A stretch of 64,000 nt of DNA, from NCBI GenBank assembly GCA_029552545.1, contig JAKPDO010000019.1:1-64000 (forward strand), given 5' to 3'. Shown in pieces: positions 1 to 64,000 of the stretch (the first letter of the stretch is position 1; the number at the start of each line of letters is the position of its first letter). Made by a program: the position numbers and the translations under genes. The notes under the pieces are model-generated. The model was not told where the DNA came from, did no database searches, and saw nothing but the letters and a program-made list of their open reading frames with translations. Source of the DNA: Planctomycetota bacterium (lineage in GTDB: Bacteria > Planctomycetota > Phycisphaerae > Sedimentisphaerales > Anaerohalosphaeraceae).

Positions 1-1426
1 ATTTTTCCCCTGATGAATAAGGGATTGAAACCCTTGCAGACAATCACATTGTGTTCCGCCGCCGACTCCCGCTCCGCTTGCATTTTTCCCCTGATGAATA
101 AGGGATTGAAACTGCCTTTAAGGGCGGCTCCGCAGCTGCAGTTAACCTCTCTTGCATTTTTCCCCTGATGAATAAGGGATTGAAACTGTTTGTGAGATAG
201 TCGGGGATGGGTTGCCCTGTTTTTAGCTTGCATTTTTCCCCTGATGAATAAGGGATTGAAACTCGCCGAGTGCTTTCCACTCGGTTTCTTCACGTGGCCG
301 AAAAAACCACTTGCATTTTTCCCCTGATGAATAAGGGATTGAAACACATAATTTAGCGTTTCCGGCCGTTTACCTTCTGACAGCGCCTTGCATTTTTCCC
401 CTGATGAATAAGGGATTGAAACTACATCATAATCATAGATTCTCCAATCAATGCCGTTGTCCTTGCATTTTTCCCCTGATGAATAAGGGATTGAAACCCC
501 CCCGACAAATCGTAGTACAATCCCCATTTTTGAGCTTGCATTTTTCCCCTGATGAATAAGGGATTGAAACTTCTTATACATTCCCCCGATTTCGGCCAAG
601 AAGTAGCCCACTTGCATTTTTCCCCTGATGAATAAGGGATTGAAACAACTGTGGATTAATGTTATCGGGATACTCTCCGATAATGTGTAGTACTTGCATT
701 TTTCCCCTGATGAATAAGGGATTGAAACCCAGAATGGCCGGCAAGCCGTGTTCATTGTACAACTCCACACACTTGCATTTTTCCCCTGATGAATAAGGGA
801 TTGAAACCTTCTTTGACAGCCCCTAACTTAATTAATTGCTCGAGAGCCGCTTGCATTTTTCCCCTGATGAATAAGGGATTGAAACTGTAGATATCCACAA
901 AGTGGCGGCTGTAGGGCTGATTGCCCGTCTTGCATTTTTCCCCTGATGAATAAGGGATTGAAACTCTTTTTCTCGACGGAATTGAGTTTAATTGCCCCCC
1001 AGGGCTTGGTCTTGCATTTTTCCCCTGATGAATAAGGGATTGAAACTCATAATTTAGCGTTTCCGGCCGTTTACCTTCTGACAGCGCCTTGCATTTTTCC
1101 CCTGATGAATAAGGGATTGAAACGTCAAAAATCTCATCTATCGTATAGCCGGCGGCTTTCAGGCCTTGCATTTTTCCCCTGATGAATAAGGGATTGAAAC
1201 TGCCGATGTTGTCGCCGTCTAACTCCTGTACCTCACCTTTTCTTGCATTTTTCCCCTGATGAATAAGGGATTGAAACACTTCAAAGCCCGTGCGGTAATA
1301 TAATCCCAGTTTACCGCTTGCATTTTTCCCCTGATGAATAAGGGATTGAAACACTTGCTCGCCCATCACCATTGCGGCGGCGTCTATAGGCTTGCATTTT
1401 TCCCCTGATGAATAAGGGATTGAAAC
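1..1426 (+). CRISPR. CRISPR array, 19 repeats and 18 spacers, cut by the left edge
   Basis: The repeat is 36 nt, beginning CTTGCATTTTTCCCC and ending AAGGGATTGAAAC. All 18 full copies appear identical; the first copy (1-31) lacks its first 5 nt because the window starts there. Repeats begin at 77, 151, 227, 310, 387, 462, 535, 611, 693, 772, 850, 929, 1011, 1088, 1165, 1242, 1317 and 1391. Spacers are 37-47 nt. The ATTGAAAC end is the classic 8-nt crRNA 5' handle of many type I and III systems, so transcription is inferred left to right, with the leader and probably the cas genes left of the window. The right flank is not AT-rich, which agrees with a trailer end. Spacers 5 (346-386) and 14 (1047-1087) are the same except for the first base. 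No cas gene is in the window, so the subtype is open. Confidence 0.98.
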
Positions 1427-1465
1427 TGAACGGCAGCCAGTCTCCAGACACCAGTTGCCAGTTAT

Positions 1466-2164
1466 CAGTTATCAGTCATCAGTGAGCAGTTATCCTGCAA
1501 ATTCGTTTGCTTTTCTCCCTCCTTTTCTTAATCCGTGTAATCCGTGAAATCCGTGGTTAATTTATTTGGGTGTTCACGTTTTGTATTTCGGATTTCGGTT
1601 GTTCCCGGCCGCTGGATTCTCGCCTTCCTTCTTCGCTGAAGCTGCGAAGGACGAGACGCGGGAAGAGGAAGAATGGATTCCCGCCTGCGCGGGAATGACA
1701 ATAAGGGCGGGAATGACAATAAGGGCGGGAATGACAATAAGGGCGGGAATGACAGTAAGGCGAGGGAGTGACAACGAAGACGGGGATGACAGCGAGGGCG
1801 GGAATGACAGGCGCGGCGTTGGATATCCTCCTGTCTCCTTCGCTAAAGCTTCGGAGGACAAGACGCGGGTTTCTTGTGTTATCCGTGAAATCCGCGGTTA
1901 AGTATCCAGTGGCCAGTTATCAGTCATCAGTGAGCAGTCATCCTTGTAAATTCGTTTGCTTTTCTCCCTCCTTTTCTTAATCCGTGAAATCCGTGTAATC
2001 CGTGGTTAAATGAAAGCTTAAGCGGCCAGCAGCCAGAAGCCAGTGCCCAGCATTCAGTTGCCAGTCTTCAGTTATCAGTCATCAGTGAGCAGTTGTCCTG
2101 CAAATTCGTTTGTTTTCTGCCTTGGTTTTTTTGAATCTGTGAAATCTGTGTAATCTGTGGTTAA
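1466..2164. repeat. Three dispersed copies of a ~95-bp non-coding repeat
   Basis: Copies lie at about 1466-1560, 1914-2009 and 2069-2164. Each has CAGTTATCAGTCATCAGTGA, then a stretch containing AAATTCGTTTG, then a ~10-bp periodic tail of AATCCGTGA/TAATCCGTG units ending in GTGGTTAA. The third copy is the most diverged (AATCTGTG instead of AATCCGTG). Between copies one and two is a further repeat cluster (1619-1872). I see no credible gene between the CRISPR array and 2229; the short open frames here are low-complexity products of the repeats. Confidence 0.85.
1674..1814. repeat. Inverted repeat followed by ~7 decaying 18-bp tandem repeats
   Basis: A short inverted repeat, TTCCCGCCTGCGCGGGAA, starts the block. 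Its right arm is the start of an 18-bp unit, GCGGGAATGACAATAAGG, at 1689, 1707 and 1725. A one-base variant follows at 1743, and more diverged units continue to about 1814. Flanking it are two related motifs, CTTCGCTGAAGCTGCGAAGG (about 1639) and CTTCGCTAAAGCTTCGGAGG (about 1840). The GGAATGAC-type element is a REP-like sequence seen in many bacterial genomes (general knowledge); here one arm appears to have expanded in tandem. Confidence 0.8.
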
Positions 2165-2214
2165 TCATTTCGGATTTCCATTTCCTCCGACTCCCTTTGA
2201 GGCCTGCGGTCTGG

Positions 2215-2220
2215 TATAAT
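2215..2220 (+). promoter_or_regulatory. -10 box very close to the uvrC start
   Basis: A perfect TATAAT lies 8 nt before the ATG at 2229. Transcription would begin at or next to the start codon, giving a leaderless or nearly leaderless mRNA. No Shine-Dalgarno sequence precedes this start. No convincing -35 box is seen at 16-18 nt spacing. Confidence 0.5.
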
Positions 2221-2228
2221 CTTCCTTG

Positions 2229-3563
2229 ATGGCACTGTCTGAAGACAAACTGCAGGCCCTGCGGGAGAAGATACGTTCCTTTCCGACGGGGCCGGGGCTG
2301 TATTTTATGAAGGATGCCGAGGAGAAGGTGCTCTACATCGGCAAGGGCAAGAATCTCCGCGCGCGGGTGAGCAGCTATTTTCAGCCCGGGGCCAATCTGG
2401 CCGAGACCCGCGGCCCGTGGATTGCCGAGATGCTCAGCCGCGTAGCGGATGTGGATTATCTGGAAACGGCCGGCGAGGCGGAAGCGATTCTGCAGGAGGC
2501 CCGCCTGATTAAGGATATTCACCCGCCGTACAATACGGATTTAAAAGATTCCAAGACCTTTCCCTATCTGGAAATTACGACGCGCGAAGATTTTCCGGGG
2601 GTGTATATCACGCGCAGTCCCAACCCCCGCAGCCGGCTGTTCGGGCCGTTTACGGCCGTACGCGACCTGCGGCAGGTGCTGGGGCTTCTGCAGAAGATTT
2701 TTCTGTTTCGCACGTGCACGCTGGAGATTCGTTTGGACGACCCGAAGCGGCGGTTTTTCCGGCCGTGTCTTTTGTATCATATCCGCCAATGCACCGCGCC
2801 GTGCGCGGACAAGGTCAGCCGCCGGGACTACCGCCGGCAGATACGCGATTTGATTCGGTTTCTGGGTTCGAAGCGCTCGTCGTACATCGAGGGACTCCGC
2901 CGGCGGATGCAGGAGGCCTCGCGGCGGCAGGATTTCGAAGAGGCGGCCCGGCTGCGGGACCGGATTCGGCTTTTGGAAAATCTGGACAAACGCGGCACCG
3001 CCGAGGAGCACGTGCAGCCGGAGGTGTTTTTTCAGGACCCGACGGAGGCGCTGGAAAAACTTCAGCATCTTCTCAAAAGCCCGCAGCCGATCCGGATTAT
3101 CGAGGGGTTTGATATTGCTCATCTGGCCGGCAGCGAGACGGTCGGGGCGATGGTGCAGTTCATCGACGGCAAGCCCTTTAAGGAGGGCTATCGGCGTTTC
3201 CGCATCCGGGCGGCGGGCTCTTCCGATGATTTTGCGGCGATTGCGGAGGTCATCAGCCGGCGGTACAAACACGCGCTGGCGGGTGAGGAGCTCTGGCCGG
3301 ATTTGGTGCTGATTGACGGCGGGCTCGGCCATCTGCACGCCGCCGAAGAGGCCCTGCGGTCGATGGGGGCTCCGATGCCGAATCTGGCGGCGATTGCCAA
3401 GCGGGAGGAGCTGATTTATCTGCCCGGCCGGGCGGAGCCGCTGCGGCTGTCGGCGATTTCACCGGTGCGAAAGCTGCTTCAGTACGTCCGCGATGAGGCG
3501 CATCGGTTCGCGCAGCATTATCATCATATCCTGCGCCGAAAGAAGATGCTGGAGGAGGAATAG
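2229..3563 (+). CDS. uvrC: UvrC-type excinuclease subunit lacking the C-terminal HhH domain
   Basis: UvrC makes the dual incision in nucleotide excision repair after UvrAB finds the lesion. Numbered from an alternative TTG start at 2226, the GIY-YIG domain spans about 20-100 (GPGLYFMKD, VLYIGKGKNLRARV). A Cys cluster (C164, C181, C189, C193) matches the region reported to hold an Fe-S cluster in E. coli UvrC. The UVR (UvrB-binding) helix pair is at 222-252. The RNase H-like endonuclease domain has its expected acids and His: D296 (GFDIAH), D364 (LIDGG) and H426 (RDEAHRFA). The protein stops at 445 residues, 15 residues after this motif, whereas usual UvrC is near 600 with a tandem HhH domain. 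No HhH remnant follows, because the convergent gene begins 10 bp later. ATG at 2229 is chosen; TTG at 2226 adds one residue. Confidence 0.93.
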   Translation: MALSEDKLQALREKIRSFPTGPGLYFMKDAEEKVLYIGKGKNLRARVSSYFQPGANLAETRGPWIAEMLSRVADVDYLETAGEAEAILQEARLIKDIHPPYNTDLKDSKTFPYLEITTREDFPGVYITRSPNPRSRLFGPFTAVRDLRQVLGLLQKIFLFRTCTLEIRLDDPKRRFFRPCLLYHIRQCTAPCADKVSRRDYRRQIRDLIRFLGSKRSSYIEGLRRRMQEASRRQDFEEAARLRDRIRLLENLDKRGTAEEHVQPEVFFQDPTEALEKLQHLLKSPQPIRIIEGFDIAHLAGSETVGAMVQFIDGKPFKEGYRRFRIRAAGSSDDFAAIAEVISRRYKHALAGEELWPDLVLIDGGLGHLHAAEEALRSMGAPMPNLAAIAKREELIYLPGRAEPLRLSAISPVRKLLQYVRDEAHRFAQHYHHILRRKKMLEEE

Positions 3564-3573
3564 CCCGGCGGGT

Positions 3574-4593
3574 CTATTCGGCCTTTCGGGCGTATTTGCG
3601 GGCGATTCCAAACAGCAGCAGGGCCAGCAGGATGAGGGCGGACAGATGACCCGCCCAGTCCGGAAGGGCGATGCTGTGATGATGCATCATTTCGACGGCC
3701 TTCTGGCGCGGCAGGAAAGCATCGACAATCAGGCCGCTTGCGAGGGCACAAAAGGCGGTCGAAAACAGAAACAAAAGGGCGGAGCGAGGGCCGAGGACGC
3801 CCCAAAGTGTGGACAGTCCTGCGGCGTTGGTGGCCGGACCGGTCATTAAGAAGACCAGCGCAGCGCCGGGCGAAAGGCCCTTGGCAATCAGCGCAGCGGC
3901 AATCGGCACCGAGGCGGTAGCGCAGACGTAAATCGGAATGCCGACGAACATCATCACGAACATCGCCAGCAGATTGCTGCCGGCGGCCAGACGGACGGCA
4001 AACAGGTCATCCGGCACCCAAACGGAAATAGCGGCGGCAATCAGCAGGCCGATGAGCATCGGCAAGCCGATGTCGGTCGGCAGGGTTACAAAGCCGTGGC
4101 GAAGCATCCGTTTCCATTTGGGCGGTTTCTTTTCCTTCGTGCAGCAGTCGTCCGCACAGGATTTGGAAGACTCCGCGGCGCCGCTGTCGGCAGGATCAAA
4201 CAGATTGACCAGTCCGCCGCCGAACAGACCGGTCAGAAATGCGGCAATCGGACGCAGGACGGCGAAAAAGGGCCCCAGCAGCGAATAGGTTACGAAGATG
4301 CTGTCCACACCGGTTTGCGGCGTTGACAAAAGAAACGACACGGCTGCCCCGCGCCCGGCGCCGTGTTTGTACAGCGACATCGTGACCGGAATCACGCCGC
4401 AGGAGCACAGCGGCAGGGGGATTCCGAACAGCGAGGCCTTGACGACTGCGCCGAAGCCCCGTCCGCCCAGATGCCGCTCCACCAGGGCAGGGGAAATCCA
4501 GATGCTCAGCAAACCCGCCGCAAAAAAACCGAACAGCAGATAGGGAGACATCTGAGCCAGTGTGGACCAAAATTCCTTTATAAACTCCGTCAT
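3574..4593 (-). CDS. SO_0444-type permease (ArsP/DUF318 family), probable Cu/Zn efflux
   Basis: This is a 339-residue polytopic membrane protein of the permease family that includes ArsP and the SO_0444 putative Cu/Zn efflux transporters. Two blocks of hydrophobic helices flank a cytoplasmic loop. The diagnostic motif IPLPLCSCGVIPV (C63, C65) follows the second helix, with STPQTGVDSI soon after. The central loop carries C146, C150 and C151 before a basic stretch, as in metal-binding loops of this family. A second copy of the repeat-like core contains VFLMTGPATNAAG. The substrate is inferred from the family. It is the last gene of the minus-strand run after the S41 protease (58-nt gap) and converges on uvrC. 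Confidence 0.85.
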   Translation of the reverse strand: MTEFIKEFWSTLAQMSPYLLFGFFAAGLLSIWISPALVERHLGGRGFGAVVKASLFGIPLPLCSCGVIPVTMSLYKHGAGRGAAVSFLLSTPQTGVDSIFVTYSLLGPFFAVLRPIAAFLTGLFGGGLVNLFDPADSGAAESSKSCADDCCTKEKKPPKWKRMLRHGFVTLPTDIGLPMLIGLLIAAAISVWVPDDLFAVRLAAGSNLLAMFVMMFVGIPIYVCATASVPIAAALIAKGLSPGAALVFLMTGPATNAAGLSTLWGVLGPRSALLFLFSTAFCALASGLIVDAFLPRQKAVEMMHHHSIALPDWAGHLSALILLALLLFGIARKYARKAE

Positions 4594-4651
4594 ACGGCAA
4601 CTTTCTCTTTTTTACTGTCTATCTCTTCTACGCCTGCGGACTCGGAATGTT

Positions 4652-6886
4652 TCACAGATTCGGGTCGGCGGCGGCAGCGGGCGCAGGCACATTCGGGTCT
4701 GCCGACGAAGGGAGAGGATGCTCGGAGGCAAGGATTTTTGCTTTCAGAATCGTCAGGCCGGCGGCCAGCGGCGGGTCGGAGCTGACGAGCGCCTCCAGCA
4801 GAGGCAAAAGGTCCTGCTGAATCTGCTGCGGGCTTTTGTCCTGGGATTCGCGGAAGAATTTTTCGAGATTGCGGCGTGCCTGGCGGGCTTTTTCCAGCTG
4901 CGGTTCGCCCGTTTCCACAATCACATCCGGCAGCAGACCCCAGTCGGTTCGATTTTGTTTGAGCCGCTGATAGCGATTGGGAACCTCCCGGCCGTCGGAC
5001 AGCTGATAAATACCGCGGGTGTATTTGAGCCGGCAGCCGTTGGGAAGGGGTTCGACCTCCTGAACCGTGCCTTTCCCGTAGGTGCGGGTTCCGACCAGAA
5101 CGGCGCGGGGCGCGTGCGGAGCGGCCAGAGCACCGGCCAGAATTTCCGCCCCGCTGGCGGTGCCGTCATCGACCAGAACGGCCATCGGGATATCCAGCTG
5201 AAGCGCGCCGGCGGCGGCCGTGATTTCCTGCTCAATGCCTTCCCGCGTGCAGGTTCGGACGATGACGCCGGTTTCGAGGAACAGGTCTGCGACGCCGACG
5301 GCCGCATCGAGCAAACCGCCGCTGTTGGAGCGAAGGTCCAGCAGCAGGCCGCGCAGCCCGTTGGCGTGAAGTTTTTCGAGAATCTGCCGCAGCGTCTGGG
5401 CGGTGTCTTTTCGAAAGCCGCTCAGCCGAATATAGGCGATGTGCGGGTCGGCATCAATCTGATAGGCGCTCAGACCGCCGTTGGTTTTCAGGGGCTGCTC
5501 GAGCGGGGAGGTGTTGCCGTGCAGCGACGGCAGGACAATTTTGCGGCGGAGAAGCGTGACAGTCTGTTCCTCCTCATGCCGCCGGAGAGTCAGAGTGACG
5601 GGAGTATCTGCCGGACCGGAAATCAGGCGAACAGCACAGTCAAGAGTCAGGTTTTCCGTAGAGGTTCCGTCAATGGCCAGGATGGAATCGCCGACTTGAA
5701 GCTGTCCGGATTCCTCCGCGGGAGAATCGGGGATGATTTCGATAATGGTCAGCTGGTTGTCCTGACGGGCAATCCGAATGCCCACACCGGCGAACTCTCC
5801 GCTCATCTGCTTGTCAAACTCTTCGCTTCGGGCGGGCCAGACGATTTCGGTATAGGGGTCCAGCTCCTCCAGCACGGCCTCGGCAAGCAGCTGCACGAGC
5901 AGACCCTCCGGCAGCCGAAGGGTCGAGCGGTTCAGGTCCAGCAGGATGCGGATTTGTTCGAGAAAGGCCGGAAGGTCTGATTGGGTCTGCGGGGATGAGT
6001 CTGCCGATTCCTGCAGATTTTTCAGCCGCTGGTTCCATGCAGCCAGCGTATTCGGATCTGCAGAGTAGAGAAAATCTTTTCGTCCGCAGGCGAGCACCTC
6101 TCCGATGTGCCGGGCACAGGCGAGGGCACGGCGGTTCAGGGCCGAATAATTCAGGGGAATGAAATATTTTTGGTCGAGCCGCCGGAGGGCTTCAAAGAAA
6201 ATTTCGGCCTGGACGGAGGCATAAGGATCGCTCTGGCCCGGACAAAGGGGGGCTGTGAGTTTTTTCTCAACGGCGATTTTGGACAGCAAGTCGGTTTTTT
6301 CCTGCTGCAGAGCCGGATTGTTCGGGTCGGCGGCCAAAAGCACCCAAAGACCGGCCCGCCAGGCTTTTTCATATTCTCCCTGCGACTGCCAGCGGCGGAT
6401 ATTTCGGCGAATTTGTTCGGTCAGCGAGGAGACAAAAGGTTCCGACAAAAACTTGCGTTCGTCCGAATGATCCTTTCGGCTCTGAATCAGCAGAGAAAGG
6501 ATTTCCTCCGGCTTTGCCGAAACCTGATTGGGGTCGCTCCGGAGCTGTTCGATTCTCTGGTGCAGTTTTTCGGCGGCCTGCTGATTTTGCCGCCTCCATT
6601 CCTCCTGAAACGTTTTGTATCGTGTCAGAAGCGTGTGAAGATTTCGGCGAAAGTCGTCCTCCCGCCGGACAGACCGCTCGAGGAGCAACAGAGCAGTATC
6701 AAAATCGCCTTTGTCCACATAGCCCAGCAGAAGGGTTCGTTCGGCCTGCTGAAGAGAAAAAGGTTCGGCGGCCCGGCGGGACGGACAATTGCAGTCGTTT
6801 GCCGTCCCTGCGGCGGCGAAACTGATTAGAACTGCCGCCGGCAGCAGGGCGTGATAAATGGATACGAGCCGCTTTTTACTTTGCAT
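4652..6886 (-). CDS. S41 family C-terminal processing peptidase with PDZ domain
   Basis: This is an exported serine protease of the CtpA/tail-specific protease family, 744 residues. It starts with a signal peptide (hydrophobic 14-27, ending AAAGTA). A long helical, charged N-terminal region (about 40-300) has no family I can name. The PDZ domain is at about 365-445 (FAGVGIRI, PAEESGQLQVGDSILAIDG). The catalytic S41 core follows, with nucleophile S578 in DDGTASGAEI and general-base K605 in TYGKGTVQ. PDZ and S41 order is normal, but the N-terminal extension is much longer than in plain CtpA. It sits 54 nt downstream of rpoD on the same strand and may share its transcript. The physiological substrate cannot be read from the sequence. 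Confidence 0.92.
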   Translation of the reverse strand: MQSKKRLVSIYHALLPAAVLISFAAAGTANDCNCPSRRAAEPFSLQQAERTLLLGYVDKGDFDTALLLLERSVRREDDFRRNLHTLLTRYKTFQEEWRRQNQQAAEKLHQRIEQLRSDPNQVSAKPEEILSLLIQSRKDHSDERKFLSEPFVSSLTEQIRRNIRRWQSQGEYEKAWRAGLWVLLAADPNNPALQQEKTDLLSKIAVEKKLTAPLCPGQSDPYASVQAEIFFEALRRLDQKYFIPLNYSALNRRALACARHIGEVLACGRKDFLYSADPNTLAAWNQRLKNLQESADSSPQTQSDLPAFLEQIRILLDLNRSTLRLPEGLLVQLLAEAVLEELDPYTEIVWPARSEEFDKQMSGEFAGVGIRIARQDNQLTIIEIIPDSPAEESGQLQVGDSILAIDGTSTENLTLDCAVRLISGPADTPVTLTLRRHEEEQTVTLLRRKIVLPSLHGNTSPLEQPLKTNGGLSAYQIDADPHIAYIRLSGFRKDTAQTLRQILEKLHANGLRGLLLDLRSNSGGLLDAAVGVADLFLETGVIVRTCTREGIEQEITAAAGALQLDIPMAVLVDDGTASGAEILAGALAAPHAPRAVLVGTRTYGKGTVQEVEPLPNGCRLKYTRGIYQLSDGREVPNRYQRLKQNRTDWGLLPDVIVETGEPQLEKARQARRNLEKFFRESQDKSPQQIQQDLLPLLEALVSSDPPLAAGLTILKAKILASEHPLPSSADPNVPAPAAAADPNL

Positions 6887-6940
6887 AGTTTTTCCGGGGC
6901 AATCCGATTCGCAGACAGGGTCAGCAGGTCCTGAGACGGC

Positions 6941-8860
6941 TTAAGCGGACGGGTCCGGCGGCAGGGTGGGTTTGCCGTCCAGAAATCCTTCCAGCCGTCT
7001 GGAGCGGACCGGATGCTGGAGTTTCCGGATGGCCTTGGCTTCCACCTGCCGGACTCGCTCGCGGGTCACCTTGAAGATTCGTCCGACCTCTTCGAGGGTA
7101 TAGGTATAGCCGTCTCCGATGCCGTAGCGGAGTTTGATAATTTCCCGCTCACGGTACGTGAGGGTTTTGAGGACCTCGTCAATTCGTTCTTTGAGCATTT
7201 CCTGCGCAGCGGACTGGACCGGGGATTCGACGCTTTCGTCTTCGATAAAGTCGCCGAAGTAGCTGTCTTCGCTTTCGCCGATGGGCCGATCGAGACTGAA
7301 CGGATGCTTGCTGATTTTCATCACGCGGCGTGTCTCGGTGATGGACATATTGGCTTCGGCGGCGATTTCTTCGATGGTGGGTTCTCGTCCGAGCTTCTGC
7401 ATCAGATTCTTGCTGATGGTGCGCAGTTTGCTCATCGTCTCAATCATATGCACGGGGATGCGGATGGTGCGGGCATGGTCGGCGATGGCGCGGGTGATGG
7501 CCTGACGAATCCACCAGGTGGCGTAGGTGCTGAACTTATAGCCGCGCCGATACTCGTATTTGTCCACAGCCCGCATCAGGCCGGTGTTGCCTTCCTGAAT
7601 GATGTCCAGGAAGCTTAAACCCCGATTGCGATATTTTTTGGCGATGGAGACCACCAGACGCAGGTTGCCGCCGGCCAGCCGACGCTTGGCGTCTTCATAC
7701 TGGGAGAAGACCGCCCGGATGGCCCGCAGGCGTTTGGACAGCTGACGGGGCGTTTCCAGCACAAGTTCCTGCAGCCCCTGCAGCTCCTGCTTCATTGCGC
7801 GGATATCTTCTTCGCTGTGGTCGCGATTGGGGCCGGCTTCAATGGCGGCCTGCAGCTGGAGCATCTTGGAATGAATGCCCTCCAGTTTCTTCATCATCGG
7901 CTGGATGCGGCTGGTCCGCAGCGACAATTCCTCCAGCAGTGTAGCAATCTTGCGGCGGTTGCGGTGAATCTGCCGGATGTATTTTTTGGCCTCGTCGAGG
8001 GATGAACAAGCCATCGAGGCGGCAAAAAGCTCCTGGTTGCGGTTGAGCAGTTTTGTGACGGTGTCGAGGTTCTGAGGCATCCGGTTTTTCACGAAGGCGC
8101 GGACTTCGGATTCGCCGCTGCCCATTTTCATCGTCCGATCGAAGGGAAGCGAACCATCGTCCACCTGCTGGAGGATTTCAACCGCGTGCCGGGCGCAGTA
8201 ATCGCACCCCAGAACCTTGCGGCGGAAGGCCAGCCGTGTGAACTCGATTTTGCGGGCCAGACTGATTTCCTCCTCCCGCGTCAGCAGCGGGATTTCGCCC
8301 ATCTGGGTCAAATACATCCGCACGGGGTCATCGATTCGCCGGCCTTCCGCTTCTTCCAGGTGTTCCTCCAGAAGAAGGTCTTCTTCGATTTCCGCCTCTT
8401 TGGTGAATTCTTCATCGGTTTCTTCCCGGGCTTCTTTTCGATGACGCGGCAGGTCCGTCTCGTCGATGAGCTGCACACCGGCTTCGTCGAGCGTCATCAG
8501 CAGGTTGTCCAGCCGTGCCGGACTGATAATCTCATCGGGCAGGTCATCGTTGATTTCTTCGTAGGTTAAATATCCCTTTTCCTTGCCTTTGCGGATGATG
8601 GCGGCGATACGCTCTTCGATGAGCCGGATGCGGTCGGGCTGGTCGCTTTCCCGTCCGTCTCCCTGCGGAATCGGCAGGGACGGCGGCGTCGGCTCCGCCT
8701 CGTCCAGCGGTGCTTCGACGTCTCCTTCGTCCAGGTCCTCTTCTGTGTCCGGAATCGCATCGAGCGCCTCGTCGATTTCGGGGTCTTCATCCCCGAAATC
8801 ATCCGTCAGGTCGAAAATCTCATCCGGGTTCTCGTCGTGTCTGTATTTTTTTGGCTGCAT
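6941..8860 (-). CDS. rpoD: Primary RNA polymerase sigma factor RpoD (sigma-70)
   Basis: This is the housekeeping sigma factor, 639 residues, directing RNA polymerase to -35/-10 promoters. An acidic N-terminus leads into region 1.1 ([20 protein letters not shown]). Region 1.2 is [12 protein letters not shown], followed by a large non-conserved helical region. Region 2 contains [33 protein letters not shown] and [13 protein letters not shown]. Region 3 contains [14 protein letters not shown]. Region 4 ends with [11 protein letters not shown] and the helix-turn-helix [18 protein letters not shown] clear AGGAG lies 5 nt before the ATG. It follows dnaG with a 47-nt gap, a reduced form of the classical rpsU-dnaG-rpoD macromolecular-synthesis operon. 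Confidence 0.98.
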
Positions 8861-8907
8861 GGAACTCCTGTTCTTCTTTCTGTCTCCGGCGTCCGGCAGG
8901 TTCTGTT

Positions 8908-10701
8908 TTAGAGTTTCAGGTAACCGGAACGCGGGTTACCTTTCTGGGTTCGCAACAATTCGTCAAATTTTCGAAGGGCCTTATCATCTTGCCCCGCGGC
9001 GGCCGGTTTAATGGTTTCTTTTACCCGATTCCGCAGGTCTTCCCGCAGAACCTCCAGGGCCAGGTGAAGCCGCGGTCGGAAATTGCCGGTCTGCTGCCCC
9101 TCTTCGTACAGCTGCACAACCATCTGAGCTGTCTGAGGCGATTCAAACCGCCCGCACAATTGGGCGATTGTCGGCTCCAGCCCCTCGTTCAAGTTGGCTA
9201 AAAGCACGTCGGCAATTTCTTTAAGTATCGGTTCTGTAAAGAGATCCGATTGAATTTTTCCCTCCTCTTCGGCCATCAGGCCCGGCTCATTCAGAAGGGC
9301 CCGAAGGACCTCCCTCTGTGCCTCTATAATATAATGAACGGAAGAGGGTTTTTTCGGTTCATCCGGTTTTGAAATTTCATTTTTTTTGATGATTTTTCTC
9401 AATTCGGCTTCGATGCGGCTGACCGAAAGATTTAGAAGTGTGCTCAGCCGGCTCAACAGCAGCGTCCGAGACACACTGTCAATTTTTCCAGCGGTAATAC
9501 CGGCGGCGACATGCTGAAGAAACGTTCGGGCGGCCTCGGCGCGGTCCGCCAGCGTGTCGCTTTGCTCAATTTGTTCCTGAAATCGCTGCCAGGAATAGTC
9601 GAAAATATCCTGAGCATTGTCCAGAACTTTCCGGAAAGCATCTGCACCGCTTTGAAGAAGATAATCGCAAGGGTCCTTTCCTTCCGGGACAAAGGCCATC
9701 CGGATATCGATTTTTTCGGAGAGGCAGATTTCCAGCGCTCGTTCCGCCGCGGCTCGGCCGGCTGTATCGCTGTCAAACAAGAGAATAATGCGTTTGGCAA
9801 ACCGGCGGAGCAAGTGGGCGTGCCCTTCTGTAAAACTGGTGCCGAGCGTGGCAACCACGTTTCGGATGCCATACTGATGAGCCATCATCACATCCGTGTA
9901 TCCCTCGACGACAACAGCGGTTCCGGTTTCGACAATCGTGTGGCGGGCCTGATAAAGCCCGTAAAGGCAGCGGCTCTTGTCAAAGAGAAGGGTGCTCGGC
10001 GAGTTCATGTATTTGGCGGGGTCATCCCCTAATGTGCGTCCGCCGAAGCCGATTACGCGACCGCTGACATCCATAATTGGGAACATCAGCCGATTACGAA
10101 ACTTATCGTAAAAACCACCGGTGTCTTTGGGGACTGACAGGCCTGCAGAGACAAGCAGAGCCGGTTTTATTTTTGCATTGACTGCCCTGGCCGTCAAGTC
10201 ATCCCAGCTGTCCACTGCCAGCCCGAGGTTCCATTCCCGAGCGGATTCTTTCGAGATTTTCCGATGGTCCAGATATTGGCGAGCGGAAGCCCCTTTTTCC
10301 GGATGCCAGAGGTTCTGCTGCCAGACCTGCATTGCCCATCGGTTCATTTTGGCGATGGATTCTGCGCTGGGCTCATTGGCGGAAGGTTGCTGTTTTTTCC
10401 AGGAAGGGTCCAGAGGGATGCCCGCCCGCTGAGCGAGCCGCTCAACGGCCTGCGGAAAGGTCAGATTTTCCCGCATTTGGACAAATTTGAGGACATCGCC
10501 GCCCGCCCCACAAGCAAAACATTTGAAAATCTGCTTGGAGGGGCTGACGTAAAGACTCGGCCGGTGGTCGCTATGAAATGGACATAATCCTACCAGTTCC
10601 TTGCCTTTTTTGTCTAAACGAAGGTGTTCGGAGACCACATCGACAATGTCGTTGGCCTGCTGGATTCTGCTTATCAAACTGTAATCAAAAGAGCCAGCCA
10701 A
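8908..10701 (-). CDS. dnaG: DNA primase DnaG
   Basis: DnaG synthesises RNA primers for replication and interacts with the replicative helicase through its C-terminus. The CHC2 zinc ribbon has C40, H43, C61 and C64. The TOPRIM catalytic domain has E266 ([13 protein letters not shown]) and D310/D312 ([10 protein letters not shown]). The remaining ~200 residues form a helicase-interacting region, giving the usual length of about 600. The start is TTG at 10701; it gives the family's typical N-terminus ([19 protein letters not shown]) but has only a weak ribosome site. rpsU is absent upstream. An intrinsic terminator at 10750-10799 separates the gene from the preceding metabolic operon, so dnaG needs its own promoter or read-through. 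Confidence 0.97.
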
Positions 10702-10749
10702 GTGCTTTCGTTCTTTCGAATTTCAAAAAACTTTTCTACTAATAGAGAT

Positions 10750-10799
10750 AAAAAAATCCCGCTTCTTACCCAAAAAAGTTTTAAATTCCGGGGAAGCGG
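10750..10799 (-). terminator. Intrinsic terminator between the HAD gene and dnaG
   Basis: Read on the minus strand, a stem CCGCTTC/GAAGCGG (10793-10799 with 10759-10765) is followed by seven T residues (10756-10750). It would end the etfB-etfA-dehydrogenase-HAD transcript, or act in a dnaG leader. The loop is long (27 nt), so strength is uncertain. The rest of the 10702-10982 gap is AT-rich and shows no gene. Confidence 0.6.
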
Positions 10800-10982
10800 A
10801 AATGAAAAAGGCGTCGAAAAGAGAACAAATAAGTATAGTCAAGATGAAAGAAAAGTCAAGTCAAGATATCCCAAATCCTTATTATTAATAGTGATAAGTT
10901 GTGTTATTTTCATTTGGGACACCTGGCAAAAAGGAAATATGGCCCCAAACAAATATTTGTAGAATAAAGACAAAGGGGACAT

Positions 10983-11666
10983 TTATTTGCATATATTCTG
11001 GAGGTCGTCGATGGTCAGCTCTTCCAAAGAAGAGACAACCCGTTCGGCTTTATCCTGAAGCTGCTCGGCCGGATAGGTATTGGTGACGGCGATTCGGTGC
11101 ATTCCGGCGGCAGCGGCGGCGGCCAGACCCCAATGGGAATCTTCAATGACAACACATTCGCCGGGCTGAATCGGCTGGGATTGCTTTTGATTGAGTTTTT
11201 TGAGGGCCAGCAGGTATCCTTCCGGGTCAGGTTTGCCTTTTTTTACGTCTTCTGCTGTGACGAGGACGTCGAAGGCATTGAGCAGGTCGCTGCCGGCCAG
11301 CATTTGTTCGATGTCGTCACGCAGGGCGCCGGAACAGACGGCCAGTCGGATGTGATGGGCCTTCAGTTTGCCGATTAAACTCTCCACGCCGTCGAGGATG
11401 GCGGTTTCCTCCCGTGCCAGCTGCTTAAACAACTCGGCTTTTTGACGAGCCATCTGGCGAACCTGTTCCGGTGTGAGATTCATCCTGTAGTCTTCGGAGA
11501 CGGCCTGAATGTTTTCAATATCTGTGTAGCCGAGATATTTCTGCCAGTGGACTTCTTTGGGGACGGAAACACCGTATTTTTCGAAGACCTGATTGAGCGC
11601 CTTGTAGTGCAGAAACTCCGAGTCGGCGATGACGCCGTCAAAATCGAAAATTGCGGCTCTTAGCAT
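10983..11666 (-). CDS. HAD superfamily phosphatase, beta-phosphoglucomutase-like
   Basis: This is a cytoplasmic haloacid-dehalogenase-type hydrolase of 227 residues. Motif I is IFDFDGVIADSE (the first Asp is the nucleophile, the second the acid/base). Motif II lies in LAVCSGALRDD. Motif III is the Lys of KKGKPDPEGY, and motif IV is VIEDSHWGL. The helical cap between motifs I and II is of the beta-phosphoglucomutase/phosphoglycolate phosphatase type (C1). The substrate is likely a small phosphorylated sugar or similar, but the sequence does not decide it. It lies 60 nt downstream of the acyl-CoA dehydrogenase on the same strand. Confidence 0.85.
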   Translation of the reverse strand: MLRAAIFDFDGVIADSEFLHYKALNQVFEKYGVSVPKEVHWQKYLGYTDIENIQAVSEDYRMNLTPEQVRQMARQKAELFKQLAREETAILDGVESLIGKLKAHHIRLAVCSGALRDDIEQMLAGSDLLNAFDVLVTAEDVKKGKPDPEGYLLALKKLNQKQSQPIQPGECVVIEDSHWGLAAAAAAGMHRIAVTNTYPAEQLQDKAERVVSSLEELTIDDLQNICK

Positions 11667-11726
11667 CGTCCCGTATTCTCCGTGTTTACACCCAAACCGA
11701 CTCCGCCGACGTATCTGCCTTCTTTT

Positions 11727-13532
11727 CTAACCGAGTTCAGGAATCGGCCCGGCCAAGACTTCATATTCCTTGAACGTGGATTTATCGCCGGAGCAGACTT
11801 CTTCGGCCCAGGCGCGGATTTTGGGGGCATTGCGCAGGATATACCGCCGTGCCATCATCCGCTTGCGTTCGGTCATCGGAACGGTTTTGCCGGAGCCGTT
11901 GGAGGCGTCATCGGCGACGGGCACCTGCATCTGGACCTTGCTGGAGGCCTGTCCGCACAGCAGGTAGCCGTTGATGAGGGCGATGGCGATGTCCACCAGC
12001 TGTCTGCCGAACAAATCCATATAATCGACGCCGGCCTCTTTGACAAAGGCGACGGCTTTGGTCAGCTGCTGTGTGCCTTCAGACAGCAGGGCCAGCAGGT
12101 CTTTGACGGAATCGTCATAGGGCAGTGCGGCCAGTTCCGCCAGATATTTTTCGCAGGCCCCGCCGCATACGCCCCGGACCGCTGCAACAATCTGCAGCTG
12201 GCTGGTGCCTTCGTAAATGGTGGTGATGCGGGCGTCGCGGGCCAGCCGTTCGCATGCGTAATCGCGCATGTACCCGCTTCCGCCGAGAATCTGGATGGCG
12301 TCGTACGTGACGCGGTTGCACATCTCGGAGCAGTAATACTTGCTCATCGGCGTCAGCATGGCCGCTACCCGTTTGATGGTGCGGAGCCGCTGCTTGGCTT
12401 CTTTCTGGGCTTCGGGCGATTCGGTCGGGTCTTCGCTGATTTTTGTCAGGCCGACCTCGTGATCGACGATGCGGCTGGTTTCATAGAGCAGGGCTCGACC
12501 CGCTTCAATCTGGGTTTTCATCTCGATAACCATATCCCGCACGGCAGGCAGTTTTTCGATGGGGCCGCCGAACTGCTTGCGGCTGTGGGCATAGTCGCGG
12601 GCGATGCGGTAGGCCGCCTCGGCAATGCCCATCGACTGGGCGGCGATTCCGATGCGGGCGCCGTTCATTAAGCTCATCACGTAGGTTACCAGTCCGCGCT
12701 GGCGTTCACCGATAAGCCGGCAGGGCGTATTGTCAAAGAACAACTCGCAGGTGGGCGAGCCGTGAATGCCGAGCTTGTCCTCCAGCCGGCGAACCCGCAC
12801 GGTGGGGCCTCGTTCGCACAGGAACAGACTCAGGCCCAGGCCGCCGCTGCGGTCCGGTTCGGAGCGGGCCAGTACCAGCAGCACTTCACCGCAGCCGTTG
12901 GTGATAAACCGCTTGACGCCGTGCAGGTACCAGTTGCCCTGGGCATCCTGAAAGGCCCGCAGTTTGCAGGCCTGCAGGTCGGAACCCGCATCGGGCTCGG
13001 TCAGAACCATAGCGCCGGTCACTTTGCCGGCGGCGAACTGCGGCAGATACTGCCGTTTGATTTCTTCATCCGCGAAGAAGTTGATGGTCTCGGCGATGCC
13101 CTGCAGACCGAACAGGTTCATCAGGGATGCATCGGCCCGGGAGACGATTTCGATGGCCGCCGAGTACACCAGACTGGGGAAATTGAGTCCCCCGTATTCG
13201 TGCGGCAGCGTAAAGCCCATCACATCGGCTTTGGCCAGGGCCTGAAGGGATTCGGCAATGCCGTCGGCGTATTTGACGGTGCCGTTTTCCAGCAGGGTGC
13301 TTCCCTGACGGTCGATTCCTTCGCTGCGGGGAGCGATAAAGTCGGCGCTGAGCTGGCCGAGGGCGTCCAGAACGAGGTCATAATTGGTAATGGCCTCCTG
13401 GGCGTTGGCCGGGGCGGTGTCGAACCGGCCGGCAAAGCGGAATCCCCGCTCCATAAAGTTGGCCAGCTCGCCCAAATCAATATGCTTCATCAGAAACTGA
13501 ATGTCGTCGTTATCTCGATAAAAATTGCCCAT
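11727..13532 (-). CDS. Acyl-CoA dehydrogenase (long form, ~600 residues)
   Basis: This is an FAD-dependent acyl-CoA dehydrogenase that passes electrons to electron-transfer flavoprotein. The N-terminal and middle domains show GFTLPHEYGGL and TGAMVLTEPDAGSDLQ. The C-terminal helical domain has RVTYDAIQILGGSGYMRDY and ITTIYEGTSQLQIVAA, the FAD/CoA region of the family. It is about 600 residues against about 380 for classical short-chain enzymes, with a C-terminal extension as in the larger subfamily. The ATG has GAGGAA 6 nt upstream. It stands directly after etfA (36-nt gap), so the operon carries the enzyme with its own electron acceptor. Chain-length specificity cannot be judged. Confidence 0.93.
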   Translation of the reverse strand: MGNFYRDNDDIQFLMKHIDLGELANFMERGFRFAGRFDTAPANAQEAITNYDLVLDALGQLSADFIAPRSEGIDRQGSTLLENGTVKYADGIAESLQALAKADVMGFTLPHEYGGLNFPSLVYSAAIEIVSRADASLMNLFGLQGIAETINFFADEEIKRQYLPQFAAGKVTGAMVLTEPDAGSDLQACKLRAFQDAQGNWYLHGVKRFITNGCGEVLLVLARSEPDRSGGLGLSLFLCERGPTVRVRRLEDKLGIHGSPTCELFFDNTPCRLIGERQRGLVTYVMSLMNGARIGIAAQSMGIAEAAYRIARDYAHSRKQFGGPIEKLPAVRDMVIEMKTQIEAGRALLYETSRIVDHEVGLTKISEDPTESPEAQKEAKQRLRTIKRVAAMLTPMSKYYCSEMCNRVTYDAIQILGGSGYMRDYACERLARDARITTIYEGTSQLQIVAAVRGVCGGACEKYLAELAALPYDDSVKDLLALLSEGTQQLTKAVAFVKEAGVDYMDLFGRQLVDIAIALINGYLLCGQASSKVQMQVPVADDASNGSGKTVPMTERKRMMARRYILRNAPKIRAWAEEVCSGDKSTFKEYEVLAGPIPELG

Positions 13533-13568
13533 CTGTTCTTCCTCAAAACAGGCGTTGGTTGTTTCAAT

Positions 13569-14597
13569 TTATACTTTTTCCCGGATGGCTTTAATCATCA
13601 TCGGGACCACCTGATTCAAATCGCCGACGATTTTGTAGTGGGCGATTTGAAAGATGGGGGCCTCCGGATCGTTGTTGATTGCAATAATCTTCTGGCTGCC
13701 GCTCATTCCGGCCTGGTGCTGAATGGCTCCGCTGATGCCGACGGCGATGTAGAGCACCGGACGGACGGTTGTGCCGGTCTGGCCGACCTGATGGTCGCGG
13801 TCGATAAAGCCCAAATCCACGGCGGCCCGGGTGGCGCCGGGAGCACCGCCCAGACAGTGGGCCAGGTCCCAAATAAGTTTGAAGTTTTCCTTGCTGCCCA
13901 CGCCGGCGCCGCCGGCCACGATAATGCGGGAGGCCTTCAGATTGACCTTTTTGGGCTGGCGGTGTTCGGCCAGAATCTCCAGCATCAGGTCGTCCGGCAG
14001 CAGGGAGATGTTTTCCCGAACGATTTGGGCCTTGCGGCGTCCATTCGGTTCGGGCATAGGCATCACACCTTCGCGAACGGTGGCCATCTGCGGCCAGCGG
14101 TCGTAGTTGATAATCGTGGCGATGATGTTGCCGCCGAAGGCCGGACGAATCTGCAGAAGCAGGTTCTCATAGACCTTGCCGGTGCTGGGGATTTCGTGAC
14201 GTCCAATCTGCAGATCCGTGCAGTCGGCGGTCAGTCCCGCCTTCAGGGCGCTGGCCACACGCGGGGCCAGGTCGCGTCCGACGGGTGTGGCTCCGTACAG
14301 GACAATCTGCGGTTTGTGTTTGTGAATCAGTTCGTCCAGAACCTTGGCATAAGAGCTGGTCTGGTAGTGGTTCAGCAGCGGGTGTTCAGTCAGATAGACC
14401 TTGTCGGCGCCGTATTGACCGAGCCGAACGCAGAGGGGCTCGACGCGGTCTCCGAGCAGGACCGCCGCCAGCGGAACTTTCAGCTGGTCGGCCAGTTGAC
14501 GTCCTTTGCTGAGCAGTTCGATGGAGGTGTCTTCGAGCGTGCCGGCGTGCTGCTCGGCAAACACCCATACTTCACCCTGTTTGTTGACTTCTATCAT
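13569..14597 (-). CDS. etfA: Electron transfer flavoprotein alpha subunit
   Basis: EtfA (342 residues) binds FAD and pairs with EtfB to take electrons from acyl-CoA dehydrogenases. The N-terminal Rossmann-like half begins EVWVFAEQHAGTLED. The C-terminal FAD domain shows GGAGVGSKENFKLIWDLA, the GQTGTTVRPVLYIAVGISG signature and AINNDPEAPIFQIAHYKIVG. Gaps of 36-42 nt to its neighbours indicate one operon, etfB-etfA-dehydrogenase. The ribosome site before the ATG is weak. Confidence 0.96.
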   Translation of the reverse strand: MIEVNKQGEVWVFAEQHAGTLEDTSIELLSKGRQLADQLKVPLAAVLLGDRVEPLCVRLGQYGADKVYLTEHPLLNHYQTSSYAKVLDELIHKHKPQIVLYGATPVGRDLAPRVASALKAGLTADCTDLQIGRHEIPSTGKVYENLLLQIRPAFGGNIIATIINYDRWPQMATVREGVMPMPEPNGRRKAQIVRENISLLPDDLMLEILAEHRQPKKVNLKASRIIVAGGAGVGSKENFKLIWDLAHCLGGAPGATRAAVDLGFIDRDHQVGQTGTTVRPVLYIAVGISGAIQHQAGMSGSQKIIAINNDPEAPIFQIAHYKIVGDLNQVVPMMIKAIREKV

Positions 14598-14639
14598 CTC
14601 TGATTATCCTTGTTTGCTGAATCTGATTGATACGTCAAT

Positions 14640-15527
14640 TTATCCGATGGTATGGTCCACGATGAGTTCGTGAATCATCGCCTCAATGGCTTCCTGGGTC
14701 GGCTCGACGGATTTGGTTTCCTTGGCGGTAAGGACGACGCTTTGAATGCGGTGGACTTTGGTGGGCGAGCCGTCGCGTCCGCACCATTTTAGGTCGGCGC
14801 CGAGGATGTCGAGGTCCCACTGGCGGATGAGCAGTCCTTTCTGCTCCAGCTGCTTGCAGACGGCCTCGACATCAATCGAGGGGTTCTGTTTGGCCATCGC
14901 TTCAATTTCGATACGGCAGCGTGCGGCCTTGTATTTCATCAGCCGCTTGGCCGTCGGGATTCTGGGTTCGTTGGCGGTGTCCACGACCGTCAGCAGCACC
15001 GGCAGTTTGGTTCGGACTTCCTGCCAGCCGTTTCCGATGCTTCGGCGGGCGGTGATGGTTTTGCCGTTCAGGTTGAGAATCTTTTCGGTGTAGGTAATCT
15101 GGGGAACCCCCAGCTTTTCCGCCACCTGCGGCCCGACCTGAGCGGTGTCGCCGTCGATGGCCTGCCGGCCGCACAGGACGATATCGGGGTTGAGTTTGCG
15201 GACGGCGCAGCTGAGGATATAGCTTGTGGCCAGCGTATCACTGGCGGCGCAGCGTTTGTCCGTAATCAGGATGACGCCGTCGGCTCCGCGATAGAGGGAT
15301 TGGCGGAGGATTTCGGCCGCCGCCGGAAGTCCCATCGTAATGACGGTAACCTTCCCGCCGTATTGTTCCTTAATTTGAAGGGCCATCTCGAGGGCATTGA
15401 GGTCTTCCGGATTGAAAATGGCCGGAAGGGCCGCTCGATTGACGGTACCGTCTTCGTTCATCGCCTGGCCGGTGATTCGTTTTGTATCCGGCACTTGTTT
15501 TGCAAGGACTACACAATTGTACGCCAC
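14640..15527 (-). CDS. etfB: Electron transfer flavoprotein beta subunit
   Basis: EtfB (295 residues) begins VVLAKQVPDTKRITG and contains the adenosine-binding region RCAASDTLATSYIL and GRQAIDGDTAQVGPQVAE, then TVVDTANEPRIPTAKRLMKY. It partners EtfA in moving electrons from the downstream acyl-CoA dehydrogenase. The start is GTG at 15527 with GGGAG about 8 nt upstream. It is the first gene of the operon. The C-terminus is about 40 residues longer than in the shortest EtfB proteins. I see no cysteine cluster for an attached ferredoxin domain. Confidence 0.95.
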   Translation of the reverse strand: MAYNCVVLAKQVPDTKRITGQAMNEDGTVNRAALPAIFNPEDLNALEMALQIKEQYGGKVTVITMGLPAAAEILRQSLYRGADGVILITDKRCAASDTLATSYILSCAVRKLNPDIVLCGRQAIDGDTAQVGPQVAEKLGVPQITYTEKILNLNGKTITARRSIGNGWQEVRTKLPVLLTVVDTANEPRIPTAKRLMKYKAARCRIEIEAMAKQNPSIDVEAVCKQLEQKGLLIRQWDLDILGADLKWCGRDGSPTKVHRIQSVVLTAKETKSVEPTQEAIEAMIHELIVDHTIG

Positions 15528-15704
15528 GGATTGTCTCCCTGAGCATGCAGTTGCTTTTTTCCGGTTATCAAAAGACAGGATAGTGTAGCCCCAAGTCGAA
15601 ACAAGTCAACCAAAAAATCAGTCTTTAATCAGGACATAAAGGTTCCAGATATGCCGAAATAGGGAAGGCACATAAAAATCAAGAGGCGGGAGCTGCTTCC
15701 TAAA

Positions 15705-15893
15705 TTAACAAATCCCGCTCAGATTGGTCATAACCAGATTATCGTCTTCAAAGCTGTGATGAAGGGCTCGCCGTTTCTTCAGTTCACGTACGGCGGATTG
15801 GCGGACGGTCTCATTCCCGAAAACAGCAATTAACAGAAGCATTTCCGTGGATTCGTCGGACAGATTCAGAGGTTCAATGTTTTTCGGCCGCAT
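15705..15893 (-). CDS. Small protein of unknown function (62 residues)
   Basis: I do not recognise this gene. It encodes a soluble, charged 62-residue protein (MRPKNIEPLNLSDESTEMLL) predicted mostly helical in the middle (RELKKRRAL). It has no membrane segment and only one cysteine, at its C-terminus. Support for translation is a good ribosome site, GGAAGAAGGG, about 4 nt before the ATG. It is separated by 177 bp from etfB downstream and divergent from the gene at 16027. Confidence 0.5.
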   Translation of the reverse strand: MRPKNIEPLNLSDESTEMLLLIAVFGNETVRQSAVRELKKRRALHHSFEDDNLVMTNLSGIC

Positions 15894-16010
15894 ATCCCTT
15901 CTTCCTTTTTGTTTTTTCTTTTACTGATTTATACGCCCTGTCTGTTAAAGGGTTATTAGAAAAGTATTTGGAAAAGGCGAAAAAGTATTTTTTTAGGCGG
16001 GGAGATGTTT

Positions 16011-16016
16011 ATAATT
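16011..16016 (+). promoter_or_regulatory. -10 box 10 nt before the start of the TlpA-like gene
   Basis: TATAAT at 16011-16016 precedes the ATG at 16027 by 10 nt, so the 5' leader would be only a few bases. There is no ribosome site between them. No clear -35 is visible. This resembles the arrangement at uvrC (2215-2229). Confidence 0.4.
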
Positions 16017-16026
16017 TCGGGCAGAC

Positions 16027-16692
16027 ATGATAAAGAAAGACGACCGTAAATTTCTGATTCAGGGTCTGCCGGTCTATTTTGTCCTGTTGGTGCTGATTGC
16101 CGGAATGGTTATCCTGTATCGGCAGAAACTGTCCAGACACGGCAATGAACCGCTGGGTGATTTAATCAGCAAAAATCTGCGCGGGTTTCAGCCGCAATAT
16201 CAGACAATTGACGAGGTCATCAACAGCCGAAAGACCTGGGAGCCGGTTTTGCCGGACTGGCAGGGACGAGAGGTGCCCGATTTGACATTCTTCCTCCTGA
16301 ACGGAGAATGCAGGCATCTTGCGGATTATCGCGGTCGGGAATGTATCGTGATTATAGGGGCGACCTGGTTTCCGCCTTTTCGACTCCAGATTTCTCAGGT
16401 TTTGCAGGCCCTGAACTGGATGGAGGAAGAAAAACCGACTGTGATTGGCTTAACAGCAGAGTCTCTGGAGAGAATTGAGAAGTTCTCGAAGAAACTTACG
16501 CCTGAAGAAATACAAATAGGAAGAATAGAGAATCTGCCCGAGCCGTTTTCCCTGCCGGATGGATTCCCGTGCATCTTTTTTTTGGATGCTCAGGGTCGGC
16601 TGAAACTGGCGGCAATCGGTCTGATTCCGAGGGTTCAAGTGGAAGCCGTTTGCCGTCTTCCGCTGCCGGAGGGAAAAGAGCAGGCGAATTAG
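16027..16692 (+). CDS. TlpA/redoxin-like membrane-anchored protein without active-site cysteines
   Basis: This is a 221-residue protein with one N-terminal membrane anchor (about 14-31, VYFVLLVLIAGMVIL), so the rest probably faces the periplasm. A thioredoxin-like fold follows: VPDLTFFLLNGECRHLADYRG resembles the start of TlpA/AhpC-type domains, IVIIGATWFPPFRLQ lies where these proteins have WCxxC, and GFPCIFFLDAQGRL matches the cis-Pro strand. Both catalytic Cys are Phe (WFPPF, codons TTT in each case), so it is unlikely to be a thiol oxidoreductase. A lone Cys follows the cis-Pro. It overlaps the end of mcsB by 4 bp on the opposite strand. The function is unknown. Confidence 0.7.
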   Translation: MIKKDDRKFLIQGLPVYFVLLVLIAGMVILYRQKLSRHGNEPLGDLISKNLRGFQPQYQTIDEVINSRKTWEPVLPDWQGREVPDLTFFLLNGECRHLADYRGRECIVIIGATWFPPFRLQISQVLQALNWMEEEKPTVIGLTAESLERIEKFSKKLTPEEIQIGRIENLPEPFSLPDGFPCIFFLDAQGRLKLAAIGLIPRVQVEAVCRLPLPEGKEQAN

Positions 16693-17744
16693 TTGGCGCA
16701 AAGAGCGGTTCGAATGATGCGGGCTCTCAGGATGTCGCGATGGTCCGGGCTGAGGGCTCGTCCCGCCTGCATTTGCAGGTGTGCCGGCTGAATGTGCAGG
16801 AATAATTCATTCACTTTCGAAATCGGAATATCCGGAATGCGTCCGGTATGGATGCCGAGCCGCACGTGACTGAGAAGAATCAGCGCCTCCTGCGAACTGA
16901 TCAGACGGGCACTGCGGAGGATGGCTAGAGAACGATGGATTTTGTCTTCGACGGCTTCCGGATTTTCCTCAAACAATCTTTGTCGAGCGGCCTGTTCGTA
17001 TTCGATAATTTTCGGCACGATGTTGCGGGAGAAGTTCTGCACGATTTCCTGTTCGGTTACGCCTAAAGTAACCTGGTTGGACAACTGATAGAAGTCGCCG
17101 ACGGCTTCCGAGCCCTCTCCGAAAAGGCCGCGGACTGCCAGATTGCAGTCGCGGGCGGCGTTGAAGAACTTTTCCGTCTGGCCGGTCATCTTCAGACCCG
17201 GCAGATGAAGCATTACGGACACCCGGATGCCGGTTCCGAGGTTGGTCGGGCAGGCGGTCAGGTAGCCGTACCGCGGATGAAAAGCGAATTGAACCTTCGT
17301 TTCGAGGTGGTTGTCCACCTGGCTGATTTGCTCAAAACATTTTTCCAATTGTTGTCCGGCGGCGAAGACCTGCATCCGCAAGTGGTCTTCTTCGTTTATC
17401 ATTGCTGAAAAGTTTTCGTTTTGGGCGATGACAACGCCGCGCGGGCCTTCTCCCCGGGCATGGGGGAGACTGATTAAATAGCGTTCCGCCAGCAGTTCGC
17501 GTTCGAGGGCCGAGACCCCTTCGATATCAATAAAAAACAGCGGTTCCGGTGAGGGGACCGACAATAACGCGCTTTTAAGGGTTTCGAGGATTTCCTGCTG
17601 TCGCGAGGGTGTCAGACAGGGTTTGAATTCATAGCCGGCCAGATTCCGGGCCAGGCGGATTCGCGAAGAAATCACCACCTCGGAGGCCGGACCGCTTTCC
17701 TGAAGCCAGGGACTGGGCTGTTTGGATAAGTCGCTCAGATTCAT
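16689..17744 (-). CDS. mcsB: Protein arginine kinase McsB
   Basis: McsB phosphorylates arginine residues and in Firmicutes marks proteins for ClpCP. The 351-residue protein shows the guanido-kinase catalytic domain: VISSRIRLARNLAGYEF at the start, VVIAQNENFSAMINEEDHLRMQ, YGYLTACPTNLGTGIRVSVMLHLP, and a C-terminal helical region with HVRLGIHTGRI. It begins inside mcsA (4-bp ATGA overlap), so the two are translationally coupled. ctsR and clpC, the usual partners, are not in the window. Confidence 0.95.
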   Translation of the reverse strand: MNLSDLSKQPSPWLQESGPASEVVISSRIRLARNLAGYEFKPCLTPSRQQEILETLKSALLSVPSPEPLFFIDIEGVSALERELLAERYLISLPHARGEGPRGVVIAQNENFSAMINEEDHLRMQVFAAGQQLEKCFEQISQVDNHLETKVQFAFHPRYGYLTACPTNLGTGIRVSVMLHLPGLKMTGQTEKFFNAARDCNLAVRGLFGEGSEAVGDFYQLSNQVTLGVTEQEIVQNFSRNIVPKIIEYEQAARQRLFEENPEAVEDKIHRSLAILRSARLISSQEALILLSHVRLGIHTGRIPDIPISKVNELFLHIQPAHLQMQAGRALSPDHRDILRARIIRTALCAN

Positions 17745-18235
17745 TGGAGTTTCCGGATTTCATCGCGCAGACGCGCGGCGGTTTCGTATTGTTCACGACG
17801 AACGGCTTCTTCCAGTTTGCGCCGCAGCTGGGCGAGCCGCAACTGCTTTTCCTGGGCCTGACCCGCGGTTGCCGGGACCTTGCCGCAGTGTTCGGAGCGG
17901 TCATTTTGGGTACGCAGAATCAGCGGAAGCAGGTTTTTCTCGAAGACATCGTAGTCCTGCGGACAGCCCAGAAGCGTTTCTTTGCTGAAACGCTGGAGGG
18001 TCATCCCGCAGCGGGGACAGGCTTTCTGGTCCTGCGGGCTTTCCGGCGTTCCTGCAGCTTCCGGCGGAACACTCAGCAGCGTAGAGAGCAGTTCGTTGAG
18101 AGGGATTTGGGTTTGAATGGCCAATCCCTGTTTTTGTGCACACGCCTGGCACAGATGCGTTTCGACACGGTGTCCGTTGGTAATTTCCGTCAGGTGAATC
18201 GTGGCTGTTTGCGTTTTGCAGTTCTGACAAAGCAT
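17741..18235 (-). CDS. mcsA: McsA-like zinc-finger and UVR-motif activator
   Basis: This 164-residue protein has a first zinc-binding region (MLCQNCKTQTATIHL, then HLCQACAQKQG). A second follows with CPRCGMTLQRF and LGCPQDYDVF. The C-terminal UVR motif is KLEEAVRREQYETAARLRDEI. In McsA the second zinc site normally ends in a CxxC; here the last Cys is missing (CPQD), so that site may bind metal weakly. It acts as the activator of the adjacent McsB. The ribosome site is GGAAGGA about 10 nt upstream. Confidence 0.9.
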   Translation of the reverse strand: MLCQNCKTQTATIHLTEITNGHRVETHLCQACAQKQGLAIQTQIPLNELLSTLLSVPPEAAGTPESPQDQKACPRCGMTLQRFSKETLLGCPQDYDVFEKNLLPLILRTQNDRSEHCGKVPATAGQAQEKQLRLAQLRRKLEEAVRREQYETAARLRDEIRKLQ

Positions 18236-18308
18236 ATTAATTCCGTCCTTCCTGCCGGCTTACATTTATTTTTTTCTTCATCGGTCTTTTTTGAGACCTT
18301 CTGAAGGG

Positions 18309-18677
18309 TTAATCCTGCGTGTACCGTACAATACATCCCGGCGCCTCCGTAATCTCCACCCAGGCCAGTCTGCCGGGCGGCGGGATTTTCGGAGCCAGCC
18401 GGTCGAAAACAAACTTGGCCACCATTTCCGCCGTCGGATTCACAGAGGCAAACGCCCTGTGTTCTTCCAGCGGGCGGTCGGCCAGAGCCGCGACAATCTC
18501 ACCCAGCAGGGCTTTCAGCTCATGAAAGTCGATTCCCATCTGAACCTTGTTCAGATGCGTACAGTGAACAGCTGCACGAACCCGCCAAAGGTGCGAATGA
18601 AGGTCTTCTCGGCCTCCGTCGGCCAACACCAGGCCATGGGAGGCCCGAAACTCGGTTTCTGCCATTATTATATACAC
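18309..18677 (-). CDS. 6-pyruvoyl-tetrahydropterin synthase / QueD family protein
   Basis: This is a 122-residue member of the PTPS/QueD family, which acts on dihydroneopterin triphosphate in queuosine or pterin synthesis. Zinc ligands are the His of FRASHGL and the two of LHSHLWRV. MGIDFHELK, the Glu-His near EEHRAF and the Glu of VEITEAPGC match conserved positions. The usual catalytic Cys four residues before the HxH pair appears to be Arg (REDLHSH, with a Glu next to it), so a true QueD reaction is doubtful. The start is GTG at 18677 or ATG at 18665. No other queuosine gene is nearby. Confidence 0.75.
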   Translation of the reverse strand: MYIIMAETEFRASHGLVLADGGREDLHSHLWRVRAAVHCTHLNKVQMGIDFHELKALLGEIVAALADRPLEEHRAFASVNPTAEMVAKFVFDRLAPKIPPPGRLAWVEITEAPGCIVRYTQD

Positions 18678-18754
18678 GTATCCAGCGTACTCAAGAATCA
18701 GAAAAAAAACAAGAAAAACACAGCCCAGAGCGCAAAATTCGCTTTCAGAAGAAG

Positions 18755-20308
18755 TTAGACATCGGCCTGCGGATAAGCCGACTCGGAAAAGGCCAGGATT
18801 GGAAAAAAGATAAACGGCAGGAAAACCATCCCAAATCCGAAAAGGGTTCCCCTACCGAATGCTTTGGCCACGCTCACAGAAAGATAAAGGAAAAGAAAGA
18901 GGTTCAGAATCGAACCGACGAAGGGGATCATCGGGCTCAGGGCACAGAGAAATCCGAGCCATTCTGATTTTCCTCCGATGCGTGCAAAGACGATGGTGTT
19001 GTAAATTGGAACAAAGACAGCCCATCCCGGCTCGCCCGCTTTATCGAAGACAACCCACATTGAGATAAGGGTTGTCAATCCAATCAGCAAAATGGCGATA
19101 GCAATCGGACAATAATATTTTTCTAAGAATTCTTCATACATTTTAGACAGAGAACTTTCCTCTGCTGTTGAAGTCACCGGAGAGACGGTCGCATATTTGT
19201 TGACCGTATCGTCAAGAATAGAAAGCAATTCGGCTTGGTTGGTTTGACCGGCAGAAGACAAAAGTATACCTTTTTCGTCGAAAATTGATATTCCAAATAT
19301 TAATCGGTCTGTTGATGAATAGGTTTCGTCTGTACTGTTTTCAATTTCGACAAAACCAATCTGTATTATACGTATTATATTCGAATCCGATAGGGCCTTT
19401 GTTTTTGTGATAAAATAGGAAGCCCCGGGTTCGACCCGTGCTTTTTCTATGGTGGTTTCGAGGGAGGAAAACCGCCCAATGTCCAGAGTGGTTAGGAGAG
19501 AATCGATGTCTTGTTTCGACACTTGAATCTGGTCCGGGAAGAGATAAACCAAATCCTTCACATCATCCGATTTTCGATTGAGTTGGGTGATGATGGAGCG
19601 GGAGAAATCGACGGCTTGCGGATAGTTTTGGGCGGGCGATGAAAGGTCTATCTGCTGATTTTGTGCGGATTCTTGCGAAGATTTGTTTGTCGGCGGCGGG
19701 GTGGGGGTACTTTTCTTGAGGGATGAAACCAGCCAAAATGCGATGGAAAAACCAATGATGCCGCCGAGGACTCCGGCAACGGCTTTGAAAAGGACGGATT
19801 TTTGTTTTTCAGGTTTTCCCGGCGGCGGGGGAGTTTCAGATTCATTCGGCAGCGGCTCGGAAAATGCGGCGGAGGTTTCTTTAGGCGGTTTTTCCTCCAG
19901 AAGAATCAATTCCTGCTCGGCGGGTTTGGGCGTTGGTACCAAACAGGCGTGTTTGCAGGCCGGACAAGTGAATTTTCTGCCGGCATAGCGGGAAGGAAGG
20001 CAGTAGCCCTGTCCGCATGCTCGGCAGGAAAAGCGAAGCATTTGACTGCCGGAAACCGCGTTTTCCTGCTCGGGAATTTGGGTGGTTTCTCGGCAAGTCG
20101 GGCAGGAAACCTCTCGACCTGCCTGTTCAGCGGGGATTTGATACAAGGCCTTGCAGTGTCGGCAGATGCAGATGATTGGTTTGGCGGATGTCCCCGAGAA
20201 CGGCACGAGAATCTGTCCGTTGCAGGTTGGACAGAGGGCGGCCTGACCGGCATAGTGAGTTTCCATCTGAAGGGCTGTTTGACAATGAGGGCATTTGAAA
20301 TGAATCAT
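18755..20308 (-). CDS. Membrane protein with three N-terminal zinc ribbons and a C-terminal DUF5684-like domain
   Basis: About 517 residues. Three consecutive MJ0042-like zinc ribbons open the protein (FKCPHCQTALQ...LCPTCNG, ICRHCKALYQI...SCPTCRE, FSCRACGQGYCL...TCPACKH). A proline-rich linker and one membrane helix follow (VLGGIIGFSIAFWLVSS). A ~170-residue non-cytoplasmic region lies next, and then three or four helices whose order and motif (KAGEPGWAVFVPIYNTIVF, GGKSEWLGF) match DUF5684. The start used is the ATG at 20308, preceded by AGGACGGG; an in-frame start at 20338 would add ten residues. The function is unknown; zinc-ribbon sensors of this shape are common in Planctomycetota (general knowledge). 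Confidence 0.75.
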   Translation of the reverse strand: MIHFKCPHCQTALQMETHYAGQAALCPTCNGQILVPFSGTSAKPIICICRHCKALYQIPAEQAGREVSCPTCRETTQIPEQENAVSGSQMLRFSCRACGQGYCLPSRYAGRKFTCPACKHACLVPTPKPAEQELILLEEKPPKETSAAFSEPLPNESETPPPPGKPEKQKSVLFKAVAGVLGGIIGFSIAFWLVSSLKKSTPTPPPTNKSSQESAQNQQIDLSSPAQNYPQAVDFSRSIITQLNRKSDDVKDLVYLFPDQIQVSKQDIDSLLTTLDIGRFSSLETTIEKARVEPGASYFITKTKALSDSNIIRIIQIGFVEIENSTDETYSSTDRLIFGISIFDEKGILLSSAGQTNQAELLSILDDTVNKYATVSPVTSTAEESSLSKMYEEFLEKYYCPIAIAILLIGLTTLISMWVVFDKAGEPGWAVFVPIYNTIVFARIGGKSEWLGFLCALSPMIPFVGSILNLFLFLYLSVSVAKAFGRGTLFGFGMVFLPFIFFPILAFSESAYPQADV

Positions 20309-20419
20309 GGTCCCGTCCTGCCTCGCTTTTTTATTCAAAGACGGTTTATTACTGTAATCCGTTTCTGAAGATTTTTCTATGGATTTTTTGGTCTTTCGGA
20401 AAGCGGTGCCAAAACGGCC

Positions 20420-20448
20420 TTGAACTTTTCAAGGGGTTTTGGTACAAT
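20420..20448 (+). promoter_or_regulatory. Sigma-70 promoter of glyS with an overlapping inverted repeat
   Basis: TTGAAC (20420-20425), a 17-nt spacer and TACAAT (20443-20448) lie 45 nt before the glyS ATG. The -35 element is within a perfect inverted repeat, CCTTGAA-CTT-TTCAAGG (20418-20434), which could be an operator or a coincidence. Confidence 0.75.
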
Positions 20449-20493
20449 ATGGATTCTTTATCTCGAATTTAAAGTCTCTATTGTGAGGGATTT

Positions 20494-21969
20494 ATGGCAA
20501 AACTGGCGAAGCTGGATGACATTGTATCACTGTGCAAGCGGCGGGGGTTTATCTTTCAATCCAGTGAAATCTACGGCGGGCTGGCCAGCTGCTATGACTA
20601 CGGTCCGCTGGGCGTTGAATTGAAACGCAATATCCGCAATGCCTGGTGGAAGCATGTCGTCCAGATGCGGGATGATGTGGTGGGGCTGGACTGCTCCATC
20701 CTAATGCATCCGATGGCCTGGAAGGCCTCCGGTCATGCGGATAAGTTTGCGGATTTGGTGACGGTCTGCCGAAAATGCGGCACCCGTTCGCGTGTGGACC
20801 ATCTTCAGGATCATCAGGGCAGCGTTGAGGAGCATACGGAACATATCGATATTGAAGCTGTCCAGAGCAAGGCGGCCGAGCTGTCCAGAAAGGTTTGCCC
20901 GGCCTGCGGTACGGTCGGCCAGTTTGGAGAGCCGATGGCGTTCCGGCTGATGTTTGAAACCCGGATGGGCGCCAACGTTGAAGATACGATGACGCTGTTT
21001 CTGCGGCCGGAGACAGCCCAGGGCATTTTCGTCAATTTCCGAAACGTGCTGGATTCGACCCGTGTGAAGATACCGTTCGGGATTGCCCAAATCGGCAAGA
21101 GCTTCCGCAACGAAGTGACAACCAAGGCCTTCATCTTCCGCACCCGTGAATTCGAACAGGCCGAACTGGAGTTTTTCTGCAAGCCGGGAACGGATGAGGA
21201 GTGGTTTGAGCACTGGAAGCAGGAGCGGTTCAACTGGTACATCAATCTGGGCATCCGGAAGGAAAATCTGCGCTTCCGGGAGCATGCCAAGGATGAGCTG
21301 GCGCACTATGCCAAGGCGTGCGTGGATATTGAATACAAGTTTCCGTTCGGCTCGGGTGACTGGCAGGAGCTGGAGGGGATTGCCAACCGCACGGACTTTG
21401 ACCTGCGGCAGCATCAGCGGGGCATCCGGACGATGAACGAATGGTACGACAAGAAGGGGGATTTGACGAAGATTACCCTGAAAGAAGAAGCGGAGGATTA
21501 CCTGAAAGGGCCGCTGGCCTATTTCGATGAGGAAACGCGGGAACGGTACATTCCCTATGTGATTGAGCCGTCGGCGGGGATTGACCGCAGTATGCTGGCG
21601 TTTCTGGTGGATGCCTATGATGAGGAGGAGGTGCGGGGCGAACAGCGGAATCTGCTGCGGTTTCATCCGGCGCTGGCCCCGATTAAGGCGGGCATCTTCC
21701 CGCTGGTTAAGAAGGACGGAATGCCGGAAATCGCGATGAATATCTACCAGGATTTGAAGCGGTACTTCCCGGTCTTTTATGATGAAAAGGGAGCCATCGG
21801 GCGCCGCTATCGCCGGCAGGATGAGGCGGGTACGCCTTTCTGCGTGACGGTGGACGGCCAGACGAAAGAAGACAATACCGTCACGATTCGTCATCGCGAC
21901 AGTATGGAGCAGGTCCGCGTGCCTCTGGACCAGGTGAAGAGTTATCTGCGGGACAAACTGGACCTGTAG
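20494..21969 (+). CDS. glyS: Glycine--tRNA ligase (alpha2 type, class II)
   Basis: This enzyme charges tRNA-Gly. The 491-residue homodimeric form is recognisable by ICRRRGFIFQSSEIYGGLAS-like N-terminal sequence (CKRRGFIFQSSEIYGG), the insertion with CRKCGTRSRVDH and CPACGTVGQFGE (likely zinc binding), motif 2 (KSFRNEVTTKAFIFRTREFEQ) and motif 3 (VIEPSAGIDRSMLAFL). The C-terminal anticodon-binding domain ends with the expected TVTIRHRDSMEQVRV. It is the eukaryote/archaea-like GlyQS form rather than the alpha2beta2 form. The promoter is at 20420. tatD follows after 26 nt. Confidence 0.97.
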   Translation: MAKLAKLDDIVSLCKRRGFIFQSSEIYGGLASCYDYGPLGVELKRNIRNAWWKHVVQMRDDVVGLDCSILMHPMAWKASGHADKFADLVTVCRKCGTRSRVDHLQDHQGSVEEHTEHIDIEAVQSKAAELSRKVCPACGTVGQFGEPMAFRLMFETRMGANVEDTMTLFLRPETAQGIFVNFRNVLDSTRVKIPFGIAQIGKSFRNEVTTKAFIFRTREFEQAELEFFCKPGTDEEWFEHWKQERFNWYINLGIRKENLRFREHAKDELAHYAKACVDIEYKFPFGSGDWQELEGIANRTDFDLRQHQRGIRTMNEWYDKKGDLTKITLKEEAEDYLKGPLAYFDEETRERYIPYVIEPSAGIDRSMLAFLVDAYDEEEVRGEQRNLLRFHPALAPIKAGIFPLVKKDGMPEIAMNIYQDLKRYFPVFYDEKGAIGRRYRRQDEAGTPFCVTVDGQTKEDNTVTIRHRDSMEQVRVPLDQVKSYLRDKLDL

Positions 21970-21995
21970 CCGTTCAGCAGGGCCGGAGGAGGCCG

Positions 21996-22769
21996 ATGGA
22001 ACTGGTGGATACCCATGCCCATCTGACGTATTCTCCGCTGTGGGAGGATTTGGAGACTGTGCTGGCCCGCAGCCGGCAGGCGGGAGTGACCCGCTGGATT
22101 ACCGTAGGCACCAGTCCGGAGGAAAACCGCCGGGCCGCGGCGTGTGCCGAACGAACGGAGGGGCTGTGGGCGGCGGTAGGGTATCATCCGCATCATGCCG
22201 ATGAACTCTCTTCAGAGGATTTGGAGCTTCTTCGCCGGACAGCCGCTCATCCGCGTGTCGCCGCCATCGGCGAGACGGGGCTGGATTATCACTATCTTCA
22301 TTCGTCGGCGGACAATCAGCGGCGGATTTTTCATGCTCAGCTGGAGCTGGCGGCGGAGCTGAATAAGCCGGTGATTGTTCATATTCGGCAGGCCTTTCCG
22401 GAGGCGATGGCCATTCTGGATTCGTACCGGTCCCGCCTGTCCAGGGTGGTGATTCACTGCTACAGCGGAAGCCCGACGGAGACCGAAGAGGTGCTCCGAC
22501 GCGGATATTTTGTTTCCTTTACGGGGATTGTCACGTTCAAGAAGGCGGATTTGCTGCGTCAGTCGGCCCGGATGATGCCGCCGGAGCGGGTGATGATTGA
22601 GACCGATTGTCCCTATCTTTCGCCGGAGCCGGTTCGGCATATCCAGCCCAACGAGCCGGCTTTGCTGGTTCATACGGCGGCCAGGCTGGCCGAGCTTTAC
22701 GGGATGCCGCTGGAGGAGTTTGCCCGGAAGATGACGGCCAACAGCATCGCATTTTTCGGTCTGACGTAG
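21996..22769 (+). CDS. TatD family metal-dependent hydrolase
   Basis: This is a 257-residue amidohydrolase-fold metal-dependent DNase or hydrolase. Metal ligands are seen in VDTHAHLTY (HxH), GETGLDYHY (Glu), VIVHIRQA (His), VIHCYSGS (His) and ETDCPYLSPEP (Asp). Length and motif order are typical of TatD/YcfH. It lies 26 nt after glyS and probably shares its promoter. Its end is 4 bp from the convergent prmC. Confidence 0.93.
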   Translation: MELVDTHAHLTYSPLWEDLETVLARSRQAGVTRWITVGTSPEENRRAAACAERTEGLWAAVGYHPHHADELSSEDLELLRRTAAHPRVAAIGETGLDYHYLHSSADNQRRIFHAQLELAAELNKPVIVHIRQAFPEAMAILDSYRSRLSRVVIHCYSGSPTETEEVLRRGYFVSFTGIVTFKKADLLRQSARMMPPERVMIETDCPYLSPEPVRHIQPNEPALLVHTAARLAELYGMPLEEFARKMTANSIAFFGLT

Positions 22770-22773
22770 CGGT

Positions 22774-23643
22774 TTAGCGTCTGCCGATTGCGATTCGGTC
22801 TTTTTGGGCCAGGTCTTTGTGAATTTCCACAGAGGCAAAGAGCCCGCTTTGTTCGAGCATTTGTTTGACGGCTGGTCCCTGTTCATAGCCGATTTCGAGC
22901 ATGACAGCGCCGTCCGGTTTAAGGAACCGCCCGGCCTGTTCGAGGATGCGGCGGTAAAAATCCAGCCCGTCCGGCCCGCCCCAGAGGGCCTGTTTCGGTT
23001 CATAATTTTTGACGTTGGGGGCCAGCTTTTCGTATTCGGCGTCGCTGACGTACGGCGGATTGGAGACAATCAGATCGAAGCAGGGGCCGTCGAGTTCCTC
23101 GATGAGCGGCTCGTACAGATTGCCGCACAGCAGCCGCACGGACGGCTCCAGATTGTACCGACGGATGTTTTCGGCGGCGACGGCCAGGGCGGCTTCGGAG
23201 ATATCGACGGCGGTTATCTGGAGGTCTTTGCAGTTTTTGGCCAGTGCGGCGGCAATGCAGCCGCAGCCCGTGCACAAATCGAGGGCCTGCCGGGGAGCGG
23301 GCCGCCTGCGGAGAAACTCCACGGCTTTTTCCACGAGCAGCTCTGTTTCCGGGCGGGGAATCAGGCAATCCGGTGTGATTTTCAGGGACAGCGAGTAGAA
23401 TTCGCACCGCCCGACCAGATAGGCGATGGGTTCGTGTTCGGCGGCCCGCTTGACCAGCTCCCGCAGCTGACCCAGCTGGGGCTGCTGGACGACTCGGTCG
23501 TGAAGGGTGTACAGTTCAATCCGCTGCAGACCGAGCACATGGCACAAAAGCAGTTCAGCGCTGAGCCGGGGACTGTCCAGCTGTTTTTGGGTGAAGTACG
23601 CCGTCATCCAGTTCAGCAGTTTTTGGATTGTCCAGATTTCCAT
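22774..23643 (-). CDS. prmC: Peptide chain release factor N5-glutamine methyltransferase PrmC
   Basis: PrmC methylates the Gln of the GGQ motif in RF1/RF2. The 289-residue protein has the N-terminal helical domain (SPRLSAELLLCHVLGLQR, EPIAYLVGRCEFYSL) and a SAM-binding Rossmann domain with ALDLCTGCGCIAAALA. The catalytic NPPY motif is in DLIVSNPPYVSDAEYEKL. No release-factor gene is adjacent. The ribosome site before the ATG is weak. Confidence 0.95.
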   Translation of the reverse strand: MEIWTIQKLLNWMTAYFTQKQLDSPRLSAELLLCHVLGLQRIELYTLHDRVVQQPQLGQLRELVKRAAEHEPIAYLVGRCEFYSLSLKITPDCLIPRPETELLVEKAVEFLRRRPAPRQALDLCTGCGCIAAALAKNCKDLQITAVDISEAALAVAAENIRRYNLEPSVRLLCGNLYEPLIEELDGPCFDLIVSNPPYVSDAEYEKLAPNVKNYEPKQALWGGPDGLDFYRRILEQAGRFLKPDGAVMLEIGYEQGPAVKQMLEQSGLFASVEIHKDLAQKDRIAIGRR

Positions 23644-23729
23644 TCCGTTCGTCTCTCGGAAGCCCTCGGAGTTCGAACCTGCTTCTTCGGATGATTATAA
23701 ACCGGACCGGACGCGCGTGCACCTGTTTT

Positions 23730-25598
23730 TCATTCGACGGTGACGCTTTTGGCCAGATTGCGGGGCTTGTCCACGTCGTGTCCGCGCAGGACGGCGGCGT
23801 GGTAGGCGAGCATCTGGAGAGGCACGACCGTCAGCATCGGCTGGAGCGGTTCGCAGGTTTCCGGGATGGGAATCAGATAATCGGCGTAGGGTTTGATTTG
23901 CTCATCGCCTTCGGTGGCCACGACGATGGTTTTTCCGCCGCGGGCGCGGACTTCTTCGATATTGCCGATGATTTTTTCGTACTGCGAGCACCGGGTGGCG
24001 ATGAAGACGGCGGGCATCTTGTCGGTAATCAGGGCGATGGGGCCGTGCTTCATCTCGGCGGCCGGAAGCCCTTCGGCGTGGATATAGCTGATTTCTTTGA
24101 GTTTCAGGGCGCCTTCGAGGGCCACCGGATAGTTAAAGCCGCGTCCGAGGAAGAGCCAGTTTTCGCGGTCTTTGTTGGCGTCGGCGATTTGGCGAATGGC
24201 CTCGGACTGCCGGAGAATGCGTTTGATTTTCTGCGGAATGGAGGTCAGCTCCTGCAGGAGATTTTGCACGGTGTCAGTGCTCAGATGACGGCGGCGACCC
24301 AGTTCAATCGCCAGCATCGCCAGGACGGCGACCTGCGCGGTGAAGGCCTTGGTGCTGGCGACGCCGATTTCCGGCCCGACGCGCAGATACACGCCTGCAT
24401 CGGTCAGCCGGGCGATGGAGGAGCCGACGACATTGACGATGCCCAGCACGAGGGCGCCGCGTTCTTTGGCCTGTTCGACGGCGGCCAGTGTGTCGGCGGT
24501 TTCGCCGGACTGGCTGATGGCGATGACGACCGTTCCTTCCTCGAGGATGGGGTTGCGGTATCGGAATTCGCTGGCGTATTCGACCTCGGCGGGGATTCGG
24601 GCCAGCTGCTCAAAGAGGAATTCCCCGACAAGGGCGGCGTGCCAGGCGGTGCCGCAGGCGGTCAGGATAATGCGTTTGGCGCGGGTCAGTTCCCGCAGAT
24701 AGTTGGAAATGCCGCCGAGGATGATGCGGCCGTTTTTGAGGTCCACGCGGCCGTTCAAACAGGTTTCCAGCGCCGTCGGCTGCTCGGCGATTTCCTTTTC
24801 CATGTAATGGCGGAACCCTTCCAGTTCGATTTGGTCCAAAGAGATTTCAATTTCTTTGAGCTCTTTCTGGACTTGTTCGTTGGAAAGGGTTTTGGTTTGG
24901 AAGCCGCCGGAATCGACGATAACCATCTCACCGTCGGCCAGATAAATGGCCTGGGTGGTATGCTTGACGATGGCGGCGGCATCGGAGGCAATGAGAAACT
25001 CGTTTTTTCCGACGCCCAAAATCAGGGGACTGCCTTTTTTGGCTCCGATAAGCACATTCGGGCAGTCGGCGCAGAGTATCGCCAGCCCGTACGTGCCGTA
25101 GATTTCGCTGAGGGCCTGCTGGACGGCCCATTCAAACCGGTTGCAGCCGTGGGGGGCCAGCTGGCCGTTGCGGTTTTGGTTTCTTTGATAAAAATAGCCG
25201 ATAAGGTTGGCGACAACCTCGGTGTCGGTTTCGCTCAGGAAGGTGCAGCCCTCTTTAAGCAGCCATTTCTTGAGCGTGGCGTAGTTTTCGATAATGCCGT
25301 TGTGAACGACGGCGATTTTGCCGGTGCAGTCCACGTGCGGGTGGGCGTTGACCTGGTTGGGCCGCCCGTGAGTTGCCCAACGGGTGTGTCCGATACCGAG
25401 TGTGGCGGGGGAGTGGCGGCCAGCCAGCATCTCCTCGAGATTGCTGATTCGCCCGGGGCTTTTGGTGACCTGGAACGTTCCGTTTTCAAGCAGGGCAATG
25501 CCGGCCGAGTCATATCCGCGGTATTCGAGCCGCTTGAGCCCTTCAATCAGGATGGGCTGGGCCGGTTTGTTTCCAAAATAAGCCACAATTCCGCACAT
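23730..25598 (-). CDS. glmS: Glutamine--fructose-6-phosphate aminotransferase (isomerizing)
   Basis: GlmS makes glucosamine-6-phosphate, the first step to UDP-GlcNAc. The 622-residue protein begins with the processed Cys nucleophile (MCGIVAYFG). The N-terminal glutaminase domain includes GIGHTRWATHGRP and HNGIIENY. Two SIS sugar-isomerase domains follow (VIAISQSGETADTLAAV; ELKEISYIHAEGLPAAEMKHG). It ends in KPRNLAKSVTVE, the conserved C-tail. The ATG has GAGGAA upstream. I could not see a glmS ribozyme in the 200-bp leader. Confidence 0.97.
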   Translation of the reverse strand: MCGIVAYFGNKPAQPILIEGLKRLEYRGYDSAGIALLENGTFQVTKSPGRISNLEEMLAGRHSPATLGIGHTRWATHGRPNQVNAHPHVDCTGKIAVVHNGIIENYATLKKWLLKEGCTFLSETDTEVVANLIGYFYQRNQNRNGQLAPHGCNRFEWAVQQALSEIYGTYGLAILCADCPNVLIGAKKGSPLILGVGKNEFLIASDAAAIVKHTTQAIYLADGEMVIVDSGGFQTKTLSNEQVQKELKEIEISLDQIELEGFRHYMEKEIAEQPTALETCLNGRVDLKNGRIILGGISNYLRELTRAKRIILTACGTAWHAALVGEFLFEQLARIPAEVEYASEFRYRNPILEEGTVVIAISQSGETADTLAAVEQAKERGALVLGIVNVVGSSIARLTDAGVYLRVGPEIGVASTKAFTAQVAVLAMLAIELGRRRHLSTDTVQNLLQELTSIPQKIKRILRQSEAIRQIADANKDRENWLFLGRGFNYPVALEGALKLKEISYIHAEGLPAAEMKHGPIALITDKMPAVFIATRCSQYEKIIGNIEEVRARGGKTIVVATEGDEQIKPYADYLIPIPETCEPLQPMLTVVPLQMLAYHAAVLRGHDVDKPRNLAKSVTVE

Positions 25599-25741
25599 AG
25601 TTTTTCCTCAATTCTGAGCTGATTTGAGAAAATTATCGTCTAAAGAAACACGTCCGTAAAGCAGAAAATCCGTCTTTTTTGCCGGCCGACAGGGTTTTGA
25701 CTGCTTGTAAGTTCTTTCCTACAAAATAGTTAAAAATATAC

Positions 25742-25770
25742 TTGACAAGTTAGTTATGACTAACTATGTT
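25742..25770 (+). promoter_or_regulatory. Promoter of the dtxR-feoAB operon with an operator filling the spacer
   Basis: TTGACA (25742-25747), a 17-nt spacer and TATGTT (25765-25770) form a near-consensus promoter 30 nt upstream of the regulator's ATG. The spacer is taken up by a perfect inverted repeat, AGTTAGT-TATG-ACTAACT (25748-25765). Its position would make bound repressor block RNA polymerase, so autoregulation by the DtxR-family protein is inferred. Confidence 0.85.
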
Positions 25771-25799
25771 AATGTTTCCTAATTTTCAGGAAGAGACAA

Positions 25800-26270
25800 A
25801 TGGAAACAGCAGAAAAACTAAGTGCTTCGCTGGAGGATTATCTGGAGGTCATTTTTAATCTTCTGTCGGCCAAGTCGGCAGCCCGCAGCAAGGATATTGC
25901 TGAACATCTGGGGGTCACGAGGGCCTCTGTGACCGGCGCGCTTCGGGCGCTGGCCCAGAAGGGGCTGATTGATTATGAGCCATATGGAGTGATTCGCCTG
26001 ACGGAGGAGGGAGGACGGCAGGCACGACGGGTGGTTCGGCGTCATCAGGTTCTGCATTCGTTTTTTACCGAAGTGCTTGGGCTGGAGGAGGGGCTTTCGC
26101 AGGAGGCGGCCTGCCGGGCGGAACATACGCTCGGCTCGGAGGTCATTGAGCGGCTGGTTGTGTTTATTGAGTTTTTGAACCGTTCTTCTCTGGAGGGGAA
26201 GGACTGGACGGCGGAGTTCATGGAGTTTCGTCTTCAGGAGCAGAAATCACAAAAAACAGAGGAAGTGTAA
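25800..26270 (+). CDS. DtxR/MntR-family metal-dependent transcriptional repressor
   Basis: This 156-residue regulator has an N-terminal winged helix (SLEDYLEVIFNLL, SKDIAEHLGVTRASVTGALRAL) and a dimerisation/metal-binding domain (RRHQVLHSFFTEVLGLEEG, EAACRAEHTLGSEVIERL). His, Glu and Cys residues at these positions are typical metal ligands in the family. There is no SH3-like third domain as in DtxR; it matches the two-domain MntR form in length. Its gene abuts feoA without a gap (stop TAA then ATG), which points to ferrous iron as the effector despite the MntR-like length. An operator lies in its promoter. Confidence 0.9.
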   Translation: METAEKLSASLEDYLEVIFNLLSAKSAARSKDIAEHLGVTRASVTGALRALAQKGLIDYEPYGVIRLTEEGGRQARRVVRRHQVLHSFFTEVLGLEEGLSQEAACRAEHTLGSEVIERLVVFIEFLNRSSLEGKDWTAEFMEFRLQEQKSQKTEEV

Positions 26271-26519
26271 ATGGAATCTCCAGCGGAAAAATCGGTGCGG
26301 TTTCTTTCTCAGGTGCCGGCCGGACAGACGGTTCGGCTGGTCCGGATTGCGGGCGGACACGGGCTGACGCTGCGGCTGGCCGGAATGGGGCTGGTGCCGA
26401 ATGTTCCGCTGGAGGTGCTGCGGAACGATTCTCGCGGGCAGATTATCGTGCAGGTGAAGAATACCAAAATTGTGCTGGGACGGGGGATGTCGGAAAAGCT
26501 GGAAGTGGCACCTTTGTAA
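26271..26519 (+). CDS. feoA: Ferrous iron transport protein A (FeoA)
   Basis: An 82-residue SH3-like protein that supports FeoB activity. The core is VRLVRIAGGHGLTLRLAGMG, then LVPNVPLEVLRNDSRGQIIV, with KIVLGRGMSEKLEV near the end, all typical of FeoA. Its ATG directly follows the regulator's stop codon, implying translational coupling. feoB begins 9 nt after its stop. Confidence 0.95.
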   Translation: MESPAEKSVRFLSQVPAGQTVRLVRIAGGHGLTLRLAGMGLVPNVPLEVLRNDSRGQIIVQVKNTKIVLGRGMSEKLEVAPL

Positions 26520-26527
26520 AGAGAACG

Positions 26528-28606
26528 ATGGACGCATCCGGAAAAAAGGCGGAATGGCTGGTGGCGCTGGCGGGCAATCCGAACAGCGGAAAGACGACGG
26601 TATTCAATGCCCTTACGGGCACGCGTCAGCATACCGGAAACTATCCGGGCGTGACGGTGGAGAAGAAAGAGGGCATCTGTCGGATTGACGGGCGGACGCT
26701 GCGGATTGTGGATTTGCCCGGCGTGTACAGTCTGACGGCGTACTCGATGGAGGAGCTGGTGGCCCGCCGTTTCCTGCTTCAGGAGAAGCCGGATGTGGTG
26801 GTGGATGTGGTGGATGCTTCGAATCTGGAGCGGCATTTGTATCTGGCGGTGCAGCTGATGGAGATGAAGGTGCCGCTGGTGCTGGCGTTTAATATGAGCG
26901 ATGTGGCGCGGCAGCGGGGGCTGGAGTTTGATTTGGAGCAGCTGAGTGCTCTGCTGGGGGCTCCGATTGTGCCGCTGGTTGCTACCAAAGGCGAAGGCAT
27001 TGATGAACTTAAGAAGACGATTGTCCGCTGTGCCGAACAGGTTCTTCCGGTGCCGGCGGAGATTCGGTACGGTCCGGAACTGGAGGAGGCGATCGGAAAG
27101 ATTGAATCGGTGCTTGACGAGGACCATCCGCTTATTCGGTCATACGGGCGTCGGTGGACGGCGCTGAAGCTGCTCGAAGGCGATTCGGAGATTCAGGAGC
27201 AGATTCGCTCGCCGCAGGTGTCCGATGTGCTGCATCAGGTTCGCCAGCATTTAACAGCCGTTTTTAAGGAATCGCCGGAGGTGTTGATAGCGGAGCGCCG
27301 GTATGGGTTTATCTCCGGGGCCTGTCAGGAGACGGTCCGTCAGACGGTTCTGAAGCGGCAGGATTTCAGCGACCGGATGGATGCGGTTCTGACACATCGG
27401 TATGCGGGGCTGCCGATTTTTGCCGTTCTGATGTACATTGTTTTTTACCTGACGTTTCAGGTCGGTGCCTGGCCGCAGGGCTGGCTGGAGGACGGTTTTA
27501 CCTATTTGGCGCAGTTGATTGGGCGGTTTTGGCCGGAGGGGGTTTCCGGTGAAATCAAATCCCTGCTGATAGACGGGGTGATAGCGGGAGTAGGCGGGGT
27601 GGTGGTGTTTCTGCCGAATATTCTGCTGCTGTTTCTGGGGATTGCGTTTCTGGAAGACAGCGGGTATATGGCGCGGGCGGCGTTTATTATGGACCGACTG
27701 ATGCATCGAATCGGGCTGCACGGCAAGAGTTTTATTCCGATGCTGATTGGGTTCGGCTGTTCGGTGCCGGCGATTATGGCGACGCGGATTCTGGAGGAGC
27801 GGCGGACGCGGCTGGCGACGATGCTGGTGATTCCGCTGATGAGCTGCGGGGCCCGGATTACGATTTACGGACTGCTGATTCCGGCCTTCTTTCCGGCTCC
27901 GCTTCGGGGGCCGATGATGTGGCTGATTTATCTGATTGGAATCGGTTTGGCGATTGTCTGTGTGCGTCTGCTGCGCAGCACGCTTCTGAAAGGCGAGTCG
28001 GTACCGTTTGTGATGGAGCTGCCGCCGTATCGGCTGCCGACGCTGCGCGGGCTTCTCTTGCATATGTGGGACCGGGGCTGGCTGTATCTGCGCAAGGCGG
28101 GGACGGTGATATTGGCTCTGTCGGTTGTGATGTGGGCGGCGACGCGCTATCCGCGTCCGCCGAAAGATATTTTGCCTGCCGGCGAATCCCAACAACGGCG
28201 GTTGGAACTGGACTATTCCCTGGCTGGGCGCATCGGAAAATGGATGGAGCCGGCGATACGACCGCTGGGGTTTGACTGGAAAATCGGCACGGCGATGATT
28301 GGGGCGGCTATGGCCAAAGAAATGTTTGTTTCCCAGATGTCGATTGTTTACTCGATCAGCGGTGAGGAGGATTTGGAGCGGCTGCGGGAGCATATCCGCC
28401 GGGACTACAGCACACTGCAGGGATTCTGTGTGATGCTGTTTTGTCTGATTAGTACACCCTGTGTCGCCACAGTGGCTGTCACACGACGGGAAAGCGGGGC
28501 GTGGAAGTGGGCTCTTCTTCAGTTCGGAGGACTGACGGCTCTGGCCTACCTCGTTACCCTGCTTGTTTATCAGGGAGGACGGCTGGTCTCTTTTCTGACG
28601 GCTTAG
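26528..28606 (+). CDS. feoB: Ferrous iron transporter FeoB
   Basis: An inner-membrane Fe(II) importer, 692 residues. The cytosolic G domain has G1 GNPNSGKTTVFNALTG, switch I with NYPGVTVEKKEG, G3 DLPGVYSL and G4 NMSD. The guanine-dissociation-inhibitor-like helical region follows at about 170-270. Two Gate motifs are in the membrane part (PMLIGFGCSVPAIMATR; MLFCLISTPCVATV), the Cys being proposed to line the path. It is the last gene of the dtxR-feoA-feoB operon. No FeoC follows. The next gene is convergent, with a 28-bp gap. Confidence 0.97.
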   Translation: MDASGKKAEWLVALAGNPNSGKTTVFNALTGTRQHTGNYPGVTVEKKEGICRIDGRTLRIVDLPGVYSLTAYSMEELVARRFLLQEKPDVVVDVVDASNLERHLYLAVQLMEMKVPLVLAFNMSDVARQRGLEFDLEQLSALLGAPIVPLVATKGEGIDELKKTIVRCAEQVLPVPAEIRYGPELEEAIGKIESVLDEDHPLIRSYGRRWTALKLLEGDSEIQEQIRSPQVSDVLHQVRQHLTAVFKESPEVLIAERRYGFISGACQETVRQTVLKRQDFSDRMDAVLTHRYAGLPIFAVLMYIVFYLTFQVGAWPQGWLEDGFTYLAQLIGRFWPEGVSGEIKSLLIDGVIAGVGGVVVFLPNILLLFLGIAFLEDSGYMARAAFIMDRLMHRIGLHGKSFIPMLIGFGCSVPAIMATRILEERRTRLATMLVIPLMSCGARITIYGLLIPAFFPAPLRGPMMWLIYLIGIGLAIVCVRLLRSTLLKGESVPFVMELPPYRLPTLRGLLLHMWDRGWLYLRKAGTVILALSVVMWAATRYPRPPKDILPAGESQQRRLELDYSLAGRIGKWMEPAIRPLGFDWKIGTAMIGAAMAKEMFVSQMSIVYSISGEEDLERLREHIRRDYSTLQGFCVMLFCLISTPCVATVAVTRRESGAWKWALLQFGGLTALAYLVTLLVYQGGRLVSFLTA

Positions 28607-28634
28607 GATTGTCTGGCATCAAAAATCAAACAGC

Positions 28635-29573
28635 TCATTGGCCGTTTTTGAGCCAATTGTCGGTCAGAATGATCAGGTCCAGGGTGTCCACAAACCAGTC
28701 TTTGTTCAGGTCGGCCTGAGGGCAGGGGCAGTTGGGGTCAATCAGATTGGGGTCATAGACAGTCCCGGGCGGGAGCGTGCCGCCCGGATAATCGGGTTTG
28801 GGCAGGAGCGTATTGGGGTCAAAGGCGTTCGGGTCCGGACACCAGCTCAGCCAGGCCTGCGAGAGGATTTGGAAATCTTCCGAATCAACGGAGCAGTCGT
28901 GGTTAATGTCGCCGGGCTGGACAGTGCAGACGGACAATCCGTCCACTGCCAGATAACTTTTGTAGATTGTGTCCAGCTGGTCCCGCACGGTACAGATGAG
29001 CCGATAGGTGCCGGCGGTTTCTTCCGTGAAGTCATACTGGAAAGGAATCCAGGTGTTGGTGGATTGGAAATCTCCGACTTGCATCACATCGCAGTAAGCC
29101 AGCACAATTTCGGAGGGCAGTCCGCTGTTCGGGTCCTCCGGCACCAAATAGATTTTGCCGTAATCGTTGTACTGCAGAAAATCGCACGTGCCGAAAAAGT
29201 AGGCACCGGACAGCCGCTGACCCGGCAGAAAAGTCACGGTTTGGGTAATTGTGGAGTGGATGATGGCGGGGTCCGAATCGTCCCCGAGGTCGCCTGTGGA
29301 TAAGACAACAAACCGTCGGCCCTCATAGGGTTCGGGAAGGGTCCAATGGACTTCCCGTTTGCTGCGGTCATACTGCGGATTGGGCACCAAATAGCGGTGC
29401 AGCCCTGCATAGCAGTCTCGGTAGGGATTATCAACAGCCCGAGCCCAACCCCAGGGAGGGATAAACCACTCGGTCGTATTGGGATCAGGGATCTCGAAGC
29501 CGCCGTTCAGGATACCCCCCCAAATTGTACAGCCGAGCCAGAAAAAAAAACTTATCCTTATAATCGGCGTCAT
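28635..29573 (-). CDS. Secreted protein with two dockerin-like calcium repeats at the C-terminus
   Basis: About 312 residues. A signal peptide (MTPIIRISFFFWLGCTIWGG) leads to a beta-rich domain of about 200 residues beginning LNGGFEIPDP, which resembles carbohydrate-binding PEP-CTERM/DUF642-like folds but has no clear assignment. Two EF-hand-like dockerin repeats close the protein: GDINHDCSVDSEDFQILSQ and ADLNKDWFVDTLDLIILTD, separated by a Pro/Asp-rich linker. The ATG at 29573 is chosen for its AGGAA; an upstream start at 29636 would bury the signal peptide. No cohesin is visible in the window, so the dockerin repeats may serve another surface role. Confidence 0.75.
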   Translation of the reverse strand: MTPIIRISFFFWLGCTIWGGILNGGFEIPDPNTTEWFIPPWGWARAVDNPYRDCYAGLHRYLVPNPQYDRSKREVHWTLPEPYEGRRFVVLSTGDLGDDSDPAIIHSTITQTVTFLPGQRLSGAYFFGTCDFLQYNDYGKIYLVPEDPNSGLPSEIVLAYCDVMQVGDFQSTNTWIPFQYDFTEETAGTYRLICTVRDQLDTIYKSYLAVDGLSVCTVQPGDINHDCSVDSEDFQILSQAWLSWCPDPNAFDPNTLLPKPDYPGGTLPPGTVYDPNLIDPNCPCPQADLNKDWFVDTLDLIILTDNWLKNGQ

Positions 29574-29761
29574 TTTTCCTACACCAAAGCCCTGCGAATA
29601 TTTGTTTTTTTCATTGTACCAAAAACAAATGTGCAAATCAATACTCCTGTAAATATTCCGGAGTTTGTCTGTCTTTCATTTATGAATTGTCGGCTGTCAA
29701 ACGGTCTTTATTGCGTCTTCTACGGCAAAACTCTGTTTTTCGTGCATAAAAATTTAAAGAG

Positions 29762-29793
29762 AAAAAACCGAAAGATTCTTATCGGTCTTTCGG
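29762..29793 (-). terminator. Intrinsic terminator pointing left, with no gene to its right
   Basis: On the minus strand the stem CCGAAAGA/TCTTTCGG (29786-29793 with 29768-29775) is followed by TTTTTT (29767-29762). No minus-strand gene ends here; the next one to the left starts at 29573. It may therefore lie in that gene's leader as an attenuator, or stop antisense transcription. Confidence 0.65.
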
Positions 29794-29800
29794 ATAGACG

Positions 29801-29829
29801 TTGTTCCGGACCATCTTTTTCGGTATAAT
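29801..29829 (+). promoter_or_regulatory. Sigma-70 promoter of the phasin-ubiB genes
   Basis: TTGTTC (29801-29806), a 17-nt spacer and TATAAT (29824-29829). The predicted start near 29836 gives a leader of about 65 nt to the ATG at 29903. Confidence 0.75.
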
Positions 29830-29902
29830 GACAGAATCAGAAAACGGATTCCATTTGTTGGATTTCCTGAATGGTCATTTCAGTGATAGAAAGGAGCGAA
29901 CG

Positions 29903-30190
29903 ATGTTTGAGACACTTGATAAGTTGTTTCTGGCAGGGCTGGGTGCAATGACGATGACGAGGGAGCGGGCCGAGGCGATCTTCGAGGAATATGTCCAGAA
30001 AGGGAAGGCCAAACGGGAGGAGAAGAGCGGCTTTGTCAAAGAGATTCTCGAACTGGCGGCCAAAAGCCGTGCGGATTTGGAAAAAATTATTTCAGAACAG
30101 CTTCACAAAGTCTTGGCCCAGATGCCTTTGGCGACGAAAGAAGACCTCAAACGTCTGGAAGAGAAAATCGACCAGCTGCTCAAGAAGTAA
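29903..30190 (+). CDS. Phasin-like / PhaF-type small helical protein
   Basis: A 95-residue, entirely helical, amphipathic and charged protein. The sequence MFETLDKLFLAGLGAMTMTR followed by AEAIFEEYVQKGKA, and the C-terminal coiled coil KEDLKRLEEKIDQLL, match small phasin / polyhydroxyalkanoate-granule-associated proteins. No PHA synthase is in the window, so granule binding is unproven. AAAGGAG lies 6 nt before the ATG. The UbiB-type kinase follows after 15 nt, so the pair is co-expressed and may work together on lipid or quinone-related membranes. Confidence 0.75.
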   Translation: MFETLDKLFLAGLGAMTMTRERAEAIFEEYVQKGKAKREEKSGFVKEILELAAKSRADLEKIISEQLHKVLAQMPLATKEDLKRLEEKIDQLLKK

Positions 30191-30205
30191 GAAGGAGAAA
30201 CTGTT

Positions 30206-31900
30206 TTGCGGGGTCTGTTTTACCGAGTCAAGAGAACCGCCGCTCATCTGGCGCGGTATCGGCACATTATGTCTGTGCTGATTAAGTACGGCTTTGAGGA
30301 GGCCGCGGGAATTGTCGCGCGCCGGTTTCGGGTGGGGCTGGGGTCGAAAGGATTTCCGACGGCTCGGCGGGAGGAGCTGGCCCAGACCTCTCCTGCACGC
30401 CGGATTCGGCTGGCGATGGAGGAACTGGGGCCGACGTTTATCAAGCTGGGGCAGCTGCTCAGCACCCGTCCGGACCTGATTCCGACGGACCTGGTGGATG
30501 AACTGGAGCGGCTGCAGGACCAGGTAACGCCGGAACGGCCGGAGACGATTCGACAGGAAATTCGGCAGCAGTTAGGCGCCTATCCGGAGGAATTGTTCGA
30601 GACCTTTGAGTCGGAACCGATTGCGGCGGCCAGCATTGCTCAGGTGCATCGCGTCCGGCTTAAAGACGGCCGACCGGCGGCGATGAAAATCCGCCGGCCG
30701 GGAATTGTTCGGGTGATCCGAACGGAGCTGGAGATACTGGAGGATTTGGCGGCGCTGCTGAAAGGACGGCTGCGGAACGGGCAGACCGTTGACCCGCAGC
30801 GGATGGTTCGCGAGTTTGCTCAGGCGGTGCTCAAAGAGGTGGATTTATCCCGGGAACGGAAAAATCTTCAGCGCTTCCGGCAGAACTTTGCCGATGACCC
30901 GACGGTGCACGTGCCGGAGGTCTTTGAGGAATACTGTTCCGAGGGCATCCTGACGATGGAGTTTATTGAGGGCATCAAACCCTCTCAAGTCGAGCGGCTG
31001 CAGGCGGAAGGATACGATACGAAGGAAATCGCCCGGCGCGGAGCGGATTTTGTGCTCAAGCAGGTCTTTGATTTCGGGTTTTTCCACACGGACCCGCATC
31101 CGGGAAATTTTTTTGTAATGAAAGGCAATGTGCTGGCTCCGCTGGACTTCGGGCAGGTGGGGCGGCTGAGCCGTCCGGACCGCCAATTGATGCAGGCGAT
31201 TGTGTTGTCTATCGTCAGCGGCGATGTAACGCGTGTTCTGCAGGGGCTGGAGCGTTCGGAAATGCTCGATGAGCAGACCGATCTGCTGGACCTGCGGCGG
31301 GACTTGGAGGAACTGCTGGATACCTATTCGCATCTTCCGCTGAAGGATATTCCGTTTCGGGAGGCCATCGGGCGAGGCTTTGAGATTATCCGGTCGCATC
31401 ATATTCAGCCGCCGCGTGATTTTACGCTGATGCTGAAATGTCTGATGACTATCGAATCCTTTGCCACCGGACTGGATCCGGAGTTTCAGATTATTGAACA
31501 TCTGAAACCGTATGCCAAGCGGTTTATGCTCGAATCCGTCAAACCCAGCGGGATTCTCCGTCAGCTGGGCAGAGCCGCCCAGGGAGCGGGGGAGCTGGCG
31601 GGCCGTTTTCCGGAAGATGCGGCGGCCATTTTAAGCAAAATCCGCCGCGGGCAGTTTCGGATACATATTCATCATGAACATCTGGAGCAGCTGGAGCGGA
31701 CGCTGGACAACAGCTCCAATCGAATGTCGTTTGCCATCATTATTGCGGCCCTGCTGATCGGCTCCAGTCTGCTGGTGGCTCAGGAGGGGACCGTGCTGGG
31801 GCTGATGTCGCTGGAGGCCCTGGGAGTAATTGGGTATCTGACGGCGGCGGCCATCGGCATCTGGCTTCTGATTTCCATTCTTCGCGGCCGACGTTTTTGA
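30206..31900 (+). CDS. ABC1/UbiB (AarF) family atypical protein kinase-like ATPase
   Basis: A 564-residue member of the ABC1/UbiB family, associated with quinone or lipid metabolism at the membrane. The KxGQ-type extension motif is FIKLGQLLSTRPDLIP. The Ala-rich nucleotide loop is AAASIAQVHR, with the ATP-binding Lys in AAMKIRRPG. The catalytic/metal segment is FHTDPHPGNFF and LDFGQVGRL. Two C-terminal membrane helices end the protein (FAIIIAALLIGSSLLVA; VIGYLTAAAIGIWLLISI). The start is TTG at 30206 with AAGGAG about 9 nt upstream. It is coupled to the phasin-like gene. Confidence 0.93.
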   Translation: MRGLFYRVKRTAAHLARYRHIMSVLIKYGFEEAAGIVARRFRVGLGSKGFPTARREELAQTSPARRIRLAMEELGPTFIKLGQLLSTRPDLIPTDLVDELERLQDQVTPERPETIRQEIRQQLGAYPEELFETFESEPIAAASIAQVHRVRLKDGRPAAMKIRRPGIVRVIRTELEILEDLAALLKGRLRNGQTVDPQRMVREFAQAVLKEVDLSRERKNLQRFRQNFADDPTVHVPEVFEEYCSEGILTMEFIEGIKPSQVERLQAEGYDTKEIARRGADFVLKQVFDFGFFHTDPHPGNFFVMKGNVLAPLDFGQVGRLSRPDRQLMQAIVLSIVSGDVTRVLQGLERSEMLDEQTDLLDLRRDLEELLDTYSHLPLKDIPFREAIGRGFEIIRSHHIQPPRDFTLMLKCLMTIESFATGLDPEFQIIEHLKPYAKRFMLESVKPSGILRQLGRAAQGAGELAGRFPEDAAAILSKIRRGQFRIHIHHEHLEQLERTLDNSSNRMSFAIIIAALLIGSSLLVAQEGTVLGLMSLEALGVIGYLTAAAIGIWLLISILRGRRF

Positions 31901-31958
31901 CAAACCGGCGACTTGTGCGGTTCGTAGAAAACAGAATAGACCGGAAAGGACGGTCGAA

Positions 31959-32684
31959 ATGGAAAAACAGCGGCACAATGCGTTTACGCTTCTCGAACTG
32001 CTGGTGGTGCTGGCGATTCTGGCCCTGCTGGTCGGCGTACTTCTGCCGGCTCTGCGTCAGGCCCGGGAAGCGGGGCGGTCGATTGTCTGCCGGTCGCTGA
32101 TGAAAAATTATACGTTTGCTCTTTATGGGTATTTTACGGAAACACGGGACCTGCTGCCGATTTCGGTGCAGGACCCGATTATGCGGCCGTGGTTTACGCT
32201 CGATGACTTTCGCAGCCGAATCGGGCTGCCGTCTTTGACGGAGGAATACAAAATTCGCCGTTTTCCGCAGAATATCCAGGAATATAAGCCGTCGTATGAG
32301 AAGAAATATATCTGCCCTTCCGCCTCGTTTGCCCTGAAGAATCCGGAGGAAGGGCTGTATGCGATGGACCGCAGCTACGGGCTGAACGCCCATGTGTATT
32401 ATTTTCAGGATTCTATCCGGGAACGGCTTCTCAGTCAGAGCGGGCGGATTTTGTGTATGGCCGACGCCCTCGACTGGTGGTTTAATTGGTGGGGGTGCGA
32501 TAAATATACAGAAACCGGAGAGGAATGGTTGGGTTTTGAGACATACGGGACGGCGGCGTTCCGCCACAGCCGACAGCGGGCGAATGTGAGCTTTTGGGAC
32601 GGGCATTGTGCGGCGATGACGGTGGAGGAGCTCAAACAGAATCTGGACGAGTGGATGCGTCTGGCGGAAAGGCAGAGCCGCTGA
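31959..32684 (+). CDS. Prepilin-type (type II secretion pseudopilin-like) protein
   Basis: A 241-residue protein with the type IV prepilin leader: short basic N-terminus, then NAFTLLELLVVLAILALLVGV (cleavage before F, Glu at +5) forming the first helix. The globular domain ends with RHSRQRANVSFWDGHCAAM, the histidine-to-DG motif of planctomycete/lentisphaera pseudopilins, here with 10 rather than 9 residues between His and Asp. AAGGAC precedes the ATG. It stands alone between ubiB and tmRNA; a second, related gene is at 43486. Confidence 0.85.
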   Translation: MEKQRHNAFTLLELLVVLAILALLVGVLLPALRQAREAGRSIVCRSLMKNYTFALYGYFTETRDLLPISVQDPIMRPWFTLDDFRSRIGLPSLTEEYKIRRFPQNIQEYKPSYEKKYICPSASFALKNPEEGLYAMDRSYGLNAHVYYFQDSIRERLLSQSGRILCMADALDWWFNWWGCDKYTETGEEWLGFETYGTAAFRHSRQRANVSFWDGHCAAMTVEELKQNLDEWMRLAERQSR

Positions 32685-32693
32685 AGGCCGATG

Positions 32694-32721
32694 TTGTATT
32701 TAGCGGGCGGATTTGCTACAA
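32694..32721 (+). promoter_or_regulatory. Promoter of the tmRNA gene
   Basis: TTGTAT (32694-32699), a 16-nt spacer and TACAAT (32716-32721). A start near 32728 would give a short 5' precursor removed before the mature end at 32749. Confidence 0.7.
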
Positions 32722-32748
32722 TATAAGAAGCATCTTTGACAAGTGAAT

Positions 32749-33101
32749 CGGGGGCGAAAGGAATCGACCGGACAGGTAGAAGGTTCGGCTGCATGTGCAG
32801 GATGGCGGTTGGCCTGCCTAATCATCCGCTGCAAACAATAACTGGCAACTACCAGTATGCAATGGCTGCGTAATTAACGCAGCCCGTTCCGTTGGTCCTG
32901 CCCGCGGGACTGACGCGAACGCCGCTCAGCGGGCTGGCTGAAGGGCTCCGTTCACGGCCCGACAGCGAGACAGCAGTGAACTGGCGAGAGCGGAAGCCGG
33001 TCGTTTGGCGTCCGCTCGAGCGAGACCCAAACAGACGACTAAACATGTAGATGCCGGACTGGAAATGTCTCGGGACGGGGGTTCGAATCCCCCCGCCTCC
33101 A
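32749..33101 (+). ncRNA. ssrA: Transfer-messenger RNA (tmRNA)
   Basis: tmRNA rescues stalled ribosomes. The 5' end GGGGGCGAAAGGAATCGACC and the 3' T-arm GGGGGTTCGAATCCCCC (33077-33093) flank a 353-nt RNA. The acceptor stem GGGGGCG (32749-32755) pairs with CGCCTCC (33094-33100) with one G-U. CCA is not encoded. The tag frame ends at TAA 32871-32873. The most likely resume codon is GGC at 32844, giving GNYQYAMAA, because the preceding AATAACT resembles the conserved upstream determinant. The A-M-A-A end fits ClpXP-type tags. A perfect start codon for a longer tag cannot be excluded. Pseudoknot pairings were not modelled. Confidence 0.95.
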
Positions 33102-33175
33102 TCCTCCGTCGCTCGCCGCAGGCGAGCTATGGAGGATGTCCTGCGTAGCTTCAGCGAAGCAGGACTTTTCTTTTT
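33101..33175 (+). terminator. Two hairpins after tmRNA, the second a terminator, made of palindromic repeat sequence
   Basis: The first stem pairs ATCCTCC (33101-33107) and GCTCGCC (33111-33117) with GGCGAGC (33121-33127) and GGAGGAT (33131-33137). The second pairs GTCCTGC (33138-33144) with GCAGGAC (33159-33165) and is followed by TTTTCTTTTT. The loop segment GCTTCAGCGAAGC is close to the motifs at about 1639 and 1840, so this is probably repeat-derived sequence now serving as the tmRNA terminator. Confidence 0.8.
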
Positions 33176-33187
33176 GGGATAATCAGA

Positions 33188-33430
33188 ATGAAGTATGTTT
33201 ACCTGCTCGAGAGTTTAACAGAACCCGACAAAAAGTATATCGGGCTCACCTCTGATTTGACGAAACGTCTTGAGGAACATAACGCCGGAAAATCGCCGCA
33301 TACAGCCAAATTCAGGCCATGGAAAGTTGTTGTTGCCATTCGATTTGACAATGACCTGAAAGCCGCAAAGTTTGAACAATATCTCAAATCCGGTTCCGGC
33401 CATGCCTTTTCGCACAGACATTTTTGGTAA
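33188..33430 (+). CDS. Small GIY-YIG nuclease-family protein
   Basis: An 80-residue single-domain GIY-YIG protein. Catalytic segments are YVYLLES, KKYIGLTSDLTKRLEEHNAG and, near the end, KAAKFEQYLKSG, where the Glu is in the metal-binding position (usually REKYLK). Such stand-alone proteins (YhbQ/URI type) are of uncertain function. It begins 12 nt after the T-tract behind tmRNA and has no ribosome site of note. Placement behind tmRNA and palindromic repeats suggests a small mobile insertion (inference). Confidence 0.85.
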   Translation: MKYVYLLESLTEPDKKYIGLTSDLTKRLEEHNAGKSPHTAKFRPWKVVVAIRFDNDLKAAKFEQYLKSGSGHAFSHRHFW

Positions 33431-33525
33431 CGGTTGACGGCTGTAATCCGGGTGTGTGTTCTTTCTTGCTCTCTTTTTTTTAAATGTTGTGTGCAGAAAT
33501 GGGGAAAATCTCTCACCCCGATCCG

Positions 33526-34701
33526 TCAGCGTTCTTGGCGGGGGCTGTACTGTCTGCGGAAAGCCAGGGGGGACATTCCTCTGGATTTTCGGAAGAATCG
33601 GGCGATATGGCTGGGGTTTGAAAAGCCGACGGCCAGAGCGATTTCCTCGATGGACAAATCGGAATGAATCAGCAGGTCGGCGATACGGTCGGCACAGACC
33701 CGCCTGATTTCCTGCGCGACGGAAGAACCCGCGGCCTTCTTAAACCGCTTCTGCAGGGCGTTTACCGACAGGTGCACATGGTCGGCTACATCGGAGACCT
33801 GAAGCCGTCCCGTTGAATGGTGGCGGATAAAGGTCATGGCTTTGGCGATTTCATAATCTTCAATCGCGGTAAAGTCGGTGGACTGGCGGGGGATGACGGC
33901 GGTCGGCTCAATAAAAACCGTTTGATCCTGCGGGAGGACCTGCCCGTTCATCATTTGGTCCAGAAGAGCGGCGGCTTCAAACCCGGCCTTTCTGTAATCG
34001 AGTGCCACACTGGAGATGCGGGGGATTTGCGTCTCGCAGATTGTCCGGTTGTTGTTGACGCCCAGGACGGCAATCTGCTGCGGGACGAGAAGTTCGGCAA
34101 TCCGGCAGGCGGTCAAAATATCGACGGCCAGCGTGTCGTCACCGGCCAGCACAGCGGCGGGCTTGCGGAGGGATTTCAGCCAGTCCGCCAAAATCAGCAG
34201 TTCCCTGTTCCAGGAGGTAAGATTGCCCGGTCTGGGTCTGACGAAAAGGGCTACATCAAAACCGGCTTCCTTGACATTCATCGCAAAACTCTTCGCACGT
34301 TCCTGCATCGGTACATGAGCAGCGCAGATATAACAGCCGAAGTTCTTAAAGCCGAGTTTCAGGAAGTGCTCGGCGGCCATTTTCCCGATGCGCTCTCCGT
34401 TTCCGACGATGGCGGGCCGGCCCGGCCGTTGCGGTTTTACATTCCGATGGAGAATCGTCGGGATAGAAAGCCGGAGAATTCTGCCGAGGTTTTTTCGGGA
34501 ATTGGGGACAATCAGACCGTCGGGCTGCACCTGTTTAAGCCATCGATAGATTTCCTCCTCGTCGGCCTCAAACTGAAGCAGCAGCGGGGAATACAGAAGC
34601 CATCGGCGGTGAACGGAAGCGTATTCCACAACGCCGTCCCAGAGTCCCCGGTCTTCGCTCGGAGCGTATAAGAACACCACCTTCTTGAAAGGGTCCGCCA
34701 T
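33526..34701 (-). CDS. XylR-like transcriptional regulator (LacI-type sensor domain plus AraC HTH)
   Basis: About 391 residues. The N-terminal two-thirds is a periplasmic-binding-protein-like ligand domain (KKVVFLYAPSEDRGLWDGVV, IAVLGVNNNRTICETQ, PRISSVALDYRKAGFEAA) as in XylR. The C-terminal ~100 residues carry two AraC helix-turn-helices (LQVSDVADHVHLSVNALQKR; SIEEIALAVGFSNPSHIARF). The ligand is probably a sugar. The ATG at 34701 is used; a TTG at 34743 with AAGGG upstream would add 14 residues. It is divergent from the lyase-symporter pair and its likely operator is at 34868-34897. Confidence 0.92.
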   Translation of the reverse strand: MADPFKKVVFLYAPSEDRGLWDGVVEYASVHRRWLLYSPLLLQFEADEEEIYRWLKQVQPDGLIVPNSRKNLGRILRLSIPTILHRNVKPQRPGRPAIVGNGERIGKMAAEHFLKLGFKNFGCYICAAHVPMQERAKSFAMNVKEAGFDVALFVRPRPGNLTSWNRELLILADWLKSLRKPAAVLAGDDTLAVDILTACRIAELLVPQQIAVLGVNNNRTICETQIPRISSVALDYRKAGFEAAALLDQMMNGQVLPQDQTVFIEPTAVIPRQSTDFTAIEDYEIAKAMTFIRHHSTGRLQVSDVADHVHLSVNALQKRFKKAAGSSVAQEIRRVCADRIADLLIHSDLSIEEIALAVGFSNPSHIARFFRKSRGMSPLAFRRQYSPRQER

Positions 34702-34867
34702 AGTTTCCGTTTTCTTGTTGAGGTTTCCGCTTTCTGAGAACAATACCCTTGCGGTGAGGGTCTGTCAAAGGGGTTTTGGGGCCTGATGAGCCCGGCATAA
34801 AATGGCGAAAAAGACGGTTCGTTTTGGAGTGGTTTGATGGGGGCGGTTTCGTTAGAATCATTTTATA

Positions 34868-34897
34868 AATCCGTTTCAAATATTAATCCGTTTCAAA
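34868..34897 (+). promoter_or_regulatory. Tandem direct repeats, probable XylR/AraC-type operator
   Basis: AATCCGTTTCAAA occurs at 34868-34880 and again at 34885-34897, a 17-bp period, about 50 bp before the lyase start. AraC-family activators commonly bind direct repeats spaced near two helical turns. The flanking bases also agree (TA on the left). Confidence 0.6.
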
Positions 34898-34946
34898 GAC
34901 TGTTTGGCTGGAGCATTCAGTGAATCCTGATACGGCAGGAGCAGCG

Positions 34947-35891
34947 ATGAAAAATATGCAGGAAACAGCGAAGCTCTTAAGAGGAATCATCCCGCCGATG
35001 GTAACTCCGCTTCGAAGCCAGAAGGAAATAGACCCGGACGGGCTGGCCCGACTGGTTGAACATATCCTGGCAGGCGGTGTTCACGGGCTGTTTGTGTTGG
35101 GCACGACCGGGGAAGGACCCTATCTGCCTTCTGCGCTGCGGGCGGATTTGGTCCGGCGGGTTTGCAGGCAGGTGAACCGGCGTGTTCCGGTTTTCGTGGG
35201 GATTACGGATACGGTCTTTTCGGAGTCCGTTGCTTTGGCGCATATTGCCGCCGAATGCGGTGCCGATGCCGTTGTGACGGCTTCTCCGTATTACCTGCCG
35301 CTGGGACAGGAGGAGCTGATTGGGTATGTGGATCGCCTTGTTTCGCAAGTGCCCCTGCCGGTGGTTCTGTACAATATTCCCCTCTGTACAAAGATAAGAA
35401 TCGAACCTCAAACCGTGCGCCGACTTGGGGAACTGCCCGGTGTAATCGGCATAAAAGACAGTTCCGCCGATATGCTGTATTTTCAGAAAATAAAACGGCT
35501 GTTCAGCGAAAATCCGGATTTCAAAATCCTGATGGGCACCGAGGAGCTGCTGGCGGAATCTCTTCTGCTGGGGGCTGACGGCGGAGTCTGCGGGGGAGCC
35601 AATCTGGTTCCTCGGCTGTATGTGGATTTATATGATGCCGCCGCGTCCTCTGACATCCGGAAGGTTCGGCAGCTGCATCAGCTGGTTATGAAACTGAGCA
35701 CGGCGGTTTACACTGTCGGCCAGTCCAGCTCAGGGATTTTCAGGGGAATCAAATGCGCCTTGAGCATTCTGGGGATTTGCAGCGACCTGGCGGCGGAACC
35801 GTTTTGCAGTTTTTCAGAGCCCCAGCGGGAGAAGATACGCGAATTTCTGAATGAGTGGCGAAATGTCTATCCGCCTGGGGACGGCCGCTGA
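34947..35891 (+). CDS. Dihydrodipicolinate synthase / N-acetylneuraminate lyase family aldolase
   Basis: A class I aldolase of the DapA/NanA family, about 314 residues. Seen are GIIPPMVTPL, the catalytic Tyr segment VVLYNIP and the Schiff-base Lys in VIGIKDSSADM. The pyruvate-binding GTTGEGPYL matches GTTGE. It pairs with a solute symporter (55-nt gap) and a sugar-type regulator, so it is more likely a catabolic lyase for a sugar acid or sialic acid than DapA. The start at 34947 is chosen for AGGAG 6 nt upstream; an earlier in-frame start exists at 34920. Confidence 0.85.
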   Translation: MKNMQETAKLLRGIIPPMVTPLRSQKEIDPDGLARLVEHILAGGVHGLFVLGTTGEGPYLPSALRADLVRRVCRQVNRRVPVFVGITDTVFSESVALAHIAAECGADAVVTASPYYLPLGQEELIGYVDRLVSQVPLPVVLYNIPLCTKIRIEPQTVRRLGELPGVIGIKDSSADMLYFQKIKRLFSENPDFKILMGTEELLAESLLLGADGGVCGGANLVPRLYVDLYDAAASSDIRKVRQLHQLVMKLSTAVYTVGQSSSGIFRGIKCALSILGICSDLAAEPFCSFSEPQREKIREFLNEWRNVYPPGDGR

Positions 35892-35946
35892 GGGGCATCT
35901 ATAGGTTTTTCGGGACCGGCAAGAAGAAAGGCACAAGGACGGCAAA

Positions 35947-37440
35947 ATGGGAAAGTTCAGTGCGTTTGACCTGACAATTCTGGTTCTTTATTTTGTCGGA
36001 ACGCTGGGGGTCGGTGTTTTCTTTTACCGAAAGAGCCGTTCCACGGAGGGATTTGTCGCCGGGCACCATTCGCTTCCGGGCTGGCTGACCGGCTTGTCCA
36101 TTTTTGCCACGTATCTGAGCAGCATCAGTTTTATCGGGATTCCGGGCAAGGCCTATGCGGACAACTGGAGTTTTTTTACGTTCAGTCTGTCGCTGCCGAT
36201 AGCCGTTTCCATTGCTTATCGTTATTTCGTTCCGTACTACCGGCGGAGGACCGAGGCCATTTCCGCCTATGAGGAGCTGGAGCGGCGGTTCGGCTATTGG
36301 GCCCGGCTGTATGCCAATCTCTGTTTTCTGACGACGCAGATTGCCCGAATGGGGGCTGTCCTGTATCTGACGGCCGTGCCGATGCAGATTCTGCTCGGTT
36401 GGGATATCAAAGCGATTATTTTCCTGCTCGGAATTTCCGTTGCCGTCTATACGCTGATGGGGGGGATTACGGCGGTGATTTGGACGGATGCAATTCAGAG
36501 TTTTATTCTCATCGGCGGGGCTTTTGTTTGCACCCTTGTGATGCTTTTTTCCGTGTCGGGCGGTCCCGCTCAACTGCTGTCAACGGCCCTGGCGGAGGGA
36601 AAGTTCTCCCTCGGCAGTTTCGGTCCGTCCCTGCGGGAGGAGACGTTCTGGGTCGTTCTCTTTTTCGGCATTGTGCTGAATCTGCAGAACTTCGGCATCG
36701 ACCAGAACTATGTCCAGCGGTACAAATCCTCCAAAAACGACCGGGAGGCGGGCAAGAGTCTGCTGCTGGGCGGGCTGCTGTATATTCCGGTCTCGGCAAT
36801 GTTTTTTCTGATTGGTTCGCTCCTGTTTGCGTACTACAAAATCCAGTCGGCGGAGATTCCGCCGGCTGTGGCGGCCAAGCCGGACTACATTGTTCAGACC
36901 CTGCCGGCGGGGCTGAGGGGGCTTTTGATTGCGGCGATTTTTGCCGCGGCGATGAGCACCGTTTCCACCAGTTTAAATTCGGCGGCTACGCTGATTATGT
37001 CGGATTTCTTTAAGCGATTCAAAGCGGATGCGACAGACCGGCAGTGTCTGAACGTGCTCTATGCGGCCACCGGTTTGTTCGGCCTCTTCGGCATTCTGGC
37101 GGCCTTCGGGATGAGCCGATTCGGCGAAGGATTCAAGACGTGGCAGACGCTGGCGGGCATTTTCAGCGGGGGCATGCTCGGACTGTTTCTTCTGGGCTTG
37201 ATGTCCCGAAGGGCGGGGAATCTGGCGGGCGGAATCGGAACGGCGCTGGGAATTCTTGTCATCCTCTGGATGACGGTTTCCAAAATGTTCCCAGACCTTT
37301 TTGGGCGTTTTGCCTATTCGTGGAATGATTTTTTGATTCCGGTGATTGGGACGGCGGTGATTCTTCTGACAGGCCTTGCCCTCCGCCGGGTAAAAGGAGC
37401 AAATAAAAAAGCACCTTGTTCGGAGGAACAAGGTGCTTGA
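35947..37440 (+). CDS. Sodium:solute symporter (SSS) family transporter
   Basis: A 497-residue transporter with about 13 membrane helices. Family marks are GFVAGHHSLPGWLTGLSIFA, MGGITAVIWTDAIQSFIL (the sodium/solute signature) and NFGIDQNYVQRYKSSKNDRE. The C-terminus KKAPCSEEQGA is encoded by the sequence of a terminator hairpin (37409-37438). It probably imports the substrate of the preceding aldolase. AAGGAC lies before the ATG. The exact substrate is not readable. Confidence 0.93.
   Translation: MGKFSAFDLTILVLYFVGTLGVGVFFYRKSRSTEGFVAGHHSLPGWLTGLSIFATYLSSISFIGIPGKAYADNWSFFTFSLSLPIAVSIAYRYFVPYYRRRTEAISAYEELERRFGYWARLYANLCFLTTQIARMGAVLYLTAVPMQILLGWDIKAIIFLLGISVAVYTLMGGITAVIWTDAIQSFILIGGAFVCTLVMLFSVSGGPAQLLSTALAEGKFSLGSFGPSLREETFWVVLFFGIVLNLQNFGIDQNYVQRYKSSKNDREAGKSLLLGGLLYIPVSAMFFLIGSLLFAYYKIQSAEIPPAVAAKPDYIVQTLPAGLRGLLIAAIFAAAMSTVSTSLNSAATLIMSDFFKRFKADATDRQCLNVLYAATGLFGLFGILAAFGMSRFGEGFKTWQTLAGIFSGGMLGLFLLGLMSRRAGNLAGGIGTALGILVILWMTVSKMFPDLFGRFAYSWNDFLIPVIGTAVILLTGLALRRVKGANKKAPCSEEQGA
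37405..37438 (-). terminator. Strong intrinsic terminator, leftward, inside the end of the symporter gene
   Basis: A 13-bp perfect stem (AAGCACCTTGTTC 37409-37421 with GAACAAGGTGCTT 37426-37438) and a 4-nt loop. On the minus strand it is followed by a T-run (37410-37405), so it terminates the PEP-CTERM gene ending at 37453. On the plus strand it has no T-run. Confidence 0.85.
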
Positions 37441-37452
37441 AGAGACGAACAA

Positions 37453-38127
37453 TTAATGTGTCCGGCGTTTTTGGGCGGCTGCCAGAAGACCGCTGAAGGC
37501 CAGCAGCAGGAGCGATGTCGGTTCAGGAACCGCAATAATTCGCGGTCCGCGTCCGCTTTCGGCGGTGTAGATTGCCCCGCCTGTATCTCGGGAACCGCAC
37601 AGAACAAACGTTGTGTAAGCCCTTCCGGCTGCAAGGTCATCGAGCAGGTGATTCAGCACGTCAAATTGTTTGATGCCGGGTGTGCCTTCCACCGTTCCGC
37701 TGTTAAACAGATAGTACTCTATGGAGACAAAAGCTGACGCCGGGCCCAAGTTATCCGCAACGACATTACCGGTCAAGTTCATTGTTCCTGTATCGACCCA
37801 CCGAAGCCCGGCGGAACCATACCAGTAGCCGGTATCGAACCCTAATGATTCCACTTCCAGAACGGCACTTGTAATTGTTTGGCCGGATAAGGCGACTATC
37901 GGAATTTCGAAGATGGAGATGGTGTAGTCGTTTCCGTAGCTGCCGCCCATAGACAAACCGACTCCCATTTCATTGGTTTCGGTTGTGTAGCCGTAGGGGC
38001 CGTATTTGCTGTTCCATGAATACATCGCATCGCCTGACGGCGGGGTGTAAAGCGTAATGGCTCCGAACGAAATACTGCTTAGACAAGCCGATAAAAACAC
38101 GGAGACAGCCCAACCTTTGTTAGACAT
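37453..38127 (-). CDS. Secreted PEP-CTERM protein
   Basis: A 224-residue exported protein with signal peptide (AVSVFLSACLSSISFGA) and the PEP-CTERM sorting tail VPEPTSLLLLAFSGLLAAA ending in basic QKRRTH. The middle is beta-rich (DYTISIFEIPIVALSGQTI, AVLEVESLGF) and resembles DNRLRE-like surface domains. An exosortase would process the tail; none is in the window. AAAGG precedes the ATG. It ends at the strong terminator at 37405-37438 and lies downstream of the two GH43 genes, after a 143-bp gap. Confidence 0.85.
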   Translation of the reverse strand: MSNKGWAVSVFLSACLSSISFGAITLYTPPSGDAMYSWNSKYGPYGYTTETNEMGVGLSMGGSYGNDYTISIFEIPIVALSGQTITSAVLEVESLGFDTGYWYGSAGLRWVDTGTMNLTGNVVADNLGPASAFVSIEYYLFNSGTVEGTPGIKQFDVLNHLLDDLAAGRAYTTFVLCGSRDTGGAIYTAESGRGPRIIAVPEPTSLLLLAFSGLLAAAQKRRTH

Positions 38128-38270
38128 AAGAACCTTTCTAATTCAAGAAAGTCAGGAGGAAAATGATTAGATTCTGCTCTGAGGACCGCCCCCATTGTTT
38201 ATCTATATTTCCTCTTTCTTGTGCTCTATTTTTGCCTATGTTAACAAAAATGTCTTCTTGGGTCAAGAAA

Positions 38271-39218
38271 TTACTTTGAAATTTTTGGAATTGGAAATGA
38301 TTCCGACCTGTCTGTCGGGGTCATTGTGATAGATTTGATGGTTCCGTCGGTGTCGTATTCGACGAGGTCCGCAGCGATTTTTCGGCTGCCGGAGTAGGGG
38401 CCGTCTCCTTCGACGTTTTCCCAGCGATGATAAAAAATGTACCAGCAGTCTTTGGGCGGTACATAAACAAAAGAATGATGACCGGGACCTTTATAGCGGT
38501 CGCTGCTGACAAGAATGGGCCCCTTGTAGTCCCAGGGGCCGACAGGGGTTTTCGAGACGGCATAATGGACCGAATAGGAGCTGTGCCGCCAGCTGCCGTG
38601 ACTGTAGGACAGGTAATACAGGCCGTTTCGATAATGGACAAAAACCCCTTCGGTAAAATTCGGCGGCGTCTGCACGGGGATTTGCTCTTTGAGTCCGAGC
38701 AGGTCGTCAGTCAGTTCGAACAGACGCAGGGTTGAGCCGGCGCTGCCGCCGGCGTAGAGATAATACTTTCCGGAGAGAGGGTCTTTGAAGACCATTGGGT
38801 CAATCGCTTCAAAATTGGGGTCATTGTTGTCGGACAGCAGGGGCCGCCCGGAATCCGTGAATGGGCCGATTGGATTTTTGCCGAGCGCGACACCGATGTG
38901 AGAGGGTTTGGGGCCGAGTGAATAGTAGAAATAAAATGTGCCGTCTTTTTCGATGAGGCAGGGGGCCCAGCCGCTTTTGCGTTCGGTAAGCCATTCGATT
39001 TGGCTGATGCTGAAAATTGGTCCGTGTCGCTGCCAGTCGAGCAAGTCTGCAGAAGAATAGGCAGAAAAGCGTCCCCGGGCGGACGTAGGGTAGAGGAAAA
39101 GGCGGCTGTCAAACCAGACGGCGTGCGGGTCCGCCCCGTCAAAGAGCGGGTTTTCCGTCAGGGCCGCCGCCGGCACGCAGGAAAGAATAGTGAGGAGGAC
39201 TATCCGTTTCACAGACAC
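38271..39218 (-). CDS. Glycoside hydrolase family 43 (arabinosidase/xylosidase type), downstream paralog
   Basis: A secreted five-bladed beta-propeller hydrolase, 315 residues. The signal peptide is RIVLLTILSCVPAAA. The catalytic triad is visible: the general base Asp in DGADPHAVWF, the pKa-modulating Asp in EAIDPMVFKD and the acid Glu in FTEGVFVHYRNGLYYLS. There is no extra C-terminal domain. The start is GTG at 39218 (or GTG 39212) and begins 3 nt after the stop of the upstream GH43, so the two are translationally coupled. Its substrate is probably alpha-L-arabinofuranosyl or xylosyl side chains. Confidence 0.9.
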   Translation of the reverse strand: MSVKRIVLLTILSCVPAAALTENPLFDGADPHAVWFDSRLFLYPTSARGRFSAYSSADLLDWQRHGPIFSISQIEWLTERKSGWAPCLIEKDGTFYFYYSLGPKPSHIGVALGKNPIGPFTDSGRPLLSDNNDPNFEAIDPMVFKDPLSGKYYLYAGGSAGSTLRLFELTDDLLGLKEQIPVQTPPNFTEGVFVHYRNGLYYLSYSHGSWRHSSYSVHYAVSKTPVGPWDYKGPILVSSDRYKGPGHHSFVYVPPKDCWYIFYHRWENVEGDGPYSGSRKIAADLVEYDTDGTIKSITMTPTDRSESFPIPKISK

Positions 39219-39221
39219 TTC

Positions 39222-40184
39222 TTATTGAGCGGGCTGAACACCTTCGGTCGTCATAAGGACGCGTTTGAGCGTGCCGTCCGGGTTGTAATAAAGATAATCA
39301 ATGCAGACGGAACGGCGGAAACTGCCTCCATTCGGCTGAATGCCGCCGGTGTGGTAGATGAAGTAGTGTTTGCCCTTGTACTCGATAATGGCCTGATGAT
39401 TGGTATTGCAGTTGCCCGCCAGTTCATTCAGGATGCCTTTGAACTCCCACGGCCCGGTAATGCTTTTGCTCATCGCATAGGCGGTCTTTTCGGGAAATTG
39501 ATAGGCATAGGACAAGTAATACCAGTCGCCGTGTTTGTGAATCCAGGGGGCTTCCGTAAAATGAGGCAGGGTATCAATGGTGTGGATGGGACCGTCCAGT
39601 TCAATCATATTGGGTTTGAGTTTGACCCAGCGGCATTTCGTATTGCCCCAAAACAGATAGGCCTGTCCGTCCTCATCGATAAAGACGGTCGGGTCGATGT
39701 CATCCCAGGAGATGCTCACGTCCGTGGTCATATCGTTGGTAATCAGGGCCGAACCGCGGGCATCTTTGAAGGGGCCGGTTGGGCTGTCCGAAACGGCTAC
39801 GCCGATGGCCTTGCCGGGGATGGTTTTGTGAGTGACGGCGACGTACCAATAAAATTTGCCGTCGCGGTGGATAACCTGCGAGGCCCAGGCGTCATCCTGT
39901 GCCCATTGGAAATCGCTCACACGCAGGGGAACCGGATGTTCGGTCCAATGAACCATGTCGGTGGAGGAAAAGCACAGCCATTCATGCATGACATAGCGGT
40001 TTTGCCGGTCGGGGCATTCATCGTGGCCCGTGTAAAGATAGACGGTGTCTTGATAGACCAAAGCTGCCGGGTCGGCGGTGAATTTGTGGGTAATAACGGG
40101 ATTGTCCGCGAGGGCGGCGATTCCGAACAAAAGGGCAAAAGACACAGCGGCGGCTCGGCTTGGTCTGGTTTTAAGAAGATGCAT
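39222..40184 (-). CDS. Glycoside hydrolase family 43 (arabinosidase/xylosidase type), upstream paralog
   Basis: A second GH43 of 320 residues with a signal peptide (AAAVSFALLFGIAALA). The catalytic residues are Asp of FTADPAALVYQD, Asp of DDIDPTVFIDEDG and Glu of FTEAPWIHKHGDWYYLSYA. The C-terminal sheet includes HYFIYHTGG and SVCIDYLYYNPDGTLKRV, conserved in the arabinofuranosidase-like subfamily. The start at 40184 has a strong GGAGG 6 nt upstream; an earlier start at 40202 lacks a ribosome site. It shares its transcript with the GH43 at 38271. Confidence 0.92.
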   Translation of the reverse strand: MHLLKTRPSRAAAVSFALLFGIAALADNPVITHKFTADPAALVYQDTVYLYTGHDECPDRQNRYVMHEWLCFSSTDMVHWTEHPVPLRVSDFQWAQDDAWASQVIHRDGKFYWYVAVTHKTIPGKAIGVAVSDSPTGPFKDARGSALITNDMTTDVSISWDDIDPTVFIDEDGQAYLFWGNTKCRWVKLKPNMIELDGPIHTIDTLPHFTEAPWIHKHGDWYYLSYAYQFPEKTAYAMSKSITGPWEFKGILNELAGNCNTNHQAIIEYKGKHYFIYHTGGIQPNGGSFRRSVCIDYLYYNPDGTLKRVLMTTEGVQPAQ

Positions 40185-40255
40185 AGAAACCTCCGATTTC
40201 AAGTTCCGTTTCGATTTTGCACGGCATCGTAGCCGCAGAACGGTTTTCTGTCAAT

Positions 40256-40280
40256 TTTTGACGTCAAAAGGGAGTATAAT
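40256..40280 (+). promoter_or_regulatory. Palindrome next to a -10 box upstream of the DUF6448 gene
   Basis: A perfect 14-bp palindrome TTTTGACGTCAAAA (40256-40269) is followed 5 nt later by TATAAT (40275-40280). The placement is that of a repressor operator. It could also serve the divergent GH43 pair, whose start is 72 bp away. No good -35 is seen at normal distance. Confidence 0.5.
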
Positions 40281-40324
40281 ATCAAAAAAGTGAAGCACCA
40301 GTCATCAGAGAAAGGAGGTTTGAT

Positions 40325-40953
40325 ATGAATCAGACGGAAAAAATGGATTCGGGTTTGTTTTGGGGACTGCGGCAGCTGTTGGGGTCTTGCTGTTTATTCC
40401 TGTTTCGCTTTGGGCTCATTGCGATACGTTGGATGGGCCGGTTGTGCTTGAAGCCAAGACGGCACTGGAAAAAGGCGATATTGGGCCGCTCCTGAAATGG
40501 GTTGGAAAGGAGCAGGAGGAAGAGCTGAAAACAGCGTTCCGAAAAACGCTTGTTGTGAGAGTCCAAAGCCCTCAGGCAAAAGAACTTGCAGATCTGTATT
40601 TCTTTGAAACCCTCGTCCGTCTTCATCGGGCTGCGGAAGGGGCGCCTTATACCGGTCTCAAACCTGCCGGGCAGACGGAGCCGCCTGTGGCGGCTGCGGA
40701 TAAGGCGATTGAAACAGGAAATGCCGAAGAGCTTGCAAAAGAGATGGGCCGGGCGGCTGAGAACGGCGTCAAAGAACTTTTTTATCGTTTGATGGAAGTC
40801 CGGAAGCATAAGGATGAGTCCGTCGAGGCCGGAAGAAAGTATGTGGCGGCTTATGTGGCTTTTGTTCATTATGTCGAAGGGCTGCATAATGTGATTCACT
40901 CCGGGCAGGAGCCCGCTCAGAGCTCAGGGCACGGTGAAGGCCATACTCATTAA
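40325..40953 (+). CDS. DUF6448 family secreted protein, interrupted by an apparent -1 frameshift
   Basis: The body from 40360 reads AHCDTLDGPVVLEAKTAL, then DLYFFETLVRLHRAAEGAPY, recognisable as DUF6448, a family of unknown function, ending in a His-rich tail (HGEGHTH). The signal peptide core is AAAVGVLLFIPVSLWA. The natural start, ATG at 40325 after a perfect AAAGGAGG, is in another frame. Reading passes into the right frame if one extra A is read in the six-A run 40338-40343, giving MNQTEKNGFGFVLGT. This is a sequencing or assembly indel, a recent mutation, or slippage; the data here cannot choose. A TTG at 40360 is a poor alternative. It is divergent from the GH43 pair. Confidence 0.7.
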
Positions 40954-41219
40954 CCACCTCTCTTGTCAACAGGAGCATGCAAACAGCCGACTTTGGGGCT
41001 GTTAGGGAAGATTTTGTTTCATCTTTGAAGGCATTTCTGCTATAATTATCTCATTCCATCCGATAGTTCGGGGCGGGGGAGAAACGCATCGATTGAAGCA
41101 CCTTTGTATTTCCAATTAAAGATGTAAAATATCTTTTTATAATGTTTTTTTAAAAATTTGTTTTCTTTTGTCTAAATTTTGATTTTTGAGGGCACTACTT
41201 GAGGAGGGGTTAAATATAG

Positions 41220-41750
41220 GTGCGCTTAATAGTGGACAAAAAAGACCAATTAAAATCAGATGAGTTCTTGAACCTGCTTATGCAAAAGCAGATGCGGATT
41301 TACGCCTTTATCCTCAGCGTGGTCCGCAATTTCGAAGATGCGGATGACATCCTGCAGGAAACGGTTCATACGATGTGGCAGAAATATGAGGACTGCCGGC
41401 CGATCGAGGATTTTGTGGCTTGGGGAATTCAGGTGGCCTACTATAAGATTCTCGAGTACCGCAAGAAGAAAGAGCGGAATGTGCATGTGGATTTGCACAG
41501 CGGGCTTTTTGACCAGTTGATGGCGGCCAGCCGAACGCTGGATAAAGAGGGCGAGGAGGTGCTGGAGAAACTCAAACGGTGCCTCAAACAGCTCAGTCCC
41601 CGCGGCCGACGGTTTATTGAACTGCGCTATTATCAGGACCTCAAGCCCAAACAGATTGCCGTGCTGCTGGGGCTTTCCGTCCTGAATGTGTATAAAATTT
41701 TAAGCCGGATTCACAGCCAGTTGGTGCAGTGTGTCCGGATGCATCCATAG
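41220..41750 (+). CDS. ECF RNA polymerase sigma factor, Rhodopirellula/Verrucomicrobium type
   Basis: A 176-residue two-domain sigma factor. Region 2 contains YAFILSVVRNFEDADDILQE and TVHTMWQKYE. Region 4 has RGRRFIELRYYQDLKPKQIA with the HTH VLLGLSVLNVYKILSRI. The overall form fits the planctomycete/verrucomicrobial ECF family (TIGR02989-like). GGAGGGG lies 10 nt before the GTG at 41220; a GTG at 41232 is an alternative. The next gene, a FecR protein, starts 14 nt after its stop, the usual sigma/anti-sigma pairing. It opens the block of same-strand secreted-protein genes to 53364. The 266 bp upstream (40954-41219) is AT-rich with a TATAAT at about 41041 and no gene. Confidence 0.92.
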   Translation: MRLIVDKKDQLKSDEFLNLLMQKQMRIYAFILSVVRNFEDADDILQETVHTMWQKYEDCRPIEDFVAWGIQVAYYKILEYRKKKERNVHVDLHSGLFDQLMAASRTLDKEGEEVLEKLKRCLKQLSPRGRRFIELRYYQDLKPKQIAVLLGLSVLNVYKILSRIHSQLVQCVRMHP

Positions 41751-41764
41751 AACGGGGACAGCGG

Positions 41765-43429
41765 ATGGACGAAGTGCAGCGTCAGGAACTGGATTTGCTC
41801 TTATATCAGATGCTTGAGAATGAAGCATCCCCTGAGCAGATTGCGCGTCTGAATGCAATTCTCTCGGAAGATGCCGAAGCCCTGCGCTACACGATGGATT
41901 TTTACCTGGTGGCCTCGGCGCTTCGCAAGAGCACCGTCATTCCTTCAGCATCGCTGGGCACACAGGATGAAATTGATGAGCAGTTCCATCTGCTGAAGAT
42001 ATTTGCTGAGGAGGAGCGAGTGGCTCCTTCCATCGAGCTGCCGGAGGAAGAAGAGGAGCCGGCAGCGGAACCGGTCCGCCGGACGGCTGCATTTCGTCCG
42101 GACCGGCAAAAGGCGGCGCTGTGGGTCCTGGTGGCCTCTATGGCGGCGCTGGTGGTCTTTTTTGCCTCCATCAAGTTCCTGCCGGAACGTGAACCGGTGG
42201 CGTTTGTGGCGGAGACCGTTGAGCCCAGGTGGCAGAATGGAGAAGAAGGACTGAAGGTTCAGGATTTGCTCTACAATACCGATGAGCCCAGAATTCTTCG
42301 GTCGGGAACACTGGAAGTTGAGTTTTATTCCGGTGCGCGGGCGGTTATTGAGGGACCGGCCGAGTTTGTCTGCAAATCCGACAATATGCTTTCGCTGGCG
42401 TACGGGCGGGTGTATGCCCGGGTGCCGGATTATGCATCCGGTTTCACGGTGCTGGCCAACGGAATGCGGATTGTGGATTTGGGTACGGAGTTCGGCGTTC
42501 TGGCGAATGTAGACTGTTCGGTCGAACTGCACGTAACCAAAGGGAAAACATCGCTTGTAACGGGCCGGGGGGAGCAGGATGTTTATTCCGTTCAGGCCGG
42601 CCAGGCCCGACGAGTCCGCGACGGCGGTGCCACCGTGGAGGAAATCGCCCTCAAAGAGGCCGGTTTTGTCCAGCGGATTGACACCAAAACCCAGATGGTC
42701 TGGAAAGGGCAAAAAACCCTCAATCTGGCGGATATGGTCGGCGGCGGCAACGGTCTGGGAACCGGTTGTCTGGAATGCGGGATTGACCCGGCGAATGCCC
42801 GGGGAATGCGGATGGATGTTTATTATTACGAGCGGTTTCCGGAGGCGGACAACCGCTACAGAACTGTGGATTGGCATCCGTTTATCGACGGCGTCTTTGT
42901 TCCGGACGCTTCTCAGGGGCCCCAAGTAATCTCCAGCCGAGGGGATATTTTTGACCAGTGCCCGAAAACCAACCGGCACTACTATGTGAGTATTGTCAAC
43001 GGAACGCAGCAGTCATTCGGCAGCGGCGGTCCCGGACTGGCATTGAATGGGGTTTATTATGGCAATGCGGAAAGTCCGGCGATTTTTATCCACGCCAATC
43101 AGGGAATTACGTTTGATTTGGAGGCGATGCGGCAGGCCCTCAAAGGCATCGGGATTCTCCGGTTTGAATCCGTTGGGGGCATATCCGCCACCGCGCCGGA
43201 ATATGGTTTAGCGGATTTGTATGTCCTGGTGGACGGCAAGGTGCGGTTTTTCCAGCCGGCCGTTCAGAAAGGTCAGTTCTGCCGCATTTCCATCCCGTTA
43301 GAACCTAAGGACCGCTTCCTGACCCTGGCGGCGGTCACCCATCCGGGCAAGCAGGTGCCTGCCGGATACAATGAAGAGCACGGAGACTGGTGCCTGTTCG
43401 GGGCGCCGGTTTTGCGGCTGGAGCCATAA
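41765..43429 (+). CDS. FecR-domain membrane protein, probable anti-sigma/sensor partner of the ECF sigma factor
   Basis: 554 residues. The N-terminal cytoplasmic segment (LLYQMLENEASPEQIARLNA) resembles the sigma-binding part of anti-sigma proteins. One membrane helix follows (ALWVLVASMAALVVFFASI). The FecR domain contains GTLEVEFYSGARAVIEGPAE and ANGMRIVDLGTEFGV. The C-terminal ~200 residues, with NPCBM-like features (LEAMRQALKG, PLEPKDRFLTLAAVTHPG), suggest glycan binding outside the cytoplasmic membrane. The ATG at 41765 has a weak GGGGAC site. Signal to the sigma factor 14 nt upstream is inferred from arrangement. Confidence 0.88.
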   Translation: MDEVQRQELDLLLYQMLENEASPEQIARLNAILSEDAEALRYTMDFYLVASALRKSTVIPSASLGTQDEIDEQFHLLKIFAEEERVAPSIELPEEEEEPAAEPVRRTAAFRPDRQKAALWVLVASMAALVVFFASIKFLPEREPVAFVAETVEPRWQNGEEGLKVQDLLYNTDEPRILRSGTLEVEFYSGARAVIEGPAEFVCKSDNMLSLAYGRVYARVPDYASGFTVLANGMRIVDLGTEFGVLANVDCSVELHVTKGKTSLVTGRGEQDVYSVQAGQARRVRDGGATVEEIALKEAGFVQRIDTKTQMVWKGQKTLNLADMVGGGNGLGTGCLECGIDPANARGMRMDVYYYERFPEADNRYRTVDWHPFIDGVFVPDASQGPQVISSRGDIFDQCPKTNRHYYVSIVNGTQQSFGSGGPGLALNGVYYGNAESPAIFIHANQGITFDLEAMRQALKGIGILRFESVGGISATAPEYGLADLYVLVDGKVRFFQPAVQKGQFCRISIPLEPKDRFLTLAAVTHPGKQVPAGYNEEHGDWCLFGAPVLRLEP

Positions 43430-43485
43430 GCGTCAAGAAAAAGCCAAACTGGAAATCGAAACCTTAAATTAGTGAGAGAGAACAA

Positions 43486-44349
43486 ATGATGTACCGAAAC
43501 AACCCCATTCAACGTCGGCCCCAAAAGGGATTTACGCTGATTGAACTGCTGGTGGTGATTGCCATTATCGCCCTGCTGCTGAGTGTGTTGATTCCCGCCC
43601 TGAGCCGGGCCAAAACCTATGCCCAGAAAACAATGTGTGCCAACAATCTTAAGCAGCAGTCTCTCGGAACGCTTCTGTATGCCAATGACAACAATTCGTC
43701 GGTTCCGATTTTTAGCTTTCCCGGGAACTGGCTGTGGGATATGGTGTTTGAGGCGACCAATCAGATGTCTCGGTATGCGGGCTTCGATGACAACAAAACG
43801 TTCTTTTGTCCTGCCAACAAGCTCAAAAAGTCTGATGATGCCCGTTTCTGGCAGTTCAGCTGGCTGTATGGAAGCGGTCCTTACCGGAGCCCTGTGCCTC
43901 TTCGGAATGAAGATACCCTGAATCAATCGCAGCGGCTGAGCTATTATCGGGTGCTTCCGTATATTTATATGTTTGATAAAATCGATGCCAACGGAAATTC
44001 CCGTTTGCCGGCCAATCTGGATAATCCGAGAGAACAGGCCAAGTGGATTCGGAAGATTTCCCATGTTCAGGCAGCCAGTTCTCGGATTATGATTATGGAT
44101 GCCGTGCTCAGTGATGGTACAAGCCGGGTGGGAAATCGGTTTGATCAGCTCACGCAGGGGGGGATTGATGACCCGCAGATGAGCGACGGAACCCTTTGGG
44201 ACAATACGAATCACTATTCCCGGCAGCGCAACAATGCCGGACTGCTTCCGGAAGGGGCCAATGTGGCCTATACAGACGGGCATGTGGATTGGCGGCGGTT
44301 TGACCGGATGAATGCTCGTCTTTCCTACGGTATGTGGTTCTGGTGGTGA
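43486..44349 (+). CDS. Prepilin-type pseudopilin with H-X9-DG-like tail
   Basis: 287 residues with the leader [20 protein letters not shown] (cleavage before F, Glu at +5) and a long first helix. The globular part is rich in Asn and aromatic residues and ends with [18 protein letters not shown], the ANVxxxDGHV tail common in planctomycete pseudopilins. It lies between the FecR protein (56-nt gap) and the GH51 (63-nt gap), so it is in the block driven with the sigma factor. Proteins of this type are thought to serve a type II secretion-like or surface pilus system, but no secretion ATPase is in the window. Confidence 0.88.
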
Positions 44350-44412
44350 GAAAAACGCTGCGTTCTGCAGGGTTGAAAAAAACGCGGAAATCGTTTTTTG
44401 GGAGGGTGACCG

Positions 44413-46419
44413 TTGAGACAGTTGAAAGGAGTTTGCTGGAGCGGCAGGGCGGCCGCGGCGGGAATGCTTTTGTGGGTTGGAGCTGTTGTTTGTGCGGCTC
44501 AGCCGCCGGTCAACCTGACGGTTTATACAGACCGGCCGACGCATTCCATCAGCCCGATGATGTATGGTCTGTTTTTTGAGGACATCAATTTCGGAGCAGA
44601 CGGCGGTTTGTATGAAGAGAAGGTCAAGAACCGCTCGTTCGAATTTCCCGATGGAATGATGGGCTGGTCAATTCTCCGGCGGGAAGGGACCAAAGGGGAT
44701 GCCGCCGTCATTTCGAAGCAGCCCTATAAAGAATCGGATGCCCGCGCTCTGCGAATCACCGTGGACGAATCCGGAAAGGGGTTCGGGGTATCCAACGAGG
44801 GCTTCCGCGGCATCGGTCTTCATCAGGACCGGGAGTATTATCTTACTCTCTTTGCCCGGGTTCCGAGCGGGACCTCGATGCCGCTTCGGATTGAAGCCGT
44901 CCGTCCGTCCGGCGAGCAGGTGCTTGAAGGGACCCTCGAAGTCAAAGGAGCGGACTGGGCGTTTTATCAGATTACAATGAAGGCGGCCGCAACCGAGTCG
45001 AAGGCCAGACTGAATGTGCTGGCGATGTCGAAGGGGACGGTCGATTTGGATATGATTTCGCTGTTTCCGGTCGATACGGCCCGGCAGGCCGACCGTCCGA
45101 TTCCCGGACTGCGGAAGGATTTGGTGCAGATGCTGGCGGAGGTTCGGCCCGCCTTTCTGCGGTTTCCGGGCGGGTGCATCGTGGAGGGCTCCACGCTGGC
45201 GGTTCGCTATCAGTGGAAAAACACCATCGGCGACCTTCGCGACCGCAAGACGATTATCAACCGATGGAACACGGAGTTTCGGCATCGTCTGACCCCGGAT
45301 TATTATCAGTCGTTCGGACTGGGATTCTTCGAGTATTTTCTGCTCTGTGAGCAAATCGGGGCGGAGCCCGTTCCGATTCTCAACTGTGGAATGGCCTGTC
45401 AGTTTAATTCCGGCGAGGTCTGCGCACTGGACAAACTCGGGCCTTATGTTCAGGATGCACTGGATTTGATTGAGTTTGCCAACGGGCCCGCCGACAGCAC
45501 GTGGGGCCGGGTGCGGGCCCAAATGGGCCATCCGAAACCGTTCGGTCTGAAATACATCGGAATCGGCAACGAGCAGTGGGGGCCGCAGTATATCGAACGC
45601 TACAAGGTTTTTGAAAAGGCGATTCGCGAAAAATATCCGGATATTAAGCTGATTGCCGGCTGCGGTTCGGAGCCGGAGATTTTCCCCAACGGCCCGGCCG
45701 AGATTGCGTATCTCTGGTCGCAGTGGCGCATTTTAAAGCCCGATATCGTCGATGAGCATTTTTATCGGCGCTATCCGCGGTTGTTTGAGCTGCTCGATCA
45801 CTATGATTCCTATGACCGGCAGGGGCCGAAGATTTTTGTGGGCGAGTATGCGGCGATGTCGCACGGCGTCGCCAGTCCGGAAAACCGCAACAATCTGATT
45901 TGTGCGCTGGCGGAGGCGGCGTTTCTGACGGGGCTGGAGCGCAACGGTGATGTGGTTGTGATGACGGCGTATGCGCCGCTTTCGGCCCATGTGGACGCCT
46001 GGCAGTGGAAGCCGAACCTGATTTGGTTTGACAATCTGACCTGCTTTGGGACACCGAATTATTATGTGCAGAAGCTGTTCAGTCAGCACAAAGGGACGGG
46101 CTATTTGAAAAGCGAGGTGAAATCGGAAGGGCCGCAGCGGCTGTATGTATCCGTTACGCAGGAGGCCGATGGGCGGGTCTATCTCAAAGCAGTCAATCCG
46201 TCCGATAAGCCGGTTTCGGCGGACATACAGCTTCAGGGAGGCAAGACGTTTTCCCCGAAGGCCGAAGTGGCTGTGCTCAGCGGCCGAGCGGAGGAGGAGA
46301 ATACGATTGACCGTCCGCAGCAGGTTGTCCCGAAAGAAAGTGAATTTGACGGCGTCGGCAGCCGATTTTCATATGAGTTTGCTCCCTATTCGCTGACGGT
46401 GCTGTCGCTGAGACCATAG
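44413..46419 (+). CDS. Secreted alpha-L-arabinofuranosidase, GH51
   Basis: 668 residues. The signal peptide (AAAAGMLLWVGAVVCAA) leads to a short strand region beginning YGLFFEDINF, a CBM-like insertion at about 80-220 (WSILRREGTKGDAAVI, REYYLTLFARVPSG), then the (beta/alpha)8 barrel. The acid/base is E387 in YIGIGNEQWGPQY and the nucleophile E478 in IFVGEYAAMS. The C-terminal beta domain ends EFAPYSLTVLSLRP. It releases terminal L-arabinofuranose from arabinan or arabinoxylan. The start is TTG at 44413 with GGGAGGGT 5 nt upstream. A second, larger GH51 is at 49768. Confidence 0.95.
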   Translation: MRQLKGVCWSGRAAAAGMLLWVGAVVCAAQPPVNLTVYTDRPTHSISPMMYGLFFEDINFGADGGLYEEKVKNRSFEFPDGMMGWSILRREGTKGDAAVISKQPYKESDARALRITVDESGKGFGVSNEGFRGIGLHQDREYYLTLFARVPSGTSMPLRIEAVRPSGEQVLEGTLEVKGADWAFYQITMKAAATESKARLNVLAMSKGTVDLDMISLFPVDTARQADRPIPGLRKDLVQMLAEVRPAFLRFPGGCIVEGSTLAVRYQWKNTIGDLRDRKTIINRWNTEFRHRLTPDYYQSFGLGFFEYFLLCEQIGAEPVPILNCGMACQFNSGEVCALDKLGPYVQDALDLIEFANGPADSTWGRVRAQMGHPKPFGLKYIGIGNEQWGPQYIERYKVFEKAIREKYPDIKLIAGCGSEPEIFPNGPAEIAYLWSQWRILKPDIVDEHFYRRYPRLFELLDHYDSYDRQGPKIFVGEYAAMSHGVASPENRNNLICALAEAAFLTGLERNGDVVVMTAYAPLSAHVDAWQWKPNLIWFDNLTCFGTPNYYVQKLFSQHKGTGYLKSEVKSEGPQRLYVSVTQEADGRVYLKAVNPSDKPVSADIQLQGGKTFSPKAEVAVLSGRAEEENTIDRPQQVVPKESEFDGVGSRFSYEFAPYSLTVLSLRP

Positions 46420-46503
46420 TGTGTGGAAAAAGCGTGTGAAGTGTGGAGTGTGTGGTTGGGTTTTTCAAACAGGGAAATTCACTTTTTTGGAGGTTGTGGA
46501 AAG

Positions 46504-47424
46504 ATGAAAAAGATGTGGTGTGTGATGATTGTTTTGGGATTCGTTCATGCTTCAGTTTGGGCTGATTTGCTTGCCCACTGGACCTTTAATGACCCTGAGC
46601 TGGGGGCAGCTCCGGAAGCGGCTCTTCCGGATTCAGATGGACGGACGGTATGGCGTCAGGCGGCAACGGATCATTCCGGTAACGGCAACCACCTGACCAC
46701 TTGGGAGTATGCTTGGGCGGGATTCAAATGGGTTTCGGATAGTCCCGCCGGTGATTTGAGCATTCTCAATACCGGCAGTTATCCGGCTGCTTTTACCTGG
46801 TCAGCCCAAAGCCAGCCGACAGGCGTTGATTTGGAGACGATAACCCCGAGCGCCTGGACCATTGAAGCTGTCGGGAAGCTGGATTCTCAACCCTGGGCGG
46901 CTACGATTATTGGACGCGATGGCCGAGATGTTTCTACAGTCGATTCTCGAAAAGCTCCTCTTTATCTTTCAGTCCGTAATTTTAACTATGGGGCCGGCAA
47001 TGAAGTGGTTGCGATCGAGTATACCGACGTCTCCGGTTATACGCATGAGGCAATTTCAGCATTAGGTGCATTTCAGCTTGGGAAATGGTATCACATAGCC
47101 GCTGTCTGTGACGGTTCAACCTTGAAGCTGTATCTGGGGGGTGTCTTGGTTGCCCAGACTGACCTGACCCTTAGCGGAAGTCCGAATACCGCTCTGGCTA
47201 TCGGCGGCGGTACGCCCGGCGGTGATAACTGGCCGGGAACCTGGTCTGTTGGTCGCGGAATGTGGAATGGCTACCATGCAGACCGTTGGTATGGTGCAAT
47301 TGACGAGGTAGCTATTTCAAACGCCGCATTGGATCCGTCTCAGTTTGTCATTGCAATTCCGGAGCCGGCCACGATGGTGTTGCTGGGACTCGGGGCTCTG
47401 ATGCTGGGACGCAAGCGTTCCTGA
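46504..47424 (+). CDS. Secreted LamG-domain protein with PEP-CTERM tail
   Basis: 306 residues. Signal peptide MWCVMIVLGFVHASVWA, a LamG/concanavalin-like domain (DLLAHWTFNDPELG, TIEAVGKLDSQPWAA, YHIAAVCDGSTLKLYLGGVL, WYGAIDEVAISNAALD) and the sorting tail IPEPATMVLLGLGALMLGRK. It is likely a surface carbohydrate-binding or structural protein. GGAGG is 10 nt before the ATG at 46504. It follows GH51 with 84 nt between. Confidence 0.9.
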   Translation: MKKMWCVMIVLGFVHASVWADLLAHWTFNDPELGAAPEAALPDSDGRTVWRQAATDHSGNGNHLTTWEYAWAGFKWVSDSPAGDLSILNTGSYPAAFTWSAQSQPTGVDLETITPSAWTIEAVGKLDSQPWAATIIGRDGRDVSTVDSRKAPLYLSVRNFNYGAGNEVVAIEYTDVSGYTHEAISALGAFQLGKWYHIAAVCDGSTLKLYLGGVLVAQTDLTLSGSPNTALAIGGGTPGGDNWPGTWSVGRGMWNGYHADRWYGAIDEVAISNAALDPSQFVIAIPEPATMVLLGLGALMLGRKRS

Positions 47425-47548
47425 AAATATTGAATGTTCGTGAGTCAGGACACTGTTCTTTAAGGAAAAAGGGTACGTGAAGGAAAGGGCTTTGGAGGGT
47501 GTATCTTCAAGGCCGCGAACCCAAGAGGTTTTTTGTGGAGGTATTCTT

Positions 47549-49630
47549 ATGAAACGATTGTTGATTTTGGTTTTGGCGGGTCTGCTGGCCTGCCCGGTCT
47601 CGGCGGCGCTGCGGCACCGCTACAGTTTTACGTCCGACGCCAGCGACTCTGTGGGTGGGGCGAACGGAACTTTGGTGAACAATCCGGTGATTTCCGCCGG
47701 ACAAATCCAGTTTTTCGGCGGCACGGATGCGGCGGGTGCTTATGTGAATCTGCCGGCATCGACGATTGCGATTAATACGTATCCGGCGCTGACGCTCGAA
47801 CTGTGGGCAACCCAGAACACCAATAACCCGTTTACGATGACGGCGTCTTTTGGAGATACCTGGTCCAATGGATACGGGCGGGATTATGTGATGTTTGCAA
47901 CCGGTGCACAAGGCGATAATCTGGGTTCTCGTGTGGCTATTGCCAATACGCCCAACAGTTCAAACCCTTGGAATTATGAAACCGGGGTGGACGGTCCGGA
48001 GTATGCAGACGGGAAACAATATCATTATGTTTTGACCGTATCGGGTACAACGATTTCCTACTACATCAACGGCGTTTTGATTGGCTCGGCGACCGGAGAT
48101 GACGTTCTGGCCAATATCAGCACAGCCAAGGCCTATTTGGGCAAAGGCGTTTATAGCGTGGACCAAACCTGGACAGGCCTGGTCAATGAGTATCGAATTT
48201 ACAACCATGCCTTTGGGGAGCCCCAGTTAATCCTGAGCAATCAGCTGGGGCCGGATCTTTATCAGGACTGTGCGATTTTAAGTATGTCTCCGGCCAACAA
48301 TGCGCAGGATGTTCCCTACAATCCTTATACCCCGCTCAGCTGGACGGTCAATTCGGGAATCAGCGTTGATCATTTTGAAGTCTTCATTTCCACAGACCCG
48401 AACATTGTTGACCCCAATTACGCTTTGACCGTGAATCCGGGAACCCCCTATGCCACCACGACGGCTCTGTCTCTGAATGCGACCTCTCTGGTGAAGGAGA
48501 AAACCTATGCCTGGCGTGTGGACGTGATTGAGTCCGGTACAGGCAAACGGTTTGTCGGTCCGATGTACAAGTTTACAACGGCTCCGGAAGGCCCGATCTT
48601 TACGGTTCAGCCGGTTCATACAGCCGCCTTCCCGGGTGAAACGGCGGTTCTGTCGGCAAAATTCCTGAGCACCCAGTCGGCGACCGTTAAGTGGTTCCGC
48701 AACAATGTAGAAGTGACAGGGGCGGATCCGGATGTGACGATTACACTGACCAATGTTGGGGATGAGTGGATCACTACACTGAGTATCGCCAATCTGGAAG
48801 TGGCTGATGAAGGCGTGTATTTTGCCCGGGCGACCAATACCGGCGGAACCAAGGAGTCCAATTCGGTCCGTCTGGCGGTCAAGCGGCAGCTGGTTTACTA
48901 TCCGTTCAATGGGGATTCAAACGACTACTCCGGCAGCAATAACCATGGAACGCCTACCGGAACGGGCTTCAGTTATGCGGCGGGTAAAGTCGGTCAGGCT
49001 ATCTTCCTGTCCGGCAGTTCGACGTATGTGGATATGCCGGATGTGTTTGACAATTTTACCGGCGGACTGACCTTCTCGCTGTGGGTGAATCCGGCGGCGG
49101 CTTCTGACTGGGCTCGGTTTATTTCGCTCAACAATGGTCCCAATGCCGACAACATCTTTTTCAGCCGTGTCTCGACGGGTACGACGCTGCGGTTCCATGT
49201 GTATCGCGGATCTTCTTCATCGGGCGGTATTCTGGATGCTGTCGAAGCTTTGGAACTGAATAAGTGGCAGATGTTTACGGTGACGATGACCGAAACGGGT
49301 GCGGCGGTGATTTACAAGGACGGCATTCCGGTGGCCAGCGGGACGGTTCAGACACCGAATGTGGTTACCCGTACCAACAGCTGGATTGGACGCAGTGCCT
49401 GGACAGCGGATGCCTACTACAACGGCGGTCTGGATGAAGTGCGGATTTACAACTATGCTTTGACGCCGGACCAGGTAGCCGACCTGTACGTAGCCGATAC
49501 CGGTCCCTTCTGCCGGTGGAAACCGACGTATGACCTCAACAATGACTGCGAAGTGACTTTGGCTGATTTTGCGCTGATAGCTTCTGAGTGGCTCAAGTGC
49601 GGTATCTATCCGGCCAGTGCCTGCCAGTAA
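47549..49630 (+). CDS. Secreted LamG-Ig-LamG protein with dockerin-like end
   Basis: 693 residues. Signal peptide (LLILVLAGLLACPVSA), a first LamG domain (LRHRYSFTSDASDSVGGA...WTGLVNEYRIYNHAF), a fibronectin/Ig-like middle (ILSMSPANNAQDVPYNPYTP; VQPVHTAAFPGETAVLSAKF), a second LamG (LVYYPFNGDSNDYSGSNNHG) and a half dockerin (YDLNNDCEVTLADFALIASE). The first LamG is a close paralog of that opening the protein at 49768. A GTGGAGG site precedes the ATG. The role is probably glycan binding at the cell surface; no catalytic residues are seen. Confidence 0.88.
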   Translation: MKRLLILVLAGLLACPVSAALRHRYSFTSDASDSVGGANGTLVNNPVISAGQIQFFGGTDAAGAYVNLPASTIAINTYPALTLELWATQNTNNPFTMTASFGDTWSNGYGRDYVMFATGAQGDNLGSRVAIANTPNSSNPWNYETGVDGPEYADGKQYHYVLTVSGTTISYYINGVLIGSATGDDVLANISTAKAYLGKGVYSVDQTWTGLVNEYRIYNHAFGEPQLILSNQLGPDLYQDCAILSMSPANNAQDVPYNPYTPLSWTVNSGISVDHFEVFISTDPNIVDPNYALTVNPGTPYATTTALSLNATSLVKEKTYAWRVDVIESGTGKRFVGPMYKFTTAPEGPIFTVQPVHTAAFPGETAVLSAKFLSTQSATVKWFRNNVEVTGADPDVTITLTNVGDEWITTLSIANLEVADEGVYFARATNTGGTKESNSVRLAVKRQLVYYPFNGDSNDYSGSNNHGTPTGTGFSYAAGKVGQAIFLSGSSTYVDMPDVFDNFTGGLTFSLWVNPAAASDWARFISLNNGPNADNIFFSRVSTGTTLRFHVYRGSSSSGGILDAVEALELNKWQMFTVTMTETGAAVIYKDGIPVASGTVQTPNVVTRTNSWIGRSAWTADAYYNGGLDEVRIYNYALTPDQVADLYVADTGPFCRWKPTYDLNNDCEVTLADFALIASEWLKCGIYPASACQ

Positions 49631-49675
49631 TCGGCAGGATTTTGCCGACCTGGTTTTAGTGAGTTGAAGTTTTCA

Positions 49676-49710
49676 CCGCTCCGGCGCGGCTCCAAACCGT
49701 GCCGGAGCGG
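49676..49710 (+). terminator. Hairpin between the two LamG genes, possible weak terminator
   Basis: A 10-bp perfect stem, CCGCTCCGGC (49676-49685) with GCCGGAGCGG (49701-49710), and a 15-nt loop. It is followed by ATTTGTGTATT, so the T-run is weak. It may reduce rather than stop transcription into the GH51 fusion gene. Confidence 0.55.
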
Positions 49711-49767
49711 ATTTGTGTATTCTGCGGGGGGAATGAAAATGGATTGTTTCTTGCGATTGGGGGTATT

Positions 49768-52700
49768 ATGAAAACACAAACGCGGGTGGGGTTTTTTTTG
49801 GTCTTTGTCTTTTCCTGGGGTCTGGCCTCAGGAGCTCTTCGCCATCGGTACAGTTTTACTTCGGATGCCTCGGACAGTGTTGGTACAGCGCATGGAACAT
49901 TGATGAACGGAGCGTCTGTATCGGGCGGGCAGGTGATTTGTGACGGGGTGGATGATTATGTGAATCTGCCGGCCGCGACAATTGCTGTTAATACGTATTC
50001 GGCGATTACCCTCGAGCTGTGGTCCACTCAGCCGCTGCTCAATCAGGGCTACTCTATGACGGCGGCATTCGGCGGCCGCTATACTAACGGCTACGGACGC
50101 GATTATCTGATGTTAGCTACAACTCGCGGGAATGATGTTTCACGGGCGGCCATTGCCAACACAGAAAGCAGTTCGGCTCCGTGGTCGTATGAGGTCGGCG
50201 TCAACGGCCCGGAACTCAATGACGGGCAGGAGCATTATTATGCCCTGACCATCAACGGGACTGTGCTGGCCTATTATATCGACGGGGTCCTGCAGGGCAC
50301 GGCGGAGTTGGGCACAACCACCCTCAGCCGGCTTCGCACAACCTATGCCTATCTGGCCCGCAGTCTCTACAATGCCGACCCGTATGTGCAGTGCTCCATC
50401 AACGAGTTTCGGATTTGGGATTCGGCCTTAAGCGCCGCCGAAATTGCTCAGCATGCTTCCTGGGGGCCCAATGCCCTCAGCGAGCCGCTGGTTCAGTTTA
50501 CCGAAAGCGACGGACGGACGGTCCTGTTTACCAGTCAGCCGTTCCGAACCGACAGTTATACGATTCAGCTTCTGGCTGCACCGACGTCCAATGTGGTCAT
50601 TACGGTTCAGCCGCCGGCCTCTCTGACCGTCGGAAATGGCGGCGGACAGCCGATTGTGCTCACCTTTACTCCTGCCAACTGGAATCAGCCGCAGACGGTA
50701 ACGGTGGGGATTGCCGATGTCGGCTCGGTGGGAACAACTGAACGAATCGTTCATACGGTTTCCAGCAGCGACCCCGCCTATAACGGCAGTCTCTATGAGG
50801 TCGAGGTTTCCATTTATGAGGATGTCTGCGGTGTCTGGGGCTATGTGGAGGCCGACTACAATCTGGATTGCCTTGTGGATTTGGAGGACCTGGCAATTTT
50901 AAGCCGGGTCTGGCTGACTACAGAAACCCCGCTCGATTTGGAGCAGCTGGCGGGGGACTGGCTGCGGGATACGCTGGTCTATCAGGAAGACGTCTATGAA
51001 CGTTCCATTCAGATTTCTCCGCAGCCCTTTGCCGTCAATCCTTCGAATGTGCTGAATACGATTGATGAGAAAGTGTACGGGCATTTCCTCGAACACATCT
51101 ATCATTCCGCCAACGGCGGTCTCTGGGGTGAACTGGTTTGGAACCGCAGTTTTGAGCTGGATGCCTCCAGCGGCGGCGGGTTGTGGTCGATTGAAGGCGA
51201 TGAGCTGGTTCAGTCGTCGCTTTCGACGGATGTCCATATGGAGTTCGGCGACCCGTCCTGGGGGGATTATGAATTAACGCTCGAGGCGAAAAAAGACGGC
51301 GGAAACGAGGCCTTTCTCATTCTCTTCCGGGCCTCGGATGCAAACAATTTTTATTGGTGCAATATCGGCGGCTGGAACAATACCCAGCACGCCATCGAAA
51401 AAGAAGTCAACGGCGGCCGAAGCGTGGTAACCTCCTATGTTTCCGGCAGCATTTCCACCGGAGTCTGGTATTCCATTCGAATCCGCTGTGAAGGCAATCG
51501 GTTCCAGGTCTGGCTCAATGATACCCAGCTGTTTGACTATACAGACAGCAGCAGTCCGCACCTGACCGGAATGGTCGGATTAGGAACGTGGGCGACGCAG
51601 GCCCGCTATCGAAACATTCAGGTTGTTTCGCTGACGGATTCGACGGTCCTGTTCAGCGGACTGCCGACCCTGCCGTCGGGTCAGTTTGCGGCGAAAAACT
51701 GGACGTTCTTCGGCAATGGTACGGCCTCCGCGGATACCGATGCCCTCAATGACAGCGTGAGTGTAAAAATTACAGCCGCCTCTGCCGGTGCAGGCCTTCA
51801 GCAGGACAACTTTAAGTTTGTCCCGCAGGTGTACAGCGGTTCGCTGTGGATGAAGGGGACGCTGGCCGCGGGTGTTCGCGTCCAGCTCATGGACGGTTCG
51901 ACCGTGCTCGGGCAGGCGGATTTGCCGACTCCAACAGCTCAGTGGACCGAATATCCGTTCCAGATTGTCTCGAGCGGCACGACCAATAACGGTTCATTGC
52001 GGATTGTTCTGCTCGGCACCGGAACGGTATATATCGATCAGGTGAGTATGATGGGAGCTGATGCGCTGGCGGTCGGCGGCTATCGTCCGGACCTGCTGGC
52101 GGCGGTGGAGGCCCTGCGTCCGACGATTATCCGCTGGCCGGGCGGCTGTTTTGCTTCGCTGTATCTCTGGAAGGACGGAATCGGCCCGCAGCATCAGCGC
52201 CGCAAGTACAGTGCCTATATGTGGGATGACCAGGACACCAACTCCTTCGGAACCGATGAGTTTCTGCGGATGTGCGAGCGTATCGGCGCCGAGCCCCTCC
52301 TGTGCATCAACACCGGTGTTCTGAACAGTGCCTGCGGTGCCCCGGCGCAGTGGAAGTTAAGTCCGGATACGCCGGAAACGTATCTGCAGTACGCCCTCGA
52401 TTGGATGGAATACTGCAACGGGGATGCACAGACAACCTATTGGGGTGCTGTGCGGGCGGCCAATGGTCATCCGGAGCCGTACAATGTGGTGTATTGGGAA
52501 CTTGACAATGAGACCTGGGCGGCCGGATCGGCGGCCTATATCGCCCGCGTTCAGCTGTTTGCCCCGGCTATGCGGGCCAAGGCGGATGAATTGGGGGTGC
52601 CGATTTATCTGATTGCTGTCGGCAGCGGCGGCTATGACCAGAGCTGGAATCAGGACATTTTGAACGGCTGTGCTTCGCTGATTGATTTTATCAGTGTCCA

Positions 52701-53364
52701 CTACTATGAGGACCCAAGCGGCTTTAAATCCGGGCCGGTGAACTATGAGAACTATCTGGTCAATCTGGCCGGCCGAATTGCTGCCTCCGCCAATCCCAAT
52801 ATCAAGATTTACAACTCGGAATGGAACGCCCAGAGTACGGATTGGCGGACCGGCCTGTTTGCCGGCGGGATTTTGAATACCTTTGAACGGCAGGGGGCCA
52901 ACTTCAGAATCGGCGGTCCCGCTCTGTTCCTGCGGCACACCTCGGCCAGCGGCTGGGATAACGCCTTTATCAATTTTGACCATACCGGCTGGTTCCCGGC
53001 TCCCAATTACGTCGTAATGAAACTGTGGCGCGACCATTACGCCCCGTATTGCGTTCAGACAACCGGCCAGGACAGCAGCCTGAATGTGGTCAGTGTACTG
53101 TCGGAAGATGGGCAGACCTTAACCATTCGGGTGGTCAATCCGGACCCGACGGCCAAATCGCTGGCGTTTGAGATTGACAGCTCCTTTGTGCCTCAAACGG
53201 CTGTGATGCATTATGTCGCGCCGGGCAGTCTGTATGCCCGAAACACGCTGGCGGAACCGAATGCGGTGCACGTCCAGGCCAAAGTCGTCGGTGTAAGCGG
53301 TCAGACCCTTCGCCTGCGGATGCCGGCCTATTCCGCCGGTGTGATTACCGTCAGCAAACAGTAA
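49768..53364 (+). CDS. Multidomain LamG - dockerin-like - GH51 alpha-L-arabinofuranosidase
   Basis: 1198 residues. Signal peptide (FFLVFVFSWGLASG), then LamG (RHRYSFTSDASDSVGTA...INEFRIWDSALSAAEIAQH), a Calx-beta/cadherin-like strand region (VQFTESDGRTVLFTSQ), a dockerin-like segment (ADYNLDCLVDLEDLAILSRV) and then a GH51 catalytic part starting NTIDEKVYGHFLEHIYHSAN. A DUF1080/CBM66-like insertion (WSIEGDELVQSSLST, FWL/FRASDANNFYWCNIGG) is inside the GH51 region. The acid/base is E915 (ELDNETW) and the nucleophile E1018 (YNSEWNAQ). The end is the GH51 beta domain (RLRMPAYSAGVITV). It starts with the same LamG type as the gene at 47549, so the locus probably expanded by duplication and fusion. 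A terminator follows at 53388. Confidence 0.92.
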   Translation: MKTQTRVGFFLVFVFSWGLASGALRHRYSFTSDASDSVGTAHGTLMNGASVSGGQVICDGVDDYVNLPAATIAVNTYSAITLELWSTQPLLNQGYSMTAAFGGRYTNGYGRDYLMLATTRGNDVSRAAIANTESSSAPWSYEVGVNGPELNDGQEHYYALTINGTVLAYYIDGVLQGTAELGTTTLSRLRTTYAYLARSLYNADPYVQCSINEFRIWDSALSAAEIAQHASWGPNALSEPLVQFTESDGRTVLFTSQPFRTDSYTIQLLAAPTSNVVITVQPPASLTVGNGGGQPIVLTFTPANWNQPQTVTVGIADVGSVGTTERIVHTVSSSDPAYNGSLYEVEVSIYEDVCGVWGYVEADYNLDCLVDLEDLAILSRVWLTTETPLDLEQLAGDWLRDTLVYQEDVYERSIQISPQPFAVNPSNVLNTIDEKVYGHFLEHIYHSANGGLWGELVWNRSFELDASSGGGLWSIEGDELVQSSLSTDVHMEFGDPSWGDYELTLEAKKDGGNEAFLILFRASDANNFYWCNIGGWNNTQHAIEKEVNGGRSVVTSYVSGSISTGVWYSIRIRCEGNRFQVWLNDTQLFDYTDSSSPHLTGMVGLGTWATQARYRNIQVVSLTDSTVLFSGLPTLPSGQFAAKNWTFFGNGTASADTDALNDSVSVKITAASAGAGLQQDNFKFVPQVYSGSLWMKGTLAAGVRVQLMDGSTVLGQADLPTPTAQWTEYPFQIVSSGTTNNGSLRIVLLGTGTVYIDQVSMMGADALAVGGYRPDLLAAVEALRPTIIRWPGGCFASLYLWKDGIGPQHQRRKYSAYMWDDQDTNSFGTDEFLRMCERIGAEPLLCINTGVLNSACGAPAQWKLSPDTPETYLQYALDWMEYCNGDAQTTYWGAVRAANGHPEPYNVVYWELDNETWAAGSAAYIARVQLFAPAMRAKADELGVPIYLIAVGSGGYDQSWNQDILNGCASLIDFISVHYYEDPSGFKSGPVNYENYLVNLAGRIAASANPNIKIYNSEWNAQSTDWRTGLFAGGILNTFERQGANFRIGGPALFLRHTSASGWDNAFINFDHTGWFPAPNYVVMKLWRDHYAPYCVQTTGQDSSLNVVSVLSEDGQTLTIRVVNPDPTAKSLAFEIDSSFVPQTAVMHYVAPGSLYARNTLAEPNAVHVQAKVVGVSGQTLRLRMPAYSAGVITVSKQ

Positions 53365-53387
53365 AACGGTCTTTTTTCGGCAAAGTC

Positions 53388-53430
53388 AGCAGGGCTGCTT
53401 CGCTTAGCGATGCGGCCCTGTTCTTTTTTA
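53388..53430 (+). terminator. Intrinsic terminator after the GH51 fusion gene
   Basis: Stem CAGGGC (53390-53395) with GCCCTG (53415-53420) around a loop that can extend pairing, then TTCTTTTTT. It closes the plus-strand block starting at 41220 and touches the end of the convergent TonB receptor gene. Confidence 0.75.
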
Positions 53431-55401
53431 AAAGGTGATTTTTACGCCGGCATAAAACGTTCTCCCGGCGCAGTAGGGGAACGAGTTGGGTGTGCCGGTG
53501 TAGGCGAACGTGGGAGCGAATTCCTTGTCATTCAGGAGGTTTTCTCCTTTGAGCATCAGGGTGGAACGTCCTTTTTTCATTCCCGTCCAGTCCGAGATGT
53601 CTATTTGCAGATTGACGGACAGCAGAGTGACGGCCTTCGGGTTTGGGTTGACGTTCAGCGGCGAGTCCACCTGCGGCGGTTTGCCGAAGTGGGTCAGAAA
53701 GATTCCCACAGACCCTTTTTCCCATTCGTAAGCGGTCCCCGTTTTAAACATGTTTTCCGGCACGACGGTGGGATTCAGTCCCGCATCGGCCTGATTTTCC
53801 TGATGCAGGTATGACCCCAGAATCTGCCAGCGCGGCGACAAATAGTGCTTCCATTCGAATTCGAGTCCCTTGAAGGTCTGTTTGCCGCCGTTCATATAGG
53901 ACCACGGTGAGACGGAGGTGTCGTAAATAATCAGTTTTTCGATGGTGCTTTGAAAGACCGTCAGAGCCGCAAAGGTTTTTTCCGTGTGATAGAACAATTG
54001 TGCATCATAGGTGGCGATGGTTTCCGGTTCCAGATTGGGATTGCCTGTCAGAATCGGCGGGTCATACAGGTCCGATTCCATCGCCACGGGGGCCCGAAAG
54101 GCCTCTCCGTACAGCAGCTTGACTCCCCATCGTTCGAAGGGGGTCAGAATCAGACCGTGACGAAACACAAAGTCTTCTCTGCCCTGTCCGGATTCGTTCC
54201 ATTGGGTTCCGGTAATGAACTTGGCCCACGTCCCGAGTTTATAATCCGCCTGTGCGTAGGCGCTTTGGGGGTAATATTTGTAGGGCGGGATGGACTGGAA
54301 GTGGTCCTTGTCTGCACGGAAGTTCCGCCGCCGTTCTTTCAGATAGCCGAAGACCAGGTTGAGGGCCTCGGACGGCTCGGCATAAAGGGTGACTTCTCCG
54401 AGCCAATCCTCGCTGTTGGTGCCAATTTTCAGGGGAGCAGGGCTGGACAGACTGTCTTTCTGCTGGTTGTAGGTCAGATTCAGTTCCAGTTCAACCGAGT
54501 CCGCCAGAGGATGCCGCCAGCCGAGATTGGAGAACAGCCGGCTGGTTTGTGATTCGTGGTGCGGATTGGACCAGAAGGGCATCACACCCATCGAATAGGT
54601 GTCGATGTCGGCGGCAAAAACGTCCGCGGTGAAGTCCTCGTAAGACAAATGCAGTGTTCCGGAAAAGTTCCGACTGTGGCGGTCATCGCGGCCCGGTACT
54701 CCCAGACCGTCGAACATCTTGTAGGGTTCTCCCTGCTGACCGAGCGACTGAAACGTTCCGAACAGCCCCAGCGAGCCGAACCGTCCGCCTCCGGCAAACG
54801 TACCCTGATAATACCCGTAAGAGCCGCCCATTCCGGAAAGCGTCCATTCGGGTTTTTCGGGGATGCGTCGGGTTTTCAGATTGACTACGCCGGTAAAGGC
54901 GTTGGTGCCGTAGAGAACCGAACCGGGGCCGCGGATAATCTCCACGCTCTCCAGCGCCGCCAGCGGGTAGGCCATATAGAGAGGAAAGTTGTAGCCGAGC
55001 GCACTTTCACGGACCGGCCGGTTGTTGATGAGAATCAGCGTATGCATTTCCGCATGGGTGGACATATTCCCGCGGAAGCCCGCCAGGTTGTCGGAGAAGA
55101 CAAAGGAACTGCGGGTATAGATGCTGGGCTGCCGCTGCATCAGCCCAAAGAGCGTGCGGTCGCCGAAGAGGTTCCATTCCTCCTGCGGAACGATAACGGC
55201 TACACCCGGGGCTTCAAACAGAGTCTCTTCTTTTTTGGATACCACAGAGATATCGATATTCAGCAGCTGTTCCAGTGAGAGATTGTAGAGGTCGTTTGAT
55301 TCAAGACCGGATACGGAATCCCCCCGTACAACGGTACTCATAAGAAGAAGCACAATCCATTGCGCCGCTGGAGCCCCCTTTTTTTCCGGCGCCGACCGCA
55401 T
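53428..55401 (-). CDS. TonB-dependent outer-membrane receptor
   Basis: 657 residues. Signal peptide (AAQWIVLLLMSTVVRG), then SLEQLLNIDISVVSKKEET, where a TonB-box-like segment and plug domain begin (VIVPQEEWNLFGDRTLFGLM, VEIIRGPGSVLYGTNAFTGV). A 22-strand-type barrel with alternating aromatic residues follows, ending in the terminal Phe of YAGVKITF. The start at 55401 is chosen for AAGGGA; an earlier start at 55515 would mis-place the signal peptide. Ligand unknown; the carbohydrate neighbourhood suggests an oligosaccharide, the plug resembles cobalamin/iron-type receptors. It is divergent from a second TonB gene. Confidence 0.92.
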   Translation of the reverse strand: MRSAPEKKGAPAAQWIVLLLMSTVVRGDSVSGLESNDLYNLSLEQLLNIDISVVSKKEETLFEAPGVAVIVPQEEWNLFGDRTLFGLMQRQPSIYTRSSFVFSDNLAGFRGNMSTHAEMHTLILINNRPVRESALGYNFPLYMAYPLAALESVEIIRGPGSVLYGTNAFTGVVNLKTRRIPEKPEWTLSGMGGSYGYYQGTFAGGGRFGSLGLFGTFQSLGQQGEPYKMFDGLGVPGRDDRHSRNFSGTLHLSYEDFTADVFAADIDTYSMGVMPFWSNPHHESQTSRLFSNLGWRHPLADSVELELNLTYNQQKDSLSSPAPLKIGTNSEDWLGEVTLYAEPSEALNLVFGYLKERRRNFRADKDHFQSIPPYKYYPQSAYAQADYKLGTWAKFITGTQWNESGQGREDFVFRHGLILTPFERWGVKLLYGEAFRAPVAMESDLYDPPILTGNPNLEPETIATYDAQLFYHTEKTFAALTVFQSTIEKLIIYDTSVSPWSYMNGGKQTFKGLEFEWKHYLSPRWQILGSYLHQENQADAGLNPTVVPENMFKTGTAYEWEKGSVGIFLTHFGKPPQVDSPLNVNPNPKAVTLLSVNLQIDISDWTGMKKGRSTLMLKGENLLNDKEFAPTFAYTGTPNSFPYCAGRTFYAGVKITF

Positions 55402-55529
55402 AAGGGTTCCCTTCGAAGAATCGGATTCTCGAAACAGAACACCTTGGTTATCGGCAAAAAAAACGACCGGTTTAAGTCGATTTTTTTGCTCCCTTATCGG
55501 ACTCTGGAGGAACAAAACACACGTTTTGG

Positions 55530-55543
55530 AGCAAATATTTGCT
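55530..55543. promoter_or_regulatory. 14-bp palindrome between the two TonB genes
   Basis: AGCAAATATTTGCT is perfectly palindromic and lies 128 bp from the start of the leftward receptor and 118 bp from that of the rightward one. It is a candidate shared operator; no matching site was seen in other promoters here. Confidence 0.4.
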
Positions 55544-55661
55544 GTTTTTCCTCTTCAGGAAATCAAAGCACATTATATCGCAAGGTAAAAAGGACGATTT
55601 TTCGTTTCGAGGGTCGGCGGCCGGGGAGATTTGCAGAGTAAATGGAAACAGGAGGTACAGT

Positions 55662-57978
55662 ATGAATCGTCTTGGGATATTGTTCCTGGGGGTGCTGGCA
55701 GGGGTTTGTTTGTCGGGTTTTTTAGATGCAGCTGAACCGGCTGAGCCGACACCGGATAATTTTTTTGATATGTCGCTGGAACAGTTAATGGAAGTCCGGC
55801 TGGATTCTGTGGCCTCTCTGACCAAATCATCGCCGCGTCTGGTGCCGGCGGCGGTTACCACCATTACAGAAGAGCAGATCGAGGCCTCCGGCGCCCGAAG
55901 TCTGTTTTGAACTGCTGGATATTTACGTTCCCAACCTGCAGTGGCTTCGCAATACGTGGGAGCCGGATAATCTGGGACTGCGGGGAATCATCAGCGACCG
56001 GGACGATAAGTATCTGCTGACCGTGAACGGGAAAGTGATGAACGACCGAATGCATTACGGGGCAATCAGCGAGCGGGACCTGGTGCTTCTGAAGGATATT
56101 CACCATATTGATATTATCCGAGGGCCCGGTTCCGCTTTGTACGGTCCGGGGGCGGTCTCGATGGTCATCAACATTGTTACGCACAGCGGGCTGACGTTTG
56201 AGGGGACGGATGTGACTTTCCGCAGCGGCGCGGTGGAGGAGTTTTACTCAACGGAAATTCGGCACGGCCGCCGTTTTGCAGACGGAGACAGCGGACTGTT
56301 TACCTATGTGGGCATCGGTAAATACAACGGAGCGGACAAGTATGATGCCCCCGTGCATTATGGATTTGATTTTCCGACCACGTCTGATTTTGGCTGGAAT
56401 GAGTCTCCCGGCGCTCCGTATCTTCCGGGAGACGGTACGGCCGCCGGGGAAGCGATGACCCGTATCAATATGCCCGCAGATCAAGCAGCTGCGCGGGGAT
56501 TGCCGCCGATCAAATTGTTTGCTCAGTACGATGAGGGAAACTGGACATATTGGCTGCGCTATACGCGCGGCGGGCAGCAATTTCCATGGGCGACGGGGGC
56601 TTTGGCGCGTGTTCCTTACGGATGGACGGATTATATCAGAAGCCGCATGACGGGAAACTGGTTACCGATTTTTCCCCCGGACTGGAGCGGAGACTGGGGG
56701 GATCCTGGTATTATCTGGTATCCGGAGTATGAAGCATCGTCGCCGCTGGAACAAAATTTTTATCAGTATCAGCAGCTGACGGGATATGTCGGATATGAGA
56801 CGAATTTGTCTGAACAGACGGATTTGAGTCTGGCATTCAGTTATGATTTGTTCGATTATCGGCGCCGGACTGTGAACTGGTTTAACGAGGTCTTTCGAGA
56901 AGATGAATACTACGGGCGGGCCATGATTCGCCATTCCTTCAATGACTCTCATGGGGCGGCCTTGGGGGTTGAGGTTTCGCATCATGAACTGGGACTAAAA
57001 GCCCATGGATATCCGGATATGGATTTTACAGATGATGCGATGGCCAATGCCGGGGTTCCAATGAGCCGCTGGTCGACAAATTTATATTCGCTGTTCGGGG
57101 AATACCAGTGGACAATCAGTGAACAATGGACCGCGTTTTTTGGGGGACGTATTGACGATCATACTTACAGCAGCCGGCTGTTTTCTCCGCGGGCTTCGCT
57201 CATTTATGCTCCTACGAAACGAGATGTTTATAAGCTTTTATGGGCGCGTTCCGTGCGGACAAATTTTGAAGAAGAAATGCGGGCGAATGCATTGGTCAAT
57301 CTGCCGGACGGTGACCCGGAAATTCTGGATAATGTTGAGCTGCGGTATGAACGTGTCCAGAGCGAGAACCTGGATTTGGCAGCTTCGTTATTCTGGCACT
57401 ATAATCTGGAATTGATTTCCTATTCGGCGGCCGCCGGAGCGGCTGTGCCGGTGGGGACTCAGCGAAACTGGGGGGTTGAATTAGAGGCCTCTTATCATAC
57501 AGAAGCAACACGATTCACCCTTTCACACGGATTTGCCAAATTGTATGATTTTTCGCTGGCGCCGGGGCAGACCACCATTATTACCTCGCAGGCCTATGGG
57601 TATGGGGATGACGGGGCCTTGTGGTCCAATCATGTGACGAAGCTGACCTTTCAGCACAAACTGACCGAACAATGGTCCGCAGACGGTTCGATGCGGATTT
57701 ACTGGGGATTCGGCGGTCTGAAAGATTTTGACGAATACCAGCTAAGTCAGAACGAGTATTATCCGATTGATCCAGACTGGAAGCGCGGCTACCGGGGCAA
57801 TTATTATCTGAATTTAGGACTTCAGTATCGACCCAATCAAAACCTAACCTTTCGAGTTGATGGGATGAATCTGCTTGGAATTTTCGACAAGGATTTGAAT
57901 AAGCGGAATTATGGTGCCAGCGGGGCATTTCGTTCCCATGCACCGTCGGTTGGGGTCTCTATGACCTATAAATTTTAA
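55662..57978 (+). pseudogene. TonB-dependent outer-membrane receptor with a +1 frameshift near residue 82
   Basis: The ATG at 55662 follows a perfect AGGAGG. The signal peptide is ILFLGVLAGVCLSGFLDA. The N-terminal part (MSLEQLMEVRLDSVASLTKS) and plug start read to IEASGARSLF and then meet TGA at 55908-55910. The plug and barrel continue in the +1 frame as ELLDIYVPNLQWLRNT, then HIDIIRGPGSALYGPGAVSM, to a barrel ending in the expected Phe (VSMTYKF). The break is in a TTTT run, UUU UGA A, so one extra T or a +1 recoding event both explain it. The barrel shows no other stops or gaps, so decay is recent or absent. About 770 residues when joined. Confidence 0.85.
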
Positions 57979-57980
57979 AT

Positions 57981-57999
57981 ACAAAGCATTCTTTGTTTT
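57981..57999 (+). terminator. Short hairpin after the TonB gene, possible terminator
   Basis: ACAAAG-CATT-CTTTGT (57981-57996) followed by TTTC, starting 2 nt after the stop codon. The stem is short and AT-rich, so this is weak. Confidence 0.4.
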
Positions 58000-58058
58000 C
58001 GTCAAAGTTGGGGGCATCCGTCATCGTTTCAATTTTTTTCAATTCAAAGAGACATAAA

Positions 58059-58078
58059 ATCTTATTATATAATAAGAT
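58059..58078 (+). promoter_or_regulatory. 20-bp perfect palindrome, probable ArsR operator
   Basis: ATCTTATTATATAATAAGAT is an exact 20-bp palindrome, 92 bp upstream of the ArsR start. Dyads of this size with AT-rich arms are typical ArsR-family operators. It contains TATAAT-like sequence, so binding would hide the promoter. Confidence 0.7.
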
Positions 58079-58170
58079 ATAATTATTTTAAAAAGTCTCG
58101 AACCAAAAGAGTTTTTCTAAATATATGATTATAAAGATATAAAGATATTAGTATGTATGAGGACAAAATT

Positions 58171-58452
58171 ATGGATGCGAAAATTGCTCAAAAAGCGGCG
58201 GCGGTTCTGAAGGCGGCGGCTCATCCGATTCGCCTTCAGATTATTGAGGCGCTGGCCCACGAAGAGCTGTGCGTCAATAAGATTATGGAGCGAATCGGCT
58301 GTCCGCAGGCCGTAGTCAGCCAGCAGCTGGCCATCCTGCGGGATAAGGATATTCTTGAGTGCCGCAGAGAAGGGACCAATGTTTTTTACCGCATCAAAAA
58401 TAAAAACGTGATTCATCTTCTCGATTGTGTTTATAATCATTGTGAACCCTGA
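58171..58452 (+). CDS. ArsR-family winged-helix repressor, cysteine-rich, probable sulfur-species sensor
   Basis: 93 residues. The fold is AAVLKAAAHPIRLQIIEALA, then the HTH VNKIMERIGCPQAVVSQQLA and the wing REGTNVFYRIKNK. Cysteines are at 34 (ELCV), 44, 64, 86 and 91. Classical ArsR uses ELCVCDL for metal; here only the first Cys of that motif remains, so thiol/persulfide sensing as in SqrR/BigR is a reasonable but unproven reading, supported by the persulfide-type enzyme 22 nt downstream. The start at 58171 is preferred (AGGA 8 nt upstream) over 58153, which lacks a ribosome site. The upstream palindrome is its likely operator. Confidence 0.85.
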   Translation: MDAKIAQKAAAVLKAAAHPIRLQIIEALAHEELCVNKIMERIGCPQAVVSQQLAILRDKDILECRREGTNVFYRIKNKNVIHLLDCVYNHCEP

Positions 58453-58474
58453 TTCCATCTGCGGAGGCCATCAA

Positions 58475-60172
58475 ATGAGTCGCAAGATAGTGATCGTCGG
58501 AGGAGTAGCGGGCGGGGCTACAGCGGCGGCACGGCTTCGCCGTCTCGATGAACAAGCCGAAATTATCCTGCTCGAACGGGGACCCTACATTTCCTTTGCC
58601 AACTGCGGTCTGCCGTATTATTTGGGGCGAACGATACCCAATCGCCAGGATTTGCTTTTGCAAACGCCGGAAAGCTTCTCCAAGCGGTACCGAGTGGATG
58701 TCCGGGTTCAGAATGAGGCCGTTCGGATAGACCGTGCCGGCAAACAAATCGAGATTCTGGACCGCCGCAGTGGAAGGACATACAGGGAATCCTACGATTT
58801 TTTGATCCTCTCTCCCGGGGCTGAACCATTCCGACCGCCGATTCCGGGAATCAGCTCAAAACGGATTTTTACCCTGCGGACTGTTCCGGATGTGGATGCG
58901 ATTGATTCGTTTATTCAGACTAGTCGTCCCAAGCGAGCTGTGATTGTCGGCGGGGGATATATTGGGCTGGAAATGGCGGAAAATCTTCGCCATCGCGGTT
59001 TGCTGACGGCTGTTGTCGAATTGGCCCCATCTGTTTTGCCCGCCGCTATGGACCCGGAGATGGCCTTCTATCTGCAGGAACATTTGCAGCAGCAGAATGT
59101 CGCCTTGTGGCTGAATGACGGCGTTGCGGCTTTTGAGGAAACGGCCGACGCTCTTCGCGTGCGTCTGAAATCCGGGATGCTTTTGCAGTGCGACTTTGCC
59201 ATTTTATCCGTCGGCGTCAAGCCGGAAGTAAAACTGGCCAAAGAGGCCGGCTTGAAACTGGGGGTTTTGGGGGGAATTGAAGTGTCGGATACCCTGCAAA
59301 CAAGCGACCCGTCGATTTATGCAATTGGCGATGCGATTGAGGTAAAACATCCGGTTCTTGACGGTGCGGCCCTGATACCGCTGGCCGGTCCGGCGAATAA
59401 GCAGGGACGGATGGCGGCCGACAATATCTGCGGTCTAAATCGCCGGTACGGCGGCACCATCGGGACCGGCATTTTGAAGGTTTTTGACCTGACTGCGGCG
59501 ATGACGGGAGCTTCGGAAGCGGCCCTGAAAAAGGCGGGAATAGACTATGAGAAAATCTACCTGCATCCGGCCCATCATGCGGGTTATTATCCCGGGGCGG
59601 CTCCTTTGCATATGAAAGTGCTGTTCAGCAAACCGGACGGGCGGATTCTGGGTGCCCAGATTGTCGGCCGGGAGGGGGTGGACAAGCGCATCGACTTGCT
59701 GGCGGCGGCGGTTCAAAAGCGAATGACTGTTTTTGACCTGATGGAGCTGGAGTTGGCGTATGCTCCGCCGTACGGCAGCGGCAAAGACCCCATTAACATG
59801 GTCGGTTTTGTCGGGGCCAACGTGCTGGATGGGACGATGCCGCTGGCGCATTTTGAAGACCTCCAGCAGGGAGATTTTGTTTTGGATGTCCGCACGGACG
59901 GGGAATGGAAGCGCGGCCATGTCCCGGGTGCGGTCCATATTCCGCTGGACGAATTGCGGCAGCGTCTGGGTGAGCTGCCCAAAGACCGCACGATTTATCC
60001 CTATTGCGGCGTCGGGGTGCGCAGTTATGCGGCCACACGGATTCTCCTGCAAAACGGATTTCATGTGCGCAATCTGAGCGGCGGCTATCAGACCTGGTGT
60101 TCGGTTGCCCGCCGGCAGACAGCGGATTCCCAAACGGCCAAACAGTTGAAAGAAGAATTTTGTGTTGTCTGA
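58475..60172 (+). CDS. CoA-disulfide reductase / persulfide reductase fused to rhodanese domain
   Basis: 565 residues. The FAD/NAD(P)H disulfide oxidoreductase part opens with VIVGGVAGGATAAARLRRLD, with the redox Cys C44 in FANCGLPYY, the NAD-binding GGGYIGLEMAENL and the FAD-binding IYAIGDAIE. The C-terminal ~100 residues are a rhodanese domain with C511 in YPYCGVGVRSYA. This single-Cys reductase-rhodanese fusion is the CoADR-RHD/Npsr type, which reduces CoA disulfide, persulfide or polysulfide. GGAGG stands 7 nt before the ATG. It is the second gene of the ArsR operon; the MMPL transporter follows after 23 nt. Confidence 0.95.
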   Translation: MSRKIVIVGGVAGGATAAARLRRLDEQAEIILLERGPYISFANCGLPYYLGRTIPNRQDLLLQTPESFSKRYRVDVRVQNEAVRIDRAGKQIEILDRRSGRTYRESYDFLILSPGAEPFRPPIPGISSKRIFTLRTVPDVDAIDSFIQTSRPKRAVIVGGGYIGLEMAENLRHRGLLTAVVELAPSVLPAAMDPEMAFYLQEHLQQQNVALWLNDGVAAFEETADALRVRLKSGMLLQCDFAILSVGVKPEVKLAKEAGLKLGVLGGIEVSDTLQTSDPSIYAIGDAIEVKHPVLDGAALIPLAGPANKQGRMAADNICGLNRRYGGTIGTGILKVFDLTAAMTGASEAALKKAGIDYEKIYLHPAHHAGYYPGAAPLHMKVLFSKPDGRILGAQIVGREGVDKRIDLLAAAVQKRMTVFDLMELELAYAPPYGSGKDPINMVGFVGANVLDGTMPLAHFEDLQQGDFVLDVRTDGEWKRGHVPGAVHIPLDELRQRLGELPKDRTIYPYCGVGVRSYAATRILLQNGFHVRNLSGGYQTWCSVARRQTADSQTAKQLKEEFCVV

Positions 60173-60195
60173 TTGCGGAGAAGAAAGGAGCAGCA

Positions 60196-63048
60196 ATGGA
60201 ATTCAGGGATAAAATTATTGCTTTTTCAGCGGACCATCCCAAATGGATTACTTGGACGATGGTTCTGTTCACGATCGCCTGTGCTGTGATGATTCCGATG
60301 ATCCGGGTCGATACGGACCCGGAGAATATGCTTTCGTCGGATGAACCGGTGCGGGTTTTTCACAATCAGACCAAGCAGTGGTTCGACTTGAGCGACATTG
60401 TGGTGCTGGGGGTGATTAATGAAAAACATCCTGCGGGCGTGTTTAATGCCGCGACACTTGCCCGCGTGTATGAACTGACGGAATTTGCCAAGACGCTTCG
60501 CTGGGACGACCCGAAAAACCCCGGCAAACAGGCCGGTGTGGTGGAAGTGGACATCATTGCTCCTTCGCTGATTGACCATATCGAAGGGGGCGGCGGGATG
60601 GTGCGGTTTGAATGGCTGATGCCGCAGCCGCCGAAGACGGACCAGGAAGCGTTGGAGATTCGCGACAAGGTGATGTCCAATCAGCTTCTGCGCGGCACGA
60701 TGGTTTCGGAAGACGGCAAGGCGCTGATGCTGCTTTTGCCCCTCACTGACAAACACCTCAGTTATCGGGTGTACTCGGCCCTGAATAAGAAGATTGCGCA
60801 GCTGGGCGGAACCGAGTCGTATCATATTACCGGTCTGCCCGTAGCGGAGGATACTTTCGGGGTGGAGATGTTCATTCAGATGGCGGTTTCGGCGCCGCTG
60901 GCGATGCTCACCATTTTTCTTCTGATGCTGCTGTTTTTCCGCAAGCTGGTGCTGATTCTTTCCCCGATGATTATCGCGATGGTGTCGGTGATTACGACGA
61001 TGGGGCTTCTGATCGGGTTCGGCTATCCGGTTCATATTATGAGCTCGATGATTCCCATCTTTCTGATGCCGATTTCAGTGGTTGATTCGGTCCATATACT
61101 GTCGGAGTTTTTTGACCGCTATACGCGAGAAAAAGGCCGCCGGCAGACCATTCTCGAAGTGATGCACATCTTGTTTGTTCCGATGCTGTACACATCGCTC
61201 ACGTCGGCGGCGGGCTTTCTGTCGCTGGCCCTGACGCCGATTCCGCCGGTGCAGGTATTCGGTGTGTTTGTGTCGATCGGGATTATGATTGCCTGGGTCT
61301 TTACCGTAACGTTCGTTCCGGCTTATGTGATGCTCCTTCCGGAACGAATGCTGGCCAACTTCGGTCTGGCGGTGCATCAGGAAGAGGCCCATACCTGGCT
61401 GACGCGGCTTTTGGCCCGCACCGGACGAATGACGGTTCGGCAGGCCAAGCCGATTCTGGCGGTACTGGTGCTGCTGTCGGCGGGGGCTGTGTACGGCATT
61501 ACGCAGATTGTCATCAACGACAATCCGGTCAAATGGTTTTCCATGCGGCATCCGATTCGCCAGGCCGATATTGCCCTGAATAAGCATTTCGGCGGAACCT
61601 ATATGGCTTATCTGGTGCTCCGCGGTCCTGAAGAACAGACCGCCCAGGCGGGGTTTGTTCAGGAAGTTGAACAACATCTCCGGCAGCTTGTCCAAAGCCG
61701 CAAGGCGGAAGAACCGTCCATCGAGAAGGCCGCCGCCTCGGCTGTGAACAAACTGCACGAACTGGCGTCCAAAGGCCTGACGGCGTCGGCTCTGATGGAA
61801 GAGATGAGCCGGTTTGCTCAGACCCAGATGGAGCAGGCCTCTGATGCGGATTTTTACGGCTGGCAGGAACTGGAGGCCTTTTTCGGGGTGGAGCGGGAGC
61901 GGCTTCGGCCGTTCAAACGGCCGGAGGTTCTGGTCTGGATGAAGGAGCTTCAGACCCATCTGGAAAAAGCCGGCCTGGTCGGCAAGAGCAATTCCATTGC
62001 GGATATTGTGATGAAGGTCAATCAGGAACTGGTGGACGGTCGGCCGGAAAGTTTCCGGGTTCCGGAGAAACTCGAGCAGGTGGCGGAATGTCTGATCCAG
62101 TACCAGAACAGCCATCGTCCGCAGGATTTGTGGCATATGACGACGCAGGAAATGACCGAGGCGGTTATCTGGATGCAGCTGACCAGCGGCGACAACCGCG
62201 ATATGGAGCGGGTCGTGCGGGCGGTGGAGGAATACTGGAAGAACAGTCCGCCGCCGATTGCCCTGGAGCATCAGTGGGCGGGGCTGACTTATATCAATAT
62301 CATCTGGCAGAACAAGATGGTCTGGGGGATGCTCCAGTCGTTCCTCGGCAGCTTTCTGGTGGTTTTTATTATGATGGCGATTTTGTTCCGTTCGGTCCTG
62401 TGGGGTCTGGTTTGCATGATTCCGCTGACCATCACGATTGTGATGATCTACGGTCTGATCGGCTGGCTGGGCAAGGATTATGATATGCCCGTGGCGGTGC
62501 TCAGCGCCCTGACGCTCGGAATGGCGGTGGATTTTGCCATCCATTTCCTCGAACGGGCGCGGGAGCATTACAAAAAGGTCGGGTCGTGGGAGAAGGTATC
62601 CGAGGAGATGTTCGGCGAACCGGCCCGGGCCATCACCCGCAATGTGCTGGTGATTGCCATCGGCTTTCTGCCGCTGCTGGCGGCGCCGCTGGTGCCGTAT
62701 AAGACTGTGGGCATCTTTCTGTGCGCAATTATGGCCCTGTCGGGTGTGGTTACGCTGCTGGTGCTGCCGGCTTTGCTGAAAATCGGAGAAAAAGTCCTGT
62801 TTCGCCCGCTTGCCCAGCCGGTCGGTGCGAGCTGCAACTGCGGATTCTGTCTGGTTATTTCGCTTTCAACCGTCGTCCTGATTGCACTGAATGTTCATCA
62901 GTACTGGCACGTGGGTGTCGGGAAACTTACCTGGATTAGTCTGGGCTTGATTCCGCTGCTGGCTCTGACCTGCGGGCTGCTGTCCCGCCGGCAGGCCTGC
63001 CGGATAACCGAATCAGAAAAACCTGTTTCTTCCGAAGAAGGGAGGTAA
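60196..63048 (+). CDS. MMPL/RND superfamily exporter
   Basis: 950 residues with about 12 membrane helices in two halves. Each half has a large extracytoplasmic loop; the first is about 60-230, the second about 450-700. The first transmembrane block includes SAPLAMLTIFLLMLLFF, PIFLMPISVVDSVHIL and TSAAGFLSLALTPIPPV, and the second SALTLGMAVDFAIHFLERAR. The arrangement is that of COG1033-type predicted exporters of the RND superfamily, often for lipids or sterol-like molecules. AAAGGAG precedes the ATG at 60196. It is followed at once by a DUF2892 protein (3 nt) and a LolA-like protein, which points to an envelope lipid or lipoprotein path. Confidence 0.93.
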   Translation: MEFRDKIIAFSADHPKWITWTMVLFTIACAVMIPMIRVDTDPENMLSSDEPVRVFHNQTKQWFDLSDIVVLGVINEKHPAGVFNAATLARVYELTEFAKTLRWDDPKNPGKQAGVVEVDIIAPSLIDHIEGGGGMVRFEWLMPQPPKTDQEALEIRDKVMSNQLLRGTMVSEDGKALMLLLPLTDKHLSYRVYSALNKKIAQLGGTESYHITGLPVAEDTFGVEMFIQMAVSAPLAMLTIFLLMLLFFRKLVLILSPMIIAMVSVITTMGLLIGFGYPVHIMSSMIPIFLMPISVVDSVHILSEFFDRYTREKGRRQTILEVMHILFVPMLYTSLTSAAGFLSLALTPIPPVQVFGVFVSIGIMIAWVFTVTFVPAYVMLLPERMLANFGLAVHQEEAHTWLTRLLARTGRMTVRQAKPILAVLVLLSAGAVYGITQIVINDNPVKWFSMRHPIRQADIALNKHFGGTYMAYLVLRGPEEQTAQAGFVQEVEQHLRQLVQSRKAEEPSIEKAAASAVNKLHELASKGLTASALMEEMSRFAQTQMEQASDADFYGWQELEAFFGVERERLRPFKRPEVLVWMKELQTHLEKAGLVGKSNSIADIVMKVNQELVDGRPESFRVPEKLEQVAECLIQYQNSHRPQDLWHMTTQEMTEAVIWMQLTSGDNRDMERVVRAVEEYWKNSPPPIALEHQWAGLTYINIIWQNKMVWGMLQSFLGSFLVVFIMMAILFRSVLWGLVCMIPLTITIVMIYGLIGWLGKDYDMPVAVLSALTLGMAVDFAIHFLERAREHYKKVGSWEKVSEEMFGEPARAITRNVLVIAIGFLPLLAAPLVPYKTVGIFLCAIMALSGVVTLLVLPALLKIGEKVLFRPLAQPVGASCNCGFCLVISLSTVVLIALNVHQYWHVGVGKLTWISLGLIPLLALTCGLLSRRQACRITESEKPVSSEEGR

Positions 63049-63051
63049 AAT

Positions 63052-63240
63052 ATGACGGTGGAACGAATGCTGCGCGGGATTGCAGGGTTTTTTGTCCTGC
63101 TCAGTGTCGGGCTGGCGGTTGTGCACAGTCTGTACTGGCTCTGGTTTACGGCCTTTGTGGGAGCCAATCTCCTGCAGTCGGCCTTTACCAATTGGTGTCC
63201 GATGATGACTTTCCTGCGAAAACTTGGAATTCGAGGATAG
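63052..63240 (+). CDS. DUF2892 family small membrane protein
   Basis: 62 residues, two hydrophobic segments (GIAGFFVLLSVGLAVVHSL; YWLWFTAFVGANLLQSAF) and the conserved NWCPMMTFLRKLG tail typical of DUF2892/YgaP membrane parts. In E. coli YgaP this domain is fused to a rhodanese; here the rhodanese is on the reductase two genes upstream. GGAGG and only 3 nt separate it from the MMPL gene. Its function is unknown; sulfur-related transport is inferred. Confidence 0.9.
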   Translation: MTVERMLRGIAGFFVLLSVGLAVVHSLYWLWFTAFVGANLLQSAFTNWCPMMTFLRKLGIRG

Positions 63241-63253
63241 AAAGGAGAATGCT

Positions 63254-64000
63254 ATGAAAGCACTCGTATGTTGGCTGACGGTTCTGCTGACGGCCGGTTT
63301 GGCGGCTTTGCCGGCGGCGGCTCAGGAGGCAGAAGCGGTCCCTTCTGTCGATGAAATTGTCCAGCGGGCCAATCATATGGCCTATTATCAGGGCCTGGAC
63401 GGCAAGAGCGCCGTATTGATGAAGATTACCGACAAAAACGGCAATGTCCGCACCCGGGAGTTTATCATCCTGCGCAAAAACGGTGACGGCGGCAACCAGA
63501 AATATTTCGTGTATTTCCTGCAGCCGCCGGATGTCCGGAGGATGGTCTTTATGGTACACAAGTTTGCTGCTCTCGACAAGGACGATGACCGCTGGCTGTA
63601 TCTGCCCTCGCTGGACCTGGTTAACCGCATCGCTGCCTCGGATAAGCGAACCAGCTTTGTCGGCTCCGATTTTCTCTATGAAGACGTTTCCGGACGAAGT
63701 CTGGAGGAAGATGTCCACGAGCTGACTCAGGTGACCGAGGAGCGTTTTCTGATTAAAAACACGCCGAAAAATCCGGCCTCTGTTGAGTTTTCCTATTTCA
63801 CGGTGGAAATCGACCGCAAGACCTATATGCCGATGAAGATGGAATATTTCGACAAAAGTGGCACCCTTTATCGAGTCATCGAGGCCAAAAAGGTTGAACC
63901 GATTTCCGCCAAAGAAGGCGACCGGCAGGTGGAGTATCTGACGGTGACCGAATCGGTCGTCAAAGATCTCAAAACCGGCAGCACGACGGAAATGAAGTTC
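63254..64000 (+). CDS. LolA-like outer-membrane lipoprotein-sorting protein, partial at the right edge
   Basis: The 249 codons seen are open to the window end. Signal peptide MKALVCWLTVLLTAGLAALP, mature start after AAAQ. The domain begins PSVDEIVQRANHMAYYQGLD and continues DKNGNVRTREFIILRKNGDG, YFLQPPDVRRMVFMVHK, DDRWLYLPSLDLVNRIAASD and SYFTVEIDRKTYMPMKMEYF. This is the outer-membrane lipoprotein-sorting-protein family usually next to MMPL/RND exporters. AAAGGAG precedes the ATG by 6 nt. It continues the ArsR-CoADR-MMPL-DUF2892 operon. Confidence 0.92.
   Translation, partial: MKALVCWLTVLLTAGLAALPAAAQEAEAVPSVDEIVQRANHMAYYQGLDGKSAVLMKITDKNGNVRTREFIILRKNGDGGNQKYFVYFLQPPDVRRMVFMVHKFAALDKDDDRWLYLPSLDLVNRIAASDKRTSFVGSDFLYEDVSGRSLEEDVHELTQVTEERFLIKNTPKNPASVEFSYFTVEIDRKTYMPMKMEYFDKSGTLYRVIEAKKVEPISAKEGDRQVEYLTVTESVVKDLKTGSTTEMKF

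Follow-up and report, generated by a model that had tools for sequence, protein, structure and literature searches.

Spacers of type III CRISPR systems show a known strand bias. In public genomes, on average 65% of them match the coding strand, and in Moraxella III-B 88% do (Vink, 2021, PMC8482600). In the type III-A/B systems of Thermus thermophilus, which lack a reverse transcriptase (RT), spacers are taken from both strands and selection yields the bias (Artamonova, 2020, PMC7515739). In arrays of this organism with two new spacers, the unprotected 'cold'-region spacers were leader-proximal in 98% (PMC7515739). In III-A systems, naive uptake can even prefer the coding strand close to start codons (review PMC9048733).

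We analyzed a stretch of 64,000 nucleotides (the window) that represents contig C7 of a 3.09 Mb planctomycetal, Phycisphaerae-like genome in 58 contigs and starts with a CRISPR array. The system resembles the one of T. thermophilus, where Cas1-Cas2 likewise works without an RT and protective spacers are complementary to transcripts (PMC7515739). In T. thermophilus the selection was however measured in infected laboratory cultures, whereas here it is deduced from a natural array with known targets for two of 18 spacers. As in the public genomes (PMC8482600), the guides are antisense to the mRNA; compared with the average found there, the value is about 79% genome-wide and about 100% in the window, an estimate based mainly on codon statistics and not on protospacers. 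With the I-F and III-B systems of Marinomonas mediterranea the locus shares several CRISPR types directed against the same phages and spacers in both orientations (Silas, 2017, PMC5576922). That bacterium has an RT-Cas1 and its III-B system uses I-F guides, whereas here the systems have separate repeats, three Cas1-Cas2 sets and no RT (PMC5576922). Our analysis makes it quite probable that the window carries that end of a III-A array which is distal to the leader and presumably older, with guides antisense to phage mRNA, and that the array was formed by strand-blind uptake of DNA and subsequent selection.

The window starts with the distal end of a type III array

Contig C7 begins inside the array and the leader is consequently absent from it. 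Repeats of 36 nt alternate with 18 spacers of 37-47 nt (Table 1). Spacers 5 and 14 are the same but for the first base (A/T), so that 17 independent spacers remain; the near-identity points to rearrangement of the array or to uptake on two occasions. An array of another genome (G003 C25, L181) contains spacers in two and three copies. The guide strand is the plus strand, since the repeat ends in a type III-style 5' handle, ATTGAAAC, and the conserved leaders of the sister arrays are located on the 5' side. An 8-nt handle of this kind at the repeat 3' end and the presence of Cas6 are both features of type III-A systems. The same repeat is present in a MAG labelled uncultured Phycisphaerae. The array is followed by a dispersed repeat of which about 19 copies are found genome-wide, also at other type III trailer ends, and short tandem copies of an 18-bp unit lie between array and uvrC.

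Four more array segments, on contigs C40, C50, C21 and C29, belong to the same repeat family. The conserved type III leader has exactly three copies in the genome (C40, C21 and C29), and trailer ends are also three (C7, C50 and C21). Thus, C7 and C50 are the leader-distal ends of arrays starting in C40 and C29, and the repeat variants seem to favour the joins C40-C7 and C29-C50.

Table 1. Features of the window array and of associated loci. Positions without a locus name refer to the window; LLR, codon-model score, positive values favouring an antisense guide.
Feature	Position	Strand	Description
Leader-distal segment of type III array	1..1426	+	18 full repeats CTTGCATTTTTCCCCTGATGAATAAGGGATTGAAAC and one cut by the contig start
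Spacer 1	32..76	+	protospacer 42/45 in 709-aa gene of Mu-like phage (G001 C9); guide antisense
Spacer 2	113..150	+	LLR +0.7 (antisense, weak)
Spacer 3	187..226	+	LKTGQPIPDYLTN on minus; LLR +6.2; plus strand without open frame
Spacer 4	263..309	+	LLR +1.4
Spacer 5	346..386	+	one base apart from spacer 14; LLR -0.3, strand call undecided
Spacer 6	423..461	+	DNGIDWRIYDYDV on minus; LLR +0.7
Spacer 7	498..534	+	LLR +2.4
Spacer 8	571..610	+	LLR +2.1
Spacer 9	647..692	+	LLR +4.3
Spacer 10	729..771	+	CVELYNEHGLPAIL on minus; LLR +3.5
Spacer 11	808..849	+	ALEQLIKLGAVKE on minus; LLR +5.3
Spacer 12	886..928	+	protospacer 40/43 in large terminase gene of Mu-like phage; guide antisense; 3/3 mismatches synonymous (TGNQPYSRHFVDIY)
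Spacer 13	965..1010	+	TKPWGAIKLNSVEKK on minus; LLR +3.1
Spacer 14	1047..1087	+	copy of spacer 5 with other first base
Spacer 15	1124..1164	+	LKAAGYTIDEIFD on minus; LLR +1.3
Spacer 16	1201..1241	+	KGEVQELDGDNIG on minus; LLR +6.5
Spacer 17	1278..1316	+	LLR +4.1
Spacer 18	1353..1390	+	LLR +2.7; oldest if order equals age
Last repeat, trailer end of array	1391..1426	+	
Dispersed repeat	1436-2100		CAGTTATCAGTCATCAGTGAGCAGT-type
Tandem copies of 18-bp unit	1687-1809		GGGCGGGAATGACAATAA
C29 array	L012:55-708		leader-proximal, beside III-A operon
Cas10/Csm1 and Csm2-Csm5	L012:1250-7182		PADLOC E 1e-16 to 1e-106
Cas6	L012:7160-8200		E 4e-83
ARPP-1 domain protein	L012:8437-9489		upstream of cas6
WYL/HTH regulator	L012:9654-10655		upstream of cas6
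Csm6-like gene	L010:7424-8749		CARF-HEPN; Csm6 HEPN 2.7e-23
Cas1	L009:11841-12902		plain Cas1
II-C Cas9	L022:4353-7402 (C17)		two reading frames, 365 and 645 aa; frame change near 6300
Empty arrays (G004)	L185:2432-2468, L186:1804-1840		reverse-complement coordinates

The genome encodes a complete III-A system and no reverse transcriptase

The C29 leader is adjoined by a complete III-A operon (Cas6-Cas10-Csm2-Csm3-Csm4-Csm5), and the window repeat is of the same family as the array beside this operon. The HD and GGDD motifs of Cas10 are intact in the translation (LHDIGK and YAGGDDLLLV; Pfam palm2 8e-35). The Csm6-like gene is located near C50, and its product is predicted to be a cOA-activated ribonuclease. 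Directly upstream of cas6, the III-A locus encodes a protein with an ARPP-1 domain and a regulator of the WYL/HTH type. A further genome (G004) has two empty arrays, each consisting of a type III leader and one repeat.

Cas1 and Cas2 are encoded upstream of the C40 leader. An RT fused to or located beside Cas1 was not found, as RVT_1 has no match anywhere in the 99.97% complete genome. Acquisition driven by an RT was rejected for this reason. In addition, the genome contains systems of types I-C and II-C, which have 11 and 28 spacers, respectively, and repeats of their own; both repeat and leader of the type III arrays are distinct from their counterparts. The II-C Cas9 is split, owing either to damage to the gene or to misassembly.

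Codon statistics show an antisense bias of the window guides

The original prediction started from the observation that every spacer has a stop-free frame on the minus strand, which is correct for all 18. Spacer 3 indeed lacks such a frame on the plus strand, and the four minus-strand peptides quoted were located as given. As evidence for a strand this consistency has no weight: 17 of the 18 spacers are open on the plus strand too, with 33 open frames on minus and 32 on plus, and dinucleotide shuffles leave 16.6 ± 1.1 of 18 open on minus (P=0.22). Because the count is not significant, stop-free frames were discarded as a strand criterion. Start-codon motifs (SD..ATG) in 136 spacers were uninformative, with five on the opposite and three on the guide strand (shuffle means 3.4 and 1.2).

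We used a codon-position Markov model. It was trained with host genes as well as viral contigs unrelated to the phages examined, and the arrays were kept out of the training. For single 41-nt fragments of two phages outside the training set it finds the right strand in 73-74%, so that single calls are weak. In the window the minus strand is preferred in 16 of the 17 distinct spacers and the ML antisense fraction is 0.999 (CI 0.86-1), an estimate unchanged across five training sets. Antisense guides thus significantly exceed 50%, as is known for type III systems. By this measure the spacers are protein-like opposite the crRNA strand, as had been proposed; the wording 'every spacer' does not carry over to the sister arrays.

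For all 77 type III spacers of the genome the antisense fraction is 0.79 (0.65-0.90), and arrays of other genomes of the family reach 0.73-0.79 (P<0.001). In the same genome, spacers of types I-C and II-C are unbiased (0.40, 0.16-0.68). Short spacers that are open on both strands could by chance give such a picture in an array that is really 50:50, and the stop-free count as well as the genome-wide protospacers (see below) would agree with this. We regard it as extremely unlikely, since under the codon model the window is incompatible with 0.5 (2dLL 17.7) and the control arrays are near this value: in simulations at 50:50 from real phage gene fragments, none of 200,000 reached the window sum (P<5e-6), and P is still 2e-4 when the three best spacers are left out. 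The guides could also be pyrimidine-rich for some other reason and oppose purine-rich coding strands by coincidence. Purines make up 43% of the guide strand in the window spacers, and composition accounts for 1.1 of the mean LLR of 2.8. Such an artefact is nevertheless very unlikely, because the signal persists after strand composition is removed; periodicity alone gives 0.999 (0.71-1), with a sum that none of 20,000 simulations at 50:50 reached, and the known window protospacers are antisense in genes with mismatches that are nearly all synonymous.

Phages of a same-genus genome carry protospacers

Two phage contigs with protospacers were found in a genome of the same genus (G001). The first (C39), a temperate phage, encodes RecT, a terminase and a portal protein and is matched by type III and II-C spacers; the second (C9) is Mu-like, encodes a MuA-type transposase and a terminase and is matched by type III and I-C spacers. 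The strand check suggested with the original prediction, run in part, gave known targets for two of the 18 window spacers (1 and 12), and both guides are antisense inside genes of the Mu-like phage. One of the quoted peptides, GNQPYSRHFVDIY, is an exact piece of the large terminase of this phage. Genome-wide, seven of 11 type III protospacers are antisense (C7-1, C7-12, C40-14, C40-16, C50-11, C29-8 and C29-9) and four sense (C40-12, C40-13, C29-2 and C29-5), which alone does not differ significantly from 50:50. The I-C protospacers are two antisense and three sense; those of II-C are two each, with one more in a region of ambiguous gene strand. The protospacers of four spacers (window 1 and 12, C50-11 and C40-13) have 14 base mismatches in total, and 13 of them are synonymous in the gene frame. 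Spacer C40-12 matches, in sense orientation, two paralogous contigs (L040, G001 C58; L131, G001 C55) with one open frame of about 1168 aa each; the frame from L040 has no Pfam or PHROG match.

Searches of other collections returned little. Using blastn against 50,697 phage records, no window spacer matched and the whole set gave noise only. Five window peptides searched as degenerate patterns in IMG/VR had no match there; the phage A terminase and the 1168-aa frame had no relative in it, and the phage B terminase had nine (best 57% identical). Comparing all spacers with nearly all G001 contigs (first 20-40 kb each) and the phage B relatives yielded nothing beyond the 11 type III protospacers (shuffled control 0), and a comparison of the spacer frames with relatives of the phages at the peptide level found the known matches only.

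I-C protospacers have a TTC-like 5' flank and II-C protospacers an NNNAAT-like 3' flank, whereas the 11 type III flanks carry no motif. Compared with the handle, 0-2 of 8 positions match in ten flanks and 5 of 8 in one, which belongs to a sense spacer; a PAM is thus not seen. These data bear on the idea that another effector with a strand preference is, or once was, served by the array and that the bias does not come from III-A. Types I-C and II-C co-occur here, and a weak coding-strand bias is reported for some type I arrays (PMC8482600). Since type III repeat and leader differ from theirs, the type III protospacers lack their flanks and their own spacers show no such bias, we give this idea hardly any credit. 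The reading of the guides as antisense to mRNA, in line with type III immunity, is supported by the III-A genes, the Csm6-like gene, the guide strand, the two antisense window protospacers, the codon model and the unbiased I-C and II-C spacers.

The strand bias appears to change along the arrays

By segment, the antisense fraction is 1.0 for C7, 0.90 for C50, 0.80 for C40, 0.69 for C21 and 0.13 (0-0.53) for C29. Trailer-side segments reach 0.98 (0.83-1) compared with 0.58 (0.37-0.78) on the leader side (likelihood-ratio p=0.0016, 0.055 without C29; permutation p=0.003); this gradient was spotted post hoc and rests partly on one nine-spacer segment, C29. With the leader-proximal ends from other genomes included, the fraction is 0.53 (0.30-0.76) for the five spacers closest to the leader in seven arrays and 0.88 (0.75-0.98) for all others; two G003 arrays taken alone show no positional trend. 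The newest spacers thus apparently show a weaker bias.

The C29 array leans sense, unlike the other arrays, and of its four spacers with a mapped protospacer two are sense and two antisense. The guide strand of one C29 spacer contains an ATG and a ribosome-binding site. Such a segment would fit naive III-A uptake from the coding strand near start codons.

A near-complete bias such as that of the window could also be made during acquisition itself, by copying of RNA or by a preference for single-stranded template DNA, and RT-Cas1 systems with RNA-derived spacers exist (PMC5576922). Strand-selective acquisition predicts the opposite of what the newer, leader-proximal spacers show, namely mixed strands and, in C29, a sense leaning; the genome moreover lacks an RT and RT-less type III uptake is strand-blind (PMC7515739). 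We therefore consider it improbable.

Discussion

Strand-blind uptake followed by selection would act as follows. Cas1-Cas2 without an RT would take spacers from phage DNA irrespective of the strand. As Cas10-Csm acts only if the guide pairs with a transcript, such spacers would be retained by selection, and the old end of an array would become almost purely antisense; leader-proximal spacers would be newer, less filtered and of mixed strands. We infer that the bias results from selection and not from acquisition, that the position of a spacer reflects its age and that the system is active. The I-C system, and the II-C system if Cas9 is intact, could allow useless type III spacers to ride along.

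The window is a strong example of the strand bias known from type III systems. A gradient with spacer age is less familiar, and we found no report of bias by spacer age in natural arrays in the open-access literature. We tentatively suggest, as a possibility short of an even chance, that strand purity rises with age in natural type III arrays, new spacers being random or sense-leaning and old ones nearly all antisense, and that no bias develops in the I-C and II-C arrays which the same cell directs at the same phages. If the gradient is general, the antisense fraction by position would be a gauge of type III selection in nature, obtained from codon statistics without known phages; if it holds in more genomes, it would separate selection from acquisition in nature. 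Codon statistics of spacers make the strand bias accessible for arrays with unknown phages, that is for most type III spacers. For an uncultured lineage, and with two DNA-targeting systems of the same genome as controls, the data suggest that type III spacers are kept for their pairing with mRNA.
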